Positions 1-64,000 of a stretch of 64,000 nt of DNA are shown piece after piece. The DNA comes from Staphylococcus sp. MI 10-1553 (lineage in GTDB: Bacteria; Bacillota; Bacilli; Staphylococcales; Staphylococcaceae). Each line of letters begins with the position of its first letter. Within the stretch, counting starts at the first letter, position 1. The stretch is taken from assembly GCF_010365305.1 (NCBI RefSeq), contig NZ_CP048279.1, positions 372,001-436,000 of the forward strand, in the 5' to 3' direction. A program made the translations under genes and the position numbers. Under the pieces are notes generated by a model. That model saw only the letters and a list, made by a program, of their open reading frames with translations, was not told where the DNA came from and searched no databases.

Positions 1-81
1 GTTAATTTAGAAGATTATGACACAGTGACAATTTACTGTGACAAAGCACACGTTATTTTCGGATCAGCAGCACTTAAATAA
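1..81 (+). CDS. saeP: SaeP-like DM13-domain lipoprotein, C-terminal end only
   Basis: Only the last 26 codons are in the window; the start lies upstream. The visible tail carries a tyrosine, the segment TVTIYCDKAHVIFG and a final AAL, which resembles the end of a DM13 domain (a conserved Cys followed by a VxFGxAxL-type ending). In staphylococci a DM13 lipoprotein, SaeP, precedes saeQ, saeR and saeS. With SaeQ it is known to stimulate the phosphatase activity of SaeS. The identity rests on this short tail plus the three genes that follow in the expected order, so the family call is good but the gene body is not visible. Confidence 0.75.
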   Translation, partial: VNLEDYDTVTIYCDKAHVIFGSAALK

Positions 82-120
82 TCAACGAGAGAAAACATCA
101 CGAAGAAAGGAGTGTGACAT

Positions 121-579
121 ATGGCGATCGCTTATAAAGTCTTAATTCTCCTTATTCGCTTAGGTTCAGGCTTTTATATACTGATGCAAGGATTTGAAAA
201 ATTGACAGGTGGCTTTGCGATTGATGGACTCGTTTCAGTCATTCGTGACAACCAAGATTCCCCACAATGGTATAAGTCATTTTTTGAATTTGCAGTTGCC
301 AATCATCTGGAAATTTTCAAATGGATGGTCCAAATTGGCGAGATTGCAATCGGTTTAGGTCTCATTTTAGGTGTATTATCTTACACTGCGAGTTTCTTTG
401 GCTTGTTCATTATGTTAAATTATATTTTAGCTGATATGATTTTTACTTATCCAGTGCAACTTTTATTCTTTGTCATTTTATTAATGAATAAAGAGACATT
501 AGCAGCAATCAGTTTAAATCATTTCATCAAACGTAAGAACATAAGGAATGATGAACATGACGCACATACTCATAGTTGA
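121..579 (+). CDS. saeQ: SaeQ, DoxX-like membrane protein of the sae system
   Basis: A 152-aa protein with four hydrophobic segments (about residues 5-25, 65-85, 88-105 and 110-125), the layout of the DoxX family. It starts at an ATG behind AGGAGTG. It follows the SaeP tail by 39 bases and overlaps saeR by 23 bases, as in the S. aureus sae operon. Known role: with SaeP it forms a complex that activates the phosphatase activity of SaeS and returns the system to its pre-activation state. In S. aureus a second promoter for saeRS lies inside saeQ; I did not find a clear one here by eye. Confidence 0.88.
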
Positions 580-1243
580 TGACGAGCAAGACATCAGAGA
601 AATATGTAAAACCTATTTTGAATACGAAGGCTATCACGTTTCAACCGCATCTAATGGTGTAGAAGCAATGGAATTGTTGGATACCCATGTGGATGTCATG
701 ATAATTGATATCATGATGCCCGAGATGAATGGTTACGAAGTGGTCCGTGAGATGAAAAATAGAGGACTCGAAATCCCATATGTTTATTTAACAGCAAAAA
801 CAAGCGAACATGACACCATATTCGGTTTAATGTTAGGGGCAGATGATTACGTCAAGAAACCCTTCAGTCCTCGAGAGTTAGTCATACGTGTTAAAAATCT
901 ATTACATCGTGTCAACGTCACCAGTCCTTCCACACAAGACACGATTCGTTGTGGTAGACTCGTATTGAATAACTTAAACAAAACCGCAGAATTAGAAGGG
1001 GAAGTGATCCCTTTTCGCATCAAAGAGTTCGAATTGTTATGGCACTTTGCGAGTAATGAATCTGTCGCTTTGTCAAAAACAGATTTGTTAGAACAAGTTT
1101 GGGGTTACGAGTATTACGAAGACATGAATACGTTAAATGTTCATGTCCACCGTATACGTGAAAAATTAGAAAAATATGGCTATGACGACTATATCATTGC
1201 AACGGTATGGGGGCTTGGCTATAAATTTCAGAGGCAATTTTAA
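557..1243 (+). CDS. saeR: SaeR response regulator (OmpR/PhoB family)
   Basis: A 228-aa response regulator, the same length as S. aureus SaeR. The receiver domain (about 1-115) shows the acidic pair D8-D9, phospho-acceptor D51 in IIDIMMPE and the KKPF lysine. The C-terminal winged helix (about 125-227) ends in TVWGLGYKF. Upstream in-frame ATGs exist at 548 and 551, but the ATG at 557 matches the family start MTHILIVDD and has an AAGG motif about 10 bases before it. Known role: activates exoprotein genes such as hla and coa in response to neutrophil signals. It is directly followed by saeS, with the stop codon adjacent to the next ATG. Confidence 0.95.
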
Positions 1244-2284
1244 ATGACGATACGTAAGCAACTCATATATACGTTTATCGTTACAATTATCATAACGACA
1301 TTTTTATTTTACACGCTATACAAATTGATGTGGTTTGACGGACCGCTTACAATTCTTTTGACACTATGTTCGTTTCTTTCCGGTATGATGACACTGATTA
1401 TCGGTATCTTTTTCACAGTCCCCATGATAAAAAAGATAGAAAAGTTAAACGAAAAAACTCAAAAAATAGCGAATGGCCAATTTGAAACAGAAAAGACGAA
1501 GATACATGCCCCTAAAGAAATACAACAATTGAGCGAGTCTTTTGATCAAATGGTCGACAAGATTCAAGAGCAGATGAATCTCATTAAAGAAGAGCAAGAA
1601 GAAAAAATGAATATGGTGCAAAATCTCGCACACGACTTAAAAACGCCCTTAGCGAGTATTAAATCCTATTCAGAGGGATTGCGAGACGGCATTATTCATA
1701 GTGAATGTGATACGCAAAGAGCATACAGCATTCTCATTAGTCAGTCTGATCGGCTGTCGAGAATGTTTGACGATCTAACGGACGTCATCACAGTCAACCA
1801 CCAAGAAAGCGAACAGGCGCTCATTCACATGGATCAATTGCTTATCCCAATATTTGAAATATATTCACAGAAATTACACCATGAAAATAGACAGCTTGAT
1901 GTAGAAATAGAGCCAAATATCAAACCTTTCATTCAAGACCAACGCGCGATAGAACGTATCCTCATGAACTTTATCGACAACGCGCTTAAATTTTCCGACC
2001 ACGGTTCGCCCATAGTCGTGAAAGTCTTTGAAGATAATGACGAAATAGCCATCTCCGTCATTGATCAAGGTATGGGTATTATGGAATCTGATATTAAAAA
2101 TATATTTGAACGAACTTTTCGTGTAGAAAGTTCTCGACATAAAGATACAGGTGGTTCCGGCCTTGGATTATATATCGCCAAAACTCTAGCACATCAAATC
2201 GGTGGGCATATCGAAGTGAGTAGCACATATGGCCAAGGTACGACAATCACATTACGCTTCCCTCCAAAAGTATATTCAGTATAG
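1244..2284 (+). CDS. saeS: SaeS sensor histidine kinase (intramembrane-sensing type)
   Basis: A 346-aa kinase with two close N-terminal membrane helices (about 9-27 and 37-60) separated by a very short loop, the hallmark of an intramembrane-sensing kinase. A HAMP-like linker follows, then the H-box with H130 in NLAHDLKTPL, the N-box (NFIDNALKFS) and the G-boxes (DQGMGI, GSGLGLYI). It phosphorylates SaeR. No gap separates it from saeR. A strong rho-independent terminator follows at 2341, so sae ends here. Confidence 0.95.
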   Translation: MTIRKQLIYTFIVTIIITTFLFYTLYKLMWFDGPLTILLTLCSFLSGMMTLIIGIFFTVPMIKKIEKLNEKTQKIANGQFETEKTKIHAPKEIQQLSESFDQMVDKIQEQMNLIKEEQEEKMNMVQNLAHDLKTPLASIKSYSEGLRDGIIHSECDTQRAYSILISQSDRLSRMFDDLTDVITVNHQESEQALIHMDQLLIPIFEIYSQKLHHENRQLDVEIEPNIKPFIQDQRAIERILMNFIDNALKFSDHGSPIVVKVFEDNDEIAISVIDQGMGIMESDIKNIFERTFRVESSRHKDTGGSGLGLYIAKTLAHQIGGHIEVSSTYGQGTTITLRFPPKVYSV

Positions 2285-2340
2285 ATAATAATTCTCAAAC
2301 TCAGTACTTCTCAACCCTTTCATACAGTTATAGATAGATA

Positions 2341-2376
2341 AACGTTAGGATTCTCCACAAGTCCTAGCGTTTTTTT
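2341..2376 (+). terminator. Terminator of the sae operon
   Basis: The arms AACGTTAGGA (2341-2350) and TCCTAGCGTT (2362-2371) form a 10-bp stem with one G-T pair, followed directly by a T run. It lies 57 bases after the saeS stop. Confidence 0.85.
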
Positions 2377-2815
2377 GGTGCGGTTGGAAGGGCTAAACAT
2401 TTAGAAATGTAGCATTCCCTCTTCACGACACCTCCATTCACTTTCATGTTTCACCTCACACACCGTCTCCCTTTTGTTGCAAATGCACATCTCTCTCATG
2501 ATGTTTTTTCACTTTATATCTGTATTTTAAGTGTCGTTGTTTCTTGGTGATTTCTTTCTTTATTTCAATTTCCTATATGTTCAAATTTCTTCATTTCCAT
2601 TTTAATTATGTTTTTATGTTTTTGAAATGACTTTGATTATAAATCGTTTAAGGTTTTAATGAATACAACTGCAATGTAGGATGGAGGTTGATGTGTCTTG
2701 ATACTAAAGATTTCCTGCCAGCTACATATGCAAAATTTCGTTTTGAAAACTGAAGTGAATTGCACATCTATGACACTTCTTGAACTATTACAATAATGAC
2801 ATAGGAGGTTGAACG
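2377..2815. other. Intergenic region between sae and the PTS regulator
   Basis: About 440 bases with no convincing ORF. It is T-rich in its middle and must hold the promoter of the PTS regulator gene, but no clear -35/-10 pair stands out. Nothing else was recognised. Confidence 0.5.
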
Positions 2816-4750
2816 TTGTTAACGAACAGACAATATGAAATTTTAGACAAAGTCATCAAAGCTAAAAGTTTCGTTTCCATTGCTGAATTGGCGAATGAAT
2901 TTGAGCGCTCCGAAAGAACCATTCAATACGATATTGAGTACATTGAGTTTATGAAGGAATCGTTGCATTTACAAATTCAAAGGAGTAAGAGTAACGGAAT
3001 TAAAATTGACTGTGAAGATTTGAGTGCGATTCAGCAAATGAATAAAGCGACTTTTCCAGAAGTGCATTTTACGAAAAGTGAGCGGCATTTGCAGATTTTG
3101 CTACATCTGTTTGAAGCGAAGGCACCTGTCAATTCGCGAATGTTATCTGCTTTGGTCAATGTTTCTAGACGTACGATTGTAGATGATTTGAAAGATGTGA
3201 CAGAGTGGCTTCAAGAGCAAATGTTAACTTTGCAATATGTGAAAAATAAAGGGTTTGTCATCAATGGCGACGAGGTGAGCTATCGAAAAGCTTATGGTCT
3301 GATCACCCAAGAATATGTGAAGTCAACGAATGAATTAGTACGTAAGACGTTATTTGAGGATGAAGATATGCAATGGATGCGCCAAATTGTTCTCAATACG
3401 TTAGAAGACAAACAATATCCTCTCTTTCAAATTGCGATTGATGGATTGGTCATTCATTTGTTGATTGCGATACAGCGTGTTAAAAAGCATTTTACTATCG
3501 AGCCACCTGTAGAAGCACTCACAGCACTAATGGAGACGGATGCATTTCAGATTGCTCAGGCAATTCAAGTGGAAGTCGAACGTCATTATGACATTGATTT
3601 TCCGACGTCAGAAACAATGTTCATCGCATTACATTTATTGGGAGCTAAAAAGTTAAAGGTTGGTAATGATCATGTTGGGACTGAGGAGCTGAAAATACTC
3701 ATTCATCAATTTATGGAAAGAATGAGTGCGAGCTTAGGTATCGATTTGATTAAAGATACGAAATTGCTCAATAATCTATATCTTCATTTAGCACCCGCAT
3801 TAAATCGTTTAACGTATCGTTTCGTTCAACAAAATCCTATTAAACAAGATATTTATGCACAGTACATGGAAATAACTGAAGTGATTACCGACAATATTTG
3901 GATTTTTGAAGAATTGTATCATGTTGATTTTACCGATGATGAAATCGCTTATTTAACACTACACGTGGCTTCAGCGATTGAAAGATTAACACAACATAAA
4001 GGTCGAAAAATCAAAATTGTATTATTGTGTGGTTCTGGTATTGGAACATCCCAATTATTAAAGGAGAGATTGCGAAAAATATATCCAGAGTTTGATATTT
4101 TAGATGCTTATTCGTTATATCAAATTGATGAATCCAAGTTGAAACAACGTTATGTGGATTATGTCATTACGACAGTGCCGATTGAATTGGAAGCTATTAA
4201 ATGTGTGGAAGTGACACCGTTTTTAGATGAGAAAGATAGAGAGAAGTTAAATCATATCATTAATAAAGAACGAGAACGTATTGCACATCATTTAACACGT
4301 AAAGGCTTGCAGTTGAAACAAGTCATGAAGCCGGAATATATGGCGACAATTCAACAAAAAATGTCGCGAAATGAGGCAATAACAGAAGTCATGCGTCCGT
4401 TAGAACAAGCGGGCATGATCAATGCACAATTCAAAAAAGAGATTATCAATAAGTTGGATGAGTTTGGTGCGTATATGGTCATCAGTCCTCATATTGCGTT
4501 ACTTCATGGCAGTACGGAACATGCGTTAAATGGGGTAGGCATGACATTGTTTTATTTTGAACAGGGTGTCTACTTTGATCATGAACGTTTTGATCCAGTA
4601 AAGCTGATGATTGGCTTAGCGACGGATGAGCCACAGAAACATTTAACTGCTTTAAAAGAACTAAGCGATATTTTATTGGATGACACTTTACGCGGCCAAC
4701 TCTTACATGGAGATTTAACGGGATTAAAAAATAAATTAACGTGTTCGTAA
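2816..4750 (+). CDS. PRD-containing transcriptional regulator of a PTS operon (BglG/MtlR type)
   Basis: A 644-aa regulator that starts at TTG behind an ideal AGGAGG 7 bases upstream. Domain order: N-terminal HTH (about 5-60, ERSERTIQYDI), a second HTH-like region (about 85-150), two PTS regulation domains with conserved His (about 190-290 and 300-395, including ETMFIALHLLGA and EIAYLTLHVAS), an EIIB-like domain (IVLLCGSGIGTSQ, Cys at about 407) and a C-terminal EIIA-like domain (about 500-640, with SPHIALLHG). This is the layout of multidomain activators phosphorylated by PTS proteins. It lies 12 bases before the EIIA gene and very likely controls the operon. The sugar is not shown by the sequence. 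Confidence 0.9.
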   Translation: MLTNRQYEILDKVIKAKSFVSIAELANEFERSERTIQYDIEYIEFMKESLHLQIQRSKSNGIKIDCEDLSAIQQMNKATFPEVHFTKSERHLQILLHLFEAKAPVNSRMLSALVNVSRRTIVDDLKDVTEWLQEQMLTLQYVKNKGFVINGDEVSYRKAYGLITQEYVKSTNELVRKTLFEDEDMQWMRQIVLNTLEDKQYPLFQIAIDGLVIHLLIAIQRVKKHFTIEPPVEALTALMETDAFQIAQAIQVEVERHYDIDFPTSETMFIALHLLGAKKLKVGNDHVGTEELKILIHQFMERMSASLGIDLIKDTKLLNNLYLHLAPALNRLTYRFVQQNPIKQDIYAQYMEITEVITDNIWIFEELYHVDFTDDEIAYLTLHVASAIERLTQHKGRKIKIVLLCGSGIGTSQLLKERLRKIYPEFDILDAYSLYQIDESKLKQRYVDYVITTVPIELEAIKCVEVTPFLDEKDREKLNHIINKERERIAHHLTRKGLQLKQVMKPEYMATIQQKMSRNEAITEVMRPLEQAGMINAQFKKEIINKLDEFGAYMVISPHIALLHGSTEHALNGVGMTLFYFEQGVYFDHERFDPVKLMIGLATDEPQKHLTALKELSDILLDDTLRGQLLHGDLTGLKNKLTCS

Positions 4751-4762
4751 AGGAGGCCGAAT

Positions 4763-5212
4763 ATGTCTTTAGAAATGTTGACAGAAGATAAGATAAGTGT
4801 TAAAGAATGTGTTGTTTCTTGGGAAGAAGCGATTAAAGAGGCGTCACAACCACTCATTGATCAAGCATACTTTAGTCAAAGTTATGTCGACGCGATGATA
4901 GACAGTGTATATCGTTACGGACCTTATATCGTGATTGCACCTGAGATTGCGATTGCACATGCAAGACCCAATGGCAATGTGAACAAAGTCGGCGTCAGTT
5001 TGTTGAAATTGAATGAGCATATTGATTTTGGTGAAAAGAGTCATTACGCCAGTTTAGTTTTTGTGTTTAGTGCAGTGGACACTCATTCACATTTGGATAT
5101 TCTACAAAGTCTAGCACGGGTTTTAGGAGATATTGAAACGGTTGAAAGTTTAATTCAAAGTCATGATGAAGCTGAAATATTAGCAATTCTAAAAGGGGTA
5201 GAGGCAAAATGA
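4763..5212 (+). CDS. ulaC: PTS EIIA component, ascorbate/mannitol type
   Basis: A 149-aa EIIA protein. The phosphorylated His is H66 in PEIAIAHARP, typical of the EIIA-2 (mannitol/fructose/ascorbate) fold. It starts behind AGGAGG, 12 bases after the regulator, and its last codons overlap the EIIB gene by 4 bases (ATGA), which implies translational coupling. It receives phosphate from HPr and passes it to EIIB. The ula name is by family resemblance of the whole set; the real substrate is not known. Confidence 0.85.
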   Translation: MSLEMLTEDKISVKECVVSWEEAIKEASQPLIDQAYFSQSYVDAMIDSVYRYGPYIVIAPEIAIAHARPNGNVNKVGVSLLKLNEHIDFGEKSHYASLVFVFSAVDTHSHLDILQSLARVLGDIETVESLIQSHDEAEILAILKGVEAK

Positions 5213-5493
5213 AAATTTTAGTGGTATGTGGTCACGGTTTAGGGAGTAGCTTTATGGTAGAAATGAATGTCCAAGAAGTGTTAAAGCAGTTGACCTTAAA
5301 ACAAAATATCGATGTTGAACATAGTGACATTATGTCAGCAAGTCCAGAAATGGCAGATTTGTTTATTTGTGGACGTGACTTAGAAGAAAATGCGGCACGA
5401 CTCGGGAATGTGCTCATTTTAGACAATATTTTAGATAAGGAAGAGTTAGAAAGAAAATTAACAGATAAATTCGAGACGTTAGATGTCATTTAA
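5209..5493 (+). CDS. ulaB: PTS EIIB component, ascorbate type
   Basis: A 94-aa EIIB protein with the phosphocysteine loop at the N terminus (C7 in VVCGHGLGSSF), the pattern of the lactose/ascorbate EIIB fold. It is translationally coupled to EIIA by an ATGA overlap and followed 18 bases later by the EIIC gene. Phosphate passes from EIIA H66 to this Cys and then to the incoming sugar at EIIC. Confidence 0.88.
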   Translation: MKILVVCGHGLGSSFMVEMNVQEVLKQLTLKQNIDVEHSDIMSASPEMADLFICGRDLEENAARLGNVLILDNILDKEELERKLTDKFETLDVI

Positions 5494-5511
5494 AAATAAG
5501 GAGTGTTGTCT

Positions 5512-6873
5512 ATGCAAACGATACTTGATTTAATAGTTGATGTACTCAGCCAACCTGCGATACTTGTAGCTTTGATTGCATTCATCGGCTTAGTTGTACA
5601 GAAAAAGCCAGCGTCAGTTGTGACATCAGGAACAATTAAAACGATTCTAGGATTTCTAGTGTTAAGTGCAGGTGCCGGTGTGGTCGTGCAATCATTAGAA
5701 CCATTTGGTAAGATTTTCCAACATGCATTCGGGGTACAAGGTGTCGTTCCGAACAATGAAGCGATTATTTCGATAGCTTTAGAAAAATATGGGACGACAG
5801 CAGCACTCATTATGGTTTTTGGCATGTTAGTCAACATTTTAATTGCGCGCGTGTCGAATTTAAAGTTTATTTTCTTAACAGGTCACCACACATTTTACAT
5901 GGCAGCGTTTTTAGCTATCATTTTAACAGTAGATCATATTAAAGGTGTGTTAACAGTAGTGTTAGGTGCATTGATTTTAGGATTGATTATGGCTGTATTT
6001 CCAGCATTGGCACAACCGACGATGCGTAAAATTACAGGCAATGATCAAGTCGCATTAGGACATTTTGGGACAGTGAGTTATTGGGCAGCAGGTGAAGTAG
6101 GAAAATTGTTTAAAGGCCGTTCTAAATCGACTGAAGAAATCAAGTTTCCTAAAGGATTGAGCTTTTTACGAGAAAGTACGATTAGCATTTCGTTAACGAT
6201 GATTTTACTATATTTAATTGCGAGTTTGTTTGCAGGTGTAGGATATGTGCAAGATGAAATTAGTAAAGATCAAAACTTCATCGTCTTTTCACTCATTCAA
6301 GGCGTTACTTTTGCGGCAGGTGTGTTCATCATTTTAACAGGTGTGCGTTTGATTTTAGCAGAAATTGTACCCGCATTTAAAGGGATTTCAGAAAAGTTGG
6401 TCCCACACTCGAAGCCGGCACTGGATTGTCCGATTGTTTTCCCATATGCGCAAAATGCAGTGTTGATTGGTTTCTTTGTCAGCTTTTTAACAGGTGTACT
6501 CGGTATGTTTGTTATGTTTTTAATTGGTGGTGTAGTGATTTTACCAGGTGTTGTCCCACACTTCTTCTTAGGTGCGACTTCAGGTGTGTTTGGGAATGCA
6601 CGTGGCGGCATTAAAGGTGCTATTGCGGGTTCAGCTTTAAATGGTTTGCTTATCACGTTTTTACCTTTACTCTTCTTGCCGCTCTTAGGAGATTTAGGAC
6701 TCGCTTCAACGACTTTCTCAGATACTGACTTTTTAGTTGTCGGTATTGTATTTGGTAATATCGTCAAATACTTAGGTATTGTGGGTCTTGTAATCGGTAT
6801 TATCATTACAACCGTCGTTGCGATTGTACTACAAAAACGCGGTCGTACAGTATCAGAACCGACAAAGTCTTAA
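5512..6873 (+). CDS. ulaA: PTS EIIC component, ascorbate (UlaA/SgaT) family permease
   Basis: A 453-aa polytopic membrane protein with about ten hydrophobic segments. It has UlaA-family features such as the GHH motif in FLTGHHTFYMAAF and the FPYAQNAVLIGF segment. A GTG at 5503 is in frame, but the ATG at 5512 has AAGGAG about 8 bases upstream and is preferred. It is the last gene of the regulator-EIIA-EIIB-EIIC set. No ascorbate-6-phosphate lactonase or later Ula enzymes are encoded nearby, so the annotated substrate should be treated with caution. Confidence 0.88.
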   Translation: MQTILDLIVDVLSQPAILVALIAFIGLVVQKKPASVVTSGTIKTILGFLVLSAGAGVVVQSLEPFGKIFQHAFGVQGVVPNNEAIISIALEKYGTTAALIMVFGMLVNILIARVSNLKFIFLTGHHTFYMAAFLAIILTVDHIKGVLTVVLGALILGLIMAVFPALAQPTMRKITGNDQVALGHFGTVSYWAAGEVGKLFKGRSKSTEEIKFPKGLSFLRESTISISLTMILLYLIASLFAGVGYVQDEISKDQNFIVFSLIQGVTFAAGVFIILTGVRLILAEIVPAFKGISEKLVPHSKPALDCPIVFPYAQNAVLIGFFVSFLTGVLGMFVMFLIGGVVILPGVVPHFFLGATSGVFGNARGGIKGAIAGSALNGLLITFLPLLFLPLLGDLGLASTTFSDTDFLVVGIVFGNIVKYLGIVGLVIGIIITTVVAIVLQKRGRTVSEPTKS

Positions 6874-6895
6874 TATGTCTTGCTTTAGAATAAAC

Positions 6896-6924
6896 TTGCA
6901 CTTTTCTTAAAGAGACGCTATAAT
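6896..6924 (+). promoter_or_regulatory. Promoter of antitoxin RNA, copy 1
   Basis: TTGCAC (6896-6901) and a perfect TATAAT (6919-6924) are separated by exactly 17 bases. The start site would be near 6931. The next element downstream is a hairpin terminator, not an ORF, so the product is a short RNA. Confidence 0.85.
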
Positions 6925-6930
6925 AGTGTC

Positions 6931-6995
6931 ATAAAAACTCGTACATTTAGTACTACACCAAACCCCCTCACTTTCGTGGAGTGAGGGGGTTTTTA
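6931..6995 (+). ncRNA. Fst-type antitoxin RNA (RNAII-like), copy 1
   Basis: A predicted RNA of about 65 nt running from the promoter at 6896-6924 to the T run after the hairpin 6961-6991. It contains AAAAACTCGTACAT and CTACACC, which are near-copies of AAAAACTCGCACAT and CTACACC at the toxin start (7103-7130). It could therefore pair with the toxin mRNA both at this repeat, which covers the toxin start codon, and through the shared terminator. Ends are estimated, not measured. Confidence 0.72.
6961..6995. terminator. Bidirectional terminator shared by toxin mRNA and antitoxin RNA, copy 1
   Basis: AACCCCCTCACT (6961-6972) pairs with AGTGAGGGGGTT (6980-6991) around a 7-base loop. A T run follows on the plus strand and an A-rich stretch precedes it, so it can end RNAs from both sides. 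Confidence 0.85.
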
Positions 6996-7004
6996 ATGGT
7001 GCGG

Positions 7005-7118
7005 CTACGATCGCCTATTTTTATTACCGTTGTCTTTATTTCGTAGCCAATGGGCAAATAAAGCAACAGTACAGCCACCAAGAACGGTAACTGAAAATTG
7101 TGCTAAAAACTCGCACAT
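7005..7118 (-). CDS. Fst-family type I toxin peptide, copy 1
   Basis: A 37-aa peptide with a hydrophobic middle and a charged tail. The segment VALFAHWLRNK followed by a Lys/Arg/Asn-rich end matches the Fst/Ldr pattern (VALFxxWLxxxxK). Such peptides insert in the membrane when free of their antisense RNA. The ATG at 7118-7116 has a run of seven G upstream as an unusual ribosome binding site. An in-frame extension reaches 7220, but in copy 2 the same extension is out of frame, so the short start is the shared one. The encoded peptide is identical in both copies. Confidence 0.82.
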   Translation of the reverse strand: MCEFLAQFSVTVLGGCTVALFAHWLRNKDNGNKNRRS

Positions 7119-7173
7119 ATTCCTACACCCCCCCTTCATGTCAAGATGACACCTAAAGGATAGGCGATACCCT

Positions 7174-7179
7174 ATTATA
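7174..7179 (-). promoter_or_regulatory. -10 box of toxin mRNA, copy 1
   Basis: The minus strand reads TATAAT here, about 56 bases before the toxin ATG; the matching -35 is weak (TTATTT). Between it and the gene the leader contains TGTCATCTTGACA, a small inverted repeat that may fold back before the ribosome binding site. Confidence 0.55.
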
Positions 7180-7390
7180 TTACACATTAAATATAAAAAT
7201 AAAGTTATAACATATAACAAAGCATTTATTGTTTTTCCGTTATTAAATGTCTCTCAGTTTCTTAAAATATGATAATATTTAACACGTTACCTCATTGACT
7301 TCTCTTTTATTTTTTTAATTTAGAGCATTTGGTTATATTGATTGCATGTCATTAAAGGTTTTTAAGTGGTGATTAGTTTTCTTAATTCAC

Positions 7391-7419
7391 TTGCACTTTT
7401 CTTAAAGAGAGGCTATAAT
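7391..7419 (+). promoter_or_regulatory. Promoter of antitoxin RNA, copy 2
   Basis: TTGCAC (7391-7396), a 17-base spacer and TATAAT (7414-7419), the same as copy 1. Confidence 0.85.
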
Positions 7420-7425
7420 AGTGTC

Positions 7426-7490
7426 ATAAAACTCGTACATTTAGTACTACACCAAACCCCCTCACTCCTTAACAGTGAGGGGGTTTTTAA
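7426..7490 (+). ncRNA. Fst-type antitoxin RNA (RNAII-like), copy 2
   Basis: Predicted from the promoter at 7391-7419 to the T run after the hairpin AACCCCCTCACT (7455-7466) / AGTGAGGGGGTT (7474-7485). The hairpin loop differs from copy 1 (CCTTAAC against TTCGTGG). If loop contacts start pairing with the toxin mRNA, the two antitoxins could be partly specific for their own partner. Ends are estimated. Confidence 0.7.
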
Positions 7491-7498
7491 TGGTGCGG

Positions 7499-7612
7499 CT
7501 ACGATCGCCTATTTTTATTACCGTTGTCTTTATTTCGTAGCCAATGGGCAAATAAAGCAACGGTACAGCCACCAAGAACGGTAACTGAAAATTGTGCTAA
7601 AAACTCGCACAT
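7499..7612 (-). CDS. Fst-family type I toxin peptide, copy 2
   Basis: The same 37-aa peptide as copy 1; a single third-position change (ACT to ACC, Thr) leaves the protein identical. The G run before the start has six G instead of seven, which puts the longer upstream reading out of frame and shows that the ATG at 7612-7610 is the common start. The shared hairpin at 7455-7485 would end its mRNA. Confidence 0.82.
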   Translation of the reverse strand: MCEFLAQFSVTVLGGCTVALFAHWLRNKDNGNKNRRS

Positions 7613-7666
7613 ATTCCTACACCCCCCTTCATGTCAAGATGACACCTAAAGGATAGGCGATACCCT

Positions 7667-7672
7667 ATTATA
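7667..7672 (-). promoter_or_regulatory. -10 box of toxin mRNA, copy 2
   Basis: TATAAT on the minus strand at the same place relative to the toxin as in copy 1, with the same weak -35. Confidence 0.55.
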
Positions 7673-7883
7673 TTACATATTAAATATAAAAATAAAGTTA
7701 TAACATATAACAAAGCGTTTATTGTTTTTCCGTTATTAAATGGCTCTCGGTTTCTTAAAATATGATAATATTTAACACGGTACCTCATTGACTTCTCTTT
7801 TATTTTTTCAATTTAGAGCATTTGGTTATATTGATTGCATGTCATTAAAGGTTTTTAAGTGGTGATTAGTTTTCTTAATTCAC

Positions 7884-8024
7884 TTGCACTTTTCTTAAAG
7901 AGAGGCTATAATAGTGTCATAAAACTCGTACATTAAGTACTACACCAAGGGGCTGGGACATAAATCCCGGCTCAAATAAAGAATCGACTAAGTAAGAAAT
8001 CATTTACTTAATCGATTCTTTTTT
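7884..8024 (+). ncRNA. Orphan third antitoxin promoter and RNA, truncated by IS1182
   Basis: The promoter is intact: TTGCAC (7884-7889), 17-base spacer, TATAAT (7907-7912). The RNA would start near 7919, carry the AAAACTCGTACAT and CTACACC repeats, then run into the insertion sequence and stop at the hairpin 7979-8020. Its own terminator and toxin gene are gone from this side. It could still pair with both toxin mRNAs through the direct repeat but lacks the terminator loop. Expression is inferred. Confidence 0.6.
7979..8024 (+). terminator. Terminator inside the left end of the IS1182 element
   Basis: AAGAATCGACTAAGTAA (7979-7995) pairs with TTACTTAATCGATTCTT (8004-8020) with one mismatch and is followed by a T run. 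It shields the transposase gene from outside promoters, including the truncated antitoxin promoter at 7884. Confidence 0.85.
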
Positions 8025-8100
8025 AGATATTATTTAAAAAAAATAAAGTCCTCGCGTATAATATTGAATAACCACAAACATAAATACGGAGGAACTTTAT

Positions 8101-9801
8101 ATGTATAAAAATTATAACATGTTTCAACTTACACTTCCAATAGAAACTGAGATGTCTTTTCCTGAAAATGATATTGTATTCATTATTAACAAACTTGTAG
8201 AATCTGTTCCCCAAGAAGCTTTTAATCCATATTATAGCCAAAGAGGTCCTTCATCTTATCACCCAAAAATGATGTTAAAAATCATACTGTATAGTTATGC
8301 CCATTCTGTTTTTTCAGGACGAAGAATCGAGCATCTGTTAAAAGATAGTTGTCGAATGATGTGGCTTGCGCAAGGTCAAACGCCAACTTATAGAACCATC
8401 AATCGCTTTAGAGTGAATCCCCACATGATGGAATTTCTACATATTTTATTTGTCGGTTTAAGAGCCCAATTATTAGAAGATAAACTCATTACAGAGGATG
8501 TCATTTATATTGATGGCACAAAAATAGAAGCAAATGCGAATAAGTACACATTCCAGTGGCTGGCTAATACGAAGCGTTTTAGTCAGTCTGTCATTGAAAA
8601 ATCAACGGCTTTATATGAGCAACTCGTTTCTGAAGAGATTATTCCTGAAATCAAACGTGAATCTGGGCATGAATTAACAAGTGAAGAACTGAATCAAATA
8701 GAGACGCATTTAGGTCATAAAAATGATGCGCTCACGTCTGAAATTGAAACGACTCAAGATGTAGAGACAAGAAAAACCCTTAGAAAAGAAAGAAGTAAGG
8801 TGAGACAAAGTAAGAAAGCCATCCAAGATTTTAAAGACCGTAAAATCAAATATGACAAGCAAATGGAAATTTATGGTGACAGAAAAAGTTATTCAAAGAC
8901 CGACCACGATGCGACCTTCATGAGAATGAAAGATGATCATATGAGAAACGGCCAATTGAAACCGGGTTATAACCTACAAATCGCAACCCATAATCAATTC
9001 GTTTTAGCTTTTGGTGTTTACAGTTATCCAGGTGATACAAGAACGCTCGAACCATTTTTAAAATCCATCCACAATTTATATGGTGACATTCCAGAGTATA
9101 TTGTGGCAGATGCGGGTTACGGAAGTGAATACAACTATACCATGATACTCGATGAATTTGAGAAAACACCTTTAATCACTTATAGTATGTATCTCAAAGA
9201 GAAGCAGCGCAAATATAAAAACAATCCATTGATTACTGCTAACTGGGAATACCGTGAGATAGATGATTACTATATATGTCCTAACAAAAAGGAATTACAT
9301 TTCCAAAGTTACAGAAAGAAAAGAGATGGATACGGTATTCAAAGAGATTTTAAATTATATGCATGTGAAGCGTGTGTGGGCTGTCCATTACGAAGTCAAT
9401 GTATGAAGCAAAGTACGAACCCCAACACAAATAAACGCTTATTTAAAAATTTAACTTGGGACTATTTTAAAGCCTTCACAAATCAACAGCTTTCAGATCC
9501 AAAGACGAAACACATTTATCAAAAGAGAAAGATAGATGTTGAATCAACTTTTGGAAATCTGAAGGCTAATTTGGGTTTCCAAAGATTATCGGTTCGCACA
9601 AAATCAAAGGTTGAGTGTGAACTTGGCATCGCACTCATGGCAGTGAATATACGAAAACTAGCTAAAATAAGTGTTCGTTTTCGTTCGTTAATAAGAAAAA
9701 AGCCGTCAAATTCTAAAAAAATGAATTTTGACGTCTTTTTCTTAAAGGAGCTGAAGTCTATGTCCCAGCCCCTTTCCTACGATTTGTCAAGGGTTCAATA
9801 A
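8101..9801 (+). CDS. IS1182-family transposase
   Basis: A 566-aa DDE transposase. The N-terminal DUF772-type domain (about 35-125, PKMMLKIILYSYAHSV) is followed by the catalytic core with Asp in YIDGTKIEANANKY, Asp in IVADAGYGSE and Glu in IDVESTFGNLK. A cysteine cluster (CEACVGCPLRSQC) lies before the last catalytic part. GGAGG precedes the ATG. The frame runs through the right inverted repeat and stops 27 bases outside the element, so the last nine residues are encoded by flanking DNA. A terminator-like hairpin lies within the final 35 codons. Both points suggest the original stop was further upstream or is supplied by the target. Confidence 0.9.
   Translation: MYKNYNMFQLTLPIETEMSFPENDIVFIINKLVESVPQEAFNPYYSQRGPSSYHPKMMLKIILYSYAHSVFSGRRIEHLLKDSCRMMWLAQGQTPTYRTINRFRVNPHMMEFLHILFVGLRAQLLEDKLITEDVIYIDGTKIEANANKYTFQWLANTKRFSQSVIEKSTALYEQLVSEEIIPEIKRESGHELTSEELNQIETHLGHKNDALTSEIETTQDVETRKTLRKERSKVRQSKKAIQDFKDRKIKYDKQMEIYGDRKSYSKTDHDATFMRMKDDHMRNGQLKPGYNLQIATHNQFVLAFGVYSYPGDTRTLEPFLKSIHNLYGDIPEYIVADAGYGSEYNYTMILDEFEKTPLITYSMYLKEKQRKYKNNPLITANWEYREIDDYYICPNKKELHFQSYRKKRDGYGIQRDFKLYACEACVGCPLRSQCMKQSTNPNTNKRLFKNLTWDYFKAFTNQQLSDPKTKHIYQKRKIDVESTFGNLKANLGFQRLSVRTKSKVECELGIALMAVNIRKLAKISVRFRSLIRKKPSNSKKMNFDVFFLKELKSMSQPLSYDLSRVQ
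9704..9740 (+). terminator. Terminator-like hairpin inside the 3' end of the transposase ORF
   Basis: CGTCAAATTC (9704-9713) pairs with GAATTTTGACG (9723-9733) with one bulge, then TCTTTTTCTT. It lies within the annotated reading frame, which is odd for a coding region. Confidence 0.55.
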
Positions 9802-9885
9802 GTGAAATTGACATTACTGAACTAGACCGTCCAATTTTTACTTTTTTGAATAAGGTGTTATGATGTATATGATTATGTGGTTTCG

Positions 9886-11094
9886 TTAGTGTGGTGCTTT
9901 CTGATAATCATATAATTTATCATTGACTATCAAGTAGTGAATGGTCTTTAATAAGCGATTGATACTCGCTATTACGGCAGTCTTGTGGGGTTTCCCATGA
10001 GGCTGCTCTCTTAATTTATAATAATAATCCACAATATGGCTTTGATAATGATTTCTTCCCCTAAGAATGTTCATAGTGATTAAATACAATAAACGCCTTG
10101 CTTTTTTATTTCCTCTTTTATTAATCGTATCTCGACTCTTTGAAGTTCCTGATTGGTAACGTTTAATATCAATGCCTACAAATGCATTCAGTTGTTTATT
10201 TGTTTTGAATTCTCTAATATCTCCAAGTTCCCCAATAAGCAATGTAGCTGTGAGTTCTCCGATGCCAGGAATTGAAATAATATTTTCAAACTCAGTTGTA
10301 TTTTTAGCTAAATCAATCATTTCCTGATTAAATGCTTTCATTTCTTCTATCCCAATAAGCAGTTTGTCGCATAAGTATTGGACTTTTTGTAGGAGGAAAG
10401 AAGACTTGCGCACATTCGGAAAACTATTATTCTTTATTTCAATTAATTTTTTGGCATACTTGTGCGCTTTTTTAATTGAAATGCCTTTATCAGTTGAATG
10501 AAGTACTTTTTCCACCAATTCATCATGAGTCAAAATACTTACATAATCAGGATGAGGAAATGCTTTAGCTATATTTAATGCGATTTTTGAATATCTGTTA
10601 GTAAATAACTTTTCTAACCCTGGAAATGTTTGATGTAGTGTTTCGACTAACTCAACTTTGAGACAATTTTGGTTGATCTCCATTTCTAAGTGAAAGCGCG
10701 CACGTTCTCTCAGTTCAAAGTAGATCTCTTCAGGATGACGTTGTACCTTTGAATCTTTCATTCTAAAGGCAAGAAGTGCGAGTTTATGTGCGTCTGACTT
10801 ATCTGTTTTCCATGATCTTAACGAATTTGTTTTAAACTTGGCTTCTAGGGGGTTCATTTCTAAGTAATTTATTTTGTGAATTTCACAAAAGTGTTTCATA
10901 CCTCTTGAATAAACACCTGTTGATTCAAAGAGGATAAACAGGGAATCAAGATGCTTGATATAATTTTTAAGATAACGATAGCCATTTTGATTATTTTGAA
11001 TGACCAATTCTTTAACGAAAACTTCATCCTTATAATGTGCGACCACACTTTCTGACTTACTGATATCAATACCAAAACAGTTAATAAAAATCAT
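9886..11094 (-). CDS. IS110-family transposase (DEDD recombinase)
   Basis: A 402-aa protein with the two IS110 domains. The N-terminal RuvC-like DEDD domain has D10 in GIDISK, Glu in ILFESTG and the Asp pair in DKSDAHKLA. The C-terminal Transposase_20 domain has the helix-hairpin motif SIPGIGELTATLL and the conserved serine region GTSKSRDTINKRGNKKARR. Length is normal and the gene looks intact. Proteins of this family act with a bridge RNA encoded in the element ends (established for IS621 and relatives). The start ATG has only a close AAAGG upstream. Confidence 0.9.
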   Translation of the reverse strand: MIFINCFGIDISKSESVVAHYKDEVFVKELVIQNNQNGYRYLKNYIKHLDSLFILFESTGVYSRGMKHFCEIHKINYLEMNPLEAKFKTNSLRSWKTDKSDAHKLALLAFRMKDSKVQRHPEEIYFELRERARFHLEMEINQNCLKVELVETLHQTFPGLEKLFTNRYSKIALNIAKAFPHPDYVSILTHDELVEKVLHSTDKGISIKKAHKYAKKLIEIKNNSFPNVRKSSFLLQKVQYLCDKLLIGIEEMKAFNQEMIDLAKNTTEFENIISIPGIGELTATLLIGELGDIREFKTNKQLNAFVGIDIKRYQSGTSKSRDTINKRGNKKARRLLYLITMNILRGRNHYQSHIVDYYYKLREQPHGKPHKTAVIASINRLLKTIHYLIVNDKLYDYQKAPH

Positions 11095-11285
11095 ACCTTT
11101 CTCTATTGAATTGAGAAGATTTTAACTTTACTTAGCCTTTTTCATTTCATTTTCCTATACACGGTTTCTAAAACCCAACATACTTCAATCGAATTTCAAA
11201 AGGAGAGTAAAGCTGATCAGTTTACATTACGGATTCAAAGATCCAAGGGACTGCGCGATCTACTTCTCTCTACAACTATAAAAAA
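11095..11285 (-). ncRNA. Candidate bridge-RNA region of the IS110 element
   Basis: In IS110-group elements the bridge RNA comes from the non-coding end upstream of the transposase gene. Here that end is about 190 bases, a suitable size, and holds small inverted repeats such as TTCTCTATTGAATTGAGAA near 11100. No target-pairing loops could be assigned by eye. The call rests on position and family knowledge only. Confidence 0.3.
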
Positions 11286-11327
11286 TAGCTGTGAAGAAAT
11301 CTATCGTCATAAATTTCTTCACAGCTA
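11286..11327 (-). terminator. Hairpin terminator right of the IS110 element
   Basis: TAGCTGTGAAGAAAT (11286-11300) pairs perfectly with ATTTCTTCACAGCTA (11313-11327). On the minus strand it is followed by ATTTTTTAT, so it would end leftward transcription. It holds the place that the shared terminator has in the toxin-antitoxin modules. Confidence 0.7.
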
Positions 11328-11338
11328 ATCTTAGTATG

Positions 11339-11358
11339 TTTTAATGGTGCGGCTACGA
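11339..11358. repeat. Remnant of a further Fst-type module
   Basis: The 20 bases TTTTAATGGTGCGGCTACGA are identical to those just after the terminators of copies 1 and 2, which span the toxin stop codon. As in the modules, a hairpin terminator lies next to them on the left. No intact toxin ORF follows on the minus strand; all readings stop quickly, so the toxin gene is decayed. Confidence 0.55.
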
Positions 11359-11586
11359 CTACTTTCAATTTGTCTTAGCTTTTTAAAATGAGATCATACT
11401 GAGTGACATCCTCTATATACCTACCATATTTTAAAATTCACCCAAAACATATCCAAAGATAATACACACTATTTAACTAAAATCAGTGGTACGATGAAGT
11501 TATTTTTGACACCTTCTATCTCACAATACTTTGTTCACATAATGTTTGAAAAGAACTGACAAATTCGTAAATCTGTCAGTTATCAT

Positions 11587-11640
11587 TTGAAAACACTATA
11601 TATGGTGTTTATGATTGTGTATAGATACTATATATAGAAA
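11587..11640 (+). promoter_or_regulatory. nrdDG promoter with two NrdR boxes
   Basis: TTGAAA (11587-11592), a 17-base spacer and TATGAT (11610-11615) form a good promoter. ACACTATATATGGTGT (11593-11608) fills the spacer, and ATACTATATATAGAAA (11625-11640) follows the start site. Both match the NrdR box (ACACTATATATAGTGT) and lie 32 bases apart, three helical turns, as is known for NrdR operators. dATP-loaded NrdR would block the promoter. Confidence 0.85.
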
Positions 11641-11651
11641 AGAGTGATATT

Positions 11652-13502
11652 TTGACACAACTAGAAAAAGAATTAACTGGTTTAATGACAAAAGATCCTA
11701 CAATAGTAAATGAAAATGCAAACAAGGATAGTGAAACGTTTTCAACAATGCGTGATTTGACTGCAGGGGTAGTCTCAAAATCGTATGCTTTAGATTATTT
11801 ATTGCCCAAACATGTGGCAGAGGCACATCGAAAAGGGGAAATACATTTTCATGATTTAGATTATCACCCATTTCAGCCATTGACGAATTGTTGTTTAATC
11901 GATGCCAAAGGAATGTTGGCGCAAGGCTTTCAAATTGGTAACGCGCAAGTCACATCTCCTAAATCGATACAAACAGCAGCCGCACAACTCGTTCAAATTA
12001 TTGCGAACGTATCAAGTAGCCAATACGGGGGGTGCACGATTGATCGAGTGGACGAATTATTAAGTACATATGCGAAATATAACGAGCAAAAACATCGTGG
12101 TATTGCGCAACAATTTGTAGACGAAGCGCACATTGAAACTTATGTCGATCAACGTGTGACACAAGATATTAGTGATGCGATTGAAAGTCTAGAATATGAA
12201 ATTAACACATTATATACTTCAAATGGTCAGACTCCTTTTGTAACTTTAGGATTTGGTTTGGGTACGGATAAACTCAGCCGTAAAGTTCAAACAGCCATTT
12301 TAAAAACACGTATTAAAGGTTTAGGTAAAGATCGAATCACTGCAATTTTTCCTAAACTTGTCTTCTCAATTAAAAAAGGAACGAATCTGTCACCGTCAGA
12401 TCCTAACTATGACATTAAGCAGCTCGCATTAAAATGTTCGATGAAGCGCATGTATCCAGATATTTTAAATTACGACAAAACCGTAGAATTGTTAGGTGAC
12501 TTTAAAGCACCTATGGGATGTCGCTCATTTTTACCGGCTTGGCAAAATGAAAAGGGTGAATATGAAAATAGTGGCCGCTGTAATTTAGGTGTCGTTACTT
12601 TAAACGTACCACGCATTGCGATTGAATCAGAAGGCGATATTGAACATTTTTGGATTTTATTTGACGAACGCATGCAAGTGCTCCACGATGCTTTAGCTTA
12701 TCGTATTGAACGTGTCAAGGAGGCAGTGCCAAATAATGCACCAATTTTATACAAACGCGGTGCTTTTAAATATCGTCTTGATGAAAACGATTCGGTGGAT
12801 GCTTTATTTAATAAGCAACGTGCGACAGTCTCTATGGGTTATATTGGACTTTATGAAGCGGCTACAGTATTTTTCGGACCAAATTGGGAAACAAATCCTG
12901 ATGCCAAAGCGTTCACACTTGAAATCTTAAAACGCATGCAAGCTTATCAATATAGTTGGACTGAAGCCCATGACATTTGGTTTAGTATTTATAGCACGCC
13001 AAGTGAGTCTTTGACAGATCGTTTTTGTCGTTTAGACTATGAGGCGTTTGGTTCGATTCCTGACATTACAGATAAAGGTTATTATCAAAACTCTTTTCAT
13101 TACGATGTGCGTAAAGACGTGACACCGTTCGAAAAATTAGATTTTGAAAAAGATTATCCGTATTTTGCAAGTGGGGGATACATTCATTATTGTGAATACC
13201 CTAAATTAGATCATAATGTGAAAGCGCTTGAAGCAGTGTGGGATTACGCATACAACCGCGTAAGTTATCTAGGTACAAATATTCCAATTGATCGTTGCTA
13301 TGAATGTGGTTTTGAAGGCGACTTTGAAACGACTGAAAAAGGTTATAGTTGCCCACATTGCGGAAACCATAATCCTGAAACAGTCGATGTTGTTAAACGG
13401 ACATGCGGTTATTTAGGTAATCCTGTGCAACGTCCTATGATTGAAGGGCGTCATAAAGAAATGTGCGCGCGTGTGAAACATATGAAAGCGAATCCCTCAT
13501 GA
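11652..13502 (+). CDS. nrdD: Anaerobic (class III) ribonucleoside-triphosphate reductase, large subunit
   Basis: A 616-aa glycyl-radical enzyme that reduces ribonucleoside triphosphates to deoxy forms without oxygen. The N-terminal part has the family segment ENANKDSETFSTMRDLTAG. The C-terminal part has a zinc site built from CYECG and CPHCG (about 547-566) and the glycyl radical loop RTCGYLG at about 583-589. The start is TTG with GAGTGAT upstream, and this fits the usual ten or so residues before the first conserved block. It overlaps nrdG by ATGA. Control by NrdR is indicated upstream. Confidence 0.95.
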   Translation: MTQLEKELTGLMTKDPTIVNENANKDSETFSTMRDLTAGVVSKSYALDYLLPKHVAEAHRKGEIHFHDLDYHPFQPLTNCCLIDAKGMLAQGFQIGNAQVTSPKSIQTAAAQLVQIIANVSSSQYGGCTIDRVDELLSTYAKYNEQKHRGIAQQFVDEAHIETYVDQRVTQDISDAIESLEYEINTLYTSNGQTPFVTLGFGLGTDKLSRKVQTAILKTRIKGLGKDRITAIFPKLVFSIKKGTNLSPSDPNYDIKQLALKCSMKRMYPDILNYDKTVELLGDFKAPMGCRSFLPAWQNEKGEYENSGRCNLGVVTLNVPRIAIESEGDIEHFWILFDERMQVLHDALAYRIERVKEAVPNNAPILYKRGAFKYRLDENDSVDALFNKQRATVSMGYIGLYEAATVFFGPNWETNPDAKAFTLEILKRMQAYQYSWTEAHDIWFSIYSTPSESLTDRFCRLDYEAFGSIPDITDKGYYQNSFHYDVRKDVTPFEKLDFEKDYPYFASGGYIHYCEYPKLDHNVKALEAVWDYAYNRVSYLGTNIPIDRCYECGFEGDFETTEKGYSCPHCGNHNPETVDVVKRTCGYLGNPVQRPMIEGRHKEMCARVKHMKANPS

Positions 13503-14038
13503 TTGCACAAAAAATTAAAAAAGGTGCAGGTTATATCGCTAAAATCGAATACCAAAGCTTCGTCGATGGAGAAGGCGTACGTTGTAGCGTTTATGTTTCA
13601 GGATGTCCATTTTTATGTGAAGGTTGCTATAATGTTGCAGCCCAGAACTTTCGATATGGTGAACGGGCAACGGAAACATTGATATCGGAAGTGTTAGATG
13701 CGTGTGCGCCGGAATACATTTCAGGATTAAGTATTTTAGGAGGCGAACCTTTTTGTAACTTAGATATCGTTATCCCATTAGTACATGCTTTTCGAGAACG
13801 CTACGGCAGCCGGAAATCAATTTGGGTTTGGACAGGCTTTTTATTTGAGTATTTATGGTTTGCACATGATGAACGGACCGCGTTATTAAAACAAGTTGAT
13901 GTCATTGTAGACGGCATGTTCATTCAAAAATTATATCAACCTAATTTGCCCTATAAAGGGTCATTAAATCAACGTGTCATTGATGTCCATCAATTTATTA
14001 AAACCGAGATGATGAGCCAGTCGATTTACATTGAATAA
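13499..14038 (+). CDS. nrdG: Anaerobic ribonucleotide reductase activating enzyme
   Basis: A 179-aa radical-SAM protein with the CxxxCxxC cluster motif in SGCPFLCEGCYN near the N terminus, and SILGGEPF as the SAM-binding GGE motif. It generates the glycyl radical on NrdD. The ATG overlaps the nrdD stop (ATGA), so the two are translationally coupled. A longer in-frame reading starts inside nrdD but is not needed; 179 aa is the normal length. Confidence 0.95.
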   Translation: MIAQKIKKGAGYIAKIEYQSFVDGEGVRCSVYVSGCPFLCEGCYNVAAQNFRYGERATETLISEVLDACAPEYISGLSILGGEPFCNLDIVIPLVHAFRERYGSRKSIWVWTGFLFEYLWFAHDERTALLKQVDVIVDGMFIQKLYQPNLPYKGSLNQRVIDVHQFIKTEMMSQSIYIE

Positions 14039-14239
14039 ACAGGTTGCGTGTTGATTCCCACAAATATGATTTTTTCAAATTTTTGCAATTTGCAAGAAAA
14101 TTCGGATTTGTGTATTGACATCGCTAGGAATGTTAGATAGACTTGTTGTATCATTAAAAGCCAATAAAACACCCGCACGGTTATTGCATTGGCCGTTCTA
14201 TTTGCGCGATACATCTTGCATTTTAACAATTGAATCATA

Positions 14240-14380
14240 CTTATCAAGATTGGTGGAGGGACAGGCCCTTTGAAACCAGGCAACCTATTCAGTTAGGTGC
14301 TAATTCCTGCAGGTGATTTTACCTGAGAGATAAGTCTTCTAGTAAAAGTCTATCTTTATCAGGTAGGCTTTTATTTTTTT
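14240..14380 (+). promoter_or_regulatory. SAM-I riboswitch (S-box) before metY, transcriptional type
   Basis: The aptamer spans 14240-14334: P1 arms CTTATC and GATAAG, the core GGTGGAGGGACAGGCCC, AAACCAGGCAACC and GGTGCTAATTCC. It is followed by a full terminator, AAAAGTCTATC (14344-14354) with GGTAGGCTTTT (14362-14372), and a T run. The 3' P1 arm GATAAG can instead pair with TTTATC (14355-14360) in the terminator loop, giving the usual antiterminator. SAM binding would stop transcription. Confidence 0.93.
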
Positions 14381-14400
14381 ATTATTAGGGGGAATGTCAA

Positions 14401-15678
14401 ATGACAAGTGATTTTAAATTTGAAACGTTGCAATTGCACTCAGGACAAGAAGTCGACGAAAGTAGCCATTCACGTGCTTTACCGATTTACCAAACGACAT
14501 CTTTTACTTTTGATGATACGGCACATGCGGCGAATTTATTCGGCTTAGATGAACTTGGAAATATTTATACACGTCTGATGAATCCTACGACGAACGTTCT
14601 TGAAACACGTGTGGCTGAACTTGAAGGGGGTGTCGCTGGTGTAGCGGTTGCTTCAGGTATGGCAGCTATCACGTATGCGATTCAAGCTGTCGCGCAGAAG
14701 GGTGATCATATCGTAGCAAGTTCTACATTATATGGCGGGACACATACACTTTTCACACATACGTTACCGAAATATGGGATTGATGTCACATTAGTAGATA
14801 CGAAAGAAGTCAGTCATATAAAAAATGCGCTTCAAGACAATACGAAGGCATTATTTGTAGAAACCATTGGGAATCCAGAAGGCAATATTGAGGATTTCGA
14901 TGCACTTGTAGCAATTACAAAAGCACAAGGTATACCACTTATTGTTGATAATACATTCGCGACGCCTTATCTTTTTCGTCCGATTGAATATGGGGCGAAC
15001 ATTGTTGTTCACTCTGCGACCAAATTTATTGGTGGGCACGGAACTTCAATGGGTGGTGTCATTGTTGATGCAGGTAACTTTAATTGGGATAATGGCAAGT
15101 TTCCAGGATTAAGTGAACCCGATCCGTCTTATCACGGTTTAGTGTTCAGTGAAAAATTTGGAGAAGCCGCACTTGCTTTTAAAATTCGTACAACAATTTT
15201 AAGAGATACAGGAGCAGCGATCTCACCGTTCAATGCATTTTTACTAACGCAAGGCTTAGAGACGCTTTCATTACGGTTAGAACGTCATGTGGAAAATGCT
15301 GAAAAAGTTGCACAATATCTTGAAAAGCATGACAAAGTCGCATGGGTTAAATATGCTGGCTTACCGACGAGTGAATATTACGACTTGAAAGAGAAGTATT
15401 TACCAAAAGGCGCAAGTTCCATCTTTACCTTTGGTGTCAAAGGTGGATACGAAGCCGGCAAAAAATTTATTGAAGGCTTAGAATTATTTTCTTTATTAGC
15501 GAATGTAGGAGACGCAAAGTCACTTGTTATTCATCCCGCATCCACGACGCATCAACAATTGACGGAATCAGAACAAACAGCAGCAGGTATTGCCCCTGAG
15601 ACGATTCGTCTTTCGATCGGCCTTGAGCATATCGATGATATTATTGCGGATTTGGAAAAAGGCTTTGCCAAAATTTAA
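14401..15678 (+). CDS. metY: O-acetylhomoserine sulfhydrylase (aminocarboxypropyltransferase)
   Basis: A 425-aa PLP enzyme of the Cys/Met metabolism family. It makes homocysteine (or methionine with methanethiol) from O-acetylhomoserine and sulfide. Visible motifs are SGMAAITYA (phosphate-cup region), TIGNPEG, IVDNTFATPYL and the PLP lysine in VVHSATKFIGGHGT. The length of about 425 aa with the longer insert GLSEPDPSYHGLVF fits MetY rather than the shorter MetB/MetC type. AGGGGGA precedes the ATG. The SAM riboswitch in its leader agrees with a role in methionine synthesis. Confidence 0.92.
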   Translation: MTSDFKFETLQLHSGQEVDESSHSRALPIYQTTSFTFDDTAHAANLFGLDELGNIYTRLMNPTTNVLETRVAELEGGVAGVAVASGMAAITYAIQAVAQKGDHIVASSTLYGGTHTLFTHTLPKYGIDVTLVDTKEVSHIKNALQDNTKALFVETIGNPEGNIEDFDALVAITKAQGIPLIVDNTFATPYLFRPIEYGANIVVHSATKFIGGHGTSMGGVIVDAGNFNWDNGKFPGLSEPDPSYHGLVFSEKFGEAALAFKIRTTILRDTGAAISPFNAFLLTQGLETLSLRLERHVENAEKVAQYLEKHDKVAWVKYAGLPTSEYYDLKEKYLPKGASSIFTFGVKGGYEAGKKFIEGLELFSLLANVGDAKSLVIHPASTTHQQLTESEQTAAGIAPETIRLSIGLEHIDDIIADLEKGFAKI

Positions 15679-15843
15679 CTTGTAAGCGTCACACAAAATG
15701 AAAATAAAGGGAAATTCATGATCCGATAGATTGAAATGAACGCTTTTAAATCGTAAAACATCATATGAAAAATGTAGTTGTTCTATCGGTCATTGTTTTA
15801 CCTTTCATTAATTAAAAAACACCCCATGAATGTACATCATCGT

Positions 15844-15980
15844 CTTATCAAGAGAGATGGAGGGACTGGCCCGATGAAATCTCGGCAACAGGAATTAATT
15901 CACTGTGCCAATTCCAGTAGCGCAATTGCTAGAAGATAAGTCAACTTTCACTATGCCTTATCTTCCTATTTTTTAGGAGG
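15844..15980 (+). promoter_or_regulatory. SAM-I riboswitch with a ribosome-binding-site-hiding expression platform
   Basis: The aptamer is at 15844-15940: P1 arms CTTATC and GATAAG, ATGGAGGGACTGGCCCGATGAA, CGGCAACAGG and GTGCCAATTCC. Between it and the gene there is no separate terminator. Two exclusive hairpins are possible. GAAGATAAG (15932-15940) with CTTATCTTC (15957-15965) uses the 3' P1 arm. CTTCCTA (15962-15968) with TAGGAGG (15974-15980) buries the ribosome binding site. With SAM, P1 forms and frees the second hairpin to close; without SAM the first forms and the site opens. The aptamer is certain, the mechanism is inference. Confidence 0.9.
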
Positions 15981-15988
15981 TAATGTTC

Positions 15989-17368
15989 ATGACACGAAAA
16001 CAAATTCATTTTAACGGATTCGTCCAAAATTCTCCCTCTCCGCATGCTTCAGGTTTATGGAAACACCCAAAAGATAAAGGAGCGACACACCACAATTTAA
16101 AATATTGGACGGATATTGCTCAAACTTTAGAGCGTGGTTTATTTGATGGTATTTTTATTGCTGATGTGTTGGGGACTTATAGTGTTTACAACCAGTCCCA
16201 TGACGCCGCAGTGAAACATGCCGTTCAACTCCCCGCACACGATCCTATTCCGCTCGTTTCTGCCATTGCAGCGGTAACTGAGCATATTGGTATTGCACCT
16301 ACTGTCTCTACTACCTATGCACAGCCATATAAATTGGCACGTCAATTATCTACACTCGATCATCTGACCAATGGCCGATTAGGTTGGAATGTTGTAACGT
16401 CTTATTTAGAAAGCGAGGCAGTGAACTTAGGCTTAAAAGAGCGCTTGCCTAAAGCGTTGCGTTACAACCGTGCAGACGAATTTTTGCAAGTGAGCTATCA
16501 GTTGTGGGAAGACAGTTGGGAAGACGATGCGGTTGTTAAAGCACGTGAGATAGACACGTATGCTGATCCTTCTAAAGTTCATGCGATTCATCATAAAGGT
16601 ACATTTTTCGATATACCCGGACCGCATCTTGTAGAGCCTTCTCCTCAAAGAACGCCTGTCTTATTTCAAGCAGGTGCCTCCGAAAAAGGCAAAACATTTG
16701 CTGCAAAGCATGCAGAGGCTGTGTTTACAAAACATACCTCTATTGAATCGTTGCGAGCGTATGTCACAGACATTCGGACAAGGGCACAACAATTTGGCCG
16801 TAATGGAGAAGATATACTTGTTTTTCCAATGGTTTTACCTATTATCGGTGAAACTGAAGCAGAGGCTTATGAAAAATATGAAGCGCTTCAAAATGAAGTC
16901 AGCTATGAAGGTTCAGTCGCATTGTTAAGTGGACATACGGGTATTGATTTTTCTCAATATGATCCAGATGAATATATCGAAAATATCGAGACAGAAGCGA
17001 TGCAAGGCAATCTCAATTTATATACAAAAGACCCACATCGAAAATGGACATTGCGAGAAGCGGTGAAAAACCACGGGCTAGGTAATGGAACGGCTAAATT
17101 CATCGGCACACCCAAAAAAATTGCTGATCAATTGGAATTGTGGGCGAATGAAGGCGGTGCGGACGGTTTTAATATTGCACAAGCCTATTCTCCAGGTACA
17201 TTTGAAGAATTTGTCGACTTAATCATTCCTGAATTACAAAAAAGAGGCATATATCGTACAGAATATGAAGGTGAAACTTTACGTGAAAATATGTTTGGCA
17301 AAGGCCATACGAAAGTGAAACCGACACATCCCGCACGAAATAAAAAAGCCAATTTAGTACAGATATAG
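15989..17368 (+). CDS. FMN-dependent luciferase-like monooxygenase (NtaA/SnaA/SoxA family)
   Basis: A 459-aa bacterial-luciferase-fold monooxygenase. Typical segments are GLFDGIFIADVLG near the N terminus, STTYAQPYKLARQLSTLDHLTNGRLGWNVV-type core pieces around residues 105-135, and GTPKKIADQLELW near the C terminus. This subfamily uses reduced FMN from a partner reductase to attack C-N or C-S bonds (nitrilotriacetate, dibenzothiophene sulfone and similar compounds). The ATG at 15989 is 8 bases after AGGAGG; the ATG at 15983 is too close. SAM-riboswitch control points to use of an organic sulfur source. The substrate is unknown. Confidence 0.85.
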   Translation: MTRKQIHFNGFVQNSPSPHASGLWKHPKDKGATHHNLKYWTDIAQTLERGLFDGIFIADVLGTYSVYNQSHDAAVKHAVQLPAHDPIPLVSAIAAVTEHIGIAPTVSTTYAQPYKLARQLSTLDHLTNGRLGWNVVTSYLESEAVNLGLKERLPKALRYNRADEFLQVSYQLWEDSWEDDAVVKAREIDTYADPSKVHAIHHKGTFFDIPGPHLVEPSPQRTPVLFQAGASEKGKTFAAKHAEAVFTKHTSIESLRAYVTDIRTRAQQFGRNGEDILVFPMVLPIIGETEAEAYEKYEALQNEVSYEGSVALLSGHTGIDFSQYDPDEYIENIETEAMQGNLNLYTKDPHRKWTLREAVKNHGLGNGTAKFIGTPKKIADQLELWANEGGADGFNIAQAYSPGTFEEFVDLIIPELQKRGIYRTEYEGETLRENMFGKGHTKVKPTHPARNKKANLVQI

Positions 17369-17378
17369 GGGGATGATT

Positions 17379-18875
17379 ATGAATGATGTTAAAGTGTATA
17401 CATGGATAGGCTTTATTGTCTTTATGGTGCTTATGATTACGGTAGGCTTTGTCAGTTCTAGAAGGATGAACAGTATTTCAGATTTTGCGACTGGCTTTGG
17501 AAGGATTGGACCACGCACGCTAGGGTTGTCTTTTGCGGCGACGTATTTAAGTGCTGCAACCTTTCTAGGTTATCCGGGATGGTCGTATGCGTGGGGGCTT
17601 AATAATTTATGGTTGTTTTTAGCGATGTTTATCGGTGGTCCTACAGGTGTTTTAATGGTCGCTAAAAGAGTCAGATCATTAAACACAACACAGCAATCCC
17701 TCTCACTACCAGATTGGTTGGGCGATTTTTATGACAGTCCTATATTACGTGTTGGGACGGCTTTGATCTTATTATTTAATATTTTCTATATCGCAAGTCA
17801 GCTTGTCGCAGGCGCTTTAATTTTCAAACATTTACTCGGTATGAGTTACTTTTCAAGTTTAATTGTTATCACAGTCATTGTTGTGCTTTATGTTTACGTA
17901 GGTGGTGCACTTGCAGATATTTATACAGACGCGATACAAGTGATTATTATGGCAGTAGCTGGAATTGTCATTTTTATCTCTGGCATTGTGCTGTTTTGGA
18001 AGGGGAGTATCCATGATACGTTTTCGGGTATTGCGCAAAACTTAAACCATCAAAATCATCACTTAGTCCAAGTTTTTAATCCTGAATCCGTTCACTTTCA
18101 TTCTTTTACAATGATTATCGGTGCGATTATTATTCAATGGGCTTTTGCGTCAGCACCGCACTTATTTAATAAAATTTTAGGTTTAAAAAGTGAAAAAGAT
18201 TTAGGCCGCATGATTCGAACTTATATTTTTGTGATGTCACTCTGTTTACTTGTTCTTTTTGGCGGTATTTATAGCCGCGTAGCAATAGGTGGACAAGTCG
18301 CAAGTTCAGATTTAGCCTTACTACAATATATAGAATGGGCGTTTCCTGCTGCCATTGTTGCTTTATTCGGTGTCGTTATATTGGCAGCGGCTATGTCAAC
18401 GACAGATGGTTTGTTTGTGTCTATTTCTACAGTGTTTGCGAATGATTTATTTTTAAAACTGATTGTCAAACAAAAGTGGGTGGATGTTGAAGAACAGAAA
18501 GCCAATCGAATTGCTTTTCGTATTAGTCGTGTTTCTGTACCGATTGTAGGGCTTTTATCGTTTTTATTAGTTTTGAAGCCACCGCTTTATATGAGTGACC
18601 TCATGTGGATTGGGATTTCGGGTATTGCAGCCGGTACAATGGGCCCTATTTTGCACGCGGTATATGCGAAACGAAAAGCACCCGCCCGTGCAGCAGAACT
18701 TTCGATGGTTGTTGGTTTAGTGTCTTATCTTGTCATTTATTTTGGCGGTGTGATTCCAAGTACAATGTCTGCCGGTGCTGTTGCGACTGTTTTTGGCATA
18801 CTGACCATTACCGTGACTTCTTATGTCATGCATCATCGAGCACGCCAACTCTCTGTAGATAAGGGGGAAGCATAA
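17379..18875 (+). CDS. SSS-family sodium:solute symporter
   Basis: A 498-aa permease with about 13 hydrophobic helices. SSS features include FAATYLSAATFLGYPGW in helices 2-3, VGGALADIYTDAIQ and the late AMSTTDGLFVSISTVFANDL segment. The start at 17379 has AGGGGGA 7 bases upstream, directly after the monooxygenase stop. The next ORF overlaps its stop by one base. Its place between the monooxygenase and the small genes suggests it brings in the substrate of that enzyme. It is unlike the other SSS protein in the window (33644), which belongs to inositol use. Confidence 0.88.
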   Translation: MNDVKVYTWIGFIVFMVLMITVGFVSSRRMNSISDFATGFGRIGPRTLGLSFAATYLSAATFLGYPGWSYAWGLNNLWLFLAMFIGGPTGVLMVAKRVRSLNTTQQSLSLPDWLGDFYDSPILRVGTALILLFNIFYIASQLVAGALIFKHLLGMSYFSSLIVITVIVVLYVYVGGALADIYTDAIQVIIMAVAGIVIFISGIVLFWKGSIHDTFSGIAQNLNHQNHHLVQVFNPESVHFHSFTMIIGAIIIQWAFASAPHLFNKILGLKSEKDLGRMIRTYIFVMSLCLLVLFGGIYSRVAIGGQVASSDLALLQYIEWAFPAAIVALFGVVILAAAMSTTDGLFVSISTVFANDLFLKLIVKQKWVDVEEQKANRIAFRISRVSVPIVGLLSFLLVLKPPLYMSDLMWIGISGIAAGTMGPILHAVYAKRKAPARAAELSMVVGLVSYLVIYFGGVIPSTMSAGAVATVFGILTITVTSYVMHHRARQLSVDKGEA

Positions 18876-19003
18876 TGTTTGTAAATGAAATGTTATCCAT
18901 CTGGATTTATGGTTTTATAGGAACATTTGTTGGACTACTTCTTGCATTAAAATGGGGTTACTCAAATCATGATGAAAAGGAGAATGATAATGCCAATCAT
19001 TAA
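18875..19003 (+). CDS. Small membrane protein, possible symporter accessory subunit
   Basis: A 42-aa ORF not usually called because of its size. Its ATG overlaps the symporter stop (TAATG), GGGGGA lies 8 bases upstream, and its end overlaps the tautomerase start by 14 bases. One transmembrane helix is evident (about residues 8-30, IYGFIGTFVGLLLALKW), followed by a charged His/Asp/Glu/Asn tail. Small single-helix proteins coded just after SSS symporters are known as accessory subunits, which fits by position and topology. Sequence alone does not prove it. Confidence 0.7.
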   Translation: MFVNEMLSIWIYGFIGTFVGLLLALKWGYSNHDEKENDNANH

Positions 19004-19379
19004 AATTGACCTGATTAAAGGGAAAGACGAAGCTTATATTAAGGAAGTTTTAGATATCTCATATGAAGTGATGCTAGAAGCCTTTCATGCGCCGGTGGGG
19101 GATCGCTATCAAATTGTGACACAACACGAAGCGTATGAGATGCAAATTTTAGATACAGGTTTAGGCGTAGAGCGGACGACGGATGTATTAGTTTTTACGC
19201 TTATCTCGCGTCCAAGAACGGAAGAACAAAAAACGATTTTTTATCGCAAATTGGTAGAAAGATTACATCAAAAATTAGGGATTCGAAAAGAAGATGTACT
19301 GATTAGCCTTGTAGAAAATACTGATGCGAATTGGAGCTTTTTCAATGGGGAGGCGCAATTCTTGAATGGAGACTTATAA
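18990..19379 (+). CDS. Tautomerase-family protein
   Basis: A 129-aa protein whose start MPIIKIDLIKG leaves Pro at position 2, the N-terminal catalytic proline of the 4-oxalocrotonate tautomerase fold after Met removal. At 129 residues it resembles the longer tautomerase_2 subgroup (QIVTQHEAYEM, SLVENTDANWSF). Earlier in-frame ATGs at 18969 and 18984 would block this proline, so the ATG at 18990 with AAGGAG about 6 bases before it is chosen. It lies within the SAM-controlled operon and may process the product of the monooxygenase. Confidence 0.85.
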   Translation: MPIIKIDLIKGKDEAYIKEVLDISYEVMLEAFHAPVGDRYQIVTQHEAYEMQILDTGLGVERTTDVLVFTLISRPRTEEQKTIFYRKLVERLHQKLGIRKEDVLISLVENTDANWSFFNGEAQFLNGDL

Positions 19380-19380
19380 T

Positions 19381-19563
19381 ATGACAACAAAAATATCACC
19401 TGAAATCTCTCTGCTCTCTTTAGCTGTATTGATTGAGAAAAGAGCGGAGTGGGAAGCATATAAACCGGTCAATACTGCAGCTTATATGATTAAGCAAGAA
19501 AAATTAGCAGCCTACAACCAAGCGATCGCTAAATGCCAACAAACACATCCAGACAACACATAG
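19381..19563 (+). CDS. Uncharacterised 60-aa protein, last gene of the SAM-controlled operon
   Basis: A 60-residue soluble, helical-looking protein (LLSLAVLIEKRAEWEAYK, then a Lys/Ala/Gln-rich half). It starts 1 base after the tautomerase stop with ATGGAGA about 9 bases upstream, so it is clearly part of the operon. A second ATG at 19366 is in frame but overlaps the ribosome binding site. No family was recognised. A terminator follows 6 bases after the stop. Confidence 0.65.
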   Translation: MTTKISPEISLLSLAVLIEKRAEWEAYKPVNTAAYMIKQEKLAAYNQAIAKCQQTHPDNT

Positions 19564-19568
19564 CGATG

Positions 19569-19614
19569 AACGGTAAAATCTGGTGATTAGAAAAAGATTT
19601 TACCGTTCTTTTTT
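19569..19614 (+). terminator. Terminator of the SAM-controlled operon
   Basis: AACGGTAAAATC (19569-19580) pairs with GATTTTACCGTT (19596-19607) and is followed by CTTTTTTG. Confidence 0.85.
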
Positions 19615-19752
19615 GTGCTAAACCAATATTTATTGTGGTTATCACTGTCTGAGGGCGTTCTAATATCAAATTGCACAATTGTTAAGCAACTCATTAAGTG
19701 TATCGAGAAATGTTCGTTATAATGGTGGAAAAAGACGAAAGATGTGTTCAAA

Positions 19753-20445
19753 ATGAAAAAGATAATGATTGTGAATACGAGTTATGACCAATTTGATGGC
19801 TTTGATTTATCAACAGGTTTATGGTTGAGCGAACTGGTGCATTTTTATGATGTATTTCAAAATAATCCGAATTACCAATTGGATATATACAATATCAATG
19901 GAGGCGAAACACCACTAGATCCCGTGAGTATGAATAAAGTGACGTTAGATCGTTTGACCAAAAAATATTATGAAGATGAAACTTTTATGCGCAAATTACA
20001 CCATTCACCATCCATCGATGAAGCTGATGTGACACAGTATGGTGCGATTTATTTTACCGGTGGCCATGGTGTGATGTATGACTTCCGAGGACATGATACG
20101 ATTGCCCGTGCGGTAAACGACATTTATGATCGTGGGGGTGTTATTTCTTCAGTTTGTCACGGTGCAAGCGCTTTACTTGAAGTTAAGCGTCCGAACAATC
20201 ATTTTCTTATAGAAGGTCAACAGTTGACAGGTTTCTCAAATCGAGAAGAAGGTTTAGCACGCCGTAAAAAACAAGTGCCGTATCAGTTAGAAACCGCATT
20301 AAAAGATAAAGGCGCACTATATCAAAAAAGTTTAATCCCATTAAAAAGTTTTGTCGTTGAATCGGAACAATTAATTACAGGACAAAATCCAGCTTCAGCA
20401 CGAGCTGTAGGTGAAGCGGTCAAACTCAGACTCGATACAAAATGA
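19753..20445 (+). CDS. DJ-1/PfpI-family protein (Hsp31/HchA-like)
   Basis: A 230-aa class I glutamine-amidotransferase-like protein. The nucleophile elbow is SVCHGASALL at about residue 137, preceded by FTGGHGVMYDF. The length and the ending (SLIPLKSFVVESEQLITGQNPASA) match the Hsp31-type group of glyoxalase III or deglycase-like chaperones. A GTG at 19744 is in frame, but the ATG at 19753 is more likely. It stands alone between two terminators. The exact activity cannot be told from sequence. Confidence 0.82.
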   Translation: MKKIMIVNTSYDQFDGFDLSTGLWLSELVHFYDVFQNNPNYQLDIYNINGGETPLDPVSMNKVTLDRLTKKYYEDETFMRKLHHSPSIDEADVTQYGAIYFTGGHGVMYDFRGHDTIARAVNDIYDRGGVISSVCHGASALLEVKRPNNHFLIEGQQLTGFSNREEGLARRKKQVPYQLETALKDKGALYQKSLIPLKSFVVESEQLITGQNPASARAVGEAVKLRLDTK

Positions 20446-20491
20446 AAGCAAGATAGAGAGAATTAGACATAAAGTGTAAGGTGAATAGAGT

Positions 20492-20540
20492 AGAGGCGGT
20501 ACAGGACATCAAATTAATTTCTGTTTCGCCTCTTTTTTTA
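20492..20540 (+). terminator. Terminator after the DJ-1-like gene
   Basis: AGAGGCG (20492-20498) and CGCCTCT (20527-20533) pair, followed by a long T run. Confidence 0.75.
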
Positions 20541-20665
20541 TGATTTTGTCAAAAAAACAAGGTTATTCTTTACAATAATGATAAAAGTGAAGCATTTCGG
20601 CGCATTAAAAGTAATAGATCTTGAAATTTCTCATTTTTAGAAAATAATGATTTTAAAAATGCATA

Positions 20666-20718
20666 TTGCGCTTATGAAATGTTTAGCGTATAATTTTAAA
20701 TCGAAATCATTACTATTT
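20666..20718 (+). promoter_or_regulatory. adcA promoter with a Zur box
   Basis: TTGCGC (20666-20671), a 17-base spacer and TATAAT (20689-20694). Just downstream, AAATCGAAATCATTACTATTT (20698-20718) matches the Zur 9-1-9 palindrome (AATCGTAAT N ATTACGATT) with one change in each half. Zinc-loaded Zur bound here would block adcA. Confidence 0.78.
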
Positions 20719-20735
20719 TAGGAGGAGACCACATC

Positions 20736-22355
20736 ATGAAAAAAAGTTTCAAATTATTAGCGACTGTGGTATTGTCGGGTTCTGTGTTAGCGGCTTGTGG
20801 TCAAGGTGACGATAAAACATCATCAAACGACCAATTAAAAGTAACAACTACGGTTTTCCCATTGCAATCGTTTGTTAAGCAAATTGGTGGTAAACATGTT
20901 GAAGTAGATTCTATTTATCCGAAAGGGACGGATTTACATAGCTTCGAACCATCACAAAAAGATATTATAGATGCAAGTAAATCGGATTTATTTATTTATA
21001 CGGGCGATAATTTAGATCCAGTATCTAAAAAAATAGCCGGGGCGATTAAAAAAGATGACCATAAACTTTCGTTAGAGGATTATTTAGATAAAGCAACTTT
21101 ATTAACGGATCAACATGAACACGGGGAACATGATGAGCATGAGCATGGTGATCACGATGAACATGGTGAAGAAGGACACGACCATGAGCACGGCGAAGAA
21201 GGTCACGAACATGAAGGCCACGATCATGAACACGGTGAAGCACATCATCATCATGGTGGCTATGACCCACACGTATGGTTAGATCCACAATTAGATAAAA
21301 AATTCGTATCTGCAATTCGTGATGATTTAGTAAAACGCGACCCAGATCATAAAGACGAATATAAGAAAAATGCTGATAAATTATTAAAAGATTTAGATGG
21401 TATCGATCAAGATATGAAAGATATTACAAAAGATCACCAAGGCAATGCGGTCTTTATTTCACATGAATCATTAGGTTACTTAGCTGACCGTTATGGTTTC
21501 GTTCAAAAAGGAATTCAAAGCTTAAACGCTGAAGACCCATCACAAAAAGAACTGACTGAAATTGTGAAAGAAATTAATGATACGGGTGCAAAATATATTC
21601 TTTATGAAGAGAATATTTCACATAAAGTAACAGACACTATTCGCAAAGAAACAAATGCGAAACCATTGAAATTTAACAATATGGAATCTGTAACAGACGA
21701 TCAATCGAAAGATGCGACATACCAATCATTAATGAAAGAAAATGTGAAAAGCATTGAAAAAGCACTCAACGACAAAATTAAAGTTGAAGATGATAAAGCG
21801 GCGAACAAACATAGTAAAGCAATCCAAGACGGCTACTTCAAAGATGACCAAGTGAAAGACCGTAATTTATCGGATTATGCTGGTGAATGGCAATCTGTTT
21901 ACCCATTATTGAAAGACGGTACACTGGATGAAGTGTTCGAACATAAAGCAGAAGACAAAGGTGACAAATCTGCAAAAGAATACAAAGCATACTATGACAA
22001 AGGTTACAAAACGGATGTAGAAAAGATTAAAATTACAGATAACCAAATTACCTTTACGAAAAATGGTAAGTCTATGACAGGTACGTACACTTATGATGGT
22101 AAAGACATTTTGAAATATGATGGTGGTCATCGCGGTGTACGTTATACATTCAAACTTGAAGGTGACGCGTCAGAAGGTTTACCAAAATATGTACAATTTA
22201 GCGATCATAATATTGCACCTACGAAAACAGGACATTTCCATATCTTTACAGGAAATGACCGTGATAAAGTATTGAAAGAATTAGAAAACTGGCCAACGTA
22301 CTATCCAGCTAATCTTTCAAAAGAAGAAGTTAAAGATGAAATGTTAGAGCATTAA
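20736..22355 (+). CDS. adcA: AdcA zinc-binding lipoprotein with C-terminal ZinT domain
   Basis: A 539-aa extracellular zinc-capture protein of an ABC importer. The signal peptide ends in a lipobox (LAAC, lipid on Cys at about 21). The ZnuA-type cluster A-I domain covers about 30-340 and contains a long His/Asp/Glu-rich loop (about 125-175, ending HHHH) and the zinc ligands in DLHSFEPS, HVWLDP and ISHESLGYLAD. The C-terminal 190 residues are a ZinT/YodA domain (GEWQSVYP, ending DHNIAPTKTGHFHIF), a second zinc site. This fusion is usual in staphylococcal and streptococcal AdcA. No permease genes are adjacent. AGGAGG lies upstream and Zur control is indicated. Confidence 0.93.
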   Translation: MKKSFKLLATVVLSGSVLAACGQGDDKTSSNDQLKVTTTVFPLQSFVKQIGGKHVEVDSIYPKGTDLHSFEPSQKDIIDASKSDLFIYTGDNLDPVSKKIAGAIKKDDHKLSLEDYLDKATLLTDQHEHGEHDEHEHGDHDEHGEEGHDHEHGEEGHEHEGHDHEHGEAHHHHGGYDPHVWLDPQLDKKFVSAIRDDLVKRDPDHKDEYKKNADKLLKDLDGIDQDMKDITKDHQGNAVFISHESLGYLADRYGFVQKGIQSLNAEDPSQKELTEIVKEINDTGAKYILYEENISHKVTDTIRKETNAKPLKFNNMESVTDDQSKDATYQSLMKENVKSIEKALNDKIKVEDDKAANKHSKAIQDGYFKDDQVKDRNLSDYAGEWQSVYPLLKDGTLDEVFEHKAEDKGDKSAKEYKAYYDKGYKTDVEKIKITDNQITFTKNGKSMTGTYTYDGKDILKYDGGHRGVRYTFKLEGDASEGLPKYVQFSDHNIAPTKTGHFHIFTGNDRDKVLKELENWPTYYPANLSKEEVKDEMLEH

Positions 22356-22375
22356 TATTCCTAATTAAAAGAACC

Positions 22376-22809
22376 GGACATAAAAGTTTTTGATGCTATT
22401 GTTACAGTATTTTGTTTAACTTGTCCTCTCCCTACGATTTGTGTTTTGGATTGCCTTCATGGATTCGCGTTCTTAGGGGCTGGTCCTTCAACTCACTAAC
22501 GCTTGTTACATTGGTAGAGAAAGCGTTGGTGGATTTTGGGAGCAGTACAGGAATCTCATGTGTCACAAAGATTTCGTAGTACTATCCCCGCAAGGCTGAC
22601 TAGACTTCTCAAAAGCATGCCCATTGAGAAGTCAGACAGCTACTGCGATAAACAGTAATCGCTATTTAAAGTAAAGACGTGAGTGTTAACAGTATGCACT
22701 CATTCCCTCAGGAGTCTCAGCCTTCTGGGCAATCTTAGACCTAATACAGCGAAACTGAGGGCAAGTTTATGAAATCAAGAAAAACAATAGCATCAATTTT
22801 TTATGTCCC
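22376..22809. repeat. 434-bp inverted-repeat-bounded, hairpin-rich block (MITE-like)
   Basis: Its ends are inverted copies: GGACATAAAA plus TGATGCTATTGTT on the left (22376-22403) and the reverse complement of the same on the right (22783-22808), differing only in a short A/T spacer. Inside are several perfect stems: GACTTCTCAA/TTGAGAAGTC (22603-22633), GCGAT/ATCGC, GAGTG/CACTC and CCCTCAG/CTGAGGG. No ORF is credible. The outer GGACATAAA resembles the inner part of IS1182-type ends. It may be a non-autonomous element, a dispersed extragenic repeat or a structured RNA. Confidence 0.55.
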
Positions 22810-22871
22810 ATTTATCCTCATCTTTCGACTGTTTTATAATTATAAATGAATCATAAACCCGTGAGTAGTAG

Positions 22872-22905
22872 AGGCTAGGATAATTTAATATCCCGGCCTT
22901 TTTTG
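22872..22905 (+). terminator. Rightward terminator between the repeat block and lytM
   Basis: AGGCTAGGATA and TATCCCGGCCT pair with G-T tolerance and are followed by TTTTTTG on the plus strand. Confidence 0.65.
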
Positions 22906-22945
22906 CGTTTTGAGTTGGTTTGGATGCTTGGACATTTGGCAACAA

Positions 22946-22978
22946 AAAAGGCTGAGATACGTTTATCCCGGCCTTTCT
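22946..22978 (-). terminator. lytM terminator
   Basis: On the minus strand GGCCGGGATA, a short loop, TATCTCAGCC and a T run follow the lytM stop by about 20 bases. Confidence 0.75.
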
Positions 22979-22996
22979 TTCTATCATTTGAATTTA

Positions 22997-24001
22997 TCAA
23001 GATTTTTGGTTTAAATAGTTTGTTGGATCGACTGCGTATTGATTGCCAACGCCGCCATCCATGCGTTGGAAGTGAAGGTGAGGGGCAGTTGAATTCCCTG
23101 TACTTCCTGATAATCCGATTTGGTCACCGGCTTTCACTTGGTCGCCCGCTTGCACATTTAATTTGTTCATATGCATATACCATTGATATTTATCACTGTT
23201 GGCTTCTTGAATTGTGACTTGGTTACCGCCACCATAGTTACTCCAACCACTTTGAATGACTTTACCGTCTGTGAGTGAATAGACAGGTGTATTTTCATCC
23301 ATCGCGTAGTCTACACCATAGTGCGCGCCACTGCCGTGATAGTGGCCGTATGGTTGTAATTGTTGATGACGTGTTAACCAATCCGCTGATTCGGCATGAC
23401 CTGAACTTTGTTGTGATGAAGCAGGTTGTGTCGAATTGTCAGTTTGCGGTGCTTGAACTTGTTGTGGTGACTGAGATTGATCCGTTTGACGTGTGTCATT
23501 AGCTTGTTGTGATGAAGCAACACTATATTGTCCAGTACTAGCTTGATTGTTTGATTGAGCAGCTGTATTTGGTTGTTGATTGTATACATGTGTCCCTTGT
23601 TGATTTGTAGTGTTTTGAGCTGTATTGCTTTGAGCTGTATTGCTATGTTGTTGCACGTTGTCATGACTTTGACTTGCTGTGTAGTCGTTGTCATCGTATG
23701 AACCTTGTTGAATGTATTGAATAGGGAAATAATAATAGTGAATATGTCCTTCGTTATCGATACGTGTGAAATAGTACGTTTTATTGTCAAACATGCTTTG
23801 CTCCCATTTGCCATCGAGTGTGTGATGGAAGTTGCCTTGCATATCTTTAGTTATATAGCCATATGAGAAAATGTCTAGCGATGACTGAGATGTTGTGGCT
23901 TGTGTTTGTTGTGGTTGTTCAGCAGCATCTGCAGTGTGACCCGCAGCTCCCAAAATACTTGCTGAGACAGCCAAAGTCGAAATGCTTATCCATTTTTTCA
24001 T
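22997..24001 (-). CDS. lytM: LytM-type glycyl-glycine endopeptidase (M23 family)
   Basis: A 334-aa secreted cell-wall hydrolase. The signal peptide ends near [10 protein letters not shown] Gln/Asn/Ser/Thr-rich low-complexity linker covers about 115-200. The C-terminal M23 domain has the zinc ligands His and Asp in HYGVDYAM, and HLHF near the end, with the typical GNQVTIQE and [13 protein letters not shown] segments. S. aureus LytM cuts pentaglycine bridges and the length is similar. GGAGG precedes the ATG. It is a single gene with its own terminator. Confidence 0.88.
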
Positions 24002-24194
24002 TATTAAAACATCCTCCTATTTTATATCTGCATGTACTGTATCAAATTCTAAAAACGAAAGGAAGAGGTGTAAAATGATTTTAATATAGCAGTAATCTTT
24101 TAAAATGGATGTCATACACTGAGAATGTGATAGAAGAGCGCGTTAATGTATGTGTGTATATTTTAAGTTGTCGTCGCTTTGTAAAATAAAAAAT

Positions 24195-24242
24195 ATGGAT
24201 AACGTCATGATTTCACCATTAAGTCAAATCAGCGTTATCCAT
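24195..24242 (-). terminator. fda terminator
   Basis: ATGGATAACG and CGTTATCCAT pair; the minus strand continues with ATTTTTTATTTT. Confidence 0.75.
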
Positions 24243-24282
24243 ACTTGAAATTGATTGATTAGTTAAAAGTTAGTGATGCAAC

Positions 24283-25173
24283 TTAGATTTTGTTGACTGA
24301 CGCATCGTAAATCGCATCAATCGTTTGACCTAATAAACGATCAAATTCTTCGTCAGATTGGCTCACGCGTAAGTCGTTAATTAATGCACGTGAGAAACTT
24401 GCGATTAAGCCGTGATTTGTTTTTAAGAATTCATTTGCTTTTTCAAGACTATAACCACCTGATAATGCAACAACACGTACGACATTTGGATGGTTAATTA
24501 ATGATTGATATTGATTTTTTTGAGTTGGAATTGTAATTTTTAACATCACATAGTCTTCAGAACCAAGTTTGTCTAGATGTTTTTGAATTGATTCAGCTAA
24601 ATATGCTTCAATTTCAGCTTTTTGTTCTGCATCAATATTCACTTCAGGCTCGATAATAGGCACGAGGCCTTTTGAAATGATTTGGCGTGCAATACCAAAT
24701 TGTTGTTCAACAACTGCATCGATACCTTCTTTGTTGAATTCTAAAATGTTAGAACGCATTTTTGTACCGAAGATTTTGTGTTCATTCGCACGATCTAATA
24801 AACTGTCTAACTCAGGAATAGGTTTCATGAGTTGAACGCCATTTTCTTTATCTTCAAGACCTTTATCTACTTTTAAGAAAGGTACAATACCTTTTTCAGC
24901 TAAATATTCACCAGTGTGCTTCCCTTCTACTTCACGATCCATCGTTTGTTCGAACAAAATCGCTCCAAGCACTTTATCTGCAGTAAATGACGGAGAAGTC
25001 ACAATACGCGTACGCATGTCATGAACGAGTTTGAACATTTCGTCATCATTAGTGTATTGATCTTCTGAAACACCGTAGCCACGTAACGCTTTAGGTGTAC
25101 TACCACCACTTTGGTCAAGGGCTGCGATAAATCCATCTCCATTTTTAACTTTATCAAATTGTTCTTGATTCAT
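24283..25173 (-). CDS. fda: Class I fructose-bisphosphate aldolase
   Basis: A 296-aa Schiff-base aldolase of glycolysis/gluconeogenesis, the same length as S. aureus FdaA. Family segments are [17 protein letters not shown] at the N terminus, [15 protein letters not shown] text around residue 75, [10 protein letters not shown] and the active-site lysine in MLKITIP. The C-terminal phosphate-binding region includes ALSGGYS. AGGAGG lies upstream of the ATG on the minus strand. It is monocistronic with a terminator. Confidence 0.95.
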
Positions 25174-25457
25174 ACTGACTTTCCTCCTCGAAACATTTTT
25201 CTATGTCTAGTATGCCGAATTATGATAACAGATTCAAATAAAATGGAATATTTAAAAATTGAAAAAGCAGTGATAAAATGCTGTCATAACAGGCATTAAC
25301 ACATTTTGTCTATAAAGTGAACATTTTGAAATAAGGAGAAGGGGATATTCATTTGAAGAAATTCCTAAAAACGCATAAAAGTGAGTATTAATAGGGAAGT
25401 AATAAAATTTGTGAAAAAGCGTGGAATTGATTGAAAGTTGGATAGTTATCATTGAAA
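25174..25457. other. Intergenic region between fda and iolR
   Basis: About 280 bases, AT-rich, holding the fda promoter on the minus strand. No clear promoter, operator or ORF could be picked out. Confidence 0.4.
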
Positions 25458-25508
25458 AGCGGGAGAATGAAATATAGTAATACAGTATATAAAAATTTCA
25501 ATCCCGCT
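25458..25508 (-). terminator. Probable iolR terminator
   Basis: AGCGGGA-TGAAAT and ATTTCA-TCCCGCT form a long imperfect stem just after the iolR stop. The T run on the minus strand is weak (CTTTTC). Confidence 0.5.
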
Positions 25509-25532
25509 AATCATTGACAGTCTAGAATAAAA

Positions 25533-26291
25533 TTAATAGTTAACTTCGATGCCATTTTTTTCAGCGAAGTCAGAAATGTTTTCTGGTAAAGGCTGATTTG
25601 TAATGATTGAATGAACACTATCAAGAGGGGCATAAGTTAACAGAGTACTTTTATTCATCTTACTTGAGTCTACACAAATATATTTTTGTTTGCTTTTTTT
25701 CATAACAAGTTGTTTGATATAATTTTCTTCTACCTCTGAATTACTTAAACCATTTGGGACATTGATTCCTGTTGCTGCCATAAAAGCCTTTTGAATATTC
25801 ATCTTATTTAATAAGGAGTGACGATCTACGCCTATAAAAGATCGGGTTGTCTTTTTAAATTGTTCGCCGATGATAAATAAATCTATACTTTCTAATTGTA
25901 CTGCCTTATTCATCACATCTAGGCTATTGGTAATAACTGTTAAAGGTAAAGATTTATCGATATAGTCAAGGATGTGCATTGTAGTCGTCCCAGTATCTAT
26001 ATACACTACATCTCCAGCTTCTAATTTTTGAGCTGCTAATTTTCCTATATGTCTTTTGTCTTCCGAGTGTTCAATGTTACGGTCATTAAAATCAGTTGCG
26101 ATTGAATGAGAAATATTTACAGATTCAACGCCTCCATAAACTTTCTTAACTTTATCCATTTTCACTAATTGGTTGATATCTCTTCTTATAGTATTAATTG
26201 AGACATTAAAATTTTTACTAAGTTCCTCTAAAGTGACGGCATTTTTAATATTTATGAAATGTTCAATTTCAACAATACGTTTGGCTTTCAT
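25533..26291 (-). CDS. iolR: DeoR-family repressor of the inositol operon (IolR-like)
   Basis: A 252-aa DeoR/GlpR regulator, the size of B. subtilis IolR. The N-terminal HTH (about 5-55) has the family line TLEELSKNFNVSINTIRRDI. The C-terminal effector domain has GDVVYIDTGTTT and TNSLDVMNKA, typical of sugar-phosphate sensing. A longer TTG reading exists, but the ATG at 26291 has GGAGG 7 bases upstream. It is divergent from iolA with a 200-bp shared promoter region carrying direct repeats. In Bacillus the inducer is 2-deoxy-5-keto-gluconate-6-phosphate. Confidence 0.88.
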   Translation of the reverse strand: MKAKRIVEIEHFINIKNAVTLEELSKNFNVSINTIRRDINQLVKMDKVKKVYGGVESVNISHSIATDFNDRNIEHSEDKRHIGKLAAQKLEAGDVVYIDTGTTTMHILDYIDKSLPLTVITNSLDVMNKAVQLESIDLFIIGEQFKKTTRSFIGVDRHSLLNKMNIQKAFMAATGINVPNGLSNSEVEENYIKQLVMKKSKQKYICVDSSKMNKSTLLTYAPLDSVHSIITNQPLPENISDFAEKNGIEVNY

Positions 26292-26356
26292 TAAAATTCC
26301 TCCGTTAATATGAATATACCTAAAAATTGAAAAAATAACAATATACAGCAAAAGTT

Positions 26357-26431
26357 AATCAATAAGTTGACAGATAATTGTGACTCATATAGAATAAAAA
26401 TCAATATATGGTCAACATTTAATCAAAAGTT
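26357..26431 (+). promoter_or_regulatory. iolA promoter and candidate IolR operators
   Basis: TTGACA (26367-26372), a 17-base spacer and TAGAAT (26390-26395). The direct repeats TTAATCAATAAGTT (26355-26368) and TTAATCAAAAGTT (26419-26431) flank the promoter and lie 64 bases apart, suitable for a repressor that binds two sites. Confidence 0.6.
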
Positions 26432-26460
26432 ACTCATATATTCATTTTTTTATCTCGCTA

Positions 26461-26474
26461 TGAAAGCGCTTACT
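26461..26474 (+). promoter_or_regulatory. cre site (CcpA) before iolA
   Basis: TGAAAGCGCTTACT matches the catabolite-responsive element consensus TGWAARCGYTWNCW at every position. It lies between the promoter and iolA, so glucose would repress the operon. Confidence 0.8.
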
Positions 26475-26493
26475 AATTAAGGAGGTAAAGTTT

Positions 26494-27948
26494 ATGGCTG
26501 AACTTTTAAAAAATTATATTGGTGGCAAATGGGTTGAATCAAAATCCGAAGAAAAGATTGAAGTTTTGAATCCTGCAACAAAAGAAGTGATTGCATATGT
26601 ACCGGTTTCAACGAGAGAAGAACTCGATGAAGCAGCAAAAATAGCACAAGAAGCTTTCTTAAAATGGAAAGAGGTAGCTGTACCTAAGAGAGCACGTATC
26701 TTATTTAAGTTTCAACAGCTACTTATGGAAAATAAAGAAACATTAGCGAATATTATCACCAAAGAAAATGGTAAAAATACGCAAGAAGCACTTGGTGAAG
26801 TACAACGTGGAATTGAAAACGTTGAATTTGCATGTGCTGCACCAACATTAATGATGGGTGACTCTTTATCAAGCATTGCTACAAATATTGAAGGAACAAG
26901 CTATAAATACCCAGTAGGTGTTGTAGGAGGTATTACACCGTTCAACTTCCCAATGATGGTTCCTTGTTGGATGTTCCCAATGGCTATCGCATTAGGTAAT
27001 TCATTTATTATTAAACCTTCTGAGCGCACACCATTATTAGTCAACAAACTCGTGGAATTATTAGAAGAAGCAGGCTTACCAGCAGGTGTATTTAATGTTG
27101 TACATGGCACAGTAGAAGTTGTGAATGGCATATGTGAAAACGAAAATATTAAGGCCATCTCATTTGTTGGATCAAAAACTGTCGGTGAAATTGTATATAA
27201 AAAAGGAACTGCAAACTTAAAAAGAGTGCAGTGCTTAACTGGAGCTAAAAACCATACGATTGTTTTAGATGATGCAGATATCGATACCGCGGTTAAAGAT
27301 GTCATTGGTGCAGCTTTTGGTTCTGCGGGTGAAAGATGTATGGCAGCGGCGGTAGTTGCAGTACAAGAAGGCGTTTATGACACATTTAAAGAAAAGCTTG
27401 TACAAGCAGCCAAAGATATCGTTATTGGTAATGGTATTGAAGATAATGTCTTTTTAGGTCCTGTTATTAGAGAAGAAAATAAAGTAAGAACGTTGAAATA
27501 TGTAGATATCGGTGTTGAAGAAGGTGCCACACTTGTATTAGATGGTCGAGAAAATAACAACGAAGAAGGCTATTTTGTTAAGCCTACTATTTTTGAAAAT
27601 ATCACGACTGATATGACAATTTGGAAAGATGAAATATTTGCTCCAGTACTTTCATTAGTAAAAGTTAAATCACTTAAAGAAGGTATTCAATTAGCAAACC
27701 AATCTGAATTTGCTAACGGCGCATGTTTATTTACGGATAGTGCTTCTTCAATCAGATACTTTAGAGAAAATATTGACGCTGGAATGTTAGGAATTAATCT
27801 AGGTGTACCTGCACCTATGGCAATTTTCCCGTTCTCTGGTTGGAAATCTTCATTCTTTGGATCGCTCCACTGTAATGGTAAAGATAGTGTTGAATTCTAC
27901 ACACATCGAAAGGTTGTTACAGCACGCCAAGGTGAACCAAGATTTTAA
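26494..27948 (+). CDS. iolA: Methylmalonate-semialdehyde dehydrogenase (CoA-acylating)
   Basis: A 484-aa aldehyde dehydrogenase. The NAD-binding segment [10 protein letters not shown] and the catalytic Cys in [11 protein letters not shown] are visible, and [15 protein letters not shown] is characteristic of the IolA/MmsA subgroup. It turns malonate semialdehyde, the last inositol intermediate, into acetyl-CoA and CO2. It is the first gene of the iol operon, with AGGAGG upstream and iolB 13 bases downstream. Confidence 0.94.
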
Positions 27949-27961
27949 AGGAGGCACGTCA

Positions 27962-28774
27962 ATGTCTTATTTACTCAAAAAGGCTAGACATTCAGAGCAT
28001 GAAATATCATTTGTCCATCAACATCAAATGAGTGATTTGGATCTAGATTATATTGGATTTGAAGTACTTGATCTTGTAAAAGGGTCGGAACATGTTTTTG
28101 AGACGAAACAACTTGAAGTCTGTGTCGTTGTTCACACAGGTAAAGTGAATATTAAAGTAGATAATCAAGATTTCGAAAGCTTAGGACGTAGAAAAACAGC
28201 TTTTGATAGAGTGCCAACTGATAGTGTTTATGCATCAAAAGAACGGACTCTATCAGTAACGGCTATAGATGATGCAACAATCATATTATGTTATTCAAAA
28301 TGTAGTGTGCAAAGACCGACGCAATTAATTAAAGCAGAAGATAATACGGTAGAAGATCGTGGTAAATATGCAAATCAAAGACATGTACACAACATATTGC
28401 CTGATTCTCATGAAGCGAGTGAAAATCTATTAGTTGTTGAAGTGTATACAAATCAAGGAAACTGGTCGAGCTATCCTCCACATAAACACGATGTTGATAA
28501 TTTACCAAATGAATCTCTTCTAGAAGAGGTTTACTATCATGAAATGAACCCTCAGCAAGGTTTTGTGTTCCAACGTGTTTATACCGATGATAGAAGTATT
28601 GACGAAACAATGACCGTTGAAAATCGAGATGTCGTAGTTGTTCCTAAAGGTTATCATCCTGTAGGTGTGCCTGATGGATATGATAGTTATTACTTAAACG
28701 TAATGGCTGGTCCTCAGAAAATTTGGAAGTTTAATAATGCAAAAGAACATGAATGGATCATTGATAGAGATTAG
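27962..28774 (+). CDS. iolB: 5-deoxy-glucuronate isomerase
   Basis: A 270-aa cupin protein. The metal-binding cupin motif is WSSYPPHKHDVDN with later HPVGVPDGYDSYYLNVMAGP. It converts 5-deoxy-glucuronate to 2-deoxy-5-keto-gluconate. A longer in-frame reading begins inside iolA, but the ATG at 27962 has AGGAGG just upstream and gives the family length of about 270. Confidence 0.93.
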   Translation: MSYLLKKARHSEHEISFVHQHQMSDLDLDYIGFEVLDLVKGSEHVFETKQLEVCVVVHTGKVNIKVDNQDFESLGRRKTAFDRVPTDSVYASKERTLSVTAIDDATIILCYSKCSVQRPTQLIKAEDNTVEDRGKYANQRHVHNILPDSHEASENLLVVEVYTNQGNWSSYPPHKHDVDNLPNESLLEEVYYHEMNPQQGFVFQRVYTDDRSIDETMTVENRDVVVVPKGYHPVGVPDGYDSYYLNVMAGPQKIWKFNNAKEHEWIIDRD

Positions 28775-28786
28775 GAGGAAAGTAGC

Positions 28787-29749
28787 ATGAGCGAAAAAAA
28801 GCATATTGTTGCGATAGGTCGAGCGGCCATTGATCTCAATTCTGTTGAAATCAATAGACCAATGGAAGAAACGAAAACCTTTAGCAAGTATGTAGGAGGT
28901 TCTCCAACAAATATTGTGATAGGCGCATCAAAATTAGGACTTAATGTGGGTTTGATTGCTAACGTGTCGGATGATCAACATGGGCGTTTTATTACTCATT
29001 ATTTACAAGAAGTTGGCGTAGATACGTCACAAATTTCTATTGATAAAAATGGGCATAAATCTGGATTAACATTTACTGAAATTCTGAGTCCTGAAGAATC
29101 TAATATTTTGATGTATAGAGAAAATGTAGCAGATCTTAACTTGAAACCTGAAAATGTTGATGAGAATTACATTAAGAATAGTCAATATTTATTGATTTCT
29201 GGTGTTGCGTTATCACAATCTCCTTCACGTGAAGCTGTGATCAAAGCATTGCTTATTGCTAAAAAACATCAAGTAAAGACCATTTTTGAGTTGGATTATA
29301 GACCATACTCATGGAGAAATGAAGAAGAAACATCACTTTATTATGAATTGTTAGTTCAGCAAGTGGATATCGTGATTGGTACTAGAGATGAATTTAACAA
29401 AATACTGTCGTTCCAATCATTATCAGATGTTGAAATCAGCGAGAGGATTTTTAAGAATGGCAACGCAGAGTTAGTTGTAATTAAACATGGTGTGCAAGGT
29501 TCTAATGCTTATACAAGTACGGGCGACTTTTACACTGGTAAAGCGTATAAAGCTAATGTTCTTAAGACTTTCGGAGCAGGAGATTCATATGCAGCGGCAT
29601 TTTTATATGGATTAATTAAAACACAGAATATCCAAACGGCTTTACAATATGGTGCGGCGTCTGCAGCAATTGTGGTGAGTAGTCACAGTTCAAGTGAAGC
29701 GATGCCTACAATTGAGAAAATAGAAGCGCTCATTCAAGAGCAAAGTTAG
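28787..29749 (+). CDS. iolC: 5-dehydro-2-deoxygluconokinase
   Basis: A 320-aa PfkB-family sugar kinase. The N-terminal signature YVGGSPTNIVIGASKLG and the C-terminal ATP site with the catalytic Asp in KTFGAGDSYAAAFLYG are both present. It phosphorylates 2-deoxy-5-keto-gluconate. AGGAGG precedes the ATG; iolD follows 10 bases after the stop. Confidence 0.94.
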   Translation: MSEKKHIVAIGRAAIDLNSVEINRPMEETKTFSKYVGGSPTNIVIGASKLGLNVGLIANVSDDQHGRFITHYLQEVGVDTSQISIDKNGHKSGLTFTEILSPEESNILMYRENVADLNLKPENVDENYIKNSQYLLISGVALSQSPSREAVIKALLIAKKHQVKTIFELDYRPYSWRNEEETSLYYELLVQQVDIVIGTRDEFNKILSFQSLSDVEISERIFKNGNAELVVIKHGVQGSNAYTSTGDFYTGKAYKANVLKTFGAGDSYAAAFLYGLIKTQNIQTALQYGAASAAIVVSSHSSSEAMPTIEKIEALIQEQS

Positions 29750-29759
29750 GAGTGTTAAG

Positions 29760-31673
29760 ATGTCGAACACAATTCAACTAACAACAGGTGAAGCAATCGC
29801 TAAATTTTTAACACAGCAATATATATCAGTCGATGGTCATGAATCTCGATTTGTAGAAGGCGTTATCAACATTTTTGGTCATGGGAATGTATTAGGACTT
29901 GGTGAAGCATTGTATCAATATCAAGACAAGTTGAATATGATACAGGGGAAAAATGAACAGGGAATGGCCCATATTGCGACGGCATTTAGCAAACAAAAGT
30001 TAAGAAGAAAAATTTATGCTGTCACAACTTCTGTTGGTCCAGGTTCAGCTAATTTAGTGACTGCTGCAGGAACGGCATTAGCGAATCATATTCCCGTACT
30101 ATTTTTACCTGGAGATACTTTTGCTACAAGACAACCAGATCCTGTACTTCAACAAATAGAACAATCTTATAGTATCGGTGTCACAACTAATGATGCATTG
30201 AAGCCTGTATCAAGGTACTTTGATCGCATTACACGTCCAGAACAAATTATGAGCGCACTTCTAAGAGCTTTTGAAGTCATGACGAATCCCGCTACTGCTG
30301 GTCCAGTTACAATTGCGTTAAGTCAAGATGTTCAAGGAGAATCGTATGCATTTCCAGTTTCGTTTTTCAAAAAAAGAGTACATTATATAGATCGTTTAAA
30401 GCCTAGCAAACGCTCGGTTGAAAAAGCGATTGAGCTGATTAATCATGCTAAAAAACCTTTATTCGTCGTTGGAGGAGGAGCAAAGTACTCTGAAGCGCAG
30501 AAAATTATTAAACAGTTAAGCGAAAACCATCATATCGGAATTGTTGAAACACAAGCCGGTAAGTCCACAGTTGAAGCGAATTTTAAATTTAACTTAGGTG
30601 GCGTTGGTGTTACTGGCAATTTGGCAGCAAATGAATATGCTAAGGATGCCGATGTTGTCATAGGTGTAGGTACAAGATATTCAGATTTTACTACAGGTTC
30701 AAAAACAGCTTTTAATTTTGAAAATGCATCGTTTATCAATATAAACGTCAATCGTAGTGATGCGCTGAAATTAGATGGCGTAGATGTTTTAGGTGATGCT
30801 AAATGTGCACTAGAAGAGATCGTCGAGGGATTAACAAGGACATCTCGGCAAAATGCTAATGAAATTGAAATGCTGAAAGAAAAGTGGCAAGAAGAGCGTC
30901 GTCGTTTGGCAGAAGTTGATATCAATCATGACACATATCGACCTGAAATAGAAGATGATTTTGAAGAAGAAAAATTTCAAAAGTATGTATCTCAGCTCAA
31001 TACACAACTTCCACAAACAAACGCACTCATCCATTTAAATCATTTAATTGAAGAAGATGCCATTATTGTTGCAGCTGCCGGCTCACTCCCTGGTGATTTG
31101 GAAAGATTGTGGGAATCTCAGAAGTTTAATACTTATCACATGGAGTATGGCTATTCGACTATGGGATATGAAATTGCTGGGGCATTAGGTGCTAAATTAG
31201 CTGAACCAGAGAAAGAAGTTTATGCATTTGTTGGAGATGGTAGCTTTTTAATGCTACATTCAGAGCTTGTAACCGCATTACAATATCATCAAAAAATAAA
31301 TGTGGTGTTATTTGATAATAGTGGCTTTGGCTGTATTAATAATTTACAAATGGGGAACGGCGGTCATAGCTTCTGTACTGAATTCTCGATGCCCAATGGT
31401 GATGTTCTAAATGTGGATTATCAAAAAGTGGCAGAAGGATATGGTGCAAAAGGTTATAAAGTGAATCATTTAAATACACTAGAAAAAGCAATAAAAGAGG
31501 CAACATTACAAAAAAATAGTACGTTATTTGAAATTAAAACGTTGCCTAAGACGATGACTAAAGGTTATCAATCATTCTGGAATGTTGGCGTTTCAGAAGT
31601 GAGCGAAAATCCAAAAATTCTTAAGGCATTTGAAGAAAAGAAACAAAAAATGATGAAAGCTAAGAAATATTGA
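29760..31673 (+). CDS. iolD: 3D-trihydroxycyclohexane-1,2-dione hydrolase
   Basis: A 637-aa thiamine-diphosphate enzyme. It has the three ThDP domains: the N-terminal pyrimidine-binding part with the catalytic Glu in GKNEQGMAHIA, the central domain (VVGGGAKYSE), and the C-terminal part with the metal motif GDGSFLMLHSELVTA ending in NSGFG. It opens the inositol-derived ring to give 5-deoxy-glucuronate. Length is as usual for IolD. Confidence 0.95.
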   Translation: MSNTIQLTTGEAIAKFLTQQYISVDGHESRFVEGVINIFGHGNVLGLGEALYQYQDKLNMIQGKNEQGMAHIATAFSKQKLRRKIYAVTTSVGPGSANLVTAAGTALANHIPVLFLPGDTFATRQPDPVLQQIEQSYSIGVTTNDALKPVSRYFDRITRPEQIMSALLRAFEVMTNPATAGPVTIALSQDVQGESYAFPVSFFKKRVHYIDRLKPSKRSVEKAIELINHAKKPLFVVGGGAKYSEAQKIIKQLSENHHIGIVETQAGKSTVEANFKFNLGGVGVTGNLAANEYAKDADVVIGVGTRYSDFTTGSKTAFNFENASFININVNRSDALKLDGVDVLGDAKCALEEIVEGLTRTSRQNANEIEMLKEKWQEERRRLAEVDINHDTYRPEIEDDFEEEKFQKYVSQLNTQLPQTNALIHLNHLIEEDAIIVAAAGSLPGDLERLWESQKFNTYHMEYGYSTMGYEIAGALGAKLAEPEKEVYAFVGDGSFLMLHSELVTALQYHQKINVVLFDNSGFGCINNLQMGNGGHSFCTEFSMPNGDVLNVDYQKVAEGYGAKGYKVNHLNTLEKAIKEATLQKNSTLFEIKTLPKTMTKGYQSFWNVGVSEVSENPKILKAFEEKKQKMMKAKKY

Positions 31674-31686
31674 CGGAGGCTACGAT

Positions 31687-32706
31687 ATGACAGCTATTAA
31701 AATTGGACAGGTTGGTTTGGGCAGATTAGGAAAAGTACATGCTCAAAACGTTGTGAATCATATCCCTAATGCTGAATTATGGGCTGTAGCTTCAATTGTA
31801 CAAGAGGAATTGGATTTTGCACGAAATGTTCTTGGGGTAAGGCATTGCTATGATTCTTACACAGACATGATTAATAATGACGAGTTGGATGCGGTCATTA
31901 TTGTTTCACCAAGTGGATTTCATACGGTGCAAATTACCCAAGCATTAGATAAAGGATTACATGTATTTTCTGAAAAACCAATTGGACTAGAAATGAGAAG
32001 TATTGAAAGTGTCGTTCAAAAGATTGAAGAAAAGCAAAATTTAGTATTTCAATTAGGATTTATGAGAAGGTTTGATGCATCTTATCAATATGCCAAAGCA
32101 TTGATTGAAAGAGGAGAGTTAGGAGAGTTAACTTCTATTAGATGTTATGGAATTGATCCTCATTCTGGCCTCGAGTCCTTTATTTCATTTGCTAGTAACG
32201 CAGCAAGTGGTGGTATTTTCCTTGATATGTCTATTCATGATATTGACTTAATTCGATGGTTTTCTAATTCAGAGTTCAAATCTGTATATGCATTAGGAAA
32301 TAATATTGCTGCGCCTAAATTATCAGAGTATTCAGAACTTGAAACAGGTGCATGCTTAGCCGAGTTGGAAAATGAAGTCATTGTTTATCTGTTAGCAGGC
32401 AGGAATGCAATGCACGGTTATCATGTTGAGACTGAATTAATCGGTACAAAAGGAATGTTAAGAATTGGTAATGCACCAGAAAAAAATCTCGTCACACTTT
32501 ATGACAGTAATGGTGTCGTACGACCTACTTCTCATCATTTTCCTGAACGCTTTAGAGAAGCATTTATTAATGAGATTCAAACATTTGTAGATGCCATTAT
32601 AGGTAATAAAAATTCTGTGGTTACAGGAATAGATGGCTTGAAAAGTACCGAAGTAGCCATTGCAATGCAAAAATCATTTGATGAGAAGAAAGTAATCTAT
32701 CTATGA
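31687..32706 (+). CDS. iolG: Inositol 2-dehydrogenase
   Basis: A 339-aa Gfo/Idh/MocA oxidoreductase. It has the NAD fold GQVGLGRLGKVHAQN, the conserved SEKPIGLE lysine, the GFMRRFD segment and MSIHDIDLIRW with the catalytic His/Asp pair. It oxidises myo-inositol to scyllo-inosose. GGAGG lies upstream. A second member of the family is coded at 35249, so which one acts on which inositol isomer is open. Confidence 0.85.
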   Translation: MTAIKIGQVGLGRLGKVHAQNVVNHIPNAELWAVASIVQEELDFARNVLGVRHCYDSYTDMINNDELDAVIIVSPSGFHTVQITQALDKGLHVFSEKPIGLEMRSIESVVQKIEEKQNLVFQLGFMRRFDASYQYAKALIERGELGELTSIRCYGIDPHSGLESFISFASNAASGGIFLDMSIHDIDLIRWFSNSEFKSVYALGNNIAAPKLSEYSELETGACLAELENEVIVYLLAGRNAMHGYHVETELIGTKGMLRIGNAPEKNLVTLYDSNGVVRPTSHHFPERFREAFINEIQTFVDAIIGNKNSVVTGIDGLKSTEVAIAMQKSFDEKKVIYL

Positions 32707-32716
32707 GGTGAGGAAA

Positions 32717-33598
32717 GTGACACAATTTATTAAATATGCATGTGCACCGATTGCATGGACAAATGATGACTTGCCAGAGTTGGGAAAAGAAAATTCATTT
32801 GAACAATGTATTAGCGAAATGGCACTAATTGGATATGAAGGAACAGAAATTGGCAATAAATATCCTAAAGATGCAGAGGTGTTAAAGGCTTACTTGGAAC
32901 CTAGAAATTTATCGGTAGCAAGTGCATGGTTGAGTTTATATTTAACTACAAAACCTTATGAAGAAACAGAAAAATCCTTTATTGATCATATGAACTTTTT
33001 AAAAGCATTAGGTGCAAAAGTGATTGTTGTTTCGGAGCAAGGTAAAAGTATTCAAGGCGATATCACATGTCCACTGTTTAAGTTTAAGCCTACGTTCAAC
33101 GATGAAGAATGGAATAAACTCGTTGATGGCTTACATCGATTGGGTTCTATTGCTAGAGATAATGGTATGAAAATTGTTTATCACCATCATATGGGAACAG
33201 GTGTACAAACTACAGAAGAAATAAAGAGACTCATGGACGCAACGGATCCAAAACTTGTTTCTTTATTATATGACACAGGACATTTACATTTTTCTGGTGA
33301 AGATATTGTGGACATCTTTAATTTATATATGGATAGAATTCATCATATACATTTTAAAGACATACGTGGCACTATCGTTGAACATGTGAAAAAAGAGAAT
33401 TTGTCGTTTTTAGAAGCGGTGAAACAAGGTGCATTTACAGTTCCAGGAGACGGTGATATTGATTTTAAACCAATTTTGGAAATGATTTATGAGTCGGACT
33501 ATTCTGGATGGATTGTAGTAGAAGCGGAACAAGATCCTGCAGTTGCTAACCCATTCTTATATGCGAAAAAAGCGAAAGAGTATATTAATGCGATATAA
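32717..33598 (+). CDS. iolE: Inosose dehydratase
   Basis: A 293-aa xylose-isomerase-like TIM barrel. It has the family start with APIAWTNDDLPELG, the metal ligands in YHHHMGTGVQT, LLYDTGHLHFSG and HHIHFKDIR, and a final Glu in VVEAEQDP. It dehydrates scyllo-inosose. The likely start is GTG at 32717 with GAGGTG 6 bases upstream; another GTG at 32708 is in frame but overlaps this site. Confidence 0.92.
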   Translation: MTQFIKYACAPIAWTNDDLPELGKENSFEQCISEMALIGYEGTEIGNKYPKDAEVLKAYLEPRNLSVASAWLSLYLTTKPYEETEKSFIDHMNFLKALGAKVIVVSEQGKSIQGDITCPLFKFKPTFNDEEWNKLVDGLHRLGSIARDNGMKIVYHHHMGTGVQTTEEIKRLMDATDPKLVSLLYDTGHLHFSGEDIVDIFNLYMDRIHHIHFKDIRGTIVEHVKKENLSFLEAVKQGAFTVPGDGDIDFKPILEMIYESDYSGWIVVEAEQDPAVANPFLYAKKAKEYINAI

Positions 33599-33643
33599 AA
33601 ATTGAATATTTAGGGAGCTGTATGCTTCTAAGGGGTGGAAAAT

Positions 33644-35248
33644 ATGGGTTTATTTTCAATTGTTTCTTTTGTTTTAGTGATTTGTTTAGTTGGATTTTAT
33701 GCCTTTATTAGAAGTAGAAAAATTGACACTAAGAATACTGATGGTTTCTTCATGGGTGGAAGAAGTTTAACTGCATTTACGATTGCTTCCACGATCATCA
33801 TGACAAATCTATCTACTGAGCAAATTGTTGGTCAGAACGGTCAAAGTTTTACGGCTGGGATGGAAGTAATGGCTTGGGAAGTTACATCAGCAATAGCTAT
33901 CGTTATTTTAGCATGGGTATTTTTACCTAAGTATTTCAGATATGGGATTGATACGATATCTGATTTTGTTGAATTACGTTACGATTCTTTTACTAAAAAA
34001 TTAGTGTCAATGTTATTTATATTCACATATGTCGTTTCATTTTTACCTGTAGTGCTTTATTCAGGAGCGCTCGTATTTAATAAAATTTTTAACGTGAGTG
34101 GCATTTTGAATGTAAGTAACACTACAGCAGTTATTTTAATTTCTACAATTATAGGTGTAGTTGGTATTATTTACTTATTTATTGGTGGTCTATCACTAAG
34201 TGCACATAGTGATTCCATTTATGGTGTCGGTTTGCTCGTTGGTGGTCTTTCAATACCAATTTTAGGACTTATTATATTCGGGGATGGTAGCTTTTTACAA
34301 GGTTTTGATAAAGTCGTTCAAAATACACCTGAAAAATTAAACTCAATTGGTGCTATTGATTCAAAAATTGTTCCTTGGCCTACATTATTCTTTGGTATGT
34401 TCTTTAACAACTTATTCTTCTGGTGTACAAACCAAATGATTGTTCAAAAAGCACTAGCCGGCCAAAGTCTTAAAGAAGCACAAAAAGGTGCAATGTATGT
34501 CGGTATGTTCAAAATTTTTGGCGCATTATTCTTAGTTTTTCCAGGTATTCTCGCTTTCAATATGTTAGGCAGTCAAGTCGATAATCCTGATAATGCATAT
34601 CCAATGTTAGTGAATGAAGTTTTACCTGAATGGGCATATGGATTATTTGGAGCGGTTATCTTTGGAGCGATATTAAGTTCATTTGTCGGATCGTTAAACA
34701 GCACAGCGACTTTATTCTCATTAGACTTTTATAAATCAGTGATCAATAAAGAAGCATCTAATGAAAAAGTATCGAGAGTTGGCCGTATTATGACTGTTGT
34801 AGTTGGGATTATTGTTGTTATTCTTGCACCAATGATTTCTCTTTTCCCTCAAGGATTATATGCAGTTGTACAGGAATTTAACGGTGTTTATAACATGCCG
34901 TTGTTAGTGTTAATTTTAGTCGGCTTTTTTGCTAAACGTACATCACATCAAGGTGCAAAAGTGATGTTTATTTTTCACATTGTAATGTATGCGCTTTCTA
35001 AAGTGTTGTTGACTGACATCCATTTCTTATATGTATTAAGTGTGTTATTCTTTATCGATTTATTGATTTTATTAATCTTTAACAAAATTAAACCTTCAAA
35101 TGCATTTGACTTTGACGCCAATTACGCAAAAGTTGATATTACCCCTTGGAAACATCGCTATGTCGTTGGCATCATTATTATCATTATTGTAATCGTGACA
35201 TATACAATCTTTTCACCACTTGTATTAGCTGGAATAGGAGGAAACTAA
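33644..35248 (+). CDS. SSS-family sodium symporter, probable inositol transporter
   Basis: A 534-aa permease of the SLC5/SSS family with about 14 helices. Visible features are FFMGGRSLTAFTIASTIIMTNLSTEQIVGQNGQ near the start (shown here as family text spanning about residues 35-68) and GAILSSFVGSLNSTATLFSLDFYK later. The ATG at 33644 follows AGGGGTGG. It is inside the iol operon, between iolE and a second dehydrogenase, so it is the likely inositol importer in place of the MFS transporter IolT of Bacillus. It resembles the SGLT branch rather than the symporter at 17379. Confidence 0.83.
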   Translation: MGLFSIVSFVLVICLVGFYAFIRSRKIDTKNTDGFFMGGRSLTAFTIASTIIMTNLSTEQIVGQNGQSFTAGMEVMAWEVTSAIAIVILAWVFLPKYFRYGIDTISDFVELRYDSFTKKLVSMLFIFTYVVSFLPVVLYSGALVFNKIFNVSGILNVSNTTAVILISTIIGVVGIIYLFIGGLSLSAHSDSIYGVGLLVGGLSIPILGLIIFGDGSFLQGFDKVVQNTPEKLNSIGAIDSKIVPWPTLFFGMFFNNLFFWCTNQMIVQKALAGQSLKEAQKGAMYVGMFKIFGALFLVFPGILAFNMLGSQVDNPDNAYPMLVNEVLPEWAYGLFGAVIFGAILSSFVGSLNSTATLFSLDFYKSVINKEASNEKVSRVGRIMTVVVGIIVVILAPMISLFPQGLYAVVQEFNGVYNMPLLVLILVGFFAKRTSHQGAKVMFIFHIVMYALSKVLLTDIHFLYVLSVLFFIDLLILLIFNKIKPSNAFDFDANYAKVDITPWKHRYVVGIIIIIIVIVTYTIFSPLVLAGIGGN

Positions 35249-36250
35249 ATGAAATTAACTATAGGCGTTATCGGTGCAGGAAGAATTGGACAACTCCACA
35301 TCGATTATCTTAGAAAACATCCGAATATTAGAATCAAATGGATATCTGATATCAATTGTGATAAATTAGCAGATTGGATTGAACAACAAGGAATTGAAAA
35401 CAGTACAAAAGACCATCATGATATTTTAAATGATCCTGAAGTCGATGCTGTAATCATTTGTTCTCCGACAGATACACATGTAGATATTATTAAAGCGGCT
35501 TGTGAAAAAGGTAAACACATCTTCTGTGAAAAGCCAATTAGTTTAACTTTATCTGAATCATTAGAAGCAGTTAAGTGTGTTGAAGAAGCAGGGGTTAAGT
35601 TACAAATGGGCTTCAATAGACGATTTGATCGCAACTTCTCAACGCTTCAAAAGGCTTTAAAAGATCGTTCACTTGGAGAAATCCAATCTTTAAGAATTAC
35701 TTCAAGAGACCCGGCGCCACCACCAATTGAATACGTGAAACATTCAGGTGGACTATTTATGGATATGTCTATTCATGACTTTGATATGGCGCGATATCTT
35801 ATGCAATCAGAAGTTGTTGAAGTTTATGCGAAAGGTGCTGCTCTAGTCAATCCAGACCTTAAAGAAATCAATGATATCGATACAGCTATTGTGACGCTCA
35901 CTTTTGAAAATGGGGCTTTATGTGTCATAGAAAACTGTAGAAGAAGTGTTTATGGGTATGATCAACGTATAGAGGTACTTGGAGATAAAGGATCCATTTC
36001 TGCTGGAAACGAAAATACCAACACGCTCACATTTGCATTTGCTGATGGTATTAAACAAGATAACCCACCGTTCTTCTTTTTGGAGCGCTATAAAAAAGCA
36101 TATGAAATCGAGATGGATGCATTTATAGAATCGATTATTAATGATGAAAATGTTTCATGTTCAATTATAGATGGATTAAAAGCGCAAGAAATTGCAGAAA
36201 AATGTAAAGAATCGTTAATCAAAGGTATTCCAGTAAAAATCAATTCATAA
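35249..36250 (+). CDS. Second Gfo/Idh/MocA dehydrogenase of the iol operon
   Basis: A 333-aa NAD-dependent dehydrogenase with GVIGAGRIGQLHID, FCEKPISL, GFNRRFD and MSIHDFDMARY. It is clearly homologous to iolG at 31687 but diverged. It starts directly after the symporter stop behind GGAGG. A plausible role is oxidation of another isomer such as scyllo- or D-chiro-inositol (compare IolX/IolW of Bacillus); this is inference. Confidence 0.85.
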   Translation: MKLTIGVIGAGRIGQLHIDYLRKHPNIRIKWISDINCDKLADWIEQQGIENSTKDHHDILNDPEVDAVIICSPTDTHVDIIKAACEKGKHIFCEKPISLTLSESLEAVKCVEEAGVKLQMGFNRRFDRNFSTLQKALKDRSLGEIQSLRITSRDPAPPPIEYVKHSGGLFMDMSIHDFDMARYLMQSEVVEVYAKGAALVNPDLKEINDIDTAIVTLTFENGALCVIENCRRSVYGYDQRIEVLGDKGSISAGNENTNTLTFAFADGIKQDNPPFFFLERYKKAYEIEMDAFIESIINDENVSCSIIDGLKAQEIAEKCKESLIKGIPVKINS

Positions 36251-36263
36251 AAGGGGGACTTAT

Positions 36264-37103
36264 ATGAAAGGGGCACTCACTAAAGCCTATAAAGAACATT
36301 TTGCAGTTCCTCAAATCAATGTTAATGGATTAATTTGGATTGAAGGGATTCTTTTAGCAGCTGAAAAAAAGAAATCACCTATCATACTTGGAACAACTGA
36401 TAAAATTATTGATTTTTTAGGTGGTTACGAGTTTATTAACCAATTGATTCATTTGAAGGCTAAAAGTTTAAATATCACGATACCTTATTACGTTCACCTA
36501 GATCACGGAAGTTCAGTAGAGTCATGTTATAAAGCTATCGATGCGGGATATGATTCAGTCATGTATGACGGTTCACAATTACCGTTAGAGAACAATCTCT
36601 CAAACACAACTAAAGTCGTTAAATATGCCCATGAAAGAGGCATTAATACAGAGGGAGAAATTGGAGCAATTGGCGGTAATGAAGATGGAATGGAACATCA
36701 AATCGCCTATGCTTCAATAACAGATTGTCTAGAAATTGTAAGTCAAACCCATATTGACAGTTTGGCTCCAGCTCTAGGATCAGTACATGGTAAATATAAA
36801 GGTAAACCACAACTAGGTTTTGAAGTGATGCAAGAACTTAACGAAAGGCTACAGATGCCACTTGTGTTACATGGAGCTTCTGGACTATCTGATAATGATT
36901 TAAAACGAGCCATTCATTATGGTCATAGTAAGATTAATTTTAACACAGAGATTAATATTGAATGGAGCGGAAAAATGCGAACAATACTGAATGAAAACCC
37001 AGAATTGTTTAATCCCAAAGCAATCATCTCTCCTACAATCACAACGATTCAAAGCACGGTAGAAAATATTATTGATAAATGTGGATCTACAAATAAAGCT
37101 TGA
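36264..37103 (+). CDS. iolJ: Class II aldolase, probable 6-phospho-5-dehydro-2-deoxy-gluconate aldolase
   Basis: A 279-aa class II (zinc) aldolase of the FBA/GatY/KbaY family. The zinc ligands are in YVHLDHGSS, GSVHGKYKG and LHGASGLSD; the phosphate-binding end NFNTEINIEW is present. It splits the phosphorylated deoxy-keto-gluconate into malonate semialdehyde and dihydroxyacetone phosphate. It is the last gene of the operon, with a terminator 5 bases after its stop. A true glycolytic aldolase is coded separately (fda), which supports the inositol role. Confidence 0.9.
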   Translation: MKGALTKAYKEHFAVPQINVNGLIWIEGILLAAEKKKSPIILGTTDKIIDFLGGYEFINQLIHLKAKSLNITIPYYVHLDHGSSVESCYKAIDAGYDSVMYDGSQLPLENNLSNTTKVVKYAHERGINTEGEIGAIGGNEDGMEHQIAYASITDCLEIVSQTHIDSLAPALGSVHGKYKGKPQLGFEVMQELNERLQMPLVLHGASGLSDNDLKRAIHYGHSKINFNTEINIEWSGKMRTILNENPELFNPKAIISPTITTIQSTVENIIDKCGSTNKA

Positions 37104-37107
37104 AAAT

Positions 37108-37154
37108 TAGCGGTGATAACTTGTACATTATACGGGTTGTCATCGCTATTTTTG
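37108..37154 (+). terminator. Terminator of the iol operon
   Basis: TAGCGGTGATAAC (37108-37120) pairs with GTTGTCATCGCTA (37136-37148) and is followed by TTTTTG. Confidence 0.85.
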
Positions 37155-37186
37155 CATGATGTCACACAGTCTTATTTCATAAAAAA

Positions 37187-37227
37187 GGCCACTGCACCAC
37201 GCATTGTTGGAACATGCATGGTACAGC
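37187..37227 (-). terminator. Probable budA terminator
   Basis: On the minus strand CTGTACCATGCAT, a short loop, and AATGCGTGGTGCAG pair with two G-T pairs; a TTTTTT run follows. It is about 185 bases after the budA stop; the DNA between holds no ORF I would call. Confidence 0.6.
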
Positions 37228-37409
37228 AGCAGATACATGGCTGACGTCTAAAATTGCGCATTTCATTTAATTCAAGACAAGTCATCTGACATTGATGATG
37301 GAATAAATTTTGAATACTTCACTGCATCGATTTTGGTGGAAACTCATCCTTCTTAACGATTAATTTGCTACGGCGTCACATGATATCGTGTCAAATACTT
37401 AATGGCTGC

Positions 37410-38096
37410 TTATTCAGGGAAATATTGAATAAACAATGGTTCAACGGATGGACAGATTACTGAGAACCCGTCAAAACTTTGGAATGATGCACGCGCTGCT
37501 ACAACGTTAAAGCTCATCACTTTTCCAACGATATGATGATGCTCTGAAACGAAATAGGCGCTAAACCCAGGTGGATGAATACCACTCAGCTCATGGGGTG
37601 TAAATAGAACTAAAATGGTGCCTTTGATTTCACGAATTGTACGTTCAACTTCGGATAAAGCAATAGGTTGTGTGTGTTGAGACGATGGGTCGATGACTGG
37701 ATGCTTTTCATAAATACTGAGATGTAAATCAATCAAGTCACCTTGTATCATTGTCATGGAAAACAACTGATTGCTTTCGAACTTTTGTTTGATTCTTTCA
37801 AATACATAGGTATGATGCATGTCTGTGATGTCAAAAGTCAATTGAGCACGGTCACGGTAAACGGCGCCATAAGGTACCTTCTCTCTACCATTTAGTCCGT
37901 GATGCTCATTAAACTGATTCATATGAACGGGCTGACCATCAATAATCACAAAATCGCCATCTGCATGATTCAATGTTCCGAAGCCATAATCACCGTAACG
38001 TAACAGTTCAGCAATCGTGACTTCACTCTCTAGGTGACCTTCTAATAAGGATTTTATCGTGCCAACTTGATGAATATAATGACGATATTCTTTCAT
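37410..38096 (-). CDS. budA: Alpha-acetolactate decarboxylase
   Basis: A 228-aa zinc enzyme converting acetolactate to acetoin. Family segments are YGDYGFGTLNHADGDFVIIDG near the N terminus (about residues 30-50), and the metal region HPPGFSAYFVSEHHHIVGKV with the HxH ligands. A TTG reading adds nine residues, but the ATG at 38096 follows AAGGAGG. No acetolactate synthase gene is adjacent. The acetoin pathway removes excess pyruvate without acid. Confidence 0.93.
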   Translation of the reverse strand: MKEYRHYIHQVGTIKSLLEGHLESEVTIAELLRYGDYGFGTLNHADGDFVIIDGQPVHMNQFNEHHGLNGREKVPYGAVYRDRAQLTFDITDMHHTYVFERIKQKFESNQLFSMTMIQGDLIDLHLSIYEKHPVIDPSSQHTQPIALSEVERTIREIKGTILVLFTPHELSGIHPPGFSAYFVSEHHHIVGKVMSFNVVAARASFQSFDGFSVICPSVEPLFIQYFPE

Positions 38097-38499
38097 TGGA
38101 TCAGCCTCCTTTTTATTTCTCAATACAATCTGAAATATCGCAGACTTTCCATTTTAATTTTGTGCCTCATTGTCCAAAGATAGCAAAGCGCTTCGTCGAC
38201 GAATAAGGTTTTAAAATATATTTTGTTGCTTGCTATGTAAAAAGTATAAACGCGGCCAGTAAAAAAATCAACATAATTTTCTGAAAAAATGACATAAAAT
38301 TTTCTGGCAATGGAATATTACGTTAATTATCATGTTTTTATGTCAAAATATGAACGACACATATATACATTTCTGTTGTTATGTTGCCCGTTTTCATGCG
38401 TCGTGTGTGAAAAATCCAACGCAATATGTTTCAACCGCTTTGTATGAAATTCAACAGTGAGATGTTAGAGAAAGTAAAAAAATAAAAAAAGCATAAAAA
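38097..38499. other. Intergenic region upstream of budA
   Basis: About 400 AT-rich bases containing the budA promoter on the minus strand. CAAAGCGCTTCG near 38190 is a partial cre-like word but too imperfect to call. No ORF was found. Confidence 0.4.
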
Positions 38500-38558
38500 G
38501 GTAAGTATGTTGACCTATTGGGGTAAAAAAGAGGATCTCCTTGGCCAACACGCTTACC
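38500..38558 (-). terminator. panE terminator
   Basis: GGTAAGTATGTTGACC (38500-38515) pairs with GGCCAACACGCTTACC (38543-38558) allowing G-T pairs. The minus strand continues with TTTTTATGC and a long T run. Confidence 0.75.
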
Positions 38559-38586
38559 TCATTCAAGATAGTTAAAGTGTCGCTAC

Positions 38587-39522
38587 TTATTTCACATGTT
38601 TCATTTCTAATTCATGAATCAAGTGTGTCAACATTTCATTATTCGGCGTAGCAATACCGAGCTCACGACCGTACTTCGCGATTTGACCGTTCAAGTAGTC
38701 GACTTCCGTATAGCGCCCGTTGTACAGATCTTGATGCATTGAAGGATAGTGTAAACCTTGTGCTTCGTTTGGATACGCCGCTTCAATTTTTTCAAGCAAT
38801 GCTGCCGCACTTAATGAGACACCTCGTGCTTCTGCAACTGCGACAATTTCTGCAATGAGAGGTACGACAATGTCACGTGCTTTTTCATATTGACTGAATT
38901 CATTAATGGTTTTGTCTAAAATCGTACAAAGTGGGTTTAAAACACTGTTTAATGTGGCTTTACTCCAAATTGACTTAAAAACATTGTCACTAATTTTAGC
39001 ATTTAATTTTGCGTCGTTAAACACTTTGTTAATGCGTTCTGTACGTTCATCCGCTTGACCATCAGCACGTTGGAATTCAATAGAACCTTGTCCTTCTAAT
39101 AACAATTGACCTGGTCCACGTAAACCAGCTGTCCACATTGTTACAGCTAAGAAGATTTGTGTTTTTGGAACGATAGTTGAGAGACGGTCGCCATGACCTA
39201 AACCATTCATCATAGACAATAGGGCTGTATCTTCATTAATCGCTTTGTTGTCGTAGAGTGTACGCAACATTTGTTCAGCTTGCATTGATTTCGTCAAAAT
39301 AATAACTAAATCAAATGTTTCGTTCACTTGATGTGGTAAAATGGCAGGAATCTCTAGCGTGTAAGTATCGGTCTCAGTTTGGATTTCAAGTCCTTTTTCA
39401 TTGATTGTATTCACATGTTCTTCCCACATATCAATCAATTTCACATCGTAACCGGCTTCTTTAATTTGGCTCCCAATACGTCCACCCATAGCCCCTGCGC
39501 CAGCAATAGCAATTTTTTTCAT
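38587..39522 (-). CDS. panE: 2-dehydropantoate 2-reductase (ketopantoate reductase family)
   Basis: A 311-aa NADPH-dependent reductase of the ApbA/PanE family. The N-terminal fold IAGAGAMGGRIG, LTKSMQAE and the central NGLGHGD are visible, with the catalytic Lys in VFKSIWSKATLNSVLNPLC and the C-terminal SMHQDLYNGRYTEVDYLNGQI, which is typical of true PanE. It makes pantoate for coenzyme A. GGAGG precedes the ATG. It is not next to panBCD, so a paralogous role cannot be excluded. Confidence 0.85.
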   Translation of the reverse strand: MKKIAIAGAGAMGGRIGSQIKEAGYDVKLIDMWEEHVNTINEKGLEIQTETDTYTLEIPAILPHQVNETFDLVIILTKSMQAEQMLRTLYDNKAINEDTALLSMMNGLGHGDRLSTIVPKTQIFLAVTMWTAGLRGPGQLLLEGQGSIEFQRADGQADERTERINKVFNDAKLNAKISDNVFKSIWSKATLNSVLNPLCTILDKTINEFSQYEKARDIVVPLIAEIVAVAEARGVSLSAAALLEKIEAAYPNEAQGLHYPSMHQDLYNGRYTEVDYLNGQIAKYGRELGIATPNNEMLTHLIHELEMKHVK

Positions 39523-39733
39523 AAAACAATTCCTCCTTATAAAAAATAGTTACAACTTAAGTGTAGATTTCATTTTTTGTATCCGTCAATAAAAAGTTAC
39601 AGATAATTTCGGAATTTCGTGCCATATGTGATGAAATATTGAAATTCACAACAATGAAGCCGAATGTGTAGATTAAGTCATTCAGTCAAATGCCTTTGTT
39701 CAGTATTTCGGATAAAACGATAATTTTTAGGAT

Positions 39734-39761
39734 ATTAAGCGCTTACATCGGGTGCTATAGT
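39734..39761 (+). promoter_or_regulatory. uhpT promoter region with cre-like site
   Basis: ATTAAGCGCTTACAT (39734-39748) resembles a cre box with one departure from consensus. TATAGT (39756-39761) is a fair -10 box, while the -35 is poor (TATTAA), as expected for a promoter that needs HptR. Confidence 0.6.
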
Positions 39762-39790
39762 GAAGTTAAATGAAGACAGAGGTGAACAAC

Positions 39791-41170
39791 ATGAACTTTT
39801 TCGACATTCAAAAAATTCCTAACAAAGGGATTTCGCTTTCAATGCAACGTAAACTTTGGCTACGTTATTTCTTGCAAGCTTTCTTCGTTGTGTTTTTCGC
39901 TTACATGGCGATGTACTTGATTCGTAATAACTTTAAGGCGGCGCAACCTTTACTTAAAGAAGAGATTGGGTTGACGACGTTACAACTCGGGTATATCGGT
40001 TTAGCGTTTAGTATTACATATGGATTAGGGAAGACGTTACTCGGCTATTTTGTAGATGGTCGTAATACGAAAAAAATCATTTCCTTTTTACTCGTTTTAT
40101 CTGCAACCGTCGTTTTAATCATGGGATTTGTATTAAGTTACTTTGGTTCTGTGATGGGCTTATTAATTGTTTTATGGGGGTTAAATGGGATATTCCAATC
40201 GGTCGGTGGGCCAGCAAGTTACTCAACGATATCACGCTGGGCGCCACGTACAAAGCGCGGTCGTTATTTAGGTTTCTGGAATACATCACATAATATTGGT
40301 GGTGCCATTGCAGGGGGCCTTGCGTTATGGGGGGCGAACGTTTTCTTCCATGGTAGTGTGATTGGGATGTTTGTTTTCCCATCAGTAATCGCGTTGATTA
40401 TTGGGGTAGTGACGCTGTTTATCGGTAAGGATGATCCTGAAGAACTCGGTTGGAACCGTGCAGAAGAAATTTGGGAAGAGCCAGTTGAACAAGAAAATAT
40501 TGATGCACAAGACATGACGAAATGGCAGATTTTCACGAAATATATTTTAAAGAATCCTGTCATTTGGATTTTGTGTGTGTCTAACGTCTTTGTATATATC
40601 GTAAGAATCGGTATCGACAACTGGGCGCCATTATACGTATCTGAATACCTCCATTTTGACAAGACAGATGCGGTTAATACGATATTTTACTTTGAAATCG
40701 GCGCATTAGTCGCAAGCTTATTATGGGGTTATGTGTCGGATTTACTCAAAGGACGTCGTGCCGTTGTAGCTATCGGATGTATGTTTTTAATTACATTTGT
40801 AGTTCATTTCTATACACATGCAACAAGTGTAACAATGGTTAACGTTTCATTATTCGCTTTAGGCGCACTTATTTTTGGACCACAATTATTAATTGGTGTT
40901 GCATTAACAGGTTTTGTACCGAAAAATGCGATCAGTGTAGCCAATGGGATGACCGGTTCGTTTGCGTATTTATTTGGTGATTCAATGGCGAAAGTGGGAC
41001 TTGCAGCGATTGCAGACCCTCAGCGCAACGGATTAACAGTGTTCGGGTATACATTAAGCGGTTGGTCAGATGTATTTATCGTCTTTTATGCCGCACTCTT
41101 TATAGGCATCATCTTACTCGGTCTTGTCGCTTATTTTGAAGAAAAGAAAATTAGAAGTTTAAATATTTAA
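39791..41170 (+). CDS. uhpT: Hexose-phosphate:phosphate antiporter UhpT
   Basis: A 459-aa MFS transporter of the organophosphate:phosphate antiporter family with about 12 helices. Typical parts are MYLIRNNFKAAQPLLKEE in the first helix region, GRYLGFWNTSHNIGGAIAGG in the centre and RIGIDNWAPLYVSE. It imports glucose-6-phosphate in exchange for phosphate and also takes up fosfomycin. The start at 39791 follows GAGGTGA. It is convergent with hptRSA, the system that induces it. Confidence 0.94.
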   Translation: MNFFDIQKIPNKGISLSMQRKLWLRYFLQAFFVVFFAYMAMYLIRNNFKAAQPLLKEEIGLTTLQLGYIGLAFSITYGLGKTLLGYFVDGRNTKKIISFLLVLSATVVLIMGFVLSYFGSVMGLLIVLWGLNGIFQSVGGPASYSTISRWAPRTKRGRYLGFWNTSHNIGGAIAGGLALWGANVFFHGSVIGMFVFPSVIALIIGVVTLFIGKDDPEELGWNRAEEIWEEPVEQENIDAQDMTKWQIFTKYILKNPVIWILCVSNVFVYIVRIGIDNWAPLYVSEYLHFDKTDAVNTIFYFEIGALVASLLWGYVSDLLKGRRAVVAIGCMFLITFVVHFYTHATSVTMVNVSLFALGALIFGPQLLIGVALTGFVPKNAISVANGMTGSFAYLFGDSMAKVGLAAIADPQRNGLTVFGYTLSGWSDVFIVFYAALFIGIILLGLVAYFEEKKIRSLNI

Positions 41171-41180
41171 TATACAATTG

Positions 41181-41217
41181 AGGGGATTAGATATTTAACC
41201 GTCTAAGCCCCTTGATT
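41181..41217 (+). terminator. uhpT terminator
   Basis: AGGGGATTAGA (41181-41191) and TCTAAGCCCCT (41202-41212) pair with one G-T pair; GATTTTTT follows. Confidence 0.8.
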
Positions 41218-41277
41218 TTTTGCATGTATACGATAAAAATTTATCATTTCAACATAGATTTATATGATGATTGTTCG

Positions 41278-41380
41278 ACTTGCCTTCGCGTTCCAGGGGG
41301 CTTGACTCAACTCAATTTGATTAATCTCATTTCTGAATTTCACAATTGACACTTGTAAAATTTGAAACGCGAGGGCAAGT
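41278..41380. repeat. 103-bp inverted-repeat element
   Basis: ACTTGCCTTCGCGTT (41278-41292) and AACGCGAGGGCAAGT (41366-41380) are inverted copies with one mismatch. The start GCCTTC-CGCGTTC-GGGGCT also resembles 22449-22485 inside the larger inverted-repeat block, so both may belong to one family of extragenic repeats. Confidence 0.45.
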
Positions 41381-41462
41381 TCAGCAATCTGGAGGTTAGG
41401 ATTGATATGCTCACCGAAACGGAATCCATAGCTTTGGAATGATGTCGAATGCTTTAAAAATT

Positions 41463-42209
41463 CTACTGATGTGAACTCATGTATTCGCGCGGTGACATCT
41501 TCAAATACTTTTTAAAATGATAACTGAAACTTTTGTAATCAGAAAAGCCGACTTTATGCGCAATTTCATAATGTTTATCACCACTTTGCAACAGTGACAT
41601 CGCTTGATAAATACGATAACGATTTAAATAATCTAACATCGTAATCCCGACATGTGTTTTGAAAATCCGCATTAAATAAGATTCACTCACGCTGAGCTCT
41701 GTTGCTAATGCATTGCTTTGCCATTTTTGATCGTAATGATGATGGATATGATGAACGACGTGATTGACATAGTAATCAGGATACTCTAATTTCATTAACG
41801 GTTGAAATATAGGTAATGTCGTTGTCAATGATGCTTTTTGTTCGTGTGCAAGTGGAACAAATTGCGCTAAACGTTGATGTAACTGCTCTGGATCAATCGG
41901 TTTCAATAAATAATCTAACACGTGATGATGTATCCCTGCTTGCATATATTCAAAGTCATCATAACTCGATAAAATCACCTTTTGACACGGCAAGTCCTTA
42001 ATCGCTTCTAACAGTTCGACCCCATCCATCCGTGGCATGCGAATATCTGTGATAACAAGGTCGGGTTGATGTTCTCGAATCAGTGATAACCCTTCGATGC
42101 CATCTTTAGCGAGCCACACTTCATGAAAATGATAGTCTTCCCACGAGATCGCTTGTTTCAGTCCTTCACGAATAATACGTTCATCATCACAAATGACCAC
42201 TTTATACAT
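41463..42209 (-). CDS. hptR: HptR response regulator (AraC-type output)
   Basis: A 248-aa regulator. The receiver domain (about 1-120) has D8-D9, the phospho-acceptor D55 in LVITDIRMP and Lys in YLLKPI. The output domain is an AraC-type double HTH (about 145-246) with [17 protein letters not shown] and ending [10 protein letters not shown]. The ATG at 42209 follows AGAGGAG and overlaps hptS by 8 bases. Known role: activates uhpT when glucose-6-phosphate is present outside the cell. Confidence 0.93.
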
Positions 42210-43755
42210 CAGTTTGCTCCTCTCTTGGTAGTTGAAATGCAATTAATGTTCCTTGTTGATAAGCCGAGAAAATTCTTAGTCTTGCACGCTCGCCATATTG
42301 AATTTGTACTTTATGGTTAAGATGATTCAAGCCTAAATGTGGCGTATCAAATACATTTTCTTGTAACATTTGTCTTACTTGAGCACGTCTGTCCACTGTC
42401 ATACCTATCCCATTATCATGGACGAAAATACGTAAAAATTGGGCGGTTTGCTTAATGCGTACCGTGATAATTAATGGTTCGGATTCGCGACCGTGTTTAA
42501 TCGCATTTTCAATTAAAGGGTGAATCATCATTTTGCGAATCGGCTCGTTTTCCAGATGCTTATCCATGTCTACATTTAACGTCATACTGTCATCGAAGCG
42601 GATATTTTGAATGGTGACATATTTTTGAATATAAGCAAGTTCCTCTTTTAATGGCACTTTGTCAGTCTTGACGCGCAATATATAACGCAACATTTGTGAC
42701 AGCTGTTGTACAACTTTTTGTGCTTGACGCGGTGACAGTGTAATTAAATATTGTATCGTTTGCATCGTATTAAAGAGAAAATGTGGCTGAAATTGACGCT
42801 CGATTTCCTTTAATTGTATTTTCCGTAATTGCTGTTCTGTCTGTTCAATTGAATGAATGAGTGTTTCGTTTGATTCGACTAATTCATAAATGTAAGTGTT
42901 GATATCTTCAAGCTCGCTCGGTTGGCCTAAAGGTTGATATGCTCCGAGTTCACGGCGTTGTGCTTGGTTGATACGATCAATCATTAATTCGATATCACGT
43001 GTTTGTCGTTTGGCCATTCGATGTGCATTCATAAAACCAAAAATCATTAATAGCACGAAAGCAATACTGATAATGGCTAACAACCGCAGCCCATCTTCTA
43101 ATGCGTCGTGGATATCTTTAAATTGAACCATTTGTTCACCTTTATCATTCAGTTGGATACGTTCTGATATAAAGCCGAATGGTGGAGGTGGAAAAGTATC
43201 ATCGACATGAAAATGTTCCGAATTGGAATACAAAATATTATCAAAGCGATCCAAAAATAAAGTCGTGTGGCCATAGCGGTCTTGAATTTCTTCCATATGT
43301 GGTGTTTGAGCAAAGTAGAAAGACAGCGTGACACTTTCGTGCAACAGTTGAATATGTTGCTGATGCATTAAATACAACTGGTGGACATCTTTCTTTTCAT
43401 AATTGTTCGTAATGGACGTTTTCCCATTATCGACCACGTAATAGACCGTACCAGGCTGTTGATGCACAAGTTCAAGTAATAGACGTTTGAAAGTGGTCAC
43501 ATCAGACTTTTTGGATAAATCGAGTTGTTGTAATGTTGATTTTTCGGTTTGAAGGGTCGTTTTAATTTGATTTTCAGTATGTGCTAAATCATGTTGAGCT
43601 TCGTGCAAATGTTGATGAATGTGTCGATGTTCCACCCAAATGTATAAAGTGTAAAAACTGACGAGTCCAAGCAAAATCACAAGGAAAACAGGCAAAATCG
43701 TCGAAATAAACAGCGAACGACGCAATTGATAACGATAAGGTTGATACGTTTTCAT
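42202..43755 (-). CDS. hptS: HptS sensor histidine kinase
   Basis: A 517-aa kinase of the LytS/YesM type. Two membrane helices (about 18-36 and 220-240) enclose an extracellular sensing part of about 180 residues. The His_kinase domain has [23 protein letters not shown] phosphorylation text (the key His is in QPHFLFN), and the ATPase part has [11 protein letters not shown] and DNGIGM. It overlaps hptA by 4 bases and hptR by 8, so the three are one operon. Confidence 0.93.
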
Positions 43756-44705
43756 TCTACACGCTCCAAAAATTTTTGATGAGTTTCATGTGGCAATGCA
43801 GTTTCAGGGATGACTGGAATATCTCTTAATTGAGCGATTCCGGGTTCTTTGATTTCTGAGACATCACGACGTATCGGTTTTACCCCATCTTGCTGGGCTA
43901 ACCGTTGTTGTACAGTATCGCTTGTTAAGTAATGTATGAGTACAGTTCTTTTAGGGTGAGGGTGTTGACTGTTGACTAACGCAATACCGTCTATATTGAG
44001 CACTGTACCTTCAACCGGATAGATGACCTTTAACGGATATCCTTTTTGAAGCCAGGTACGCGCATCTTGTTCGTAACTGAGTCCAGCATAATAGCGACCT
44101 TGAGCGACTTGAGCAATCACATCAGAAGACTTCGGAAGTTCTACTGCTTGTTGTCGGAATTGATGAATCGCGTCAGTATTTCCATGAATATGGTACAACC
44201 CTCGCATATGTTGATAGCCTGTCGTTGTCGTTTTAGGGTTCGAATAAGCGACTTTTTGCTTGAGTGCCGGTTGCATGAGGTCCTTATAGCCATTGATGTG
44301 TATATCGCCTTGTAAGTCAGTATTCACAACAATCACAGTCGGCATTAATATAAACGGTGTCACGATAGGTTGGTCTAACAATGAAATGCGAAACTTTGAT
44401 AGAACAGGCGCTTTATAAGGCACAAAATCTTCAGGATGCTCGATAGTTTCACTTAATACCCCACCTACAAAAATATCTCCGCGTGCATGTTTCGGCGTCT
44501 GGTGAATTTTCGATAATAAAACTTGTGTCGAATCTTCAATCACTGTTACCTTCACATTTTCTTGATGTTCAAAGTCTTTGAGTATAGGTTGAATCAAATG
44601 TTTTGGATAAGGTGAATAAATGGTCAATGTATCGTTCGCATTCGATGTATCTTGTTGACAACCACAGAGAAGTATAATGAGCAGACAGCATAACCATTTT
44701 TTCAT
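43752..44705 (-). CDS. hptA: HptA extracellular glucose-6-phosphate-sensing lipoprotein
   Basis: A 317-aa periplasmic-binding-type lipoprotein. The signal peptide ends in LLCGC, where the second Cys is lipidated. The mature part has the iron/phosphate-binding-protein-like fold (TLTIYSPYPKHLIQPILKDFE, then DIFVGGVLSE). In S. aureus HptA binds glucose-6-phosphate and passes the signal to HptS. It is the first gene of the minus-strand hptA-hptS-hptR unit. Confidence 0.92.
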   Translation of the reverse strand: MKKWLCCLLIILLCGCQQDTSNANDTLTIYSPYPKHLIQPILKDFEHQENVKVTVIEDSTQVLLSKIHQTPKHARGDIFVGGVLSETIEHPEDFVPYKAPVLSKFRISLLDQPIVTPFILMPTVIVVNTDLQGDIHINGYKDLMQPALKQKVAYSNPKTTTTGYQHMRGLYHIHGNTDAIHQFRQQAVELPKSSDVIAQVAQGRYYAGLSYEQDARTWLQKGYPLKVIYPVEGTVLNIDGIALVNSQHPHPKRTVLIHYLTSDTVQQRLAQQDGVKPIRRDVSEIKEPGIAQLRDIPVIPETALPHETHQKFLERVE

Positions 44706-44826
44706 TCGTATAATCCTTTCCTATCTCAAGTATTGTATTTATCTTACCAATATTTATTTAATTTGTAGAGAAAAAAATTAATATTATGACTTTCTTATGA
44801 TTGCAATTGAATGAGAAATAAAAAAA

Positions 44827-44858
44827 CCTCCTTATCCCATCGTGGTGACGTAAGGAGG
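44827..44858 (-). terminator. Hairpin terminator near the small ORF upstream of galU
   Basis: CCTCCTTA (44827-44834) and TAAGGAGG (44851-44858) pair. The minus strand continues GTTTTTTTA, so it ends leftward transcription, just beyond the small ORF at 44868-45041. Confidence 0.7.
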
Positions 44859-44867
44859 AGAGATGAA

Positions 44868-45041
44868 TTATTCAAATATCGAGATATTATCGGCATAACG
44901 TTTTCGAAAATAGAGTAAAACCCACAGTAATACAATGCCAGAAATATTTGATAAATGAGAGGCTAGGTTCAGGAGAAAAACGCTAGTGCTTAATGGGACG
45001 TTATGATTATTAAAAAAGACATGATAAACTAGTAACGACAT
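44868..45041 (-). CDS. Possible small membrane protein divergent from galU
   Basis: A 57-aa reading from an ATG at 45041, with a hydrophobic stretch LLVYHVFFNN and a clear helix ISGIVLLWVLLYF followed by RKRYAD. A good leftward terminator lies 10 bases after its stop, which implies that something is transcribed here. No ribosome binding site is visible, and the frame also stays open further upstream as the antisense of galU, so the start is uncertain. No family recognised. Confidence 0.4.
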   Translation of the reverse strand: MSLLVYHVFFNNHNVPLSTSVFLLNLASHLSNISGIVLLWVLLYFRKRYADNISIFE

Positions 45042-45106
45042 TTGTATGTAAGAAAATGAAATATGAATCTGTTGGAAATAAATAGAAAAGTTAGGTGGAA
45101 CGCACA

Positions 45107-45970
45107 ATGAAGAAAATAACGAAAGCAGTGATTCCCGCAGCAGGTTTAGGTACACGTTTTTTACCTGCGACGAAAGCAATGCCGAAAGAGATGTTGCCGA
45201 TTTTAGATAAGCCGACGATTCAATATATCGTTGAAGAAGCGGTACGTGCGGGCATTGAAGATATTATTATCGTTACAGGTAAACATAAACGTGCGATTGA
45301 AGATCATTTTGATAATCAAATCGAGCTCGAAATGAACTTGGCTGAAAAAGGTAAGGATGACTTGTTAGAAAAGGTTCAACATGCGACACAACTGGCGAAT
45401 ATGTTTTACGTCCGTCAAAAAGAACAAAAAGGGTTAGGGCATGCGATTTGGACGGCGAAACAATTTATTGGAGACGAGCCTTTCGCGGTATTGCTGGGTG
45501 ATGATATTGTCGAATCAGAGACGCCAGCGATTCAACAACTGATGGACGAATATGAACGAACAGGCAAATCTGTCATCGGTGTACAAGAAGTGCCTGAACG
45601 TGAAACGCATCGTTATGGGATTGTTGACCCGAAAAATCAACAAGATCGTTTGTATGAAGTGACGCAATTTGTTGAAAAGCCAGCCTTTGGTACAGCACCA
45701 TCTAATTTGGCGATTATGGGACGCTATGTATTGACACCGGATATTTTCGATTATTTAGAAAATCAAGAAGAGGGTGCTGGCGGTGAAATTCAATTAACCG
45801 ATGCGATTGAGCGTTTAAATCAGACACAACAAGTATTGGCCTACCGTTTCGAAGGTGAGCGATTTGATGTAGGTGAAAAAGTTGGTTTCGTCAAAACAAC
45901 AATTCAATTTGCTTTACGTGATGCAGAAATGGCTGACGACATTCGTGCATTTTTAAAAGAAGTGCAATAA
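45107..45970 (+). CDS. galU: UTP-glucose-1-phosphate uridylyltransferase
   Basis: A 287-aa nucleotidyltransferase. The N-terminal [29 protein letters not shown] loop (residues about 8-30) and the [23 protein letters not shown] region are standard. It makes UDP-glucose for glycolipid anchors and other glucosyl donors. AGGTGG lies 9 bases before the chosen ATG; a GTG at 45095 is in frame but overlaps this site. Confidence 0.95.
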
Positions 45971-46131
45971 TGCAAAAATTATTTAAAGTGACTATCGTGT
46001 ATTTTCATATGAAACAATAATATGATGCAATTGTTCTATTTTAGACATGAATTTGCGGTTTTACATATTAAAGAGACAACGTAACTGTGTTAGAATGTTC
46101 ACATGAAAAATTAGGAAAGAGGAAGAAAAAG

Positions 46132-47439
46132 ATGCTTCTTTTTACGATAGAGATTTTAATAATGATTCTCGCAATTGTATTGGGCCTACGTACTGCTGGG
46201 GCACTCGGTTGCGGGATTTTTGCACTTGTAGCCCAAATTGTGATGATTTTCGGTTTTGGTTTACCACCGGGCTCAGCACCAGTGACTGCGGTATTGATTA
46301 TTTTATCTATCGGTATTGCAGGTGGGACGTTACAAGCGACAGGCGGGATTGATTACTTAGTGCACCTCGCTTCAAAAATGATTGAACGTTTTCCGAAATC
46401 CATTATTTTTATTGCACCAATGATTGTATTTGTGTTTGTTTTCGGTATCGGTACAACGAATATTGCGTTGTCACTAGAACCGATTATTGCAAAAACAGCA
46501 TTAAAGGCGGGTATTCAACCTAAAAAGGCATTGACCGCTTCAGTATTGACGGCGAACATTGCATTGCTTTGTAGTCCAGCAGCTTCAGCAACGGCGTACA
46601 TGATTTCAGAATTTGCAGGATTAGGCATTTCAATGGGGCAATACCTTTCTATCGTACTTCCGACAGCATTGTTGAGTATGCTAGTGCTCAGTTGTTTTAA
46701 CACATTTGTCGGTCGTACTAAGATTGATGAACAACATGCACAAACGATGCTTCAAAAAATGGCTGTGGATCAAGAAGAAACGACGAAACAGTATGATACA
46801 CGTGTGAAGTTAGGTGTGTTTGCGTTTATCGTCGCAGTCGGTTTTATTTTGCTCTTCGGTATTTTCCCAGAAGTTGGGCCGAAATTCGAAGTGGATGGTA
46901 AAGTAGTCGAACTTCAGATGACTGATTTAGTGCAATTGTTTATGTATATGAGTGCGATGATTAATTTATTACTCGTCAAAGTCCAACCGAATCAAATATT
47001 GACCACGCATATTACACAGGCAGCGATGGGTGCGATTTTTGCAGTATTAGGACCTGGTTGGCTAGGGGCAACAATATTCAGTGCACCATCGAACCGTGCA
47101 ATGATGGAAGACGGTATTGGCGGATTAATTGCTCAAGCACCGTGGCTCATCATTATTTTAGTCGGTTTAGTAGCAATGATTGTTATTTCTCAATCTGCAA
47201 CCGCTTCGATTATGGTGCCGATTGTGTTGAGTTTAGGCATTCCACCGATGTTTTTCATTGCGATTGTGCAAACGTTAAACGTCAACTTTGTTATTCCAGC
47301 ACAGCCGACGATTTTATTTGCGGTAGATGTGGATGAGACACGTTCAACAAAAATAACGAGCTTTTTAATTCCAGGATTTTTCTTAATTACGACAACTGTA
47401 GTGATAGGATTGACGATTAAGATGATTTTAGGCATGTGA
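46132..47439 (+). CDS. Anaerobic C4-dicarboxylate transporter, Dcu family
   Basis: A 435-aa membrane protein with about 11 helices. DcuA/DcuB-family segments are GIAGGTLQATGGIDYLVHLA, VFGIGTTNIALSLEPII and NIALLCSPAASATAYM. Members exchange fumarate, malate, aspartate and succinate, mostly without oxygen. The ATG at 46132 follows GAGGAAG. It stands alone downstream of galU. Which C4 acid it prefers cannot be told. Confidence 0.88.
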   Translation: MLLFTIEILIMILAIVLGLRTAGALGCGIFALVAQIVMIFGFGLPPGSAPVTAVLIILSIGIAGGTLQATGGIDYLVHLASKMIERFPKSIIFIAPMIVFVFVFGIGTTNIALSLEPIIAKTALKAGIQPKKALTASVLTANIALLCSPAASATAYMISEFAGLGISMGQYLSIVLPTALLSMLVLSCFNTFVGRTKIDEQHAQTMLQKMAVDQEETTKQYDTRVKLGVFAFIVAVGFILLFGIFPEVGPKFEVDGKVVELQMTDLVQLFMYMSAMINLLLVKVQPNQILTTHITQAAMGAIFAVLGPGWLGATIFSAPSNRAMMEDGIGGLIAQAPWLIIILVGLVAMIVISQSATASIMVPIVLSLGIPPMFFIAIVQTLNVNFVIPAQPTILFAVDVDETRSTKITSFLIPGFFLITTTVVIGLTIKMILGM

Positions 47440-47544
47440 TTCGAAGTGAATATTAATTATAGAAGTCATGGCTAAACCGTGCTGCGCTTTCCGAGGTGCT
47501 GAACTTTCAATGCTTGATAAAGTGCGTTGATCACAGACATATCC

Positions 47545-47592
47545 AAACACCCCCAAAGCTATCAAATGCGGATAGGTTGAGGGTGTTTTTTG
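47545..47592. terminator. Bidirectional terminator between the Dcu carrier and the MFS gene
   Basis: AAACACCC (47545-47552) and GGGTGTTT (47581-47588) pair and are followed by TTTTT on the plus strand; the far side is less A-rich. It lies between two convergent genes. Confidence 0.7.
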
Positions 47593-47605
47593 ATATCATT
47601 GTGCG

Positions 47606-48796
47606 TTACATCGGATGAGCATAGCGTTTACTGTACAGACTACTCAATATACCGACAACTAAAACCGCGGCAGCAAAGATGAGTGCGTCATTGTAGCTAT
47701 GCGTTCGTTCGATTAAAAGACCTGAAACGTAGGGTGCAATCATTTGTCCTACACTGTAAATCAATGTCATTACTGCGACTAAGTTGTTGCCTTTCGTTTC
47801 AAATGTAATCTGGTGCGACTTCGACATGAAAAGTGTCGTAAGTCCTAAAAATGTAGCACCGAAAATCATTGAACTGAGCGCAATTGCAAAGGCATTGACT
47901 GTAAAGATAGGCATCAGCACCGCAACAATTTGTAATAAAAATGCGAGGATCACTGAAAGACAAATACCAATGCGTTGACCAATCAGTGACCATAAGACAG
48001 TAGCTGGAATGGCGCCAAGTCCGACAAACATCCAACTGAGTGCCGCATATTCCGATAACGTTGGCATCGTTTTAACAATCGCAACGAGAAAAGTTCCTGT
48101 AATAATATAACCGGCACCTTCACAAAAATAAGCAATTGCAAAGGGAATATAAAAATTTTTAGAATAACGTATCATTTTCTGGGGGGCATGTGCTTCATGA
48201 GATGCTGGTTCGGGAAGTGCTGGATTTTCACGTAAACGTACGATAATAATAAGCGTTAAGATGAAAGAAGCACTGCCTAACCAAATCCAAGTTTCACGCC
48301 AATTGATCACATCAGTATAAAGGAAAATAAACAAACTGCTCGAAAACAAGCCGAGACCAACTGCGCTATATAACAGGCCGGCAATCCCTTCACGACGCGC
48401 TAAATGTAAGGCTTCTAACACAATATTGGATGCGAGTACAAATACAGCACCACTGGCCATCCCGTTCAGTAAACGAAGGAGTGACCAAATGACAAAGTGA
48501 TCTGTCACCCCAAACAATAGCATCGTTGCGACATTTAACAGGAGATAACACTTTAAGTCGAAAACTTTATTTTTCATTATGTAAAAAATAGGTAACATGG
48601 CACCGATTAAATAACCTAAATAGTTAAATGTTGCTAACAGGCCGACACTTTTGTTATCCAGTCCAGTATCCAACTGCATAAAAGGTAAGATCGGTGTATA
48701 AGCAAACCGGCCTAACGCTATAACGATAAACAGCGCCATCATTCCTAATACTAATTGACGACGACCATGTATTCTGAGATCTTTTATTTCTCTCAA
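47606..48796 (-). CDS. MFS transporter, YbfB/YjiJ (MFS_4) type
   Basis: A 396-aa transporter with 12 predicted helices. The family start GRFAYTPILPFMQ, NYLGYLIGAMLP and a central LLRLLNGMASGAVFVLAS are visible. GGAGG precedes the ATG on the minus strand. Members are predicted exporters or sugar-related carriers with no firm substrate, so only the family is given. Confidence 0.85.
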   Translation of the reverse strand: MREIKDLRIHGRRQLVLGMMALFIVIALGRFAYTPILPFMQLDTGLDNKSVGLLATFNYLGYLIGAMLPIFYIMKNKVFDLKCYLLLNVATMLLFGVTDHFVIWSLLRLLNGMASGAVFVLASNIVLEALHLARREGIAGLLYSAVGLGLFSSSLFIFLYTDVINWRETWIWLGSASFILTLIIIVRLRENPALPEPASHEAHAPQKMIRYSKNFYIPFAIAYFCEGAGYIITGTFLVAIVKTMPTLSEYAALSWMFVGLGAIPATVLWSLIGQRIGICLSVILAFLLQIVAVLMPIFTVNAFAIALSSMIFGATFLGLTTLFMSKSHQITFETKGNNLVAVMTLIYSVGQMIAPYVSGLLIERTHSYNDALIFAAAVLVVGILSSLYSKRYAHPM

Positions 48797-49139
48797 ATGG
48801 ATTCCTCCTAAATGGTAAAGATGTTACTATTATACGCGAATTTTATGCATATGAATATATCAAACTATATTAATTATTAATAAAATCAAAGAAAATGATG
48901 ATTGACAACAACTTGAATTCCCAAAATGTTTTTAATTAAAAGTGAGGAAAGCGTTGGGGCAGTTGGGTTTTTCTTTAACTTAATTCAGGCAGAAGTCTCC
49001 CATCCTCTATAGGTGGGTGATGAATGCCGTTCGGTATGAGGGTTACCGTTGTTACTCGAAAACCGACACGCAAGGCTCATCGCCTTTTTATTTTGTTCTA
49101 TGTTATAATCAGTCTATATAAGAAGTGAGTTGATATAAC

Positions 49140-49544
49140 ATGAAATTAGATACTAATAATCATTCGGTGTTTCTTCTCTATTATCATCTTGTGTTGGTTA
49201 CTAAATACCGTAGACATGTGATTGATGATAAAATTTCTGAATTTGCTAAAACAACTTTTGTACGAATTGCAGCGTCTTATCATATTACTCTAGTTGAGTG
49301 GAATCATGATAAAGACCATGTTCATATTATGTTCAAAGCACAACCAAAAACAGAATTGACAAAATTCATCAATGCCTATAAAAGTGCCAGTTCGCGTTTG
49401 ATAAAACGCGACTTTCCAAAAGTAAGACAGTTTCTTTGGAAAGAAATGTTTTGGTCTAGAAGTTTTTGCCTTTTGACAACTGGTGGCGCACCAATTGACG
49501 TTATAAAAAAATATATTCAGAATCAAGGTTATAATCATAAATAG
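49140..49544 (+). CDS. tnpA: TnpA, Y1 HUH transposase of IS200/IS605
   Basis: A 134-aa transposase. The HUH metal motif is HVHIMF (about residues 60-65) and the nucleophilic Tyr is in the C-terminal helix KKYIQNQGYN at about 125. It excises and inserts the element as single-stranded DNA. The length is normal. tnpB starts 15 bases after the stop. Confidence 0.92.
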   Translation: MKLDTNNHSVFLLYYHLVLVTKYRRHVIDDKISEFAKTTFVRIAASYHITLVEWNHDKDHVHIMFKAQPKTELTKFINAYKSASSRLIKRDFPKVRQFLWKEMFWSRSFCLLTTGGAPIDVIKKYIQNQGYNHK

Positions 49545-49559
49545 AGAGGTGCGTAGCTT

Positions 49560-50702
49560 ATGGAACGACTCAAAGCATATAAATTTAGAATCTATCCAAC
49601 TGAAGAACAAAAAATTTTCTTCGCTAAGTCTTTCGGTTGTGTCCGTAAGGTCTACAATCTAATGCTTGATGATCGAATGAAAGCTTATGAAGAAACTAAG
49701 AATGTTTCTTCTAAAAAAATGAAGTTCCCGACACCAGCTAAATATAAGAATGAATTTCCATTTTTGAAGGAAGTAGATAGCCTTGCCTTGGCTAATGCAC
49801 AACTCAATTTAGACAAGGCATATAAGAATTTCTTTAGAGATAAATCTGTTGGATTTCCTCGGTTCAAAAGTAAGAAGAATCCCGTTCAAAGCTATACCAC
49901 TAATAATCAAAATGGCACAATATCCTTGATTGATAATAAATTCATCAAAGTTCCTAAGTTGAAGTCATCAGTTAAAATAAAGCTTCATAGACAACCTAAA
50001 GGTATTATCAAATCAGCTACAATATCACGCCGTTCAAGCGGTAAATACTATGTTTCTTTATTGTGCAAAGAAGAAGTTGTCGAGTTTCCTAAAACTAATT
50101 CTGCAATTGGAATTGACCTTGGAATCACTCATTTTGCCATTTTTTCTGACGGTCAAAAGATTGATAATAATAAGTTCACTTCGAAAATGGCACAGAAACT
50201 AAAACGTGAACAACGTAAGTTGTCGAGACGTGCCCTGTTAGCCAAAAAGAAGGGTATCAATCTCTTTGAAGCCAAAAACTACCAGAAACAAAAACAGAAA
50301 GTTGCACGACTACATGAAAAGGTAATGAATCAACGCACTGACTTTCTAAACAAGTTGAGTACAGAGATTATCAAAAATCACGATATTATCTGTATTGAAG
50401 ACTTAAACACAAAAGGTATGTTGCGAAATCATAAACTGGCTAAAAGCATTTCTGATGTGTCATGGTCTAGCTTTGTGATTAAGCTACAATACAAAGCTGA
50501 CTGGTATGGACGTGAAATAGTCAAGATTGATAAATGGTTTCCATCAAGTCAAGTCTGTTCAGAGTGCGGACATAATGATGGCAAGAAAAATCTCAAAATT
50601 CGAGAATGGTCTTGTCCTATTTGCCATGCTCACCATGACCGAGATATAAACGCGAGCATCAATATTTTGACCGAAGGGCTACGAATGCAAACATTAGCTT
50701 AG
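49560..50702 (+). CDS. tnpB: TnpB RNA-guided endonuclease of IS200/IS605
   Basis: A 380-aa TnpB. The N-terminal HTH_OrfB_IS605 part (about 1-50) begins with the typical [12 protein letters not shown]. The RuvC nuclease residues are Asp in [11 protein letters not shown] (about 188), Glu in [11 protein letters not shown] (about 280) and Asp in [10 protein letters not shown] (about 361). A zinc finger (CSECG, CPIC) lies between the last two. All catalytic residues are present and the length is in the normal range, so it should be active with an omega RNA made from the 3' end of the element. GAGAGGTG lies upstream. Confidence 0.93.
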
Positions 50703-50860
50703 AAAAGACCGATAACCGTAGGGTCTACGGGGATAGCTTGGTCAATAAGAGAAACCTCTGTTAGTAAAGAAATACACTTACAAGTACGCTCTATTCCCAA
50801 GAAGCTCCCACTTCAAGCGTTAAGAACCTTTATGTTTTAGCTAAGTGGTGAGTAGTTCAC
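50620..50860 (+). ncRNA. Omega RNA region of the IS605 element
   Basis: In TnpB elements the guide scaffold spans the last part of tnpB and the right end, and the guide is the flanking DNA. Here the stretch after tnpB contains paired arms around CCGTAGGGTCTACGG (50716-50730) and the terminal hairpin 50805-50852. By family rule the guide would be the bases starting near 50861 (CATCATAGTGAAGAAGTG). The 5' limit is a guess. Confidence 0.5.
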
Positions 50861-51189
50861 CATCATAGTGAAGAAGTGATATGAATCATATTCTTCACCT
50901 GAATTAATAAAGAATATTTTTTAGGCTAGGAACGCTTTTATCATGTGGTTTCTAGTCTTTTTTTATGGAATCTTGTAGAGCGCTAGATCTTAAGGCTGCC
51001 AATCAGTCATAAGATGTTGGTTTATTACTTTAAATTTGTCGTCTGAGTCTGTGTTTAAGAAAGCAGCGATAAAACGAGCAATTGTAATATAATGTTTCAA
51101 AATCTCCACAAAACAGGAAACATTATGACAAGAATTATCTCCATGACACAATTTTATACTTCGAACAAACATGCTATCTTATTCGTATA
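50861..51189. other. Region between the IS605 element and the lac genes
   Basis: A long perfect hairpin GTGAAGAA ... TTCTTCAC with TGATATGAATCA in its middle lies at about 50869-50900 just outside the element. The rest is AT-rich without an ORF and should contain the lac promoter. Confidence 0.4.
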
Positions 51190-51203
51190 TGAAAGCGCTT
51201 TTA
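51190..51203 (+). promoter_or_regulatory. cre site (CcpA) before the lac genes
   Basis: TGAAAGCGCTTTTA fits the cre consensus closely and lies 27 bases before the symporter start, so CcpA would block transcription in glucose. Confidence 0.75.
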
Positions 51204-51229
51204 AATAGAGAGAAAGAAGGTATCAGCGT

Positions 51230-52600
51230 TTGAAACAACAATTATCAAAAATACAAAAACTATCATTTGGCTTTGGCGCAATAGGCAAAGACGCCATATT
51301 CAATATCGTCAGCCTTTACCTCATGTACTACATTACCGATATTGTCGGTCTTTCCCCAGCGTTTGTCGGTGTACTCTTTTTTATTGCGAGAATATGGGAT
51401 GCGCTCAATGACCCGTTTATGGGGATGATTGTCGATAATACCCACAATCGTTTTGGTAAGTTTAAAACGTGGCTTGTCATCGGCACAGTTATAAATGCGG
51501 TGGTGACCGTACTCCTATTCACCCATTTTGATTTGCCCGGCATATGGATGTATATCTTCATTGCTGTGATGTACATTTTATGGGGCATGACGTATACGAT
51601 GATGGATATTCCGTACTGGTCTTGGTTACCGAATTTGACACATCAAGCGAAAGAACGAGAAGCACTGTCGGTCATTCCACGTTTCTTTGCGAGTCTCGCG
51701 GCGTTTACAGTCGGAACGTTTGGCTTATATTTTATTGAACAGTTAGGGAATGGCAATGCATCAACAGGGATTTTTGTATTTTCGGTCCTTTGTAGTGTGG
51801 TCTTTATCGTGACGATTGCGGTGACGGTTATAGTTGTACCGGAAGATTGCGCAATGGAGCAGCAAGAGGGAATTAAAGTGCGTTTTCGAGATGTGAAGCG
51901 GATTTTATTTCAAAATAAAGAGTTACTCGCAATGATGGGCGTGCTTTTAACATTTAACCTTTGTGTTCAAACACTCAACGGGACGATCATCTACTATTTT
52001 AAATATGTGGTTGCGATGCCGAACTTCTTTTCATATTTTAATGCGATGATTTTAGCGGAAATGGCGGGTTTATTATTACTGCCATTATGGATTCGTAAAG
52101 TTGGGCGTCAAAATGCTTTTAATAGTGCGATTATGAGTATCGTTGGGGGTCTCACAGTGATTTTGATTTTCGGTTGGCTCGCTCCAAAAATTGTCATTTG
52201 GGTCATCATCGGTGCGATTGCTTTAAGAATGGGTACAGGCTTTATGATTGGTATAACGACGATTGCGATTGCAGATGTGATTGACTACGGTGAAGTGAAG
52301 TTTGGTCATCGCAATGAAAGTATGATTACGTCAACAAATACATTTTTGACGAAAACTTCACAGGCGATTTCTGCATTGATAGTCGGTTTAGGGTTATCGA
52401 TGTTAGGTTTTGTACCGAACGAAACACAAACGATGGCAACGCAACAGGGGTTACGTATGATGGTTATCGTTATGCCAATCGTACTCGTGCTCATCAGTGC
52501 GTTGTTATACCATAAAGCGTTTCATCTTAAAGGAGACTATTTGCGAGATATCGAACGAACATTAACGATTAAGCGTCAAAGAGAACAGTCATATGATTAG
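51230..52600 (+). CDS. GPH-family sugar:cation symporter, probable lactose/galactoside permease
   Basis: A 456-aa permease of the glycoside-pentoside-hexuronide family (MelB-like), with 12 helices. Visible features are the cation-site helix [19 protein letters not shown] and [16 protein letters not shown]. It starts at TTG with GAAGG about 8 bases upstream and is followed 26 bases later by lacZ, so the substrate is likely a beta-galactoside. No EIIA-like tail is present, unlike LacS. Confidence 0.88.
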
Positions 52601-52626
52601 TCAAATATAGACGAGGAGGTTCTTTT

Positions 52627-55623
52627 ATGGACTTACATTTTCATACAGATGTCGACATGCAACACGTGAACATGTTACCGCGAACAGCATACAAGCTCCC
52701 TTACACAAGCCTAGAGGAATATCAAACGCATCCCGAGCGTCATCACATGCACCGTGTGACGTCATTGAATGGGGAATGGGATTTTCAATATTTTGCGTCA
52801 CTCGATCAGTTTTATCAACGTTCAGATTATGCACAAAAAGACCAAATTACAGTGCCAAGTGTGTGGCATTTACAAGGTTATGATCAACTGCAGTATTGTA
52901 ATGTGCAATTTCCGATTCCATATGATTTGCCACATGTGCCAGAGATGTCTTCGTGTGGTTATTATGAAAAGACTTTTACGATTAAAAAGTATCAAGAGTC
53001 GCTCGATTATCATTTGACGTTTGAAGGTATCAGTGGTGCACATTACATTTGGGTCAATGGCGAGTTCGTTGGTTATGCACAAATTTCTCATGCGCTCTCT
53101 CAGTTTGATATTACTAAACTGGTGACGGAAGGTGACAACCATATTGCTGTGCTCGTATTGAAATATTCTGATGCGACGTATTTTGAAGATCAAGATATGT
53201 TCCGTCATTCGGGCATTTATCGTGATGTGTACATCGTTGGACGTCAGCGTGAACGGTTGAATGATTACCAAATTCATACGACGATTGGTGAAGGTATCGG
53301 TTATATCGATGTCACTGTACAGGATGTGGCGGAAGGTGTGACAATCAATTATCAATTACTGAATCCGGACCAACGTGGCATAACGGAAGGGACGCTTAAT
53401 GAGACAACGACGCGTATCCCTGTGCCAGAACCGCGACTATGGAGTGCTGAACATCCTGATTTATATACCCTTATTATTGAAGCGAATGGTGAATATATCG
53501 TACAACGTGTCGGTATTCGAGAAATAAAAATCGAGCAACAACAACTTTGGATCAATGGGCAATCTGTGAAACTGCGTGGCGTCAACTATCATGACAGTCA
53601 TCCGCAAACCGGCTATACCGTATCGGAAGCACAGTTGATTGAGGATTTAACGTTAATGAAACAAGCGAATTTTAATGCGATTCGTACGGCACATTATCCG
53701 AAAAGTTCTCGCTTTTATGAATTAACCGATCAATATGGCTTTTATGTAATGAGTGAAGCGGATTTAGAAACGCATGGTGTTGTTCTTTTGTATGGCGATG
53801 AAAATTTAGATGACTTTAACTTAATCATGGATGATCCCCGTTATGAACAAGCTGTCGTTGATCGCATCGATGCATCGATTGTGCCGTTTAAAAATTTTAG
53901 TTCGATTATTTCGTGGTCAATGGGCAATGAATCTGGCTATGGTTGTAATATGGAACGAGGGCTCGCGCATGCGAAGGCGTTGGATGCATCACGTCCACTC
54001 CATTATGAAGGGGCACATTACGCAGCACCACATCATGATTGTTCGTATTTAGATATGATTTCACGCATGTATCCGTCACCTGAAGAAATCGAAACGCGCT
54101 ATTTAACGAAACCGAGCTTGGACAAGCCGTTTGTTTTATGTGAATACGCCCATGCGATGGGAAATTCGCCAGGTGGGTTAAAGGCGTATCATGAGTTGAT
54201 TGAACGTTATGATAGCTTCATTGGTGGTTTCGTTTGGGAGTGGTGTGACCATGCTGTACAAGTAGGAATGAAAGACGGACGCCCAATGTATCGTTACGGT
54301 GGTGACTTTGGTGAAAAGGTCCATGACGGTCATTTTTGTGTTGACGGTATCGTGAGTCCTGACCGCAAACCACATGCAGGATATTACGAATTTCAACAAG
54401 TGCATCGTCCGCTTGTTTTTGTTGAACATGAAGGGACACGTCTAACGTTTAAAAACAAATTGGACTTTACGAATATTAAGGACTATGTGACGCTCGAAAT
54501 AACGGTGACAACGATAACAGGTGAAACGAAAACATTTACAATAGATGCCCCTCATATTGAACCACATGCGCAAGGTGAGATTGACATTGCGCCGTATCTC
54601 CATCACGACATGAACGACTTGAGCACATGTACGATTCAATATATTTTAAAGGCTGATCATCCTTTATTGACATCGGGTAAAGTGTTAGGTCATGACCAAA
54701 TCGTCTTTCAACGTATCGCAAGTACGCATTTTTTACCGGAAACAACGGAAGTTCCATTGTATTTGAATGAGACGGAAACGACCGTTCAAGTGAAGCACGG
54801 AAAATGGTGCTATACATTTGATAAGCAGACAGCAGGCTTACAACAAGTGTCTCATCAACAGACAATGTTACTGTCAGAAGGGAGTCAGCTCAACATTTGG
54901 CGTGCACCGACAGACAATGACATCCAAATTCAACAAGGATGGCGTACAGCGAAATACGATACGGCTTATCCGAAAGTGTACCGTACGAAAGTGCAACAAC
55001 AGGAGGGGCATGTGACTATCGAATTTGATATGAGTATGGTAGAAGCCTCACGCCCACGTTTAGTTGAAGGGACAGTGACATGGACGGTATATGAAGACGG
55101 CACTATTCATGTTGCGCATCAATTGAAAAAAGACGTGCGCATGCCGAGCTTACCAAGGTTAGGTGTAACATTCAGCTTGCTGGACCGCTTCCAAGCATTG
55201 ACGTATTATGGACAAGGGCCATATGAAAGTTACCAAGATAAGCAAGAAGCAAGTTATTTAGCTGTTTTTAATACGACGGTTCGTAATCAATATGAACATC
55301 CGGTCTTCCCTCAAGAGGTCGGTGCACATATCGATACAACTTATGTAGAGCTACGGGATGCAAACTATACATGTGCTGTTTGGTCAGATACGCCATTAAG
55401 TGTAAATGCCAAACCGTATTCCGATGCGATGTTGACCGACGCAAATCATGACGACGAATTAGAAGAAACCAGCGTGAGTTATTTGCATATTGATATGGCA
55501 CAAAGTGGTATCGGGACTAATAGTTGTGGACCAGAACTACCCGAACAGTACCGGTTGTTGGAAGGACATTATTACTTTGACTTTAAGCTCAAATTTTATG
55601 AACAAACTTCAATAACACATTAA
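52627..55623 (+). CDS. lacZ: Beta-galactosidase, GH2 (LacZ) family
   Basis: A 998-aa enzyme with the full GH2 layout: jelly-roll N-terminal domain (about 40-215), Ig-like domain, TIM barrel (about 320-600), second Ig-like domain and a C-terminal Bgal_small_N domain (about 735-990). The acid/base Glu is E435 in MGNESGYG and the nucleophile is E506 in CEYAHAMGNSPG. It splits lactose to glucose and galactose. S. aureus instead uses a PTS and phospho-beta-galactosidase, so this hydrolytic route helps to characterise the species. AGGAGG lies upstream. Confidence 0.96.
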   Translation: MDLHFHTDVDMQHVNMLPRTAYKLPYTSLEEYQTHPERHHMHRVTSLNGEWDFQYFASLDQFYQRSDYAQKDQITVPSVWHLQGYDQLQYCNVQFPIPYDLPHVPEMSSCGYYEKTFTIKKYQESLDYHLTFEGISGAHYIWVNGEFVGYAQISHALSQFDITKLVTEGDNHIAVLVLKYSDATYFEDQDMFRHSGIYRDVYIVGRQRERLNDYQIHTTIGEGIGYIDVTVQDVAEGVTINYQLLNPDQRGITEGTLNETTTRIPVPEPRLWSAEHPDLYTLIIEANGEYIVQRVGIREIKIEQQQLWINGQSVKLRGVNYHDSHPQTGYTVSEAQLIEDLTLMKQANFNAIRTAHYPKSSRFYELTDQYGFYVMSEADLETHGVVLLYGDENLDDFNLIMDDPRYEQAVVDRIDASIVPFKNFSSIISWSMGNESGYGCNMERGLAHAKALDASRPLHYEGAHYAAPHHDCSYLDMISRMYPSPEEIETRYLTKPSLDKPFVLCEYAHAMGNSPGGLKAYHELIERYDSFIGGFVWEWCDHAVQVGMKDGRPMYRYGGDFGEKVHDGHFCVDGIVSPDRKPHAGYYEFQQVHRPLVFVEHEGTRLTFKNKLDFTNIKDYVTLEITVTTITGETKTFTIDAPHIEPHAQGEIDIAPYLHHDMNDLSTCTIQYILKADHPLLTSGKVLGHDQIVFQRIASTHFLPETTEVPLYLNETETTVQVKHGKWCYTFDKQTAGLQQVSHQQTMLLSEGSQLNIWRAPTDNDIQIQQGWRTAKYDTAYPKVYRTKVQQQEGHVTIEFDMSMVEASRPRLVEGTVTWTVYEDGTIHVAHQLKKDVRMPSLPRLGVTFSLLDRFQALTYYGQGPYESYQDKQEASYLAVFNTTVRNQYEHPVFPQEVGAHIDTTYVELRDANYTCAVWSDTPLSVNAKPYSDAMLTDANHDDELEETSVSYLHIDMAQSGIGTNSCGPELPEQYRLLEGHYYFDFKLKFYEQTSITH

Positions 55624-55630
55624 AAAAGTA

Positions 55631-55668
55631 AGAGGCTTAGGAACTATCATCCATAGCCTCTTTTTTAT
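55631..55668 (+). terminator. lacZ terminator
   Basis: AGAGGCT (55631-55637) and AGCCTCT (55655-55661) pair, followed by TTTTTATT. Confidence 0.75.
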
Positions 55669-55678
55669 TAAATGTGAC

Positions 55679-56626
55679 TTATAAATCCGTGTCGACTTTT
55701 TTTGCTAAATCCGTAATATATTGGAAGAAGGCATCACGTTCGACATGATTGATTACTTGAATTTCACGCCCGTGTACTTTATCAATATACGTGCGACCTT
55801 GACTCGGCCCTTTCGTATAAACAGACGCTTTTACTTTTTCCTTTTTAACGAGCTCAGGTTTACCGATATAAGCTGTCGTCAATACATCCCATAAAAAATA
55901 AGTAGAATTCGTTTGAAAGTGCGTTAGTGGAGGGACTGCGGCATAACTAACACCTAAAAAGTCCACCCCCGGATAGTAGCGTTCATCTGCCCACATTTGA
56001 CGGACATCTAAAGTTAATGGCACTTGGTTCGTACTTTCCAAGGCGACCATATCAATCGCAATGTCACTGTTGAACACAGTTTCTACGGCTTCAGGATCCC
56101 AAAACGCATTCCACTCGGCTGTGCCATCATGTTCAGGCTCTTCTACATTACCACGTTCTAAAAATGTGCCGCCCATCCACACGAGACGTTCAATCTTTTG
56201 CGTAATGTGTGGCGCAACTTCTAACGCTTTCGCTAAGTCCGTTAAAGGTCCTGTAAATAATAACGTCACCGGTTCATTCGCATTTTCGATACGCTCGATG
56301 ATATCTTCATAAGCATGAATGTCTCTCAAACGAGATTGTACCGGCACGCGTTCATTTAAAATCGGTAATGCATCCATGAAAAAGGCATGCATACGCCAAC
56401 CTTTCGGAAACGGATTTTTACCTCGCTCTTCCGAAGCTGCCACATCTAGCGGATATTTTGAGAAACGGTTAATGATTTTTCGTGATGCACTTTCTGCAGG
56501 TTCAACATAACTGTCTGCTCCAATAGTGCTCACGCCGATGAGTTGCACATCATCCATATGTAAAAGTAAAAATAACGAAATTAAATCATCTACACCACCA
56601 TCATGGTTGAAATAAACGGGTTTCAT
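55679..56626 (-). CDS. Inosine-uridine nucleoside hydrolase family protein
   Basis: A 315-aa protein of the IunH fold, which splits nucleosides into base and ribose. The N-terminal calcium-binding loop reads NHDGGVDDLISL, where most members have DTDPGIDDA, so one Asp of the loop is replaced by His-Asp order and the Pro is lost. Other family parts are present: LLFTGPLTDLAKAL and AEWNAFWDPEAVETVF. The ATG at 56626 follows GGAGA. The catalytic aspartates look adequate, but the substrate range is open. Confidence 0.82.
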   Translation of the reverse strand: MKPVYFNHDGGVDDLISLFLLLHMDDVQLIGVSTIGADSYVEPAESASRKIINRFSKYPLDVAASEERGKNPFPKGWRMHAFFMDALPILNERVPVQSRLRDIHAYEDIIERIENANEPVTLLFTGPLTDLAKALEVAPHITQKIERLVWMGGTFLERGNVEEPEHDGTAEWNAFWDPEAVETVFNSDIAIDMVALESTNQVPLTLDVRQMWADERYYPGVDFLGVSYAAVPPLTHFQTNSTYFLWDVLTTAYIGKPELVKKEKVKASVYTKGPSQGRTYIDKVHGREIQVINHVERDAFFQYITDLAKKVDTDL

Positions 56627-56823
56627 GTTGTTCTCCTTCAAAATAAAATTGAGTCGTCTCACACGCTCTGTCTAAAATGTACAATGTCCCGTACACATCC
56701 GCAAGTCTATACAGTAGAAGTTCCTTGGAATGTCGAAAATGTAGAAAGAAAAAAGATGATTGAGTAGGGCGGCATTATGTATTCGATGCTGCGCCCTCAA
56801 CCATCTTCAAGTTATATCAATAC

Positions 56824-57678
56824 TTAAAATTGATTTTTACGTGCAGTCACTTCTGTCATCCAGCTTGCGACATCTTCAAAAATGACGTTATTGTAATGAG
56901 GTTCATTGAAAAGTTCATGTTCTAAACCATCATAAAGGCGTAATGATTTATGTTCTGATGCGATTTCGGCTTTTGATAAAATTGTAAGGCATCTTGTGGG
57001 TTGACGAGGCCATCTGCTGTGCCATGCATAATGAGTACGTCATCTACAAAGTCATACGGTTTAGATTTTAACTTCAATGACGCCATCAATTATCGCATAA
57101 GTTAAGCCCATCGAAATTTCTTTTAATACGAGGTCGTCACGCTGATAATTTTCAACAACACGTGGATCTGAACATAGTCCGTCGCTCATATCATTTGGAA
57201 AATACGTATCGGTTGGAATTTTACGTTCACCGTACGCTTCTTCAAACAATTGGTTATTGTCTCGTGTCACTGCACCAGAAGTAATCATACCATCCACACG
57301 ACCAGGGAAACGGGTACTAAACATAGAGACGGCGAAACCACCCATACTATGACCAATTAAGAATACTTTGCCTTCAAAATGCGCCTTCACATAGTCCACG
57401 ACTGCCGTCAAATCTTCAATAATTTGGTCTTTGTTGTCATAATAAGCTCTCGGTCCTTCAGAACGCCCACGACCGCGTTGATCGTAGCGAATGACATGAT
57501 AATCATAGTTGACCGAATAATCAGTCAATTCATCGTAACGATCAAGATGTTCAGCTAAACCATGCACAATAATGACATTAATCGTTTCATCACTAAAAGA
57601 GAATCATTCATCGGCTGTATTGATTTTTGTGTAGAGCTGCGTACCGTCTTGCGAAGAAATATACTTGATATCATTCAT
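56824..57678 (-). pseudogene. Alpha/beta hydrolase (monoacylglycerol lipase-like), disrupted
   Basis: The whole gene can be followed from an ATG at 57678 (behind GGAGG) to a TAA at 56824 only by crossing three lesions. There is an in-frame TGA after residue 24 (TADE-stop-FSFS). A frameshift lies near 57065 in an A run, where GVIEVK should join SKPYDFVDDVLIMHG. A second frameshift lies near 56975, where LQFY should join KAEIASEHKSLRLYDG. The joined protein has the nucleophile elbow IGHSMGG, the Asp in MHGTADGLV and the His in GLEHELFNEP, so the ancestor was a serine hydrolase. Two lesions are in homopolymers and could be sequencing errors. Confidence 0.82.
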
Positions 57679-57846
57679 TGAAAAACCTCCTTATTTTTCA
57701 ATTACAGTGTATACTAAAAAAATAAAAACGTGAAAGAATATGAAGATAAAATTAAAAGTGATATATTGATGATTGAATGTGCGCTAAGCTTTCATATTGA
57801 ATCAACGGGGTATATGATTAAAATATGTGTAAAGGAGGTTTTCGTG

Positions 57847-59337
57847 ATGCAACTCATATTCGATCCGAGCGTGAATATGATTTATCGTATCTTTCTAGGT
57901 TTCTTTTTCTTAATCAATATTGTACTCGCATTTGTGATTATCTTTATGGAAAGAGACCGCCGAGATGCGACGTCTACATGGGCTTGGTTACTGTTGCTCT
58001 TTATTATGCCAACATTAGGCTTCTTATTATATCTTTTCTTTGGTCGCGCAGTAAAAATGAAACAAACACGGCATGATGAAAGTAAAGCGGTAGAAGATGC
58101 GCGGACACGTGTTAAAAATCAAAAAGAACACTTTAAAAACAAGCAATTCAGCACAGACAACCCTGTAGTAGAGAAGCAGTCTGATTTGGTTGAAATGATG
58201 TTAACACGAGAAGCGAGCTTTTTAAGTGAAAACAATCATGTCTCCATTTTTACAGATGGCCATGAATTATTTAATCAAATGAAACAAGACTTGAGAGAAG
58301 CGCAAAAATACATTCATATGGAGTTTTATATTTTAAATATGGATGGGTTAGGCACTGAGATATTACAAATTTTGAAAGATAAAGCTCGGGAAGGTCTCGA
58401 AGTGAAGTTATTGTATGATGCAGTTGGTTCTAAACAATTGAGAAAGTCAAAATTAAAAGGTTTGGTTGATGCGGGTGTTGAAGTGGAAGCCTTTTTCCAT
58501 GCGAAAATCATTCCATTTATCAATTTCCGTGTGAACAACCGGAACCACCGAAAAAATGTTGTGATTGATGGCGATATTGGGTATGTCGGTGGCTTTAATG
58601 TTGGGGATGAATATCTTGGTTTAGATCAAAAAATGGGCTACTGGCGTGATACCCATTTGCGTATTCAAGGTGATGGCGTGGATGCATTACAATTAAGCTT
58701 TATTCATGATTGGAACTCACAAGTCGATGAAGACCAACAATTGAAATACATTGCTCGTTATTTCCCGAAAAATGCACGAAAAGACGGCAATGTCGCATTA
58801 CAACTCGGGTTAAGTGGACCGGATCGTGAATGGCCACAACTGGAATTTGCTTATTTGAAAATGATTATGAATGCGAAGTCCACGATTTACATGCATTCGC
58901 CTTATTTTGTACCAGATATTGGTTACGTGAACGCCTTACGTATTGCCGCTAAAGCAGGTGTAGACATTCATCTGATCGTCCCTAACAAGCCAGATCAGCC
59001 GTTTGTGCATTGGGCGACATTAACGACAGTCGCGCAACTGATGAAAGATGGCGTCAATGTGTATACGTATGAAAATGGCTTTATTCACTCTAAAATGATG
59101 GTCATTGATGGTGAAGTCGCATCAGTCGGTTCTGCTAATATGGATGAACGGAGCTTTAAATTAAACTTTGAAGTCAATGCGATTGTGTATAACGAAGAGA
59201 TTGCGCAAACATTAATTGCAGCATTTAAAGAAGATTTGAAAGTGTCGCAAAAACTGACACCAGAACGTTATGCGGCCCGTTCAAATTGGGTGAAATTCAA
59301 GCAGTCTATCGCTAAATTACTGTCGCCTATTTTGTAA
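57847..59337 (+). CDS. cls: Cardiolipin synthase
   Basis: A 496-aa phospholipase-D-family enzyme, close to the 494 aa of staphylococcal Cls2. Two N-terminal membrane helices (about 10-30 and 38-60) precede two HKD motifs: HRKNVVIDG at about 236 and HSKMMVIDG at about 417. It joins two phosphatidylglycerols to cardiolipin at the membrane. The frame is open for 39 codons upstream, but the ATG at 57847 with AGGAGG upstream is the family start. Confidence 0.94.
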   Translation: MQLIFDPSVNMIYRIFLGFFFLINIVLAFVIIFMERDRRDATSTWAWLLLLFIMPTLGFLLYLFFGRAVKMKQTRHDESKAVEDARTRVKNQKEHFKNKQFSTDNPVVEKQSDLVEMMLTREASFLSENNHVSIFTDGHELFNQMKQDLREAQKYIHMEFYILNMDGLGTEILQILKDKAREGLEVKLLYDAVGSKQLRKSKLKGLVDAGVEVEAFFHAKIIPFINFRVNNRNHRKNVVIDGDIGYVGGFNVGDEYLGLDQKMGYWRDTHLRIQGDGVDALQLSFIHDWNSQVDEDQQLKYIARYFPKNARKDGNVALQLGLSGPDREWPQLEFAYLKMIMNAKSTIYMHSPYFVPDIGYVNALRIAAKAGVDIHLIVPNKPDQPFVHWATLTTVAQLMKDGVNVYTYENGFIHSKMMVIDGEVASVGSANMDERSFKLNFEVNAIVYNEEIAQTLIAAFKEDLKVSQKLTPERYAARSNWVKFKQSIAKLLSPIL

Positions 59338-59352
59338 ATCCAATTAAAAAGG

Positions 59353-59387
59353 AGCTAGGAGATGCATTGTTCCTAGCTTTTCTTTTT
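59353..59387 (+). terminator. cls terminator
   Basis: AGCTAGGA (59353-59360) pairs with TCCTAGCT (59371-59378), followed by TTTCTTTTTG. Confidence 0.8.
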
Positions 59388-59460
59388 GTTTAGTAAAGCC
59401 CAATCTCTAAAAAAATCAAATGACAAAAATAAAGCAATAAAATTAATTTTATGACATCAA

Positions 59461-59489
59461 TTGTCATTTTACATTTTTAGTGATACGAT
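59461..59489 (+). promoter_or_regulatory. thiC promoter
   Basis: TTGTCA (59461-59466), a 17-base spacer and TACGAT (59484-59489). The start site would be just before the riboswitch. Confidence 0.6.
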
Positions 59490-59514
59490 ACTGTTGTAAA
59501 ACTTAAATATGGAA

Positions 59515-59603
59515 TTTGCTAGGGGTGCCATTAATGCGCTGAAAGAGGTTAACGCCTCAACCCTTTGAACCTGATCTAGATCATACTAGCGTAGGGAAGC
59601 AAA
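59515..59603 (+). promoter_or_regulatory. TPP riboswitch (THI box) before thiC
   Basis: P1 arms TTTGCT and AGCAAA enclose AGGGGTGCC, GCTGAAAGAGG, CCCTTTGAACCTGATCTAGATCATACTAGCG-type core text and GTAGGGA, all standard for the TPP aptamer. Thiamine pyrophosphate would repress thiC. Confidence 0.95.
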
Positions 59604-59640
59604 CGAAACCTTCATGACTGACTTGTGTTCATTTGTAAGG

Positions 59641-59750
59641 CGAAATCGTGTTGTGATGCAACATACATGATTTCGGCTCACTTTTGACGCACTTTAATAG
59701 ATTCGTTCGTTTTCGTACGCACTTTAGAATTATTTTGAGTGCGTTTTTAT
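59641..59750 (+). terminator. Expression-platform hairpins of the TPP riboswitch
   Basis: A first hairpin pairs CGAAATC (59641-59647) with GATTTCG (59669-59675) and contains GTGTTG/CAACAT. A second, ACGCACT (59717-59723) with AGTGCGT (59738-59744), is followed by a T run and is a clear intrinsic terminator about 60 bases before thiC. How the aptamer controls it over this distance was not resolved. Confidence 0.7.
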
Positions 59751-59810
59751 TTTGCCTATTATTTTCAGTGATGTTAATGCCTCTTAGTAAAGTCAGAGGG
59801 GGTTAATTGA

Positions 59811-61547
<1,737 letters not shown>

Positions 61548-61561
61548 TCGAATTAAATACA

Positions 61562-61601
61562 AGAGCTGGGATGAGGTTTGGATCCTGGCTCTTTTTATTT
61601 T
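61562..61601 (+). terminator. thiC terminator
   Basis: AGAGCTGGGAT (61562-61572) and ATCCTGGCTCT (61582-61592) pair imperfectly, followed by TTTTTATTTTT. Confidence 0.7.
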
Positions 61602-61753
61602 TGATCACTTGGTAGGTATACATGTTTTGTGTTATATAAAAATATCATTATTCTCTAAATGTTTTTTTGCAATATCATAGAGCTAAAAATTTGAAATAAA
61701 AAGAAAAAGGTGTATGATTTTATTATCTTAAAATAGAAATAGGTGAAAATGAA

Positions 61754-62764
61754 ATGAATAACATAAAAAATATGAAACATGCCTATCCTTATCTCGGCAT
61801 TGTCATTTTATTACATATTGTCGGTATCGTTTTGATGTGGATTGGCGGCTCGCAATACCCGTTATTAATGAGCATGGGCATCATTGCTTATACACTCGGA
61901 TTGCGTCATGCATTTGATGCGGACCACATTGCGGCGATTGATAATACCGTGCGCAAATTACTCCAACAGAAACAAAATCCAATGGGTGTGGGTTTTTACT
62001 TTTCATTAGGGCATTCGTCCGTTGTTTTCTTAATGGCGGCTGCATTAGGTATTGCGGTGACTTGGGCACAACGTCATTTGGAAAGCTTTCAAACGACAGG
62101 CGGATTAATTGGTACTATTGTTTCAGGTGTCTTTTTATTGCTAATCGGTATTTTAAACTTAGTTATTTTAGTACAACTGATTCAATTATTCCGTCAATTA
62201 CGTCATAGAAACATTACAGACGCACAAATGGATGAACGCATCGAATCACGCGGTTTAATCATGCGTTTTGTTCGACCGCTCTTCCAGTTTATTCAAAAAA
62301 GTTGGCACATCTTCCCATTAGGTTTCTTATTTGGACTGGGTTTTGATACGGCGAGTGAGGTGTCATTATTGGCATTATCAGCAGGTGCAGCCCAACATAC
62401 CGTGCCGTTTTTAGGGATTATCGCATTACCTATTTTGTTCGCTGCGGGTATGAGTTTGTTAGATACATTGGATGGTGTATTGATGACAAACGCGTATCAT
62501 TGGGCATTTGACAAACCTGCACGTAAAATTTTCTATAACATAACGATGACCGCCATTTCAGTCGTTGCCGCCTTACTCATTGGTGGCGTCGAAATCGTGC
62601 AATTACTTGGTGAAAAATGGCATTGGAAAAATGGTTTTCTCGGCTGGGTGACACAATTAGATTTCGGTTGGCTCGGTTATGCATTAGTCATCGTGCTTAT
62701 TCTTTCATGGATTATTGCGATGGTAGTATGGAAAGTCGGCCGCTTTGAAGAAAGATGGAGTTAA
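61754..62764 (+). CDS. nixA: Nickel/cobalt permease of the NiCoT (HoxN/NixA) family
   Basis: A 336-aa membrane protein with eight helices. The signature GLRHAFDADHIAAIDNT in helix II holds the metal-binding HxxxxDH motif, and LGHSSVVF plus GLGFDTASEV are the other family marks. It imports Ni2+ (or Co2+) for urease and other enzymes. AGGTGA lies upstream of the ATG. No urease genes are in this window. Confidence 0.93.
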   Translation: MNNIKNMKHAYPYLGIVILLHIVGIVLMWIGGSQYPLLMSMGIIAYTLGLRHAFDADHIAAIDNTVRKLLQQKQNPMGVGFYFSLGHSSVVFLMAAALGIAVTWAQRHLESFQTTGGLIGTIVSGVFLLLIGILNLVILVQLIQLFRQLRHRNITDAQMDERIESRGLIMRFVRPLFQFIQKSWHIFPLGFLFGLGFDTASEVSLLALSAGAAQHTVPFLGIIALPILFAAGMSLLDTLDGVLMTNAYHWAFDKPARKIFYNITMTAISVVAALLIGGVEIVQLLGEKWHWKNGFLGWVTQLDFGWLGYALVIVLILSWIIAMVVWKVGRFEERWS

Positions 62765-62792
62765 TTATAAACGATCCATTTTAAGCAAACAG

Positions 62793-62841
62793 AAAGACAG
62801 ACGTCAGTTTGAAAAATAATTCAAACCACGCCTGTCTTTTA
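62793..62841. terminator. Hairpin terminator between nixA and the convergent MFS gene
   Basis: AAAGACAG and CTGTCTTT are the outer arms (62793-62800, 62832-62839), with GTTTGAA/TTCAAAC inside. It lies between convergent genes and can serve both. Confidence 0.7.
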
Positions 62842-62931
62842 AATTTGAAGAAAAGTGATTAGATTGCAAGAGCAACCCGAGACGCTTGAGGAATCAACTG
62901 TAGTGGAAAATCCGCTAAGTCAAATCAAGTG

Positions 62932-64000
62932 TTATTGTTCTAAAGTCTTTTCAATAGTTGTATTTCGTCCTGATCTTGATCCAATCGTCATAATCGCAAG
63001 GCCTGTCACGAGTAATACTAATAATGACACCATCCATTGTCCTGTCCAATCGTGTAAAATACCGAAGAACAATGGTCCGATACATGCCAACAAATAGCCC
63101 ACTGCTTGCGACATACCTGCCAATTTCGCTGCAGTTAAACCACTTTCGGTACGTAAACTAAATAGTGTATTCACCAAACCGAACGCAATGCCAAGTGCAA
63201 TACCAATAATGATGAGTGATAAGAGGGCCATGCGCGGCGCAAACATTAATATTAAAATAGCGACAGTAAAGAGAACGCCTGTAAATGCGATAGGTAAGAC
63301 TTGGTTTTTAAGTCGTGCTGCATAAATTGGTGTGACAAAAGTTAATGGAATAATCGCAATTTGTAATATCGACAAATAAAGACCTGCACGTGACACTGGA
63401 ATATCATACGATAATAAAAATTCTGGTAGCCAGTTAATGAGTGAATAGAAAATAAGAGACTGCCCCCCCATGAGTAGCATAATTTGCCATGCGAGTGGTG
63501 ATTTCCATACATTGACAGCGTGTGATAGGTCGACTTGTTTTTGTGCAGCATGATGACGTAACTGGAACGTCCATACGAGCACTGCAATGAAAGCGACGAT
63601 GCCAATACTGCCTAATGCAACATTATAATTGTAATTTTTAAGTAGCGGTGCGGCGCCATAAGATGAAAGTGCACCAAAGATGTTCATCACGACGGTATAA
63701 TAACCTGTCATAATACCTATACGATACGGGAATTTGGATTTAATCATTCCGGGTGCGAGGACATTACCAAATGCAATCCCGATACCAATCAGTATCGTCC
63801 CAATGTATAATAAACTGACCTCTGTCACACTTCTTAAAATGACACCGAATAAAATCAATAATAAAGCGACAAAGAGTGAGCGCTCCATTCCGAAACGGTG
63901 ACTCACTTTAGCGACAAGTGATGAAATGATCGCAAAAGCTAATAAAGGAATGATGGAAATAAAGCTGACGGCTGTGTTGGATAAGTTTAATGTATCTTTA
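62932..64000 (-). CDS. MFS transporter, CynX/NimT-like, 5' end outside the window
   Basis: At least 355 residues of a 12-helix transporter; the frame is open to the window edge at 64000, so the start is not visible. Segments such as GIAFGNVLAPGMIKSKFPYRIG and SQAVGYLLACIGPLFFGILHD match the CynX/NimT group (cyanate or nitroimidazole-type carriers; substrate mostly unknown). An internal ATG at 63906 should not be taken as the start because the coding frame and helices continue beyond it. Confidence 0.82.
   Translation of the reverse strand, partial: KDTLNLSNTAVSFISIIPLLAFAIISSLVAKVSHRFGMERSLFVALLLILFGVILRSVTEVSLLYIGTILIGIGIAFGNVLAPGMIKSKFPYRIGIMTGYYTVVMNIFGALSSYGAAPLLKNYNYNVALGSIGIVAFIAVLVWTFQLRHHAAQKQVDLSHAVNVWKSPLAWQIMLLMGGQSLIFYSLINWLPEFLLSYDIPVSRAGLYLSILQIAIIPLTFVTPIYAARLKNQVLPIAFTGVLFTVAILILMFAPRMALLSLIIIGIALGIAFGLVNTLFSLRTESGLTAAKLAGMSQAVGYLLACIGPLFFGILHDWTGQWMVSLLVLLVTGLAIMTIGSRSGRNTTIEKTLEQ

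What the first reader, a model, noticed from the sequence alone, without database searches (positions are those of the whole stretch)
15989..19563. SAM-controlled five-gene operon: candidate undescribed organosulfur uptake and cleavage system
Seen: flavin monooxygenase (NtaA/SnaA/SoxA type), SSS symporter, 42-aa membrane peptide, tautomerase and 60-aa protein, tightly packed with overlaps, one riboswitch in front and one terminator behind. Known: this monooxygenase family breaks C-S or C-N bonds, and S-box control marks methionine/sulfur genes. Inference: the symporter imports a sulfur compound, the monooxygenase releases sulfite or a thiol, the tautomerase handles the carbon product, and MetY upstream uses the sulfur. 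The FMN reductase is missing and must be elsewhere.
Basis: inference. Interest (0 to 1): 0.75.

Follow-up and report, generated by a model that had tools for sequence, protein, structure and literature searches.

The report
SAM-switched organosulfur scavenging operon
Some staphylococci and salt-loving relatives carry a set of genes, switched off by SAM, that probably imports a small sulfur-containing acid, cuts off its sulfur for making methionine and disposes of the leftover carbon acid, by a route for which no description was found.

Summary
In detail: a SAM riboswitch, an NtaA/DmoA-type flavin monooxygenase (LLM), an SSS symporter, a 42-aa membrane peptide, a "tautomerase" and a 60-aa protein form one tight operon next to S-box metY. 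The sulfur reading is supported and can be sharpened. The "tautomerase" is a malonate semialdehyde decarboxylase (MSAD) homologue: best solved relative MSAD, all eight recalled MSAD residues, and 4 of 12 other staphylococcal copies lie in inositol-type clusters, which make malonate semialdehyde. In two other lineages the same LLM-symporter-peptide set is followed by a malonate semialdehyde dehydrogenase instead. The LLM subfamily has an invariant Lys-Asn pair at pocket positions where BdsA/DszA has valines, which suits a carboxylate. Best reading: R-S-CH2CH2-COO- (first choice 3-methylthiopropionate, then DMSP) is cleaved at C3-S; the thiol goes to MetY, malonate semialdehyde to acetaldehyde and CO2. 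Against it: ten Salinicoccus-type genomes have the core but neither disposal enzyme was found, and two staphylococcal sublineages lack the riboswitch. The substrate is inferred, not shown. The leader looks translational here, transcriptional in Salinicoccus. The peptide is an unnamed symporter-linked family.

The parts
14238..14336 (+). SAM riboswitch aptamer before metY, followed by a terminator-like hairpin at 14341-14375
   Evidence: RF00162 83.7 bits; terminator scan
14401..15678 (+). metY, O-acetylhomoserine sulfhydrylase homologue; ends 164 nt before the operon's aptamer
   Evidence: TIGR01326 676.8 bits, cut-off 495.1
15842..15942 (+). SAM riboswitch aptamer (S-box) of the operon
   Evidence: RF00162 89.7 bits
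15932..15980 (+). expression platform: GAAGATAAG/CTTATCTTC anti-sequester stem, exclusive with P1, and CTTCCTA/TAGGAGG hairpin over the Shine-Dalgarno site
   Evidence: sequence, folds -37.2 (ON) and -38.4 (OFF) kcal/mol, kept in 4 of 4 leaders of this group looked at
15989..17368 (+). NtaA/DmoA-family FMN-dependent monooxygenase (LLM); pocket residues K250, H318, N368 in the 461-aa numbering that starts at 15983
   Evidence: TIGR03860; nearest solved chains LadA 3b9n and DmoA 6ak1; pocket mapping
17373..18875 (+). SSS-family sodium:solute symporter
   Evidence: PF00474; nearest solved chains are sodium/iodide and other SLC5-type transporters, weak
18875..19003 (+). 42-aa membrane peptide with conserved MFVNEMLSIWLYG start; read as a symporter subunit
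   Evidence: found after the symporter in 26 of 26 core loci (window; weakest L117, E 0.004); no Pfam or NCBIfam match
18990..19379 (+). malonate semialdehyde decarboxylase homologue (tautomerase superfamily)
   Evidence: 2aag E 1.6e-37; residues
19381..19563 (+). 60-aa protein of unknown function, schleiferi/intermedius group only
   Evidence: no family match; seen in L031, L032, L064 and duplicates
19568..19608 (+). intrinsic terminator hairpin, 14 pairs
   Evidence: fold -18.9 kcal/mol

Best explanation
A SAM-repressed scavenging pathway for a small 3-thio-propionate (R-S-CH2-CH2-COO-), most likely 3-methylthiopropionate (MMPA). The SSS symporter with its 42-aa partner imports it. The LLM, fed FMNH2 by a reductase encoded elsewhere, oxygenates C3 next to sulfur, and the product falls apart into a thiol (methanethiol) and malonate semialdehyde. 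MSAD turns malonate semialdehyde into acetaldehyde and CO2. MetY, under its own S-box next door, couples the thiol to O-acetylhomoserine, giving methionine directly. With plentiful SAM the aptamer forms and the Shine-Dalgarno site is hidden. Shown by sequence: gene set, aptamer, family memberships, MSAD residues, pocket signature, recurrence with malonate semialdehyde enzymes. Inferred: substrate, reaction, import, fate of the thiol, direction of the switch.
For: S-box before 21 of 26 LLM+SSS+peptide loci. MSAD in the operon in 9 of 9 Staphylococcus loci with the SSS; CoA-acylating malonate semialdehyde dehydrogenase directly behind the set in L038 and L104 (621 and 584 bits, cut-off 448.5). 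MSAD is in 13 of 13 same-genus genomes with an LLM of at least 60% identity and 6 of 71 others (Fisher p 4e-11, not corrected for kinship). MSAD copies directly behind an inositol-type aldolase in L097 and L101. K250/N368 pocket pair (BdsA residues from passages of PMC5819316). metY and metX under S-boxes in the same genome. O-acetylhomoserine sulfhydrylase makes methionine from methanethiol in R. rubrum (passages of PMC4958253). The DmdBCD route of marine bacteria ends in the same products, with malonyl semialdehyde as intermediate (passages of PMC3660561).
Against: 15 of 26 core loci have neither MSAD nor the dehydrogenase adjacent; in ten Salinicoccus-type genomes no dehydrogenase match at E 1e-130 and no MSAD (nothing rang there, though the same query matched 19 of 84 genomes). 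The five SSS loci L067-L071 and the four BCCT loci have no S-box over cut-off. 8 of 12 MSAD copies outside the operon are not in recognised inositol clusters. Most MSAD-subgroup proteins are uncharacterised (PMC5818174). The genome also has metICFE, so MetY is not the only route, and direct methanethiol capture is a minority route in Ruegeria (PMC7157515). The pocket argument rests on alignment to a distant enzyme.
Confidence: 0.5

Rival explanations
1. The substrate is DMSP itself. The LLM cleaves the C3-S+ bond, releasing dimethyl sulfide and malonate semialdehyde; the gain is carbon or osmolyte turnover, or methyl groups, more than sulfur.
For: In four staphylococcal genomes the orthologous LLM follows a BCCT-type (betaine/carnitine/choline) transporter instead of the SSS, and these LLMs nest inside the staphylococcal SSS/MSAD group; MSAD is elsewhere in those 4 of 4 genomes. 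Many relatives are from salt-loving genera.
Against: Dimethyl sulfide is no MetY substrate (established knowledge), and the window's genome has one LLM of this family, so no second LLM would use it. A SAM switch fits sulfur supply better. The BCCT loci have no S-box, so their substrate may differ.
Confidence: 0.17
2. The substrate is another 3-carbon sulfur acid (3-mercaptopropionate, 3-sulfinopropionate, 3-sulfopropionate or an S-carboxyethyl thioether); sulfide, sulfite or another thiol is released with malonate semialdehyde.
For: Same malonate semialdehyde and pocket evidence; MetY homologues can also take sulfide (established knowledge).
Against: The LLM is nearest to thioether and alkane enzymes, with only distant matches to alkanesulfonate monooxygenases.
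Confidence: 0.13
3. MSAD does not process the LLM's product. It detoxifies malonate semialdehyde from other sources, or has another reaction, and the LLM splits a different thioether such as dimethyl sulfide.
For: The window has an inositol cluster 7 kb downstream. Ten Salinicoccus-type genomes have the core but neither enzyme was found. DmoA is a close solved relative. BLAST places 8 of 12 other MSAD copies outside recognised inositol clusters.
Against: MSAD sits inside the SAM-controlled operon, and in two other lineages an unrelated malonate semialdehyde enzyme takes its place. DmoA lacks the Lys, Asn and His of the pocket.
Confidence: 0.15
4. The operon works on a nitrogen compound (for instance an N-substituted beta-alanine), giving an amine and malonate semialdehyde.
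For: The family includes nitrilotriacetate and EDTA monooxygenases. CodY-like boxes (recalled consensus, at most 2 mismatches) lie upstream in L034, L035, L067-L071, L073, L075, L074 and L076 of 29 upstream stretches scanned.
Against: S-box in 21 of 26 loci, metY neighbour. CodY also controls methionine genes in S. aureus (passages of PMC3771891).
Confidence: 0.05

Closest known systems
DmoA dimethyl sulfide monooxygenase (6ak1) and LadA alkane monooxygenase (3b9n)
   Same: NtaA/DmoA family, about 45% identical chains by eye of the alignment (E 1.5e-137 and 4.5e-141); two-component flavin chemistry presumed
   Different: Pocket: K250, H318, N368 here; Leu, Trp, Gly in DmoA; Gly, Gly, gap in LadA. 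Symporter, MSAD and SAM riboswitch have no part in those systems as far as recalled
DszA/BdsA dibenzothiophene sulfone monooxygenase (5tlc)
   Same: Keeps F12, H20 (His or Tyr), F56, F246 and H316 of the seven BdsA substrate residues (PMC5819316 passages)
   Different: V248 and V372 are Lys and Asn here; no aromatic desulfurisation genes in the operon
DmdBCD route from 3-methylmercaptopropionate
   Same: Proposed net products methanethiol, acetaldehyde, CO2, through malonyl semialdehyde (passages of PMC3660561)
   Different: CoA-dependent there, proposed flavin- and oxygen-dependent here; none of the operon's genes belongs to the Dmd families
MSAD of Pseudomonas pavonaceae (2aag) and coryneform FG41 (3mjz)
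   Same: Full-length homologue, all eight recalled residues as in 2aag
   Different: Those act after halo-acrylate hydrolysis in 1,3-dichloropropene breakdown (PMC10606566, one passage); here a SAM-controlled operon
R. rubrum MTA-isoprenoid shunt
   Same: Methanethiol made and captured by O-acetylhomoserine sulfhydrylase (passages of PMC4958253)
   Different: Methanethiol comes from 5-methylthioadenosine there, from an imported compound here (inferred)

Membership tests
SAM riboswitch, S-box (RF00162) | covariance model score over the curated threshold | tested here: met
   89.7 bits, threshold 44.4
SAM riboswitch, S-box (RF00162) | SAM binding and control of expression | not testable with these tools
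   only folding: two near-equal states; MFE gave the OFF form in 3 of 4 leaders of this group, an ON-like form in L031
NtaA/DmoA FMN-dependent monooxygenases (TIGR03860) | model score over cut-off | tested here: met
   571.2 bits, cut-off 279.7
DmoA dimethyl sulfide monooxygenase | same substrate-pocket residues as DmoA | tested here: not met
   positions 250, 318, 368 are K, H, N here and L, W, G in DmoA; so filed beside DmoA, not as DmoA
MSAD | N-terminal Pro-1 and residues D37, R73, R75, W114, F116, F123, L128 (list recalled) | tested here: met
   21 of 21 staphylococcal sequences and 2aag; 3mjz differs at 73 and 123
MSAD | decarboxylation of malonate semialdehyde | not testable with these tools
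   context only
SSS sodium:solute symporters (PF00474) | Pfam score over cut-off | tested here: met
   146.6 bits, cut-off 22.8; below every specific NCBIfam cut-off shown, so the substrate is open
DmdBCD demethiolation pathway | CoA ligase, acyl-CoA dehydrogenase and DmdD hydratase | not tested
   no such gene in the operon; the genome was not searched for them

The most novel reading that the evidence does not exclude
An oxygen- and FMNH2-dependent, CoA-free route that splits 3-methylthiopropionate (or DMSP) into a methylated sulfur product and malonate semialdehyde, feeding methionine through MetY, in animal-associated staphylococci and halophilic Bacilli: a Gram-positive, riboswitch-controlled counterpart of the marine DmdBCD pathway, with a symporter that works with an unnamed 42-aa subunit family.
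Probability: 0.4. Interest if true: 0.78.

Novelty: new variant of a known kind. Interest (0 to 1): 0.62.

Why it matters
It would add a route for scavenging methylated sulfur outside the marine Proteobacteria in which such routes are mostly studied, tie MSAD to sulfur metabolism, and mark a substrate-specific subfamily of flavin monooxygenases by a two-residue signature. Each step can be tested with two purified enzymes and one riboswitch reporter.

Tried and rejected
Long-chain alkane oxidation (LadA is the top PDB hit): rejected because of the S-box, the metY neighbour and the Lys in the pocket. Generic keto-enol tautomerase: rejected after the MSAD match and the malonate semialdehyde contexts. 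ON-switch reading of the leader (the GAAGATAAG/CTTATCTTC hairpin before a T-run, exclusive with P1, as a terminator): considered; the hairpin over the Shine-Dalgarno site and the terminator layout read by eye in Salinicoccus leaders fit an OFF switch better, but this is not proven. MetY as the only methionine route: rejected.

Counting rules. The 26 core loci are the window and L031-L038, L064, L067-L071, L104-L107, L111-L117; L065, L066 and L108-L110 are the same places as L031, L032 and L033-L035 and were counted once; L118 (symporter 47%, no LLM beside it) was dropped. S-box distances use LLM starts that I adjusted by hand in L036, L037, L038, L113 and L116. The tree and pocket alignment hold 22 of the 26 core loci (L069, L106, L111, L113 left out) plus four BCCT rows. 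CodY-box background: 37 of 580 shuffles had at most 3 mismatches; the window's best site had 5. Of 120 homologues, 6 of the 46 without K250 also have N368. Haloarchaeal relatives (about 50% identity) were seen only as gene sizes and tree rows. Structure prediction and fold search were not used.

Papers. Searches without a description of the operon: (listings). PMC3766115 (passages) says that various Bacillales genes under SAM riboswitches are unassigned, without naming these in the passages seen. PMC13352529: abstract and passages. PMC9259527: passages. Rodionov's 2004 paper on methionine regulons (recalled) was not held, so it may already list some of these loci.
Full report
The thing itself. 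The window belongs with the Staphylococcus schleiferi/coagulans/pseudintermedius group: the monooxygenase is 98% identical to that of S. coagulans DSM 6628 and 97% to S. pseudintermedius LMG 22219. A SAM riboswitch (15842-15942) is followed by a monooxygenase (15989-17368), an SSS symporter, a 42-aa membrane peptide, a tautomerase-superfamily protein and a 60-aa protein, with gaps of +4, -1, -14 and +1 nt and a terminator hairpin behind. metY, with its own S-box, ends 164 nt before the aptamer. The whole genome has six S-boxes: the two in the window, and four before genes that I read by eye as metNIQ, metX and metK and before an amidohydrolase-LdmS (Asp-Met ligase) pair. Genes read by eye as metI and metC, with PF02574 and PF01717 matches behind them, follow a T-box. 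So the S-box set of this genome joins MetX and MetY with this operon.

Conserved core. Searches of the genus (84 genomes), a named genome collection, the order (157 genomes) and the class (398 genomes drawn evenly) gave 26 distinct loci with LLM, SSS and peptide: 9 Staphylococcus, 11 of a family that includes Salinicoccus, and 6 other Bacilli. An S-box precedes the LLM in 21 of 26: about 40-201 nt away in 20, and 1.3 kb away with an AhpD-like gene between in L036. The five without are L067-L071; database proteins at about 80% identity are from S. equorum and S. nepalensis. Their upstream stretches carry CodY-like boxes (recalled consensus). The peptide goes with the symporter: no match at E 0.01 in the four loci where a BCCT-type transporter stands beside the LLM (L072, L074, L076, L077). 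It starts MFVNEMLSIWLYG or nearly so and has no Pfam or NCBIfam match. I read it as a symporter subunit.

The carbon product. The solved relatives of the tautomerase are malonate semialdehyde decarboxylases (2aag, E 1.6e-37). The residues that I recall as marking MSAD are in 21 of 21 staphylococcal sequences and in 2aag. Of 21 MSAD places in 19 of 84 same-genus genomes, 9 are in the LLM operon. Of the 12 others, L097 lies directly behind a class II aldolase, IolD, a PfkB kinase, IolB and an IolA-like gene; L101 directly behind such an aldolase and IolG; L100 near an aldolase and an IolG-like gene (below its cut-off); L103 has the gene sizes of L101, but only its TIM-barrel gene was scanned. 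The other 8 are in other contexts: L092-L094 beside an epimerase (L092 scanned), L095, L098 and L102 beside an aldehyde-dehydrogenase-like gene, L096 near a flavin-reductase-like gene, L099 unclear. Inositol breakdown releases malonate semialdehyde through the IolJ aldolase (established knowledge, no call). Independently, the LLM-SSS-peptide set is directly followed by a CoA-acylating (methyl)malonate semialdehyde dehydrogenase in Virgibacillus ndiopensis (L038) and in L104 (TIGR01722, 621 and 584 bits, cut-off 448.5). Two unrelated enzymes for one compound beside the same core are the main ground for naming malonate semialdehyde. In the genus, MSAD is in 13 of 13 genomes with an LLM of at least 60% identity and in 6 of 71 others (Fisher p 4e-11, not corrected for kinship).

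Results against. 15 of 26 core loci have neither enzyme adjacent. Three of these genomes have the dehydrogenase elsewhere (G290, G488, G439), ten Salinicoccus-type genomes have no match at E 1e-130, and two (L036, L037) were not searched. Of the 9 Staphylococcus genomes with the core, G000 and G068 have the dehydrogenase as well, G000 in the window's own inositol cluster. MSAD: 0 of 26 genomes outside the genus (no match there to show the search worked, but the same query matched 19 of 84).

The enzyme. In a tree of 41 rows the 22 SSS-linked LLM rows and the four BCCT-linked rows form one group (support 82/82); the BCCT rows nest in the staphylococcal SSS/MSAD part (100/99), which suggests a change of transporter for the same or a similar compound. 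MFS-linked paralogues (L073 and L075, with S-boxes) and SsuE-linked ones lie outside. The BdsA/DszA substrate residues F12, H20, F56, F246, V248, H316, V372 (PMC5819316, passages) map to F13, H21, F58, F248, K250, H318, N368. K250 and N368 are the same in 26 of 26 of those rows, T/T or V/I in the paralogues, Gly and a gap in LadA, Leu and Gly in DmoA. Of the 120 listed of 5226 homologues, 74 have K250 and those 74 have N368; the border lies at about 64-67% identity. A constant Lys there suits a carboxylate, as a 3-thio-propionate has; that the residue faces the substrate is inferred from alignment.

How it probably works. Import of R-S-CH2CH2-COO-, oxygenation at C3, collapse to thiol and malonate semialdehyde, then acetaldehyde and CO2; MetY captures the thiol. 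3-Methylthiopropionate comes first because methanethiol gives methionine in one step (PMC4958253) and because the genome has one LLM of this family, so dimethyl sulfide from DMSP would have no further LLM. DMSP comes second because of the BCCT change and the salt-loving hosts. The net reaction would equal that of DmdBCD without CoA. Direct methanethiol capture is a minority route in two Ruegeria species (PMC7157515 passages).

The switch. Salinicoccus leaders have, by eye, an antiterminator and a terminator (MFE shows the terminator in L033, the antiterminator in L034). In the schleiferi/intermedius group the antiterminator stem is kept but the terminator is replaced by a hairpin over the Shine-Dalgarno site, in 4 of 4 leaders looked at. 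With the window leader held in each state the energies are -38.4 (OFF) and -37.2 (ON) kcal/mol; free folding gave an OFF-like form in three leaders and an ON-like form in L031.

FMN reductase. Of two SsuE-type matches in the genome one is over cut-off (176.8 bits), at G000:C1:320956-321495. An SsuE gene stands beside the LLM paralogue in L080 and, by gene clustering, in L078, L079 and L081.

Novelty. No description was found in the held papers. The families are known; the combination, the likely compound class and the peptide family appear new. I file it as a new variant of a known kind.

Noticed in passing
26494-35248: Inositol-type cluster with an IolA/MmsA-like dehydrogenase (567.8 bits, cut-off 448.5) and genes read by eye as iolB, iolC, iolD, iolG, iolE and an SSS symporter: a second source of malonate semialdehyde in the window.
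   Followed up: partly
59511-59614: TPP riboswitch, 71 bits.
   Followed up: no
L133 (own genome, about G000:C1:2030562-2031800): An S-box before an amidohydrolase gene and LdmS, the L-aspartate-L-methionine ligase (658.5 bits, cut-off 475).
   Followed up: partly
L036 6246-6956, L115 5938-6603, L116 8386-9120: AhpD/carboxymuconolactone-decarboxylase-like double-domain protein beside the LLM operon in three of six non-Salinicoccus Bacilli loci, in L115 with an S-box of its own; role unknown.
   Followed up: partly
L073 6964-9629 and L075: A second S-box-controlled LLM, with an RbtT/DalT/CsbX-type MFS transporter (L073 scanned), in two relatives of the window genome; its pocket has Thr where the operon's LLM has Lys and Asn.
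   Followed up: partly
L105 and L106, near their left ends; S-boxes also in L034, L035, L111, L113: Na+/H+-antiporter-like (PF03553) genes behind S-boxes a few kb from the LLM operon in Salinicoccus-type genomes (two proteins scanned; S-boxes); perhaps sulfur-compound or methionine transporters.
   Followed up: partly
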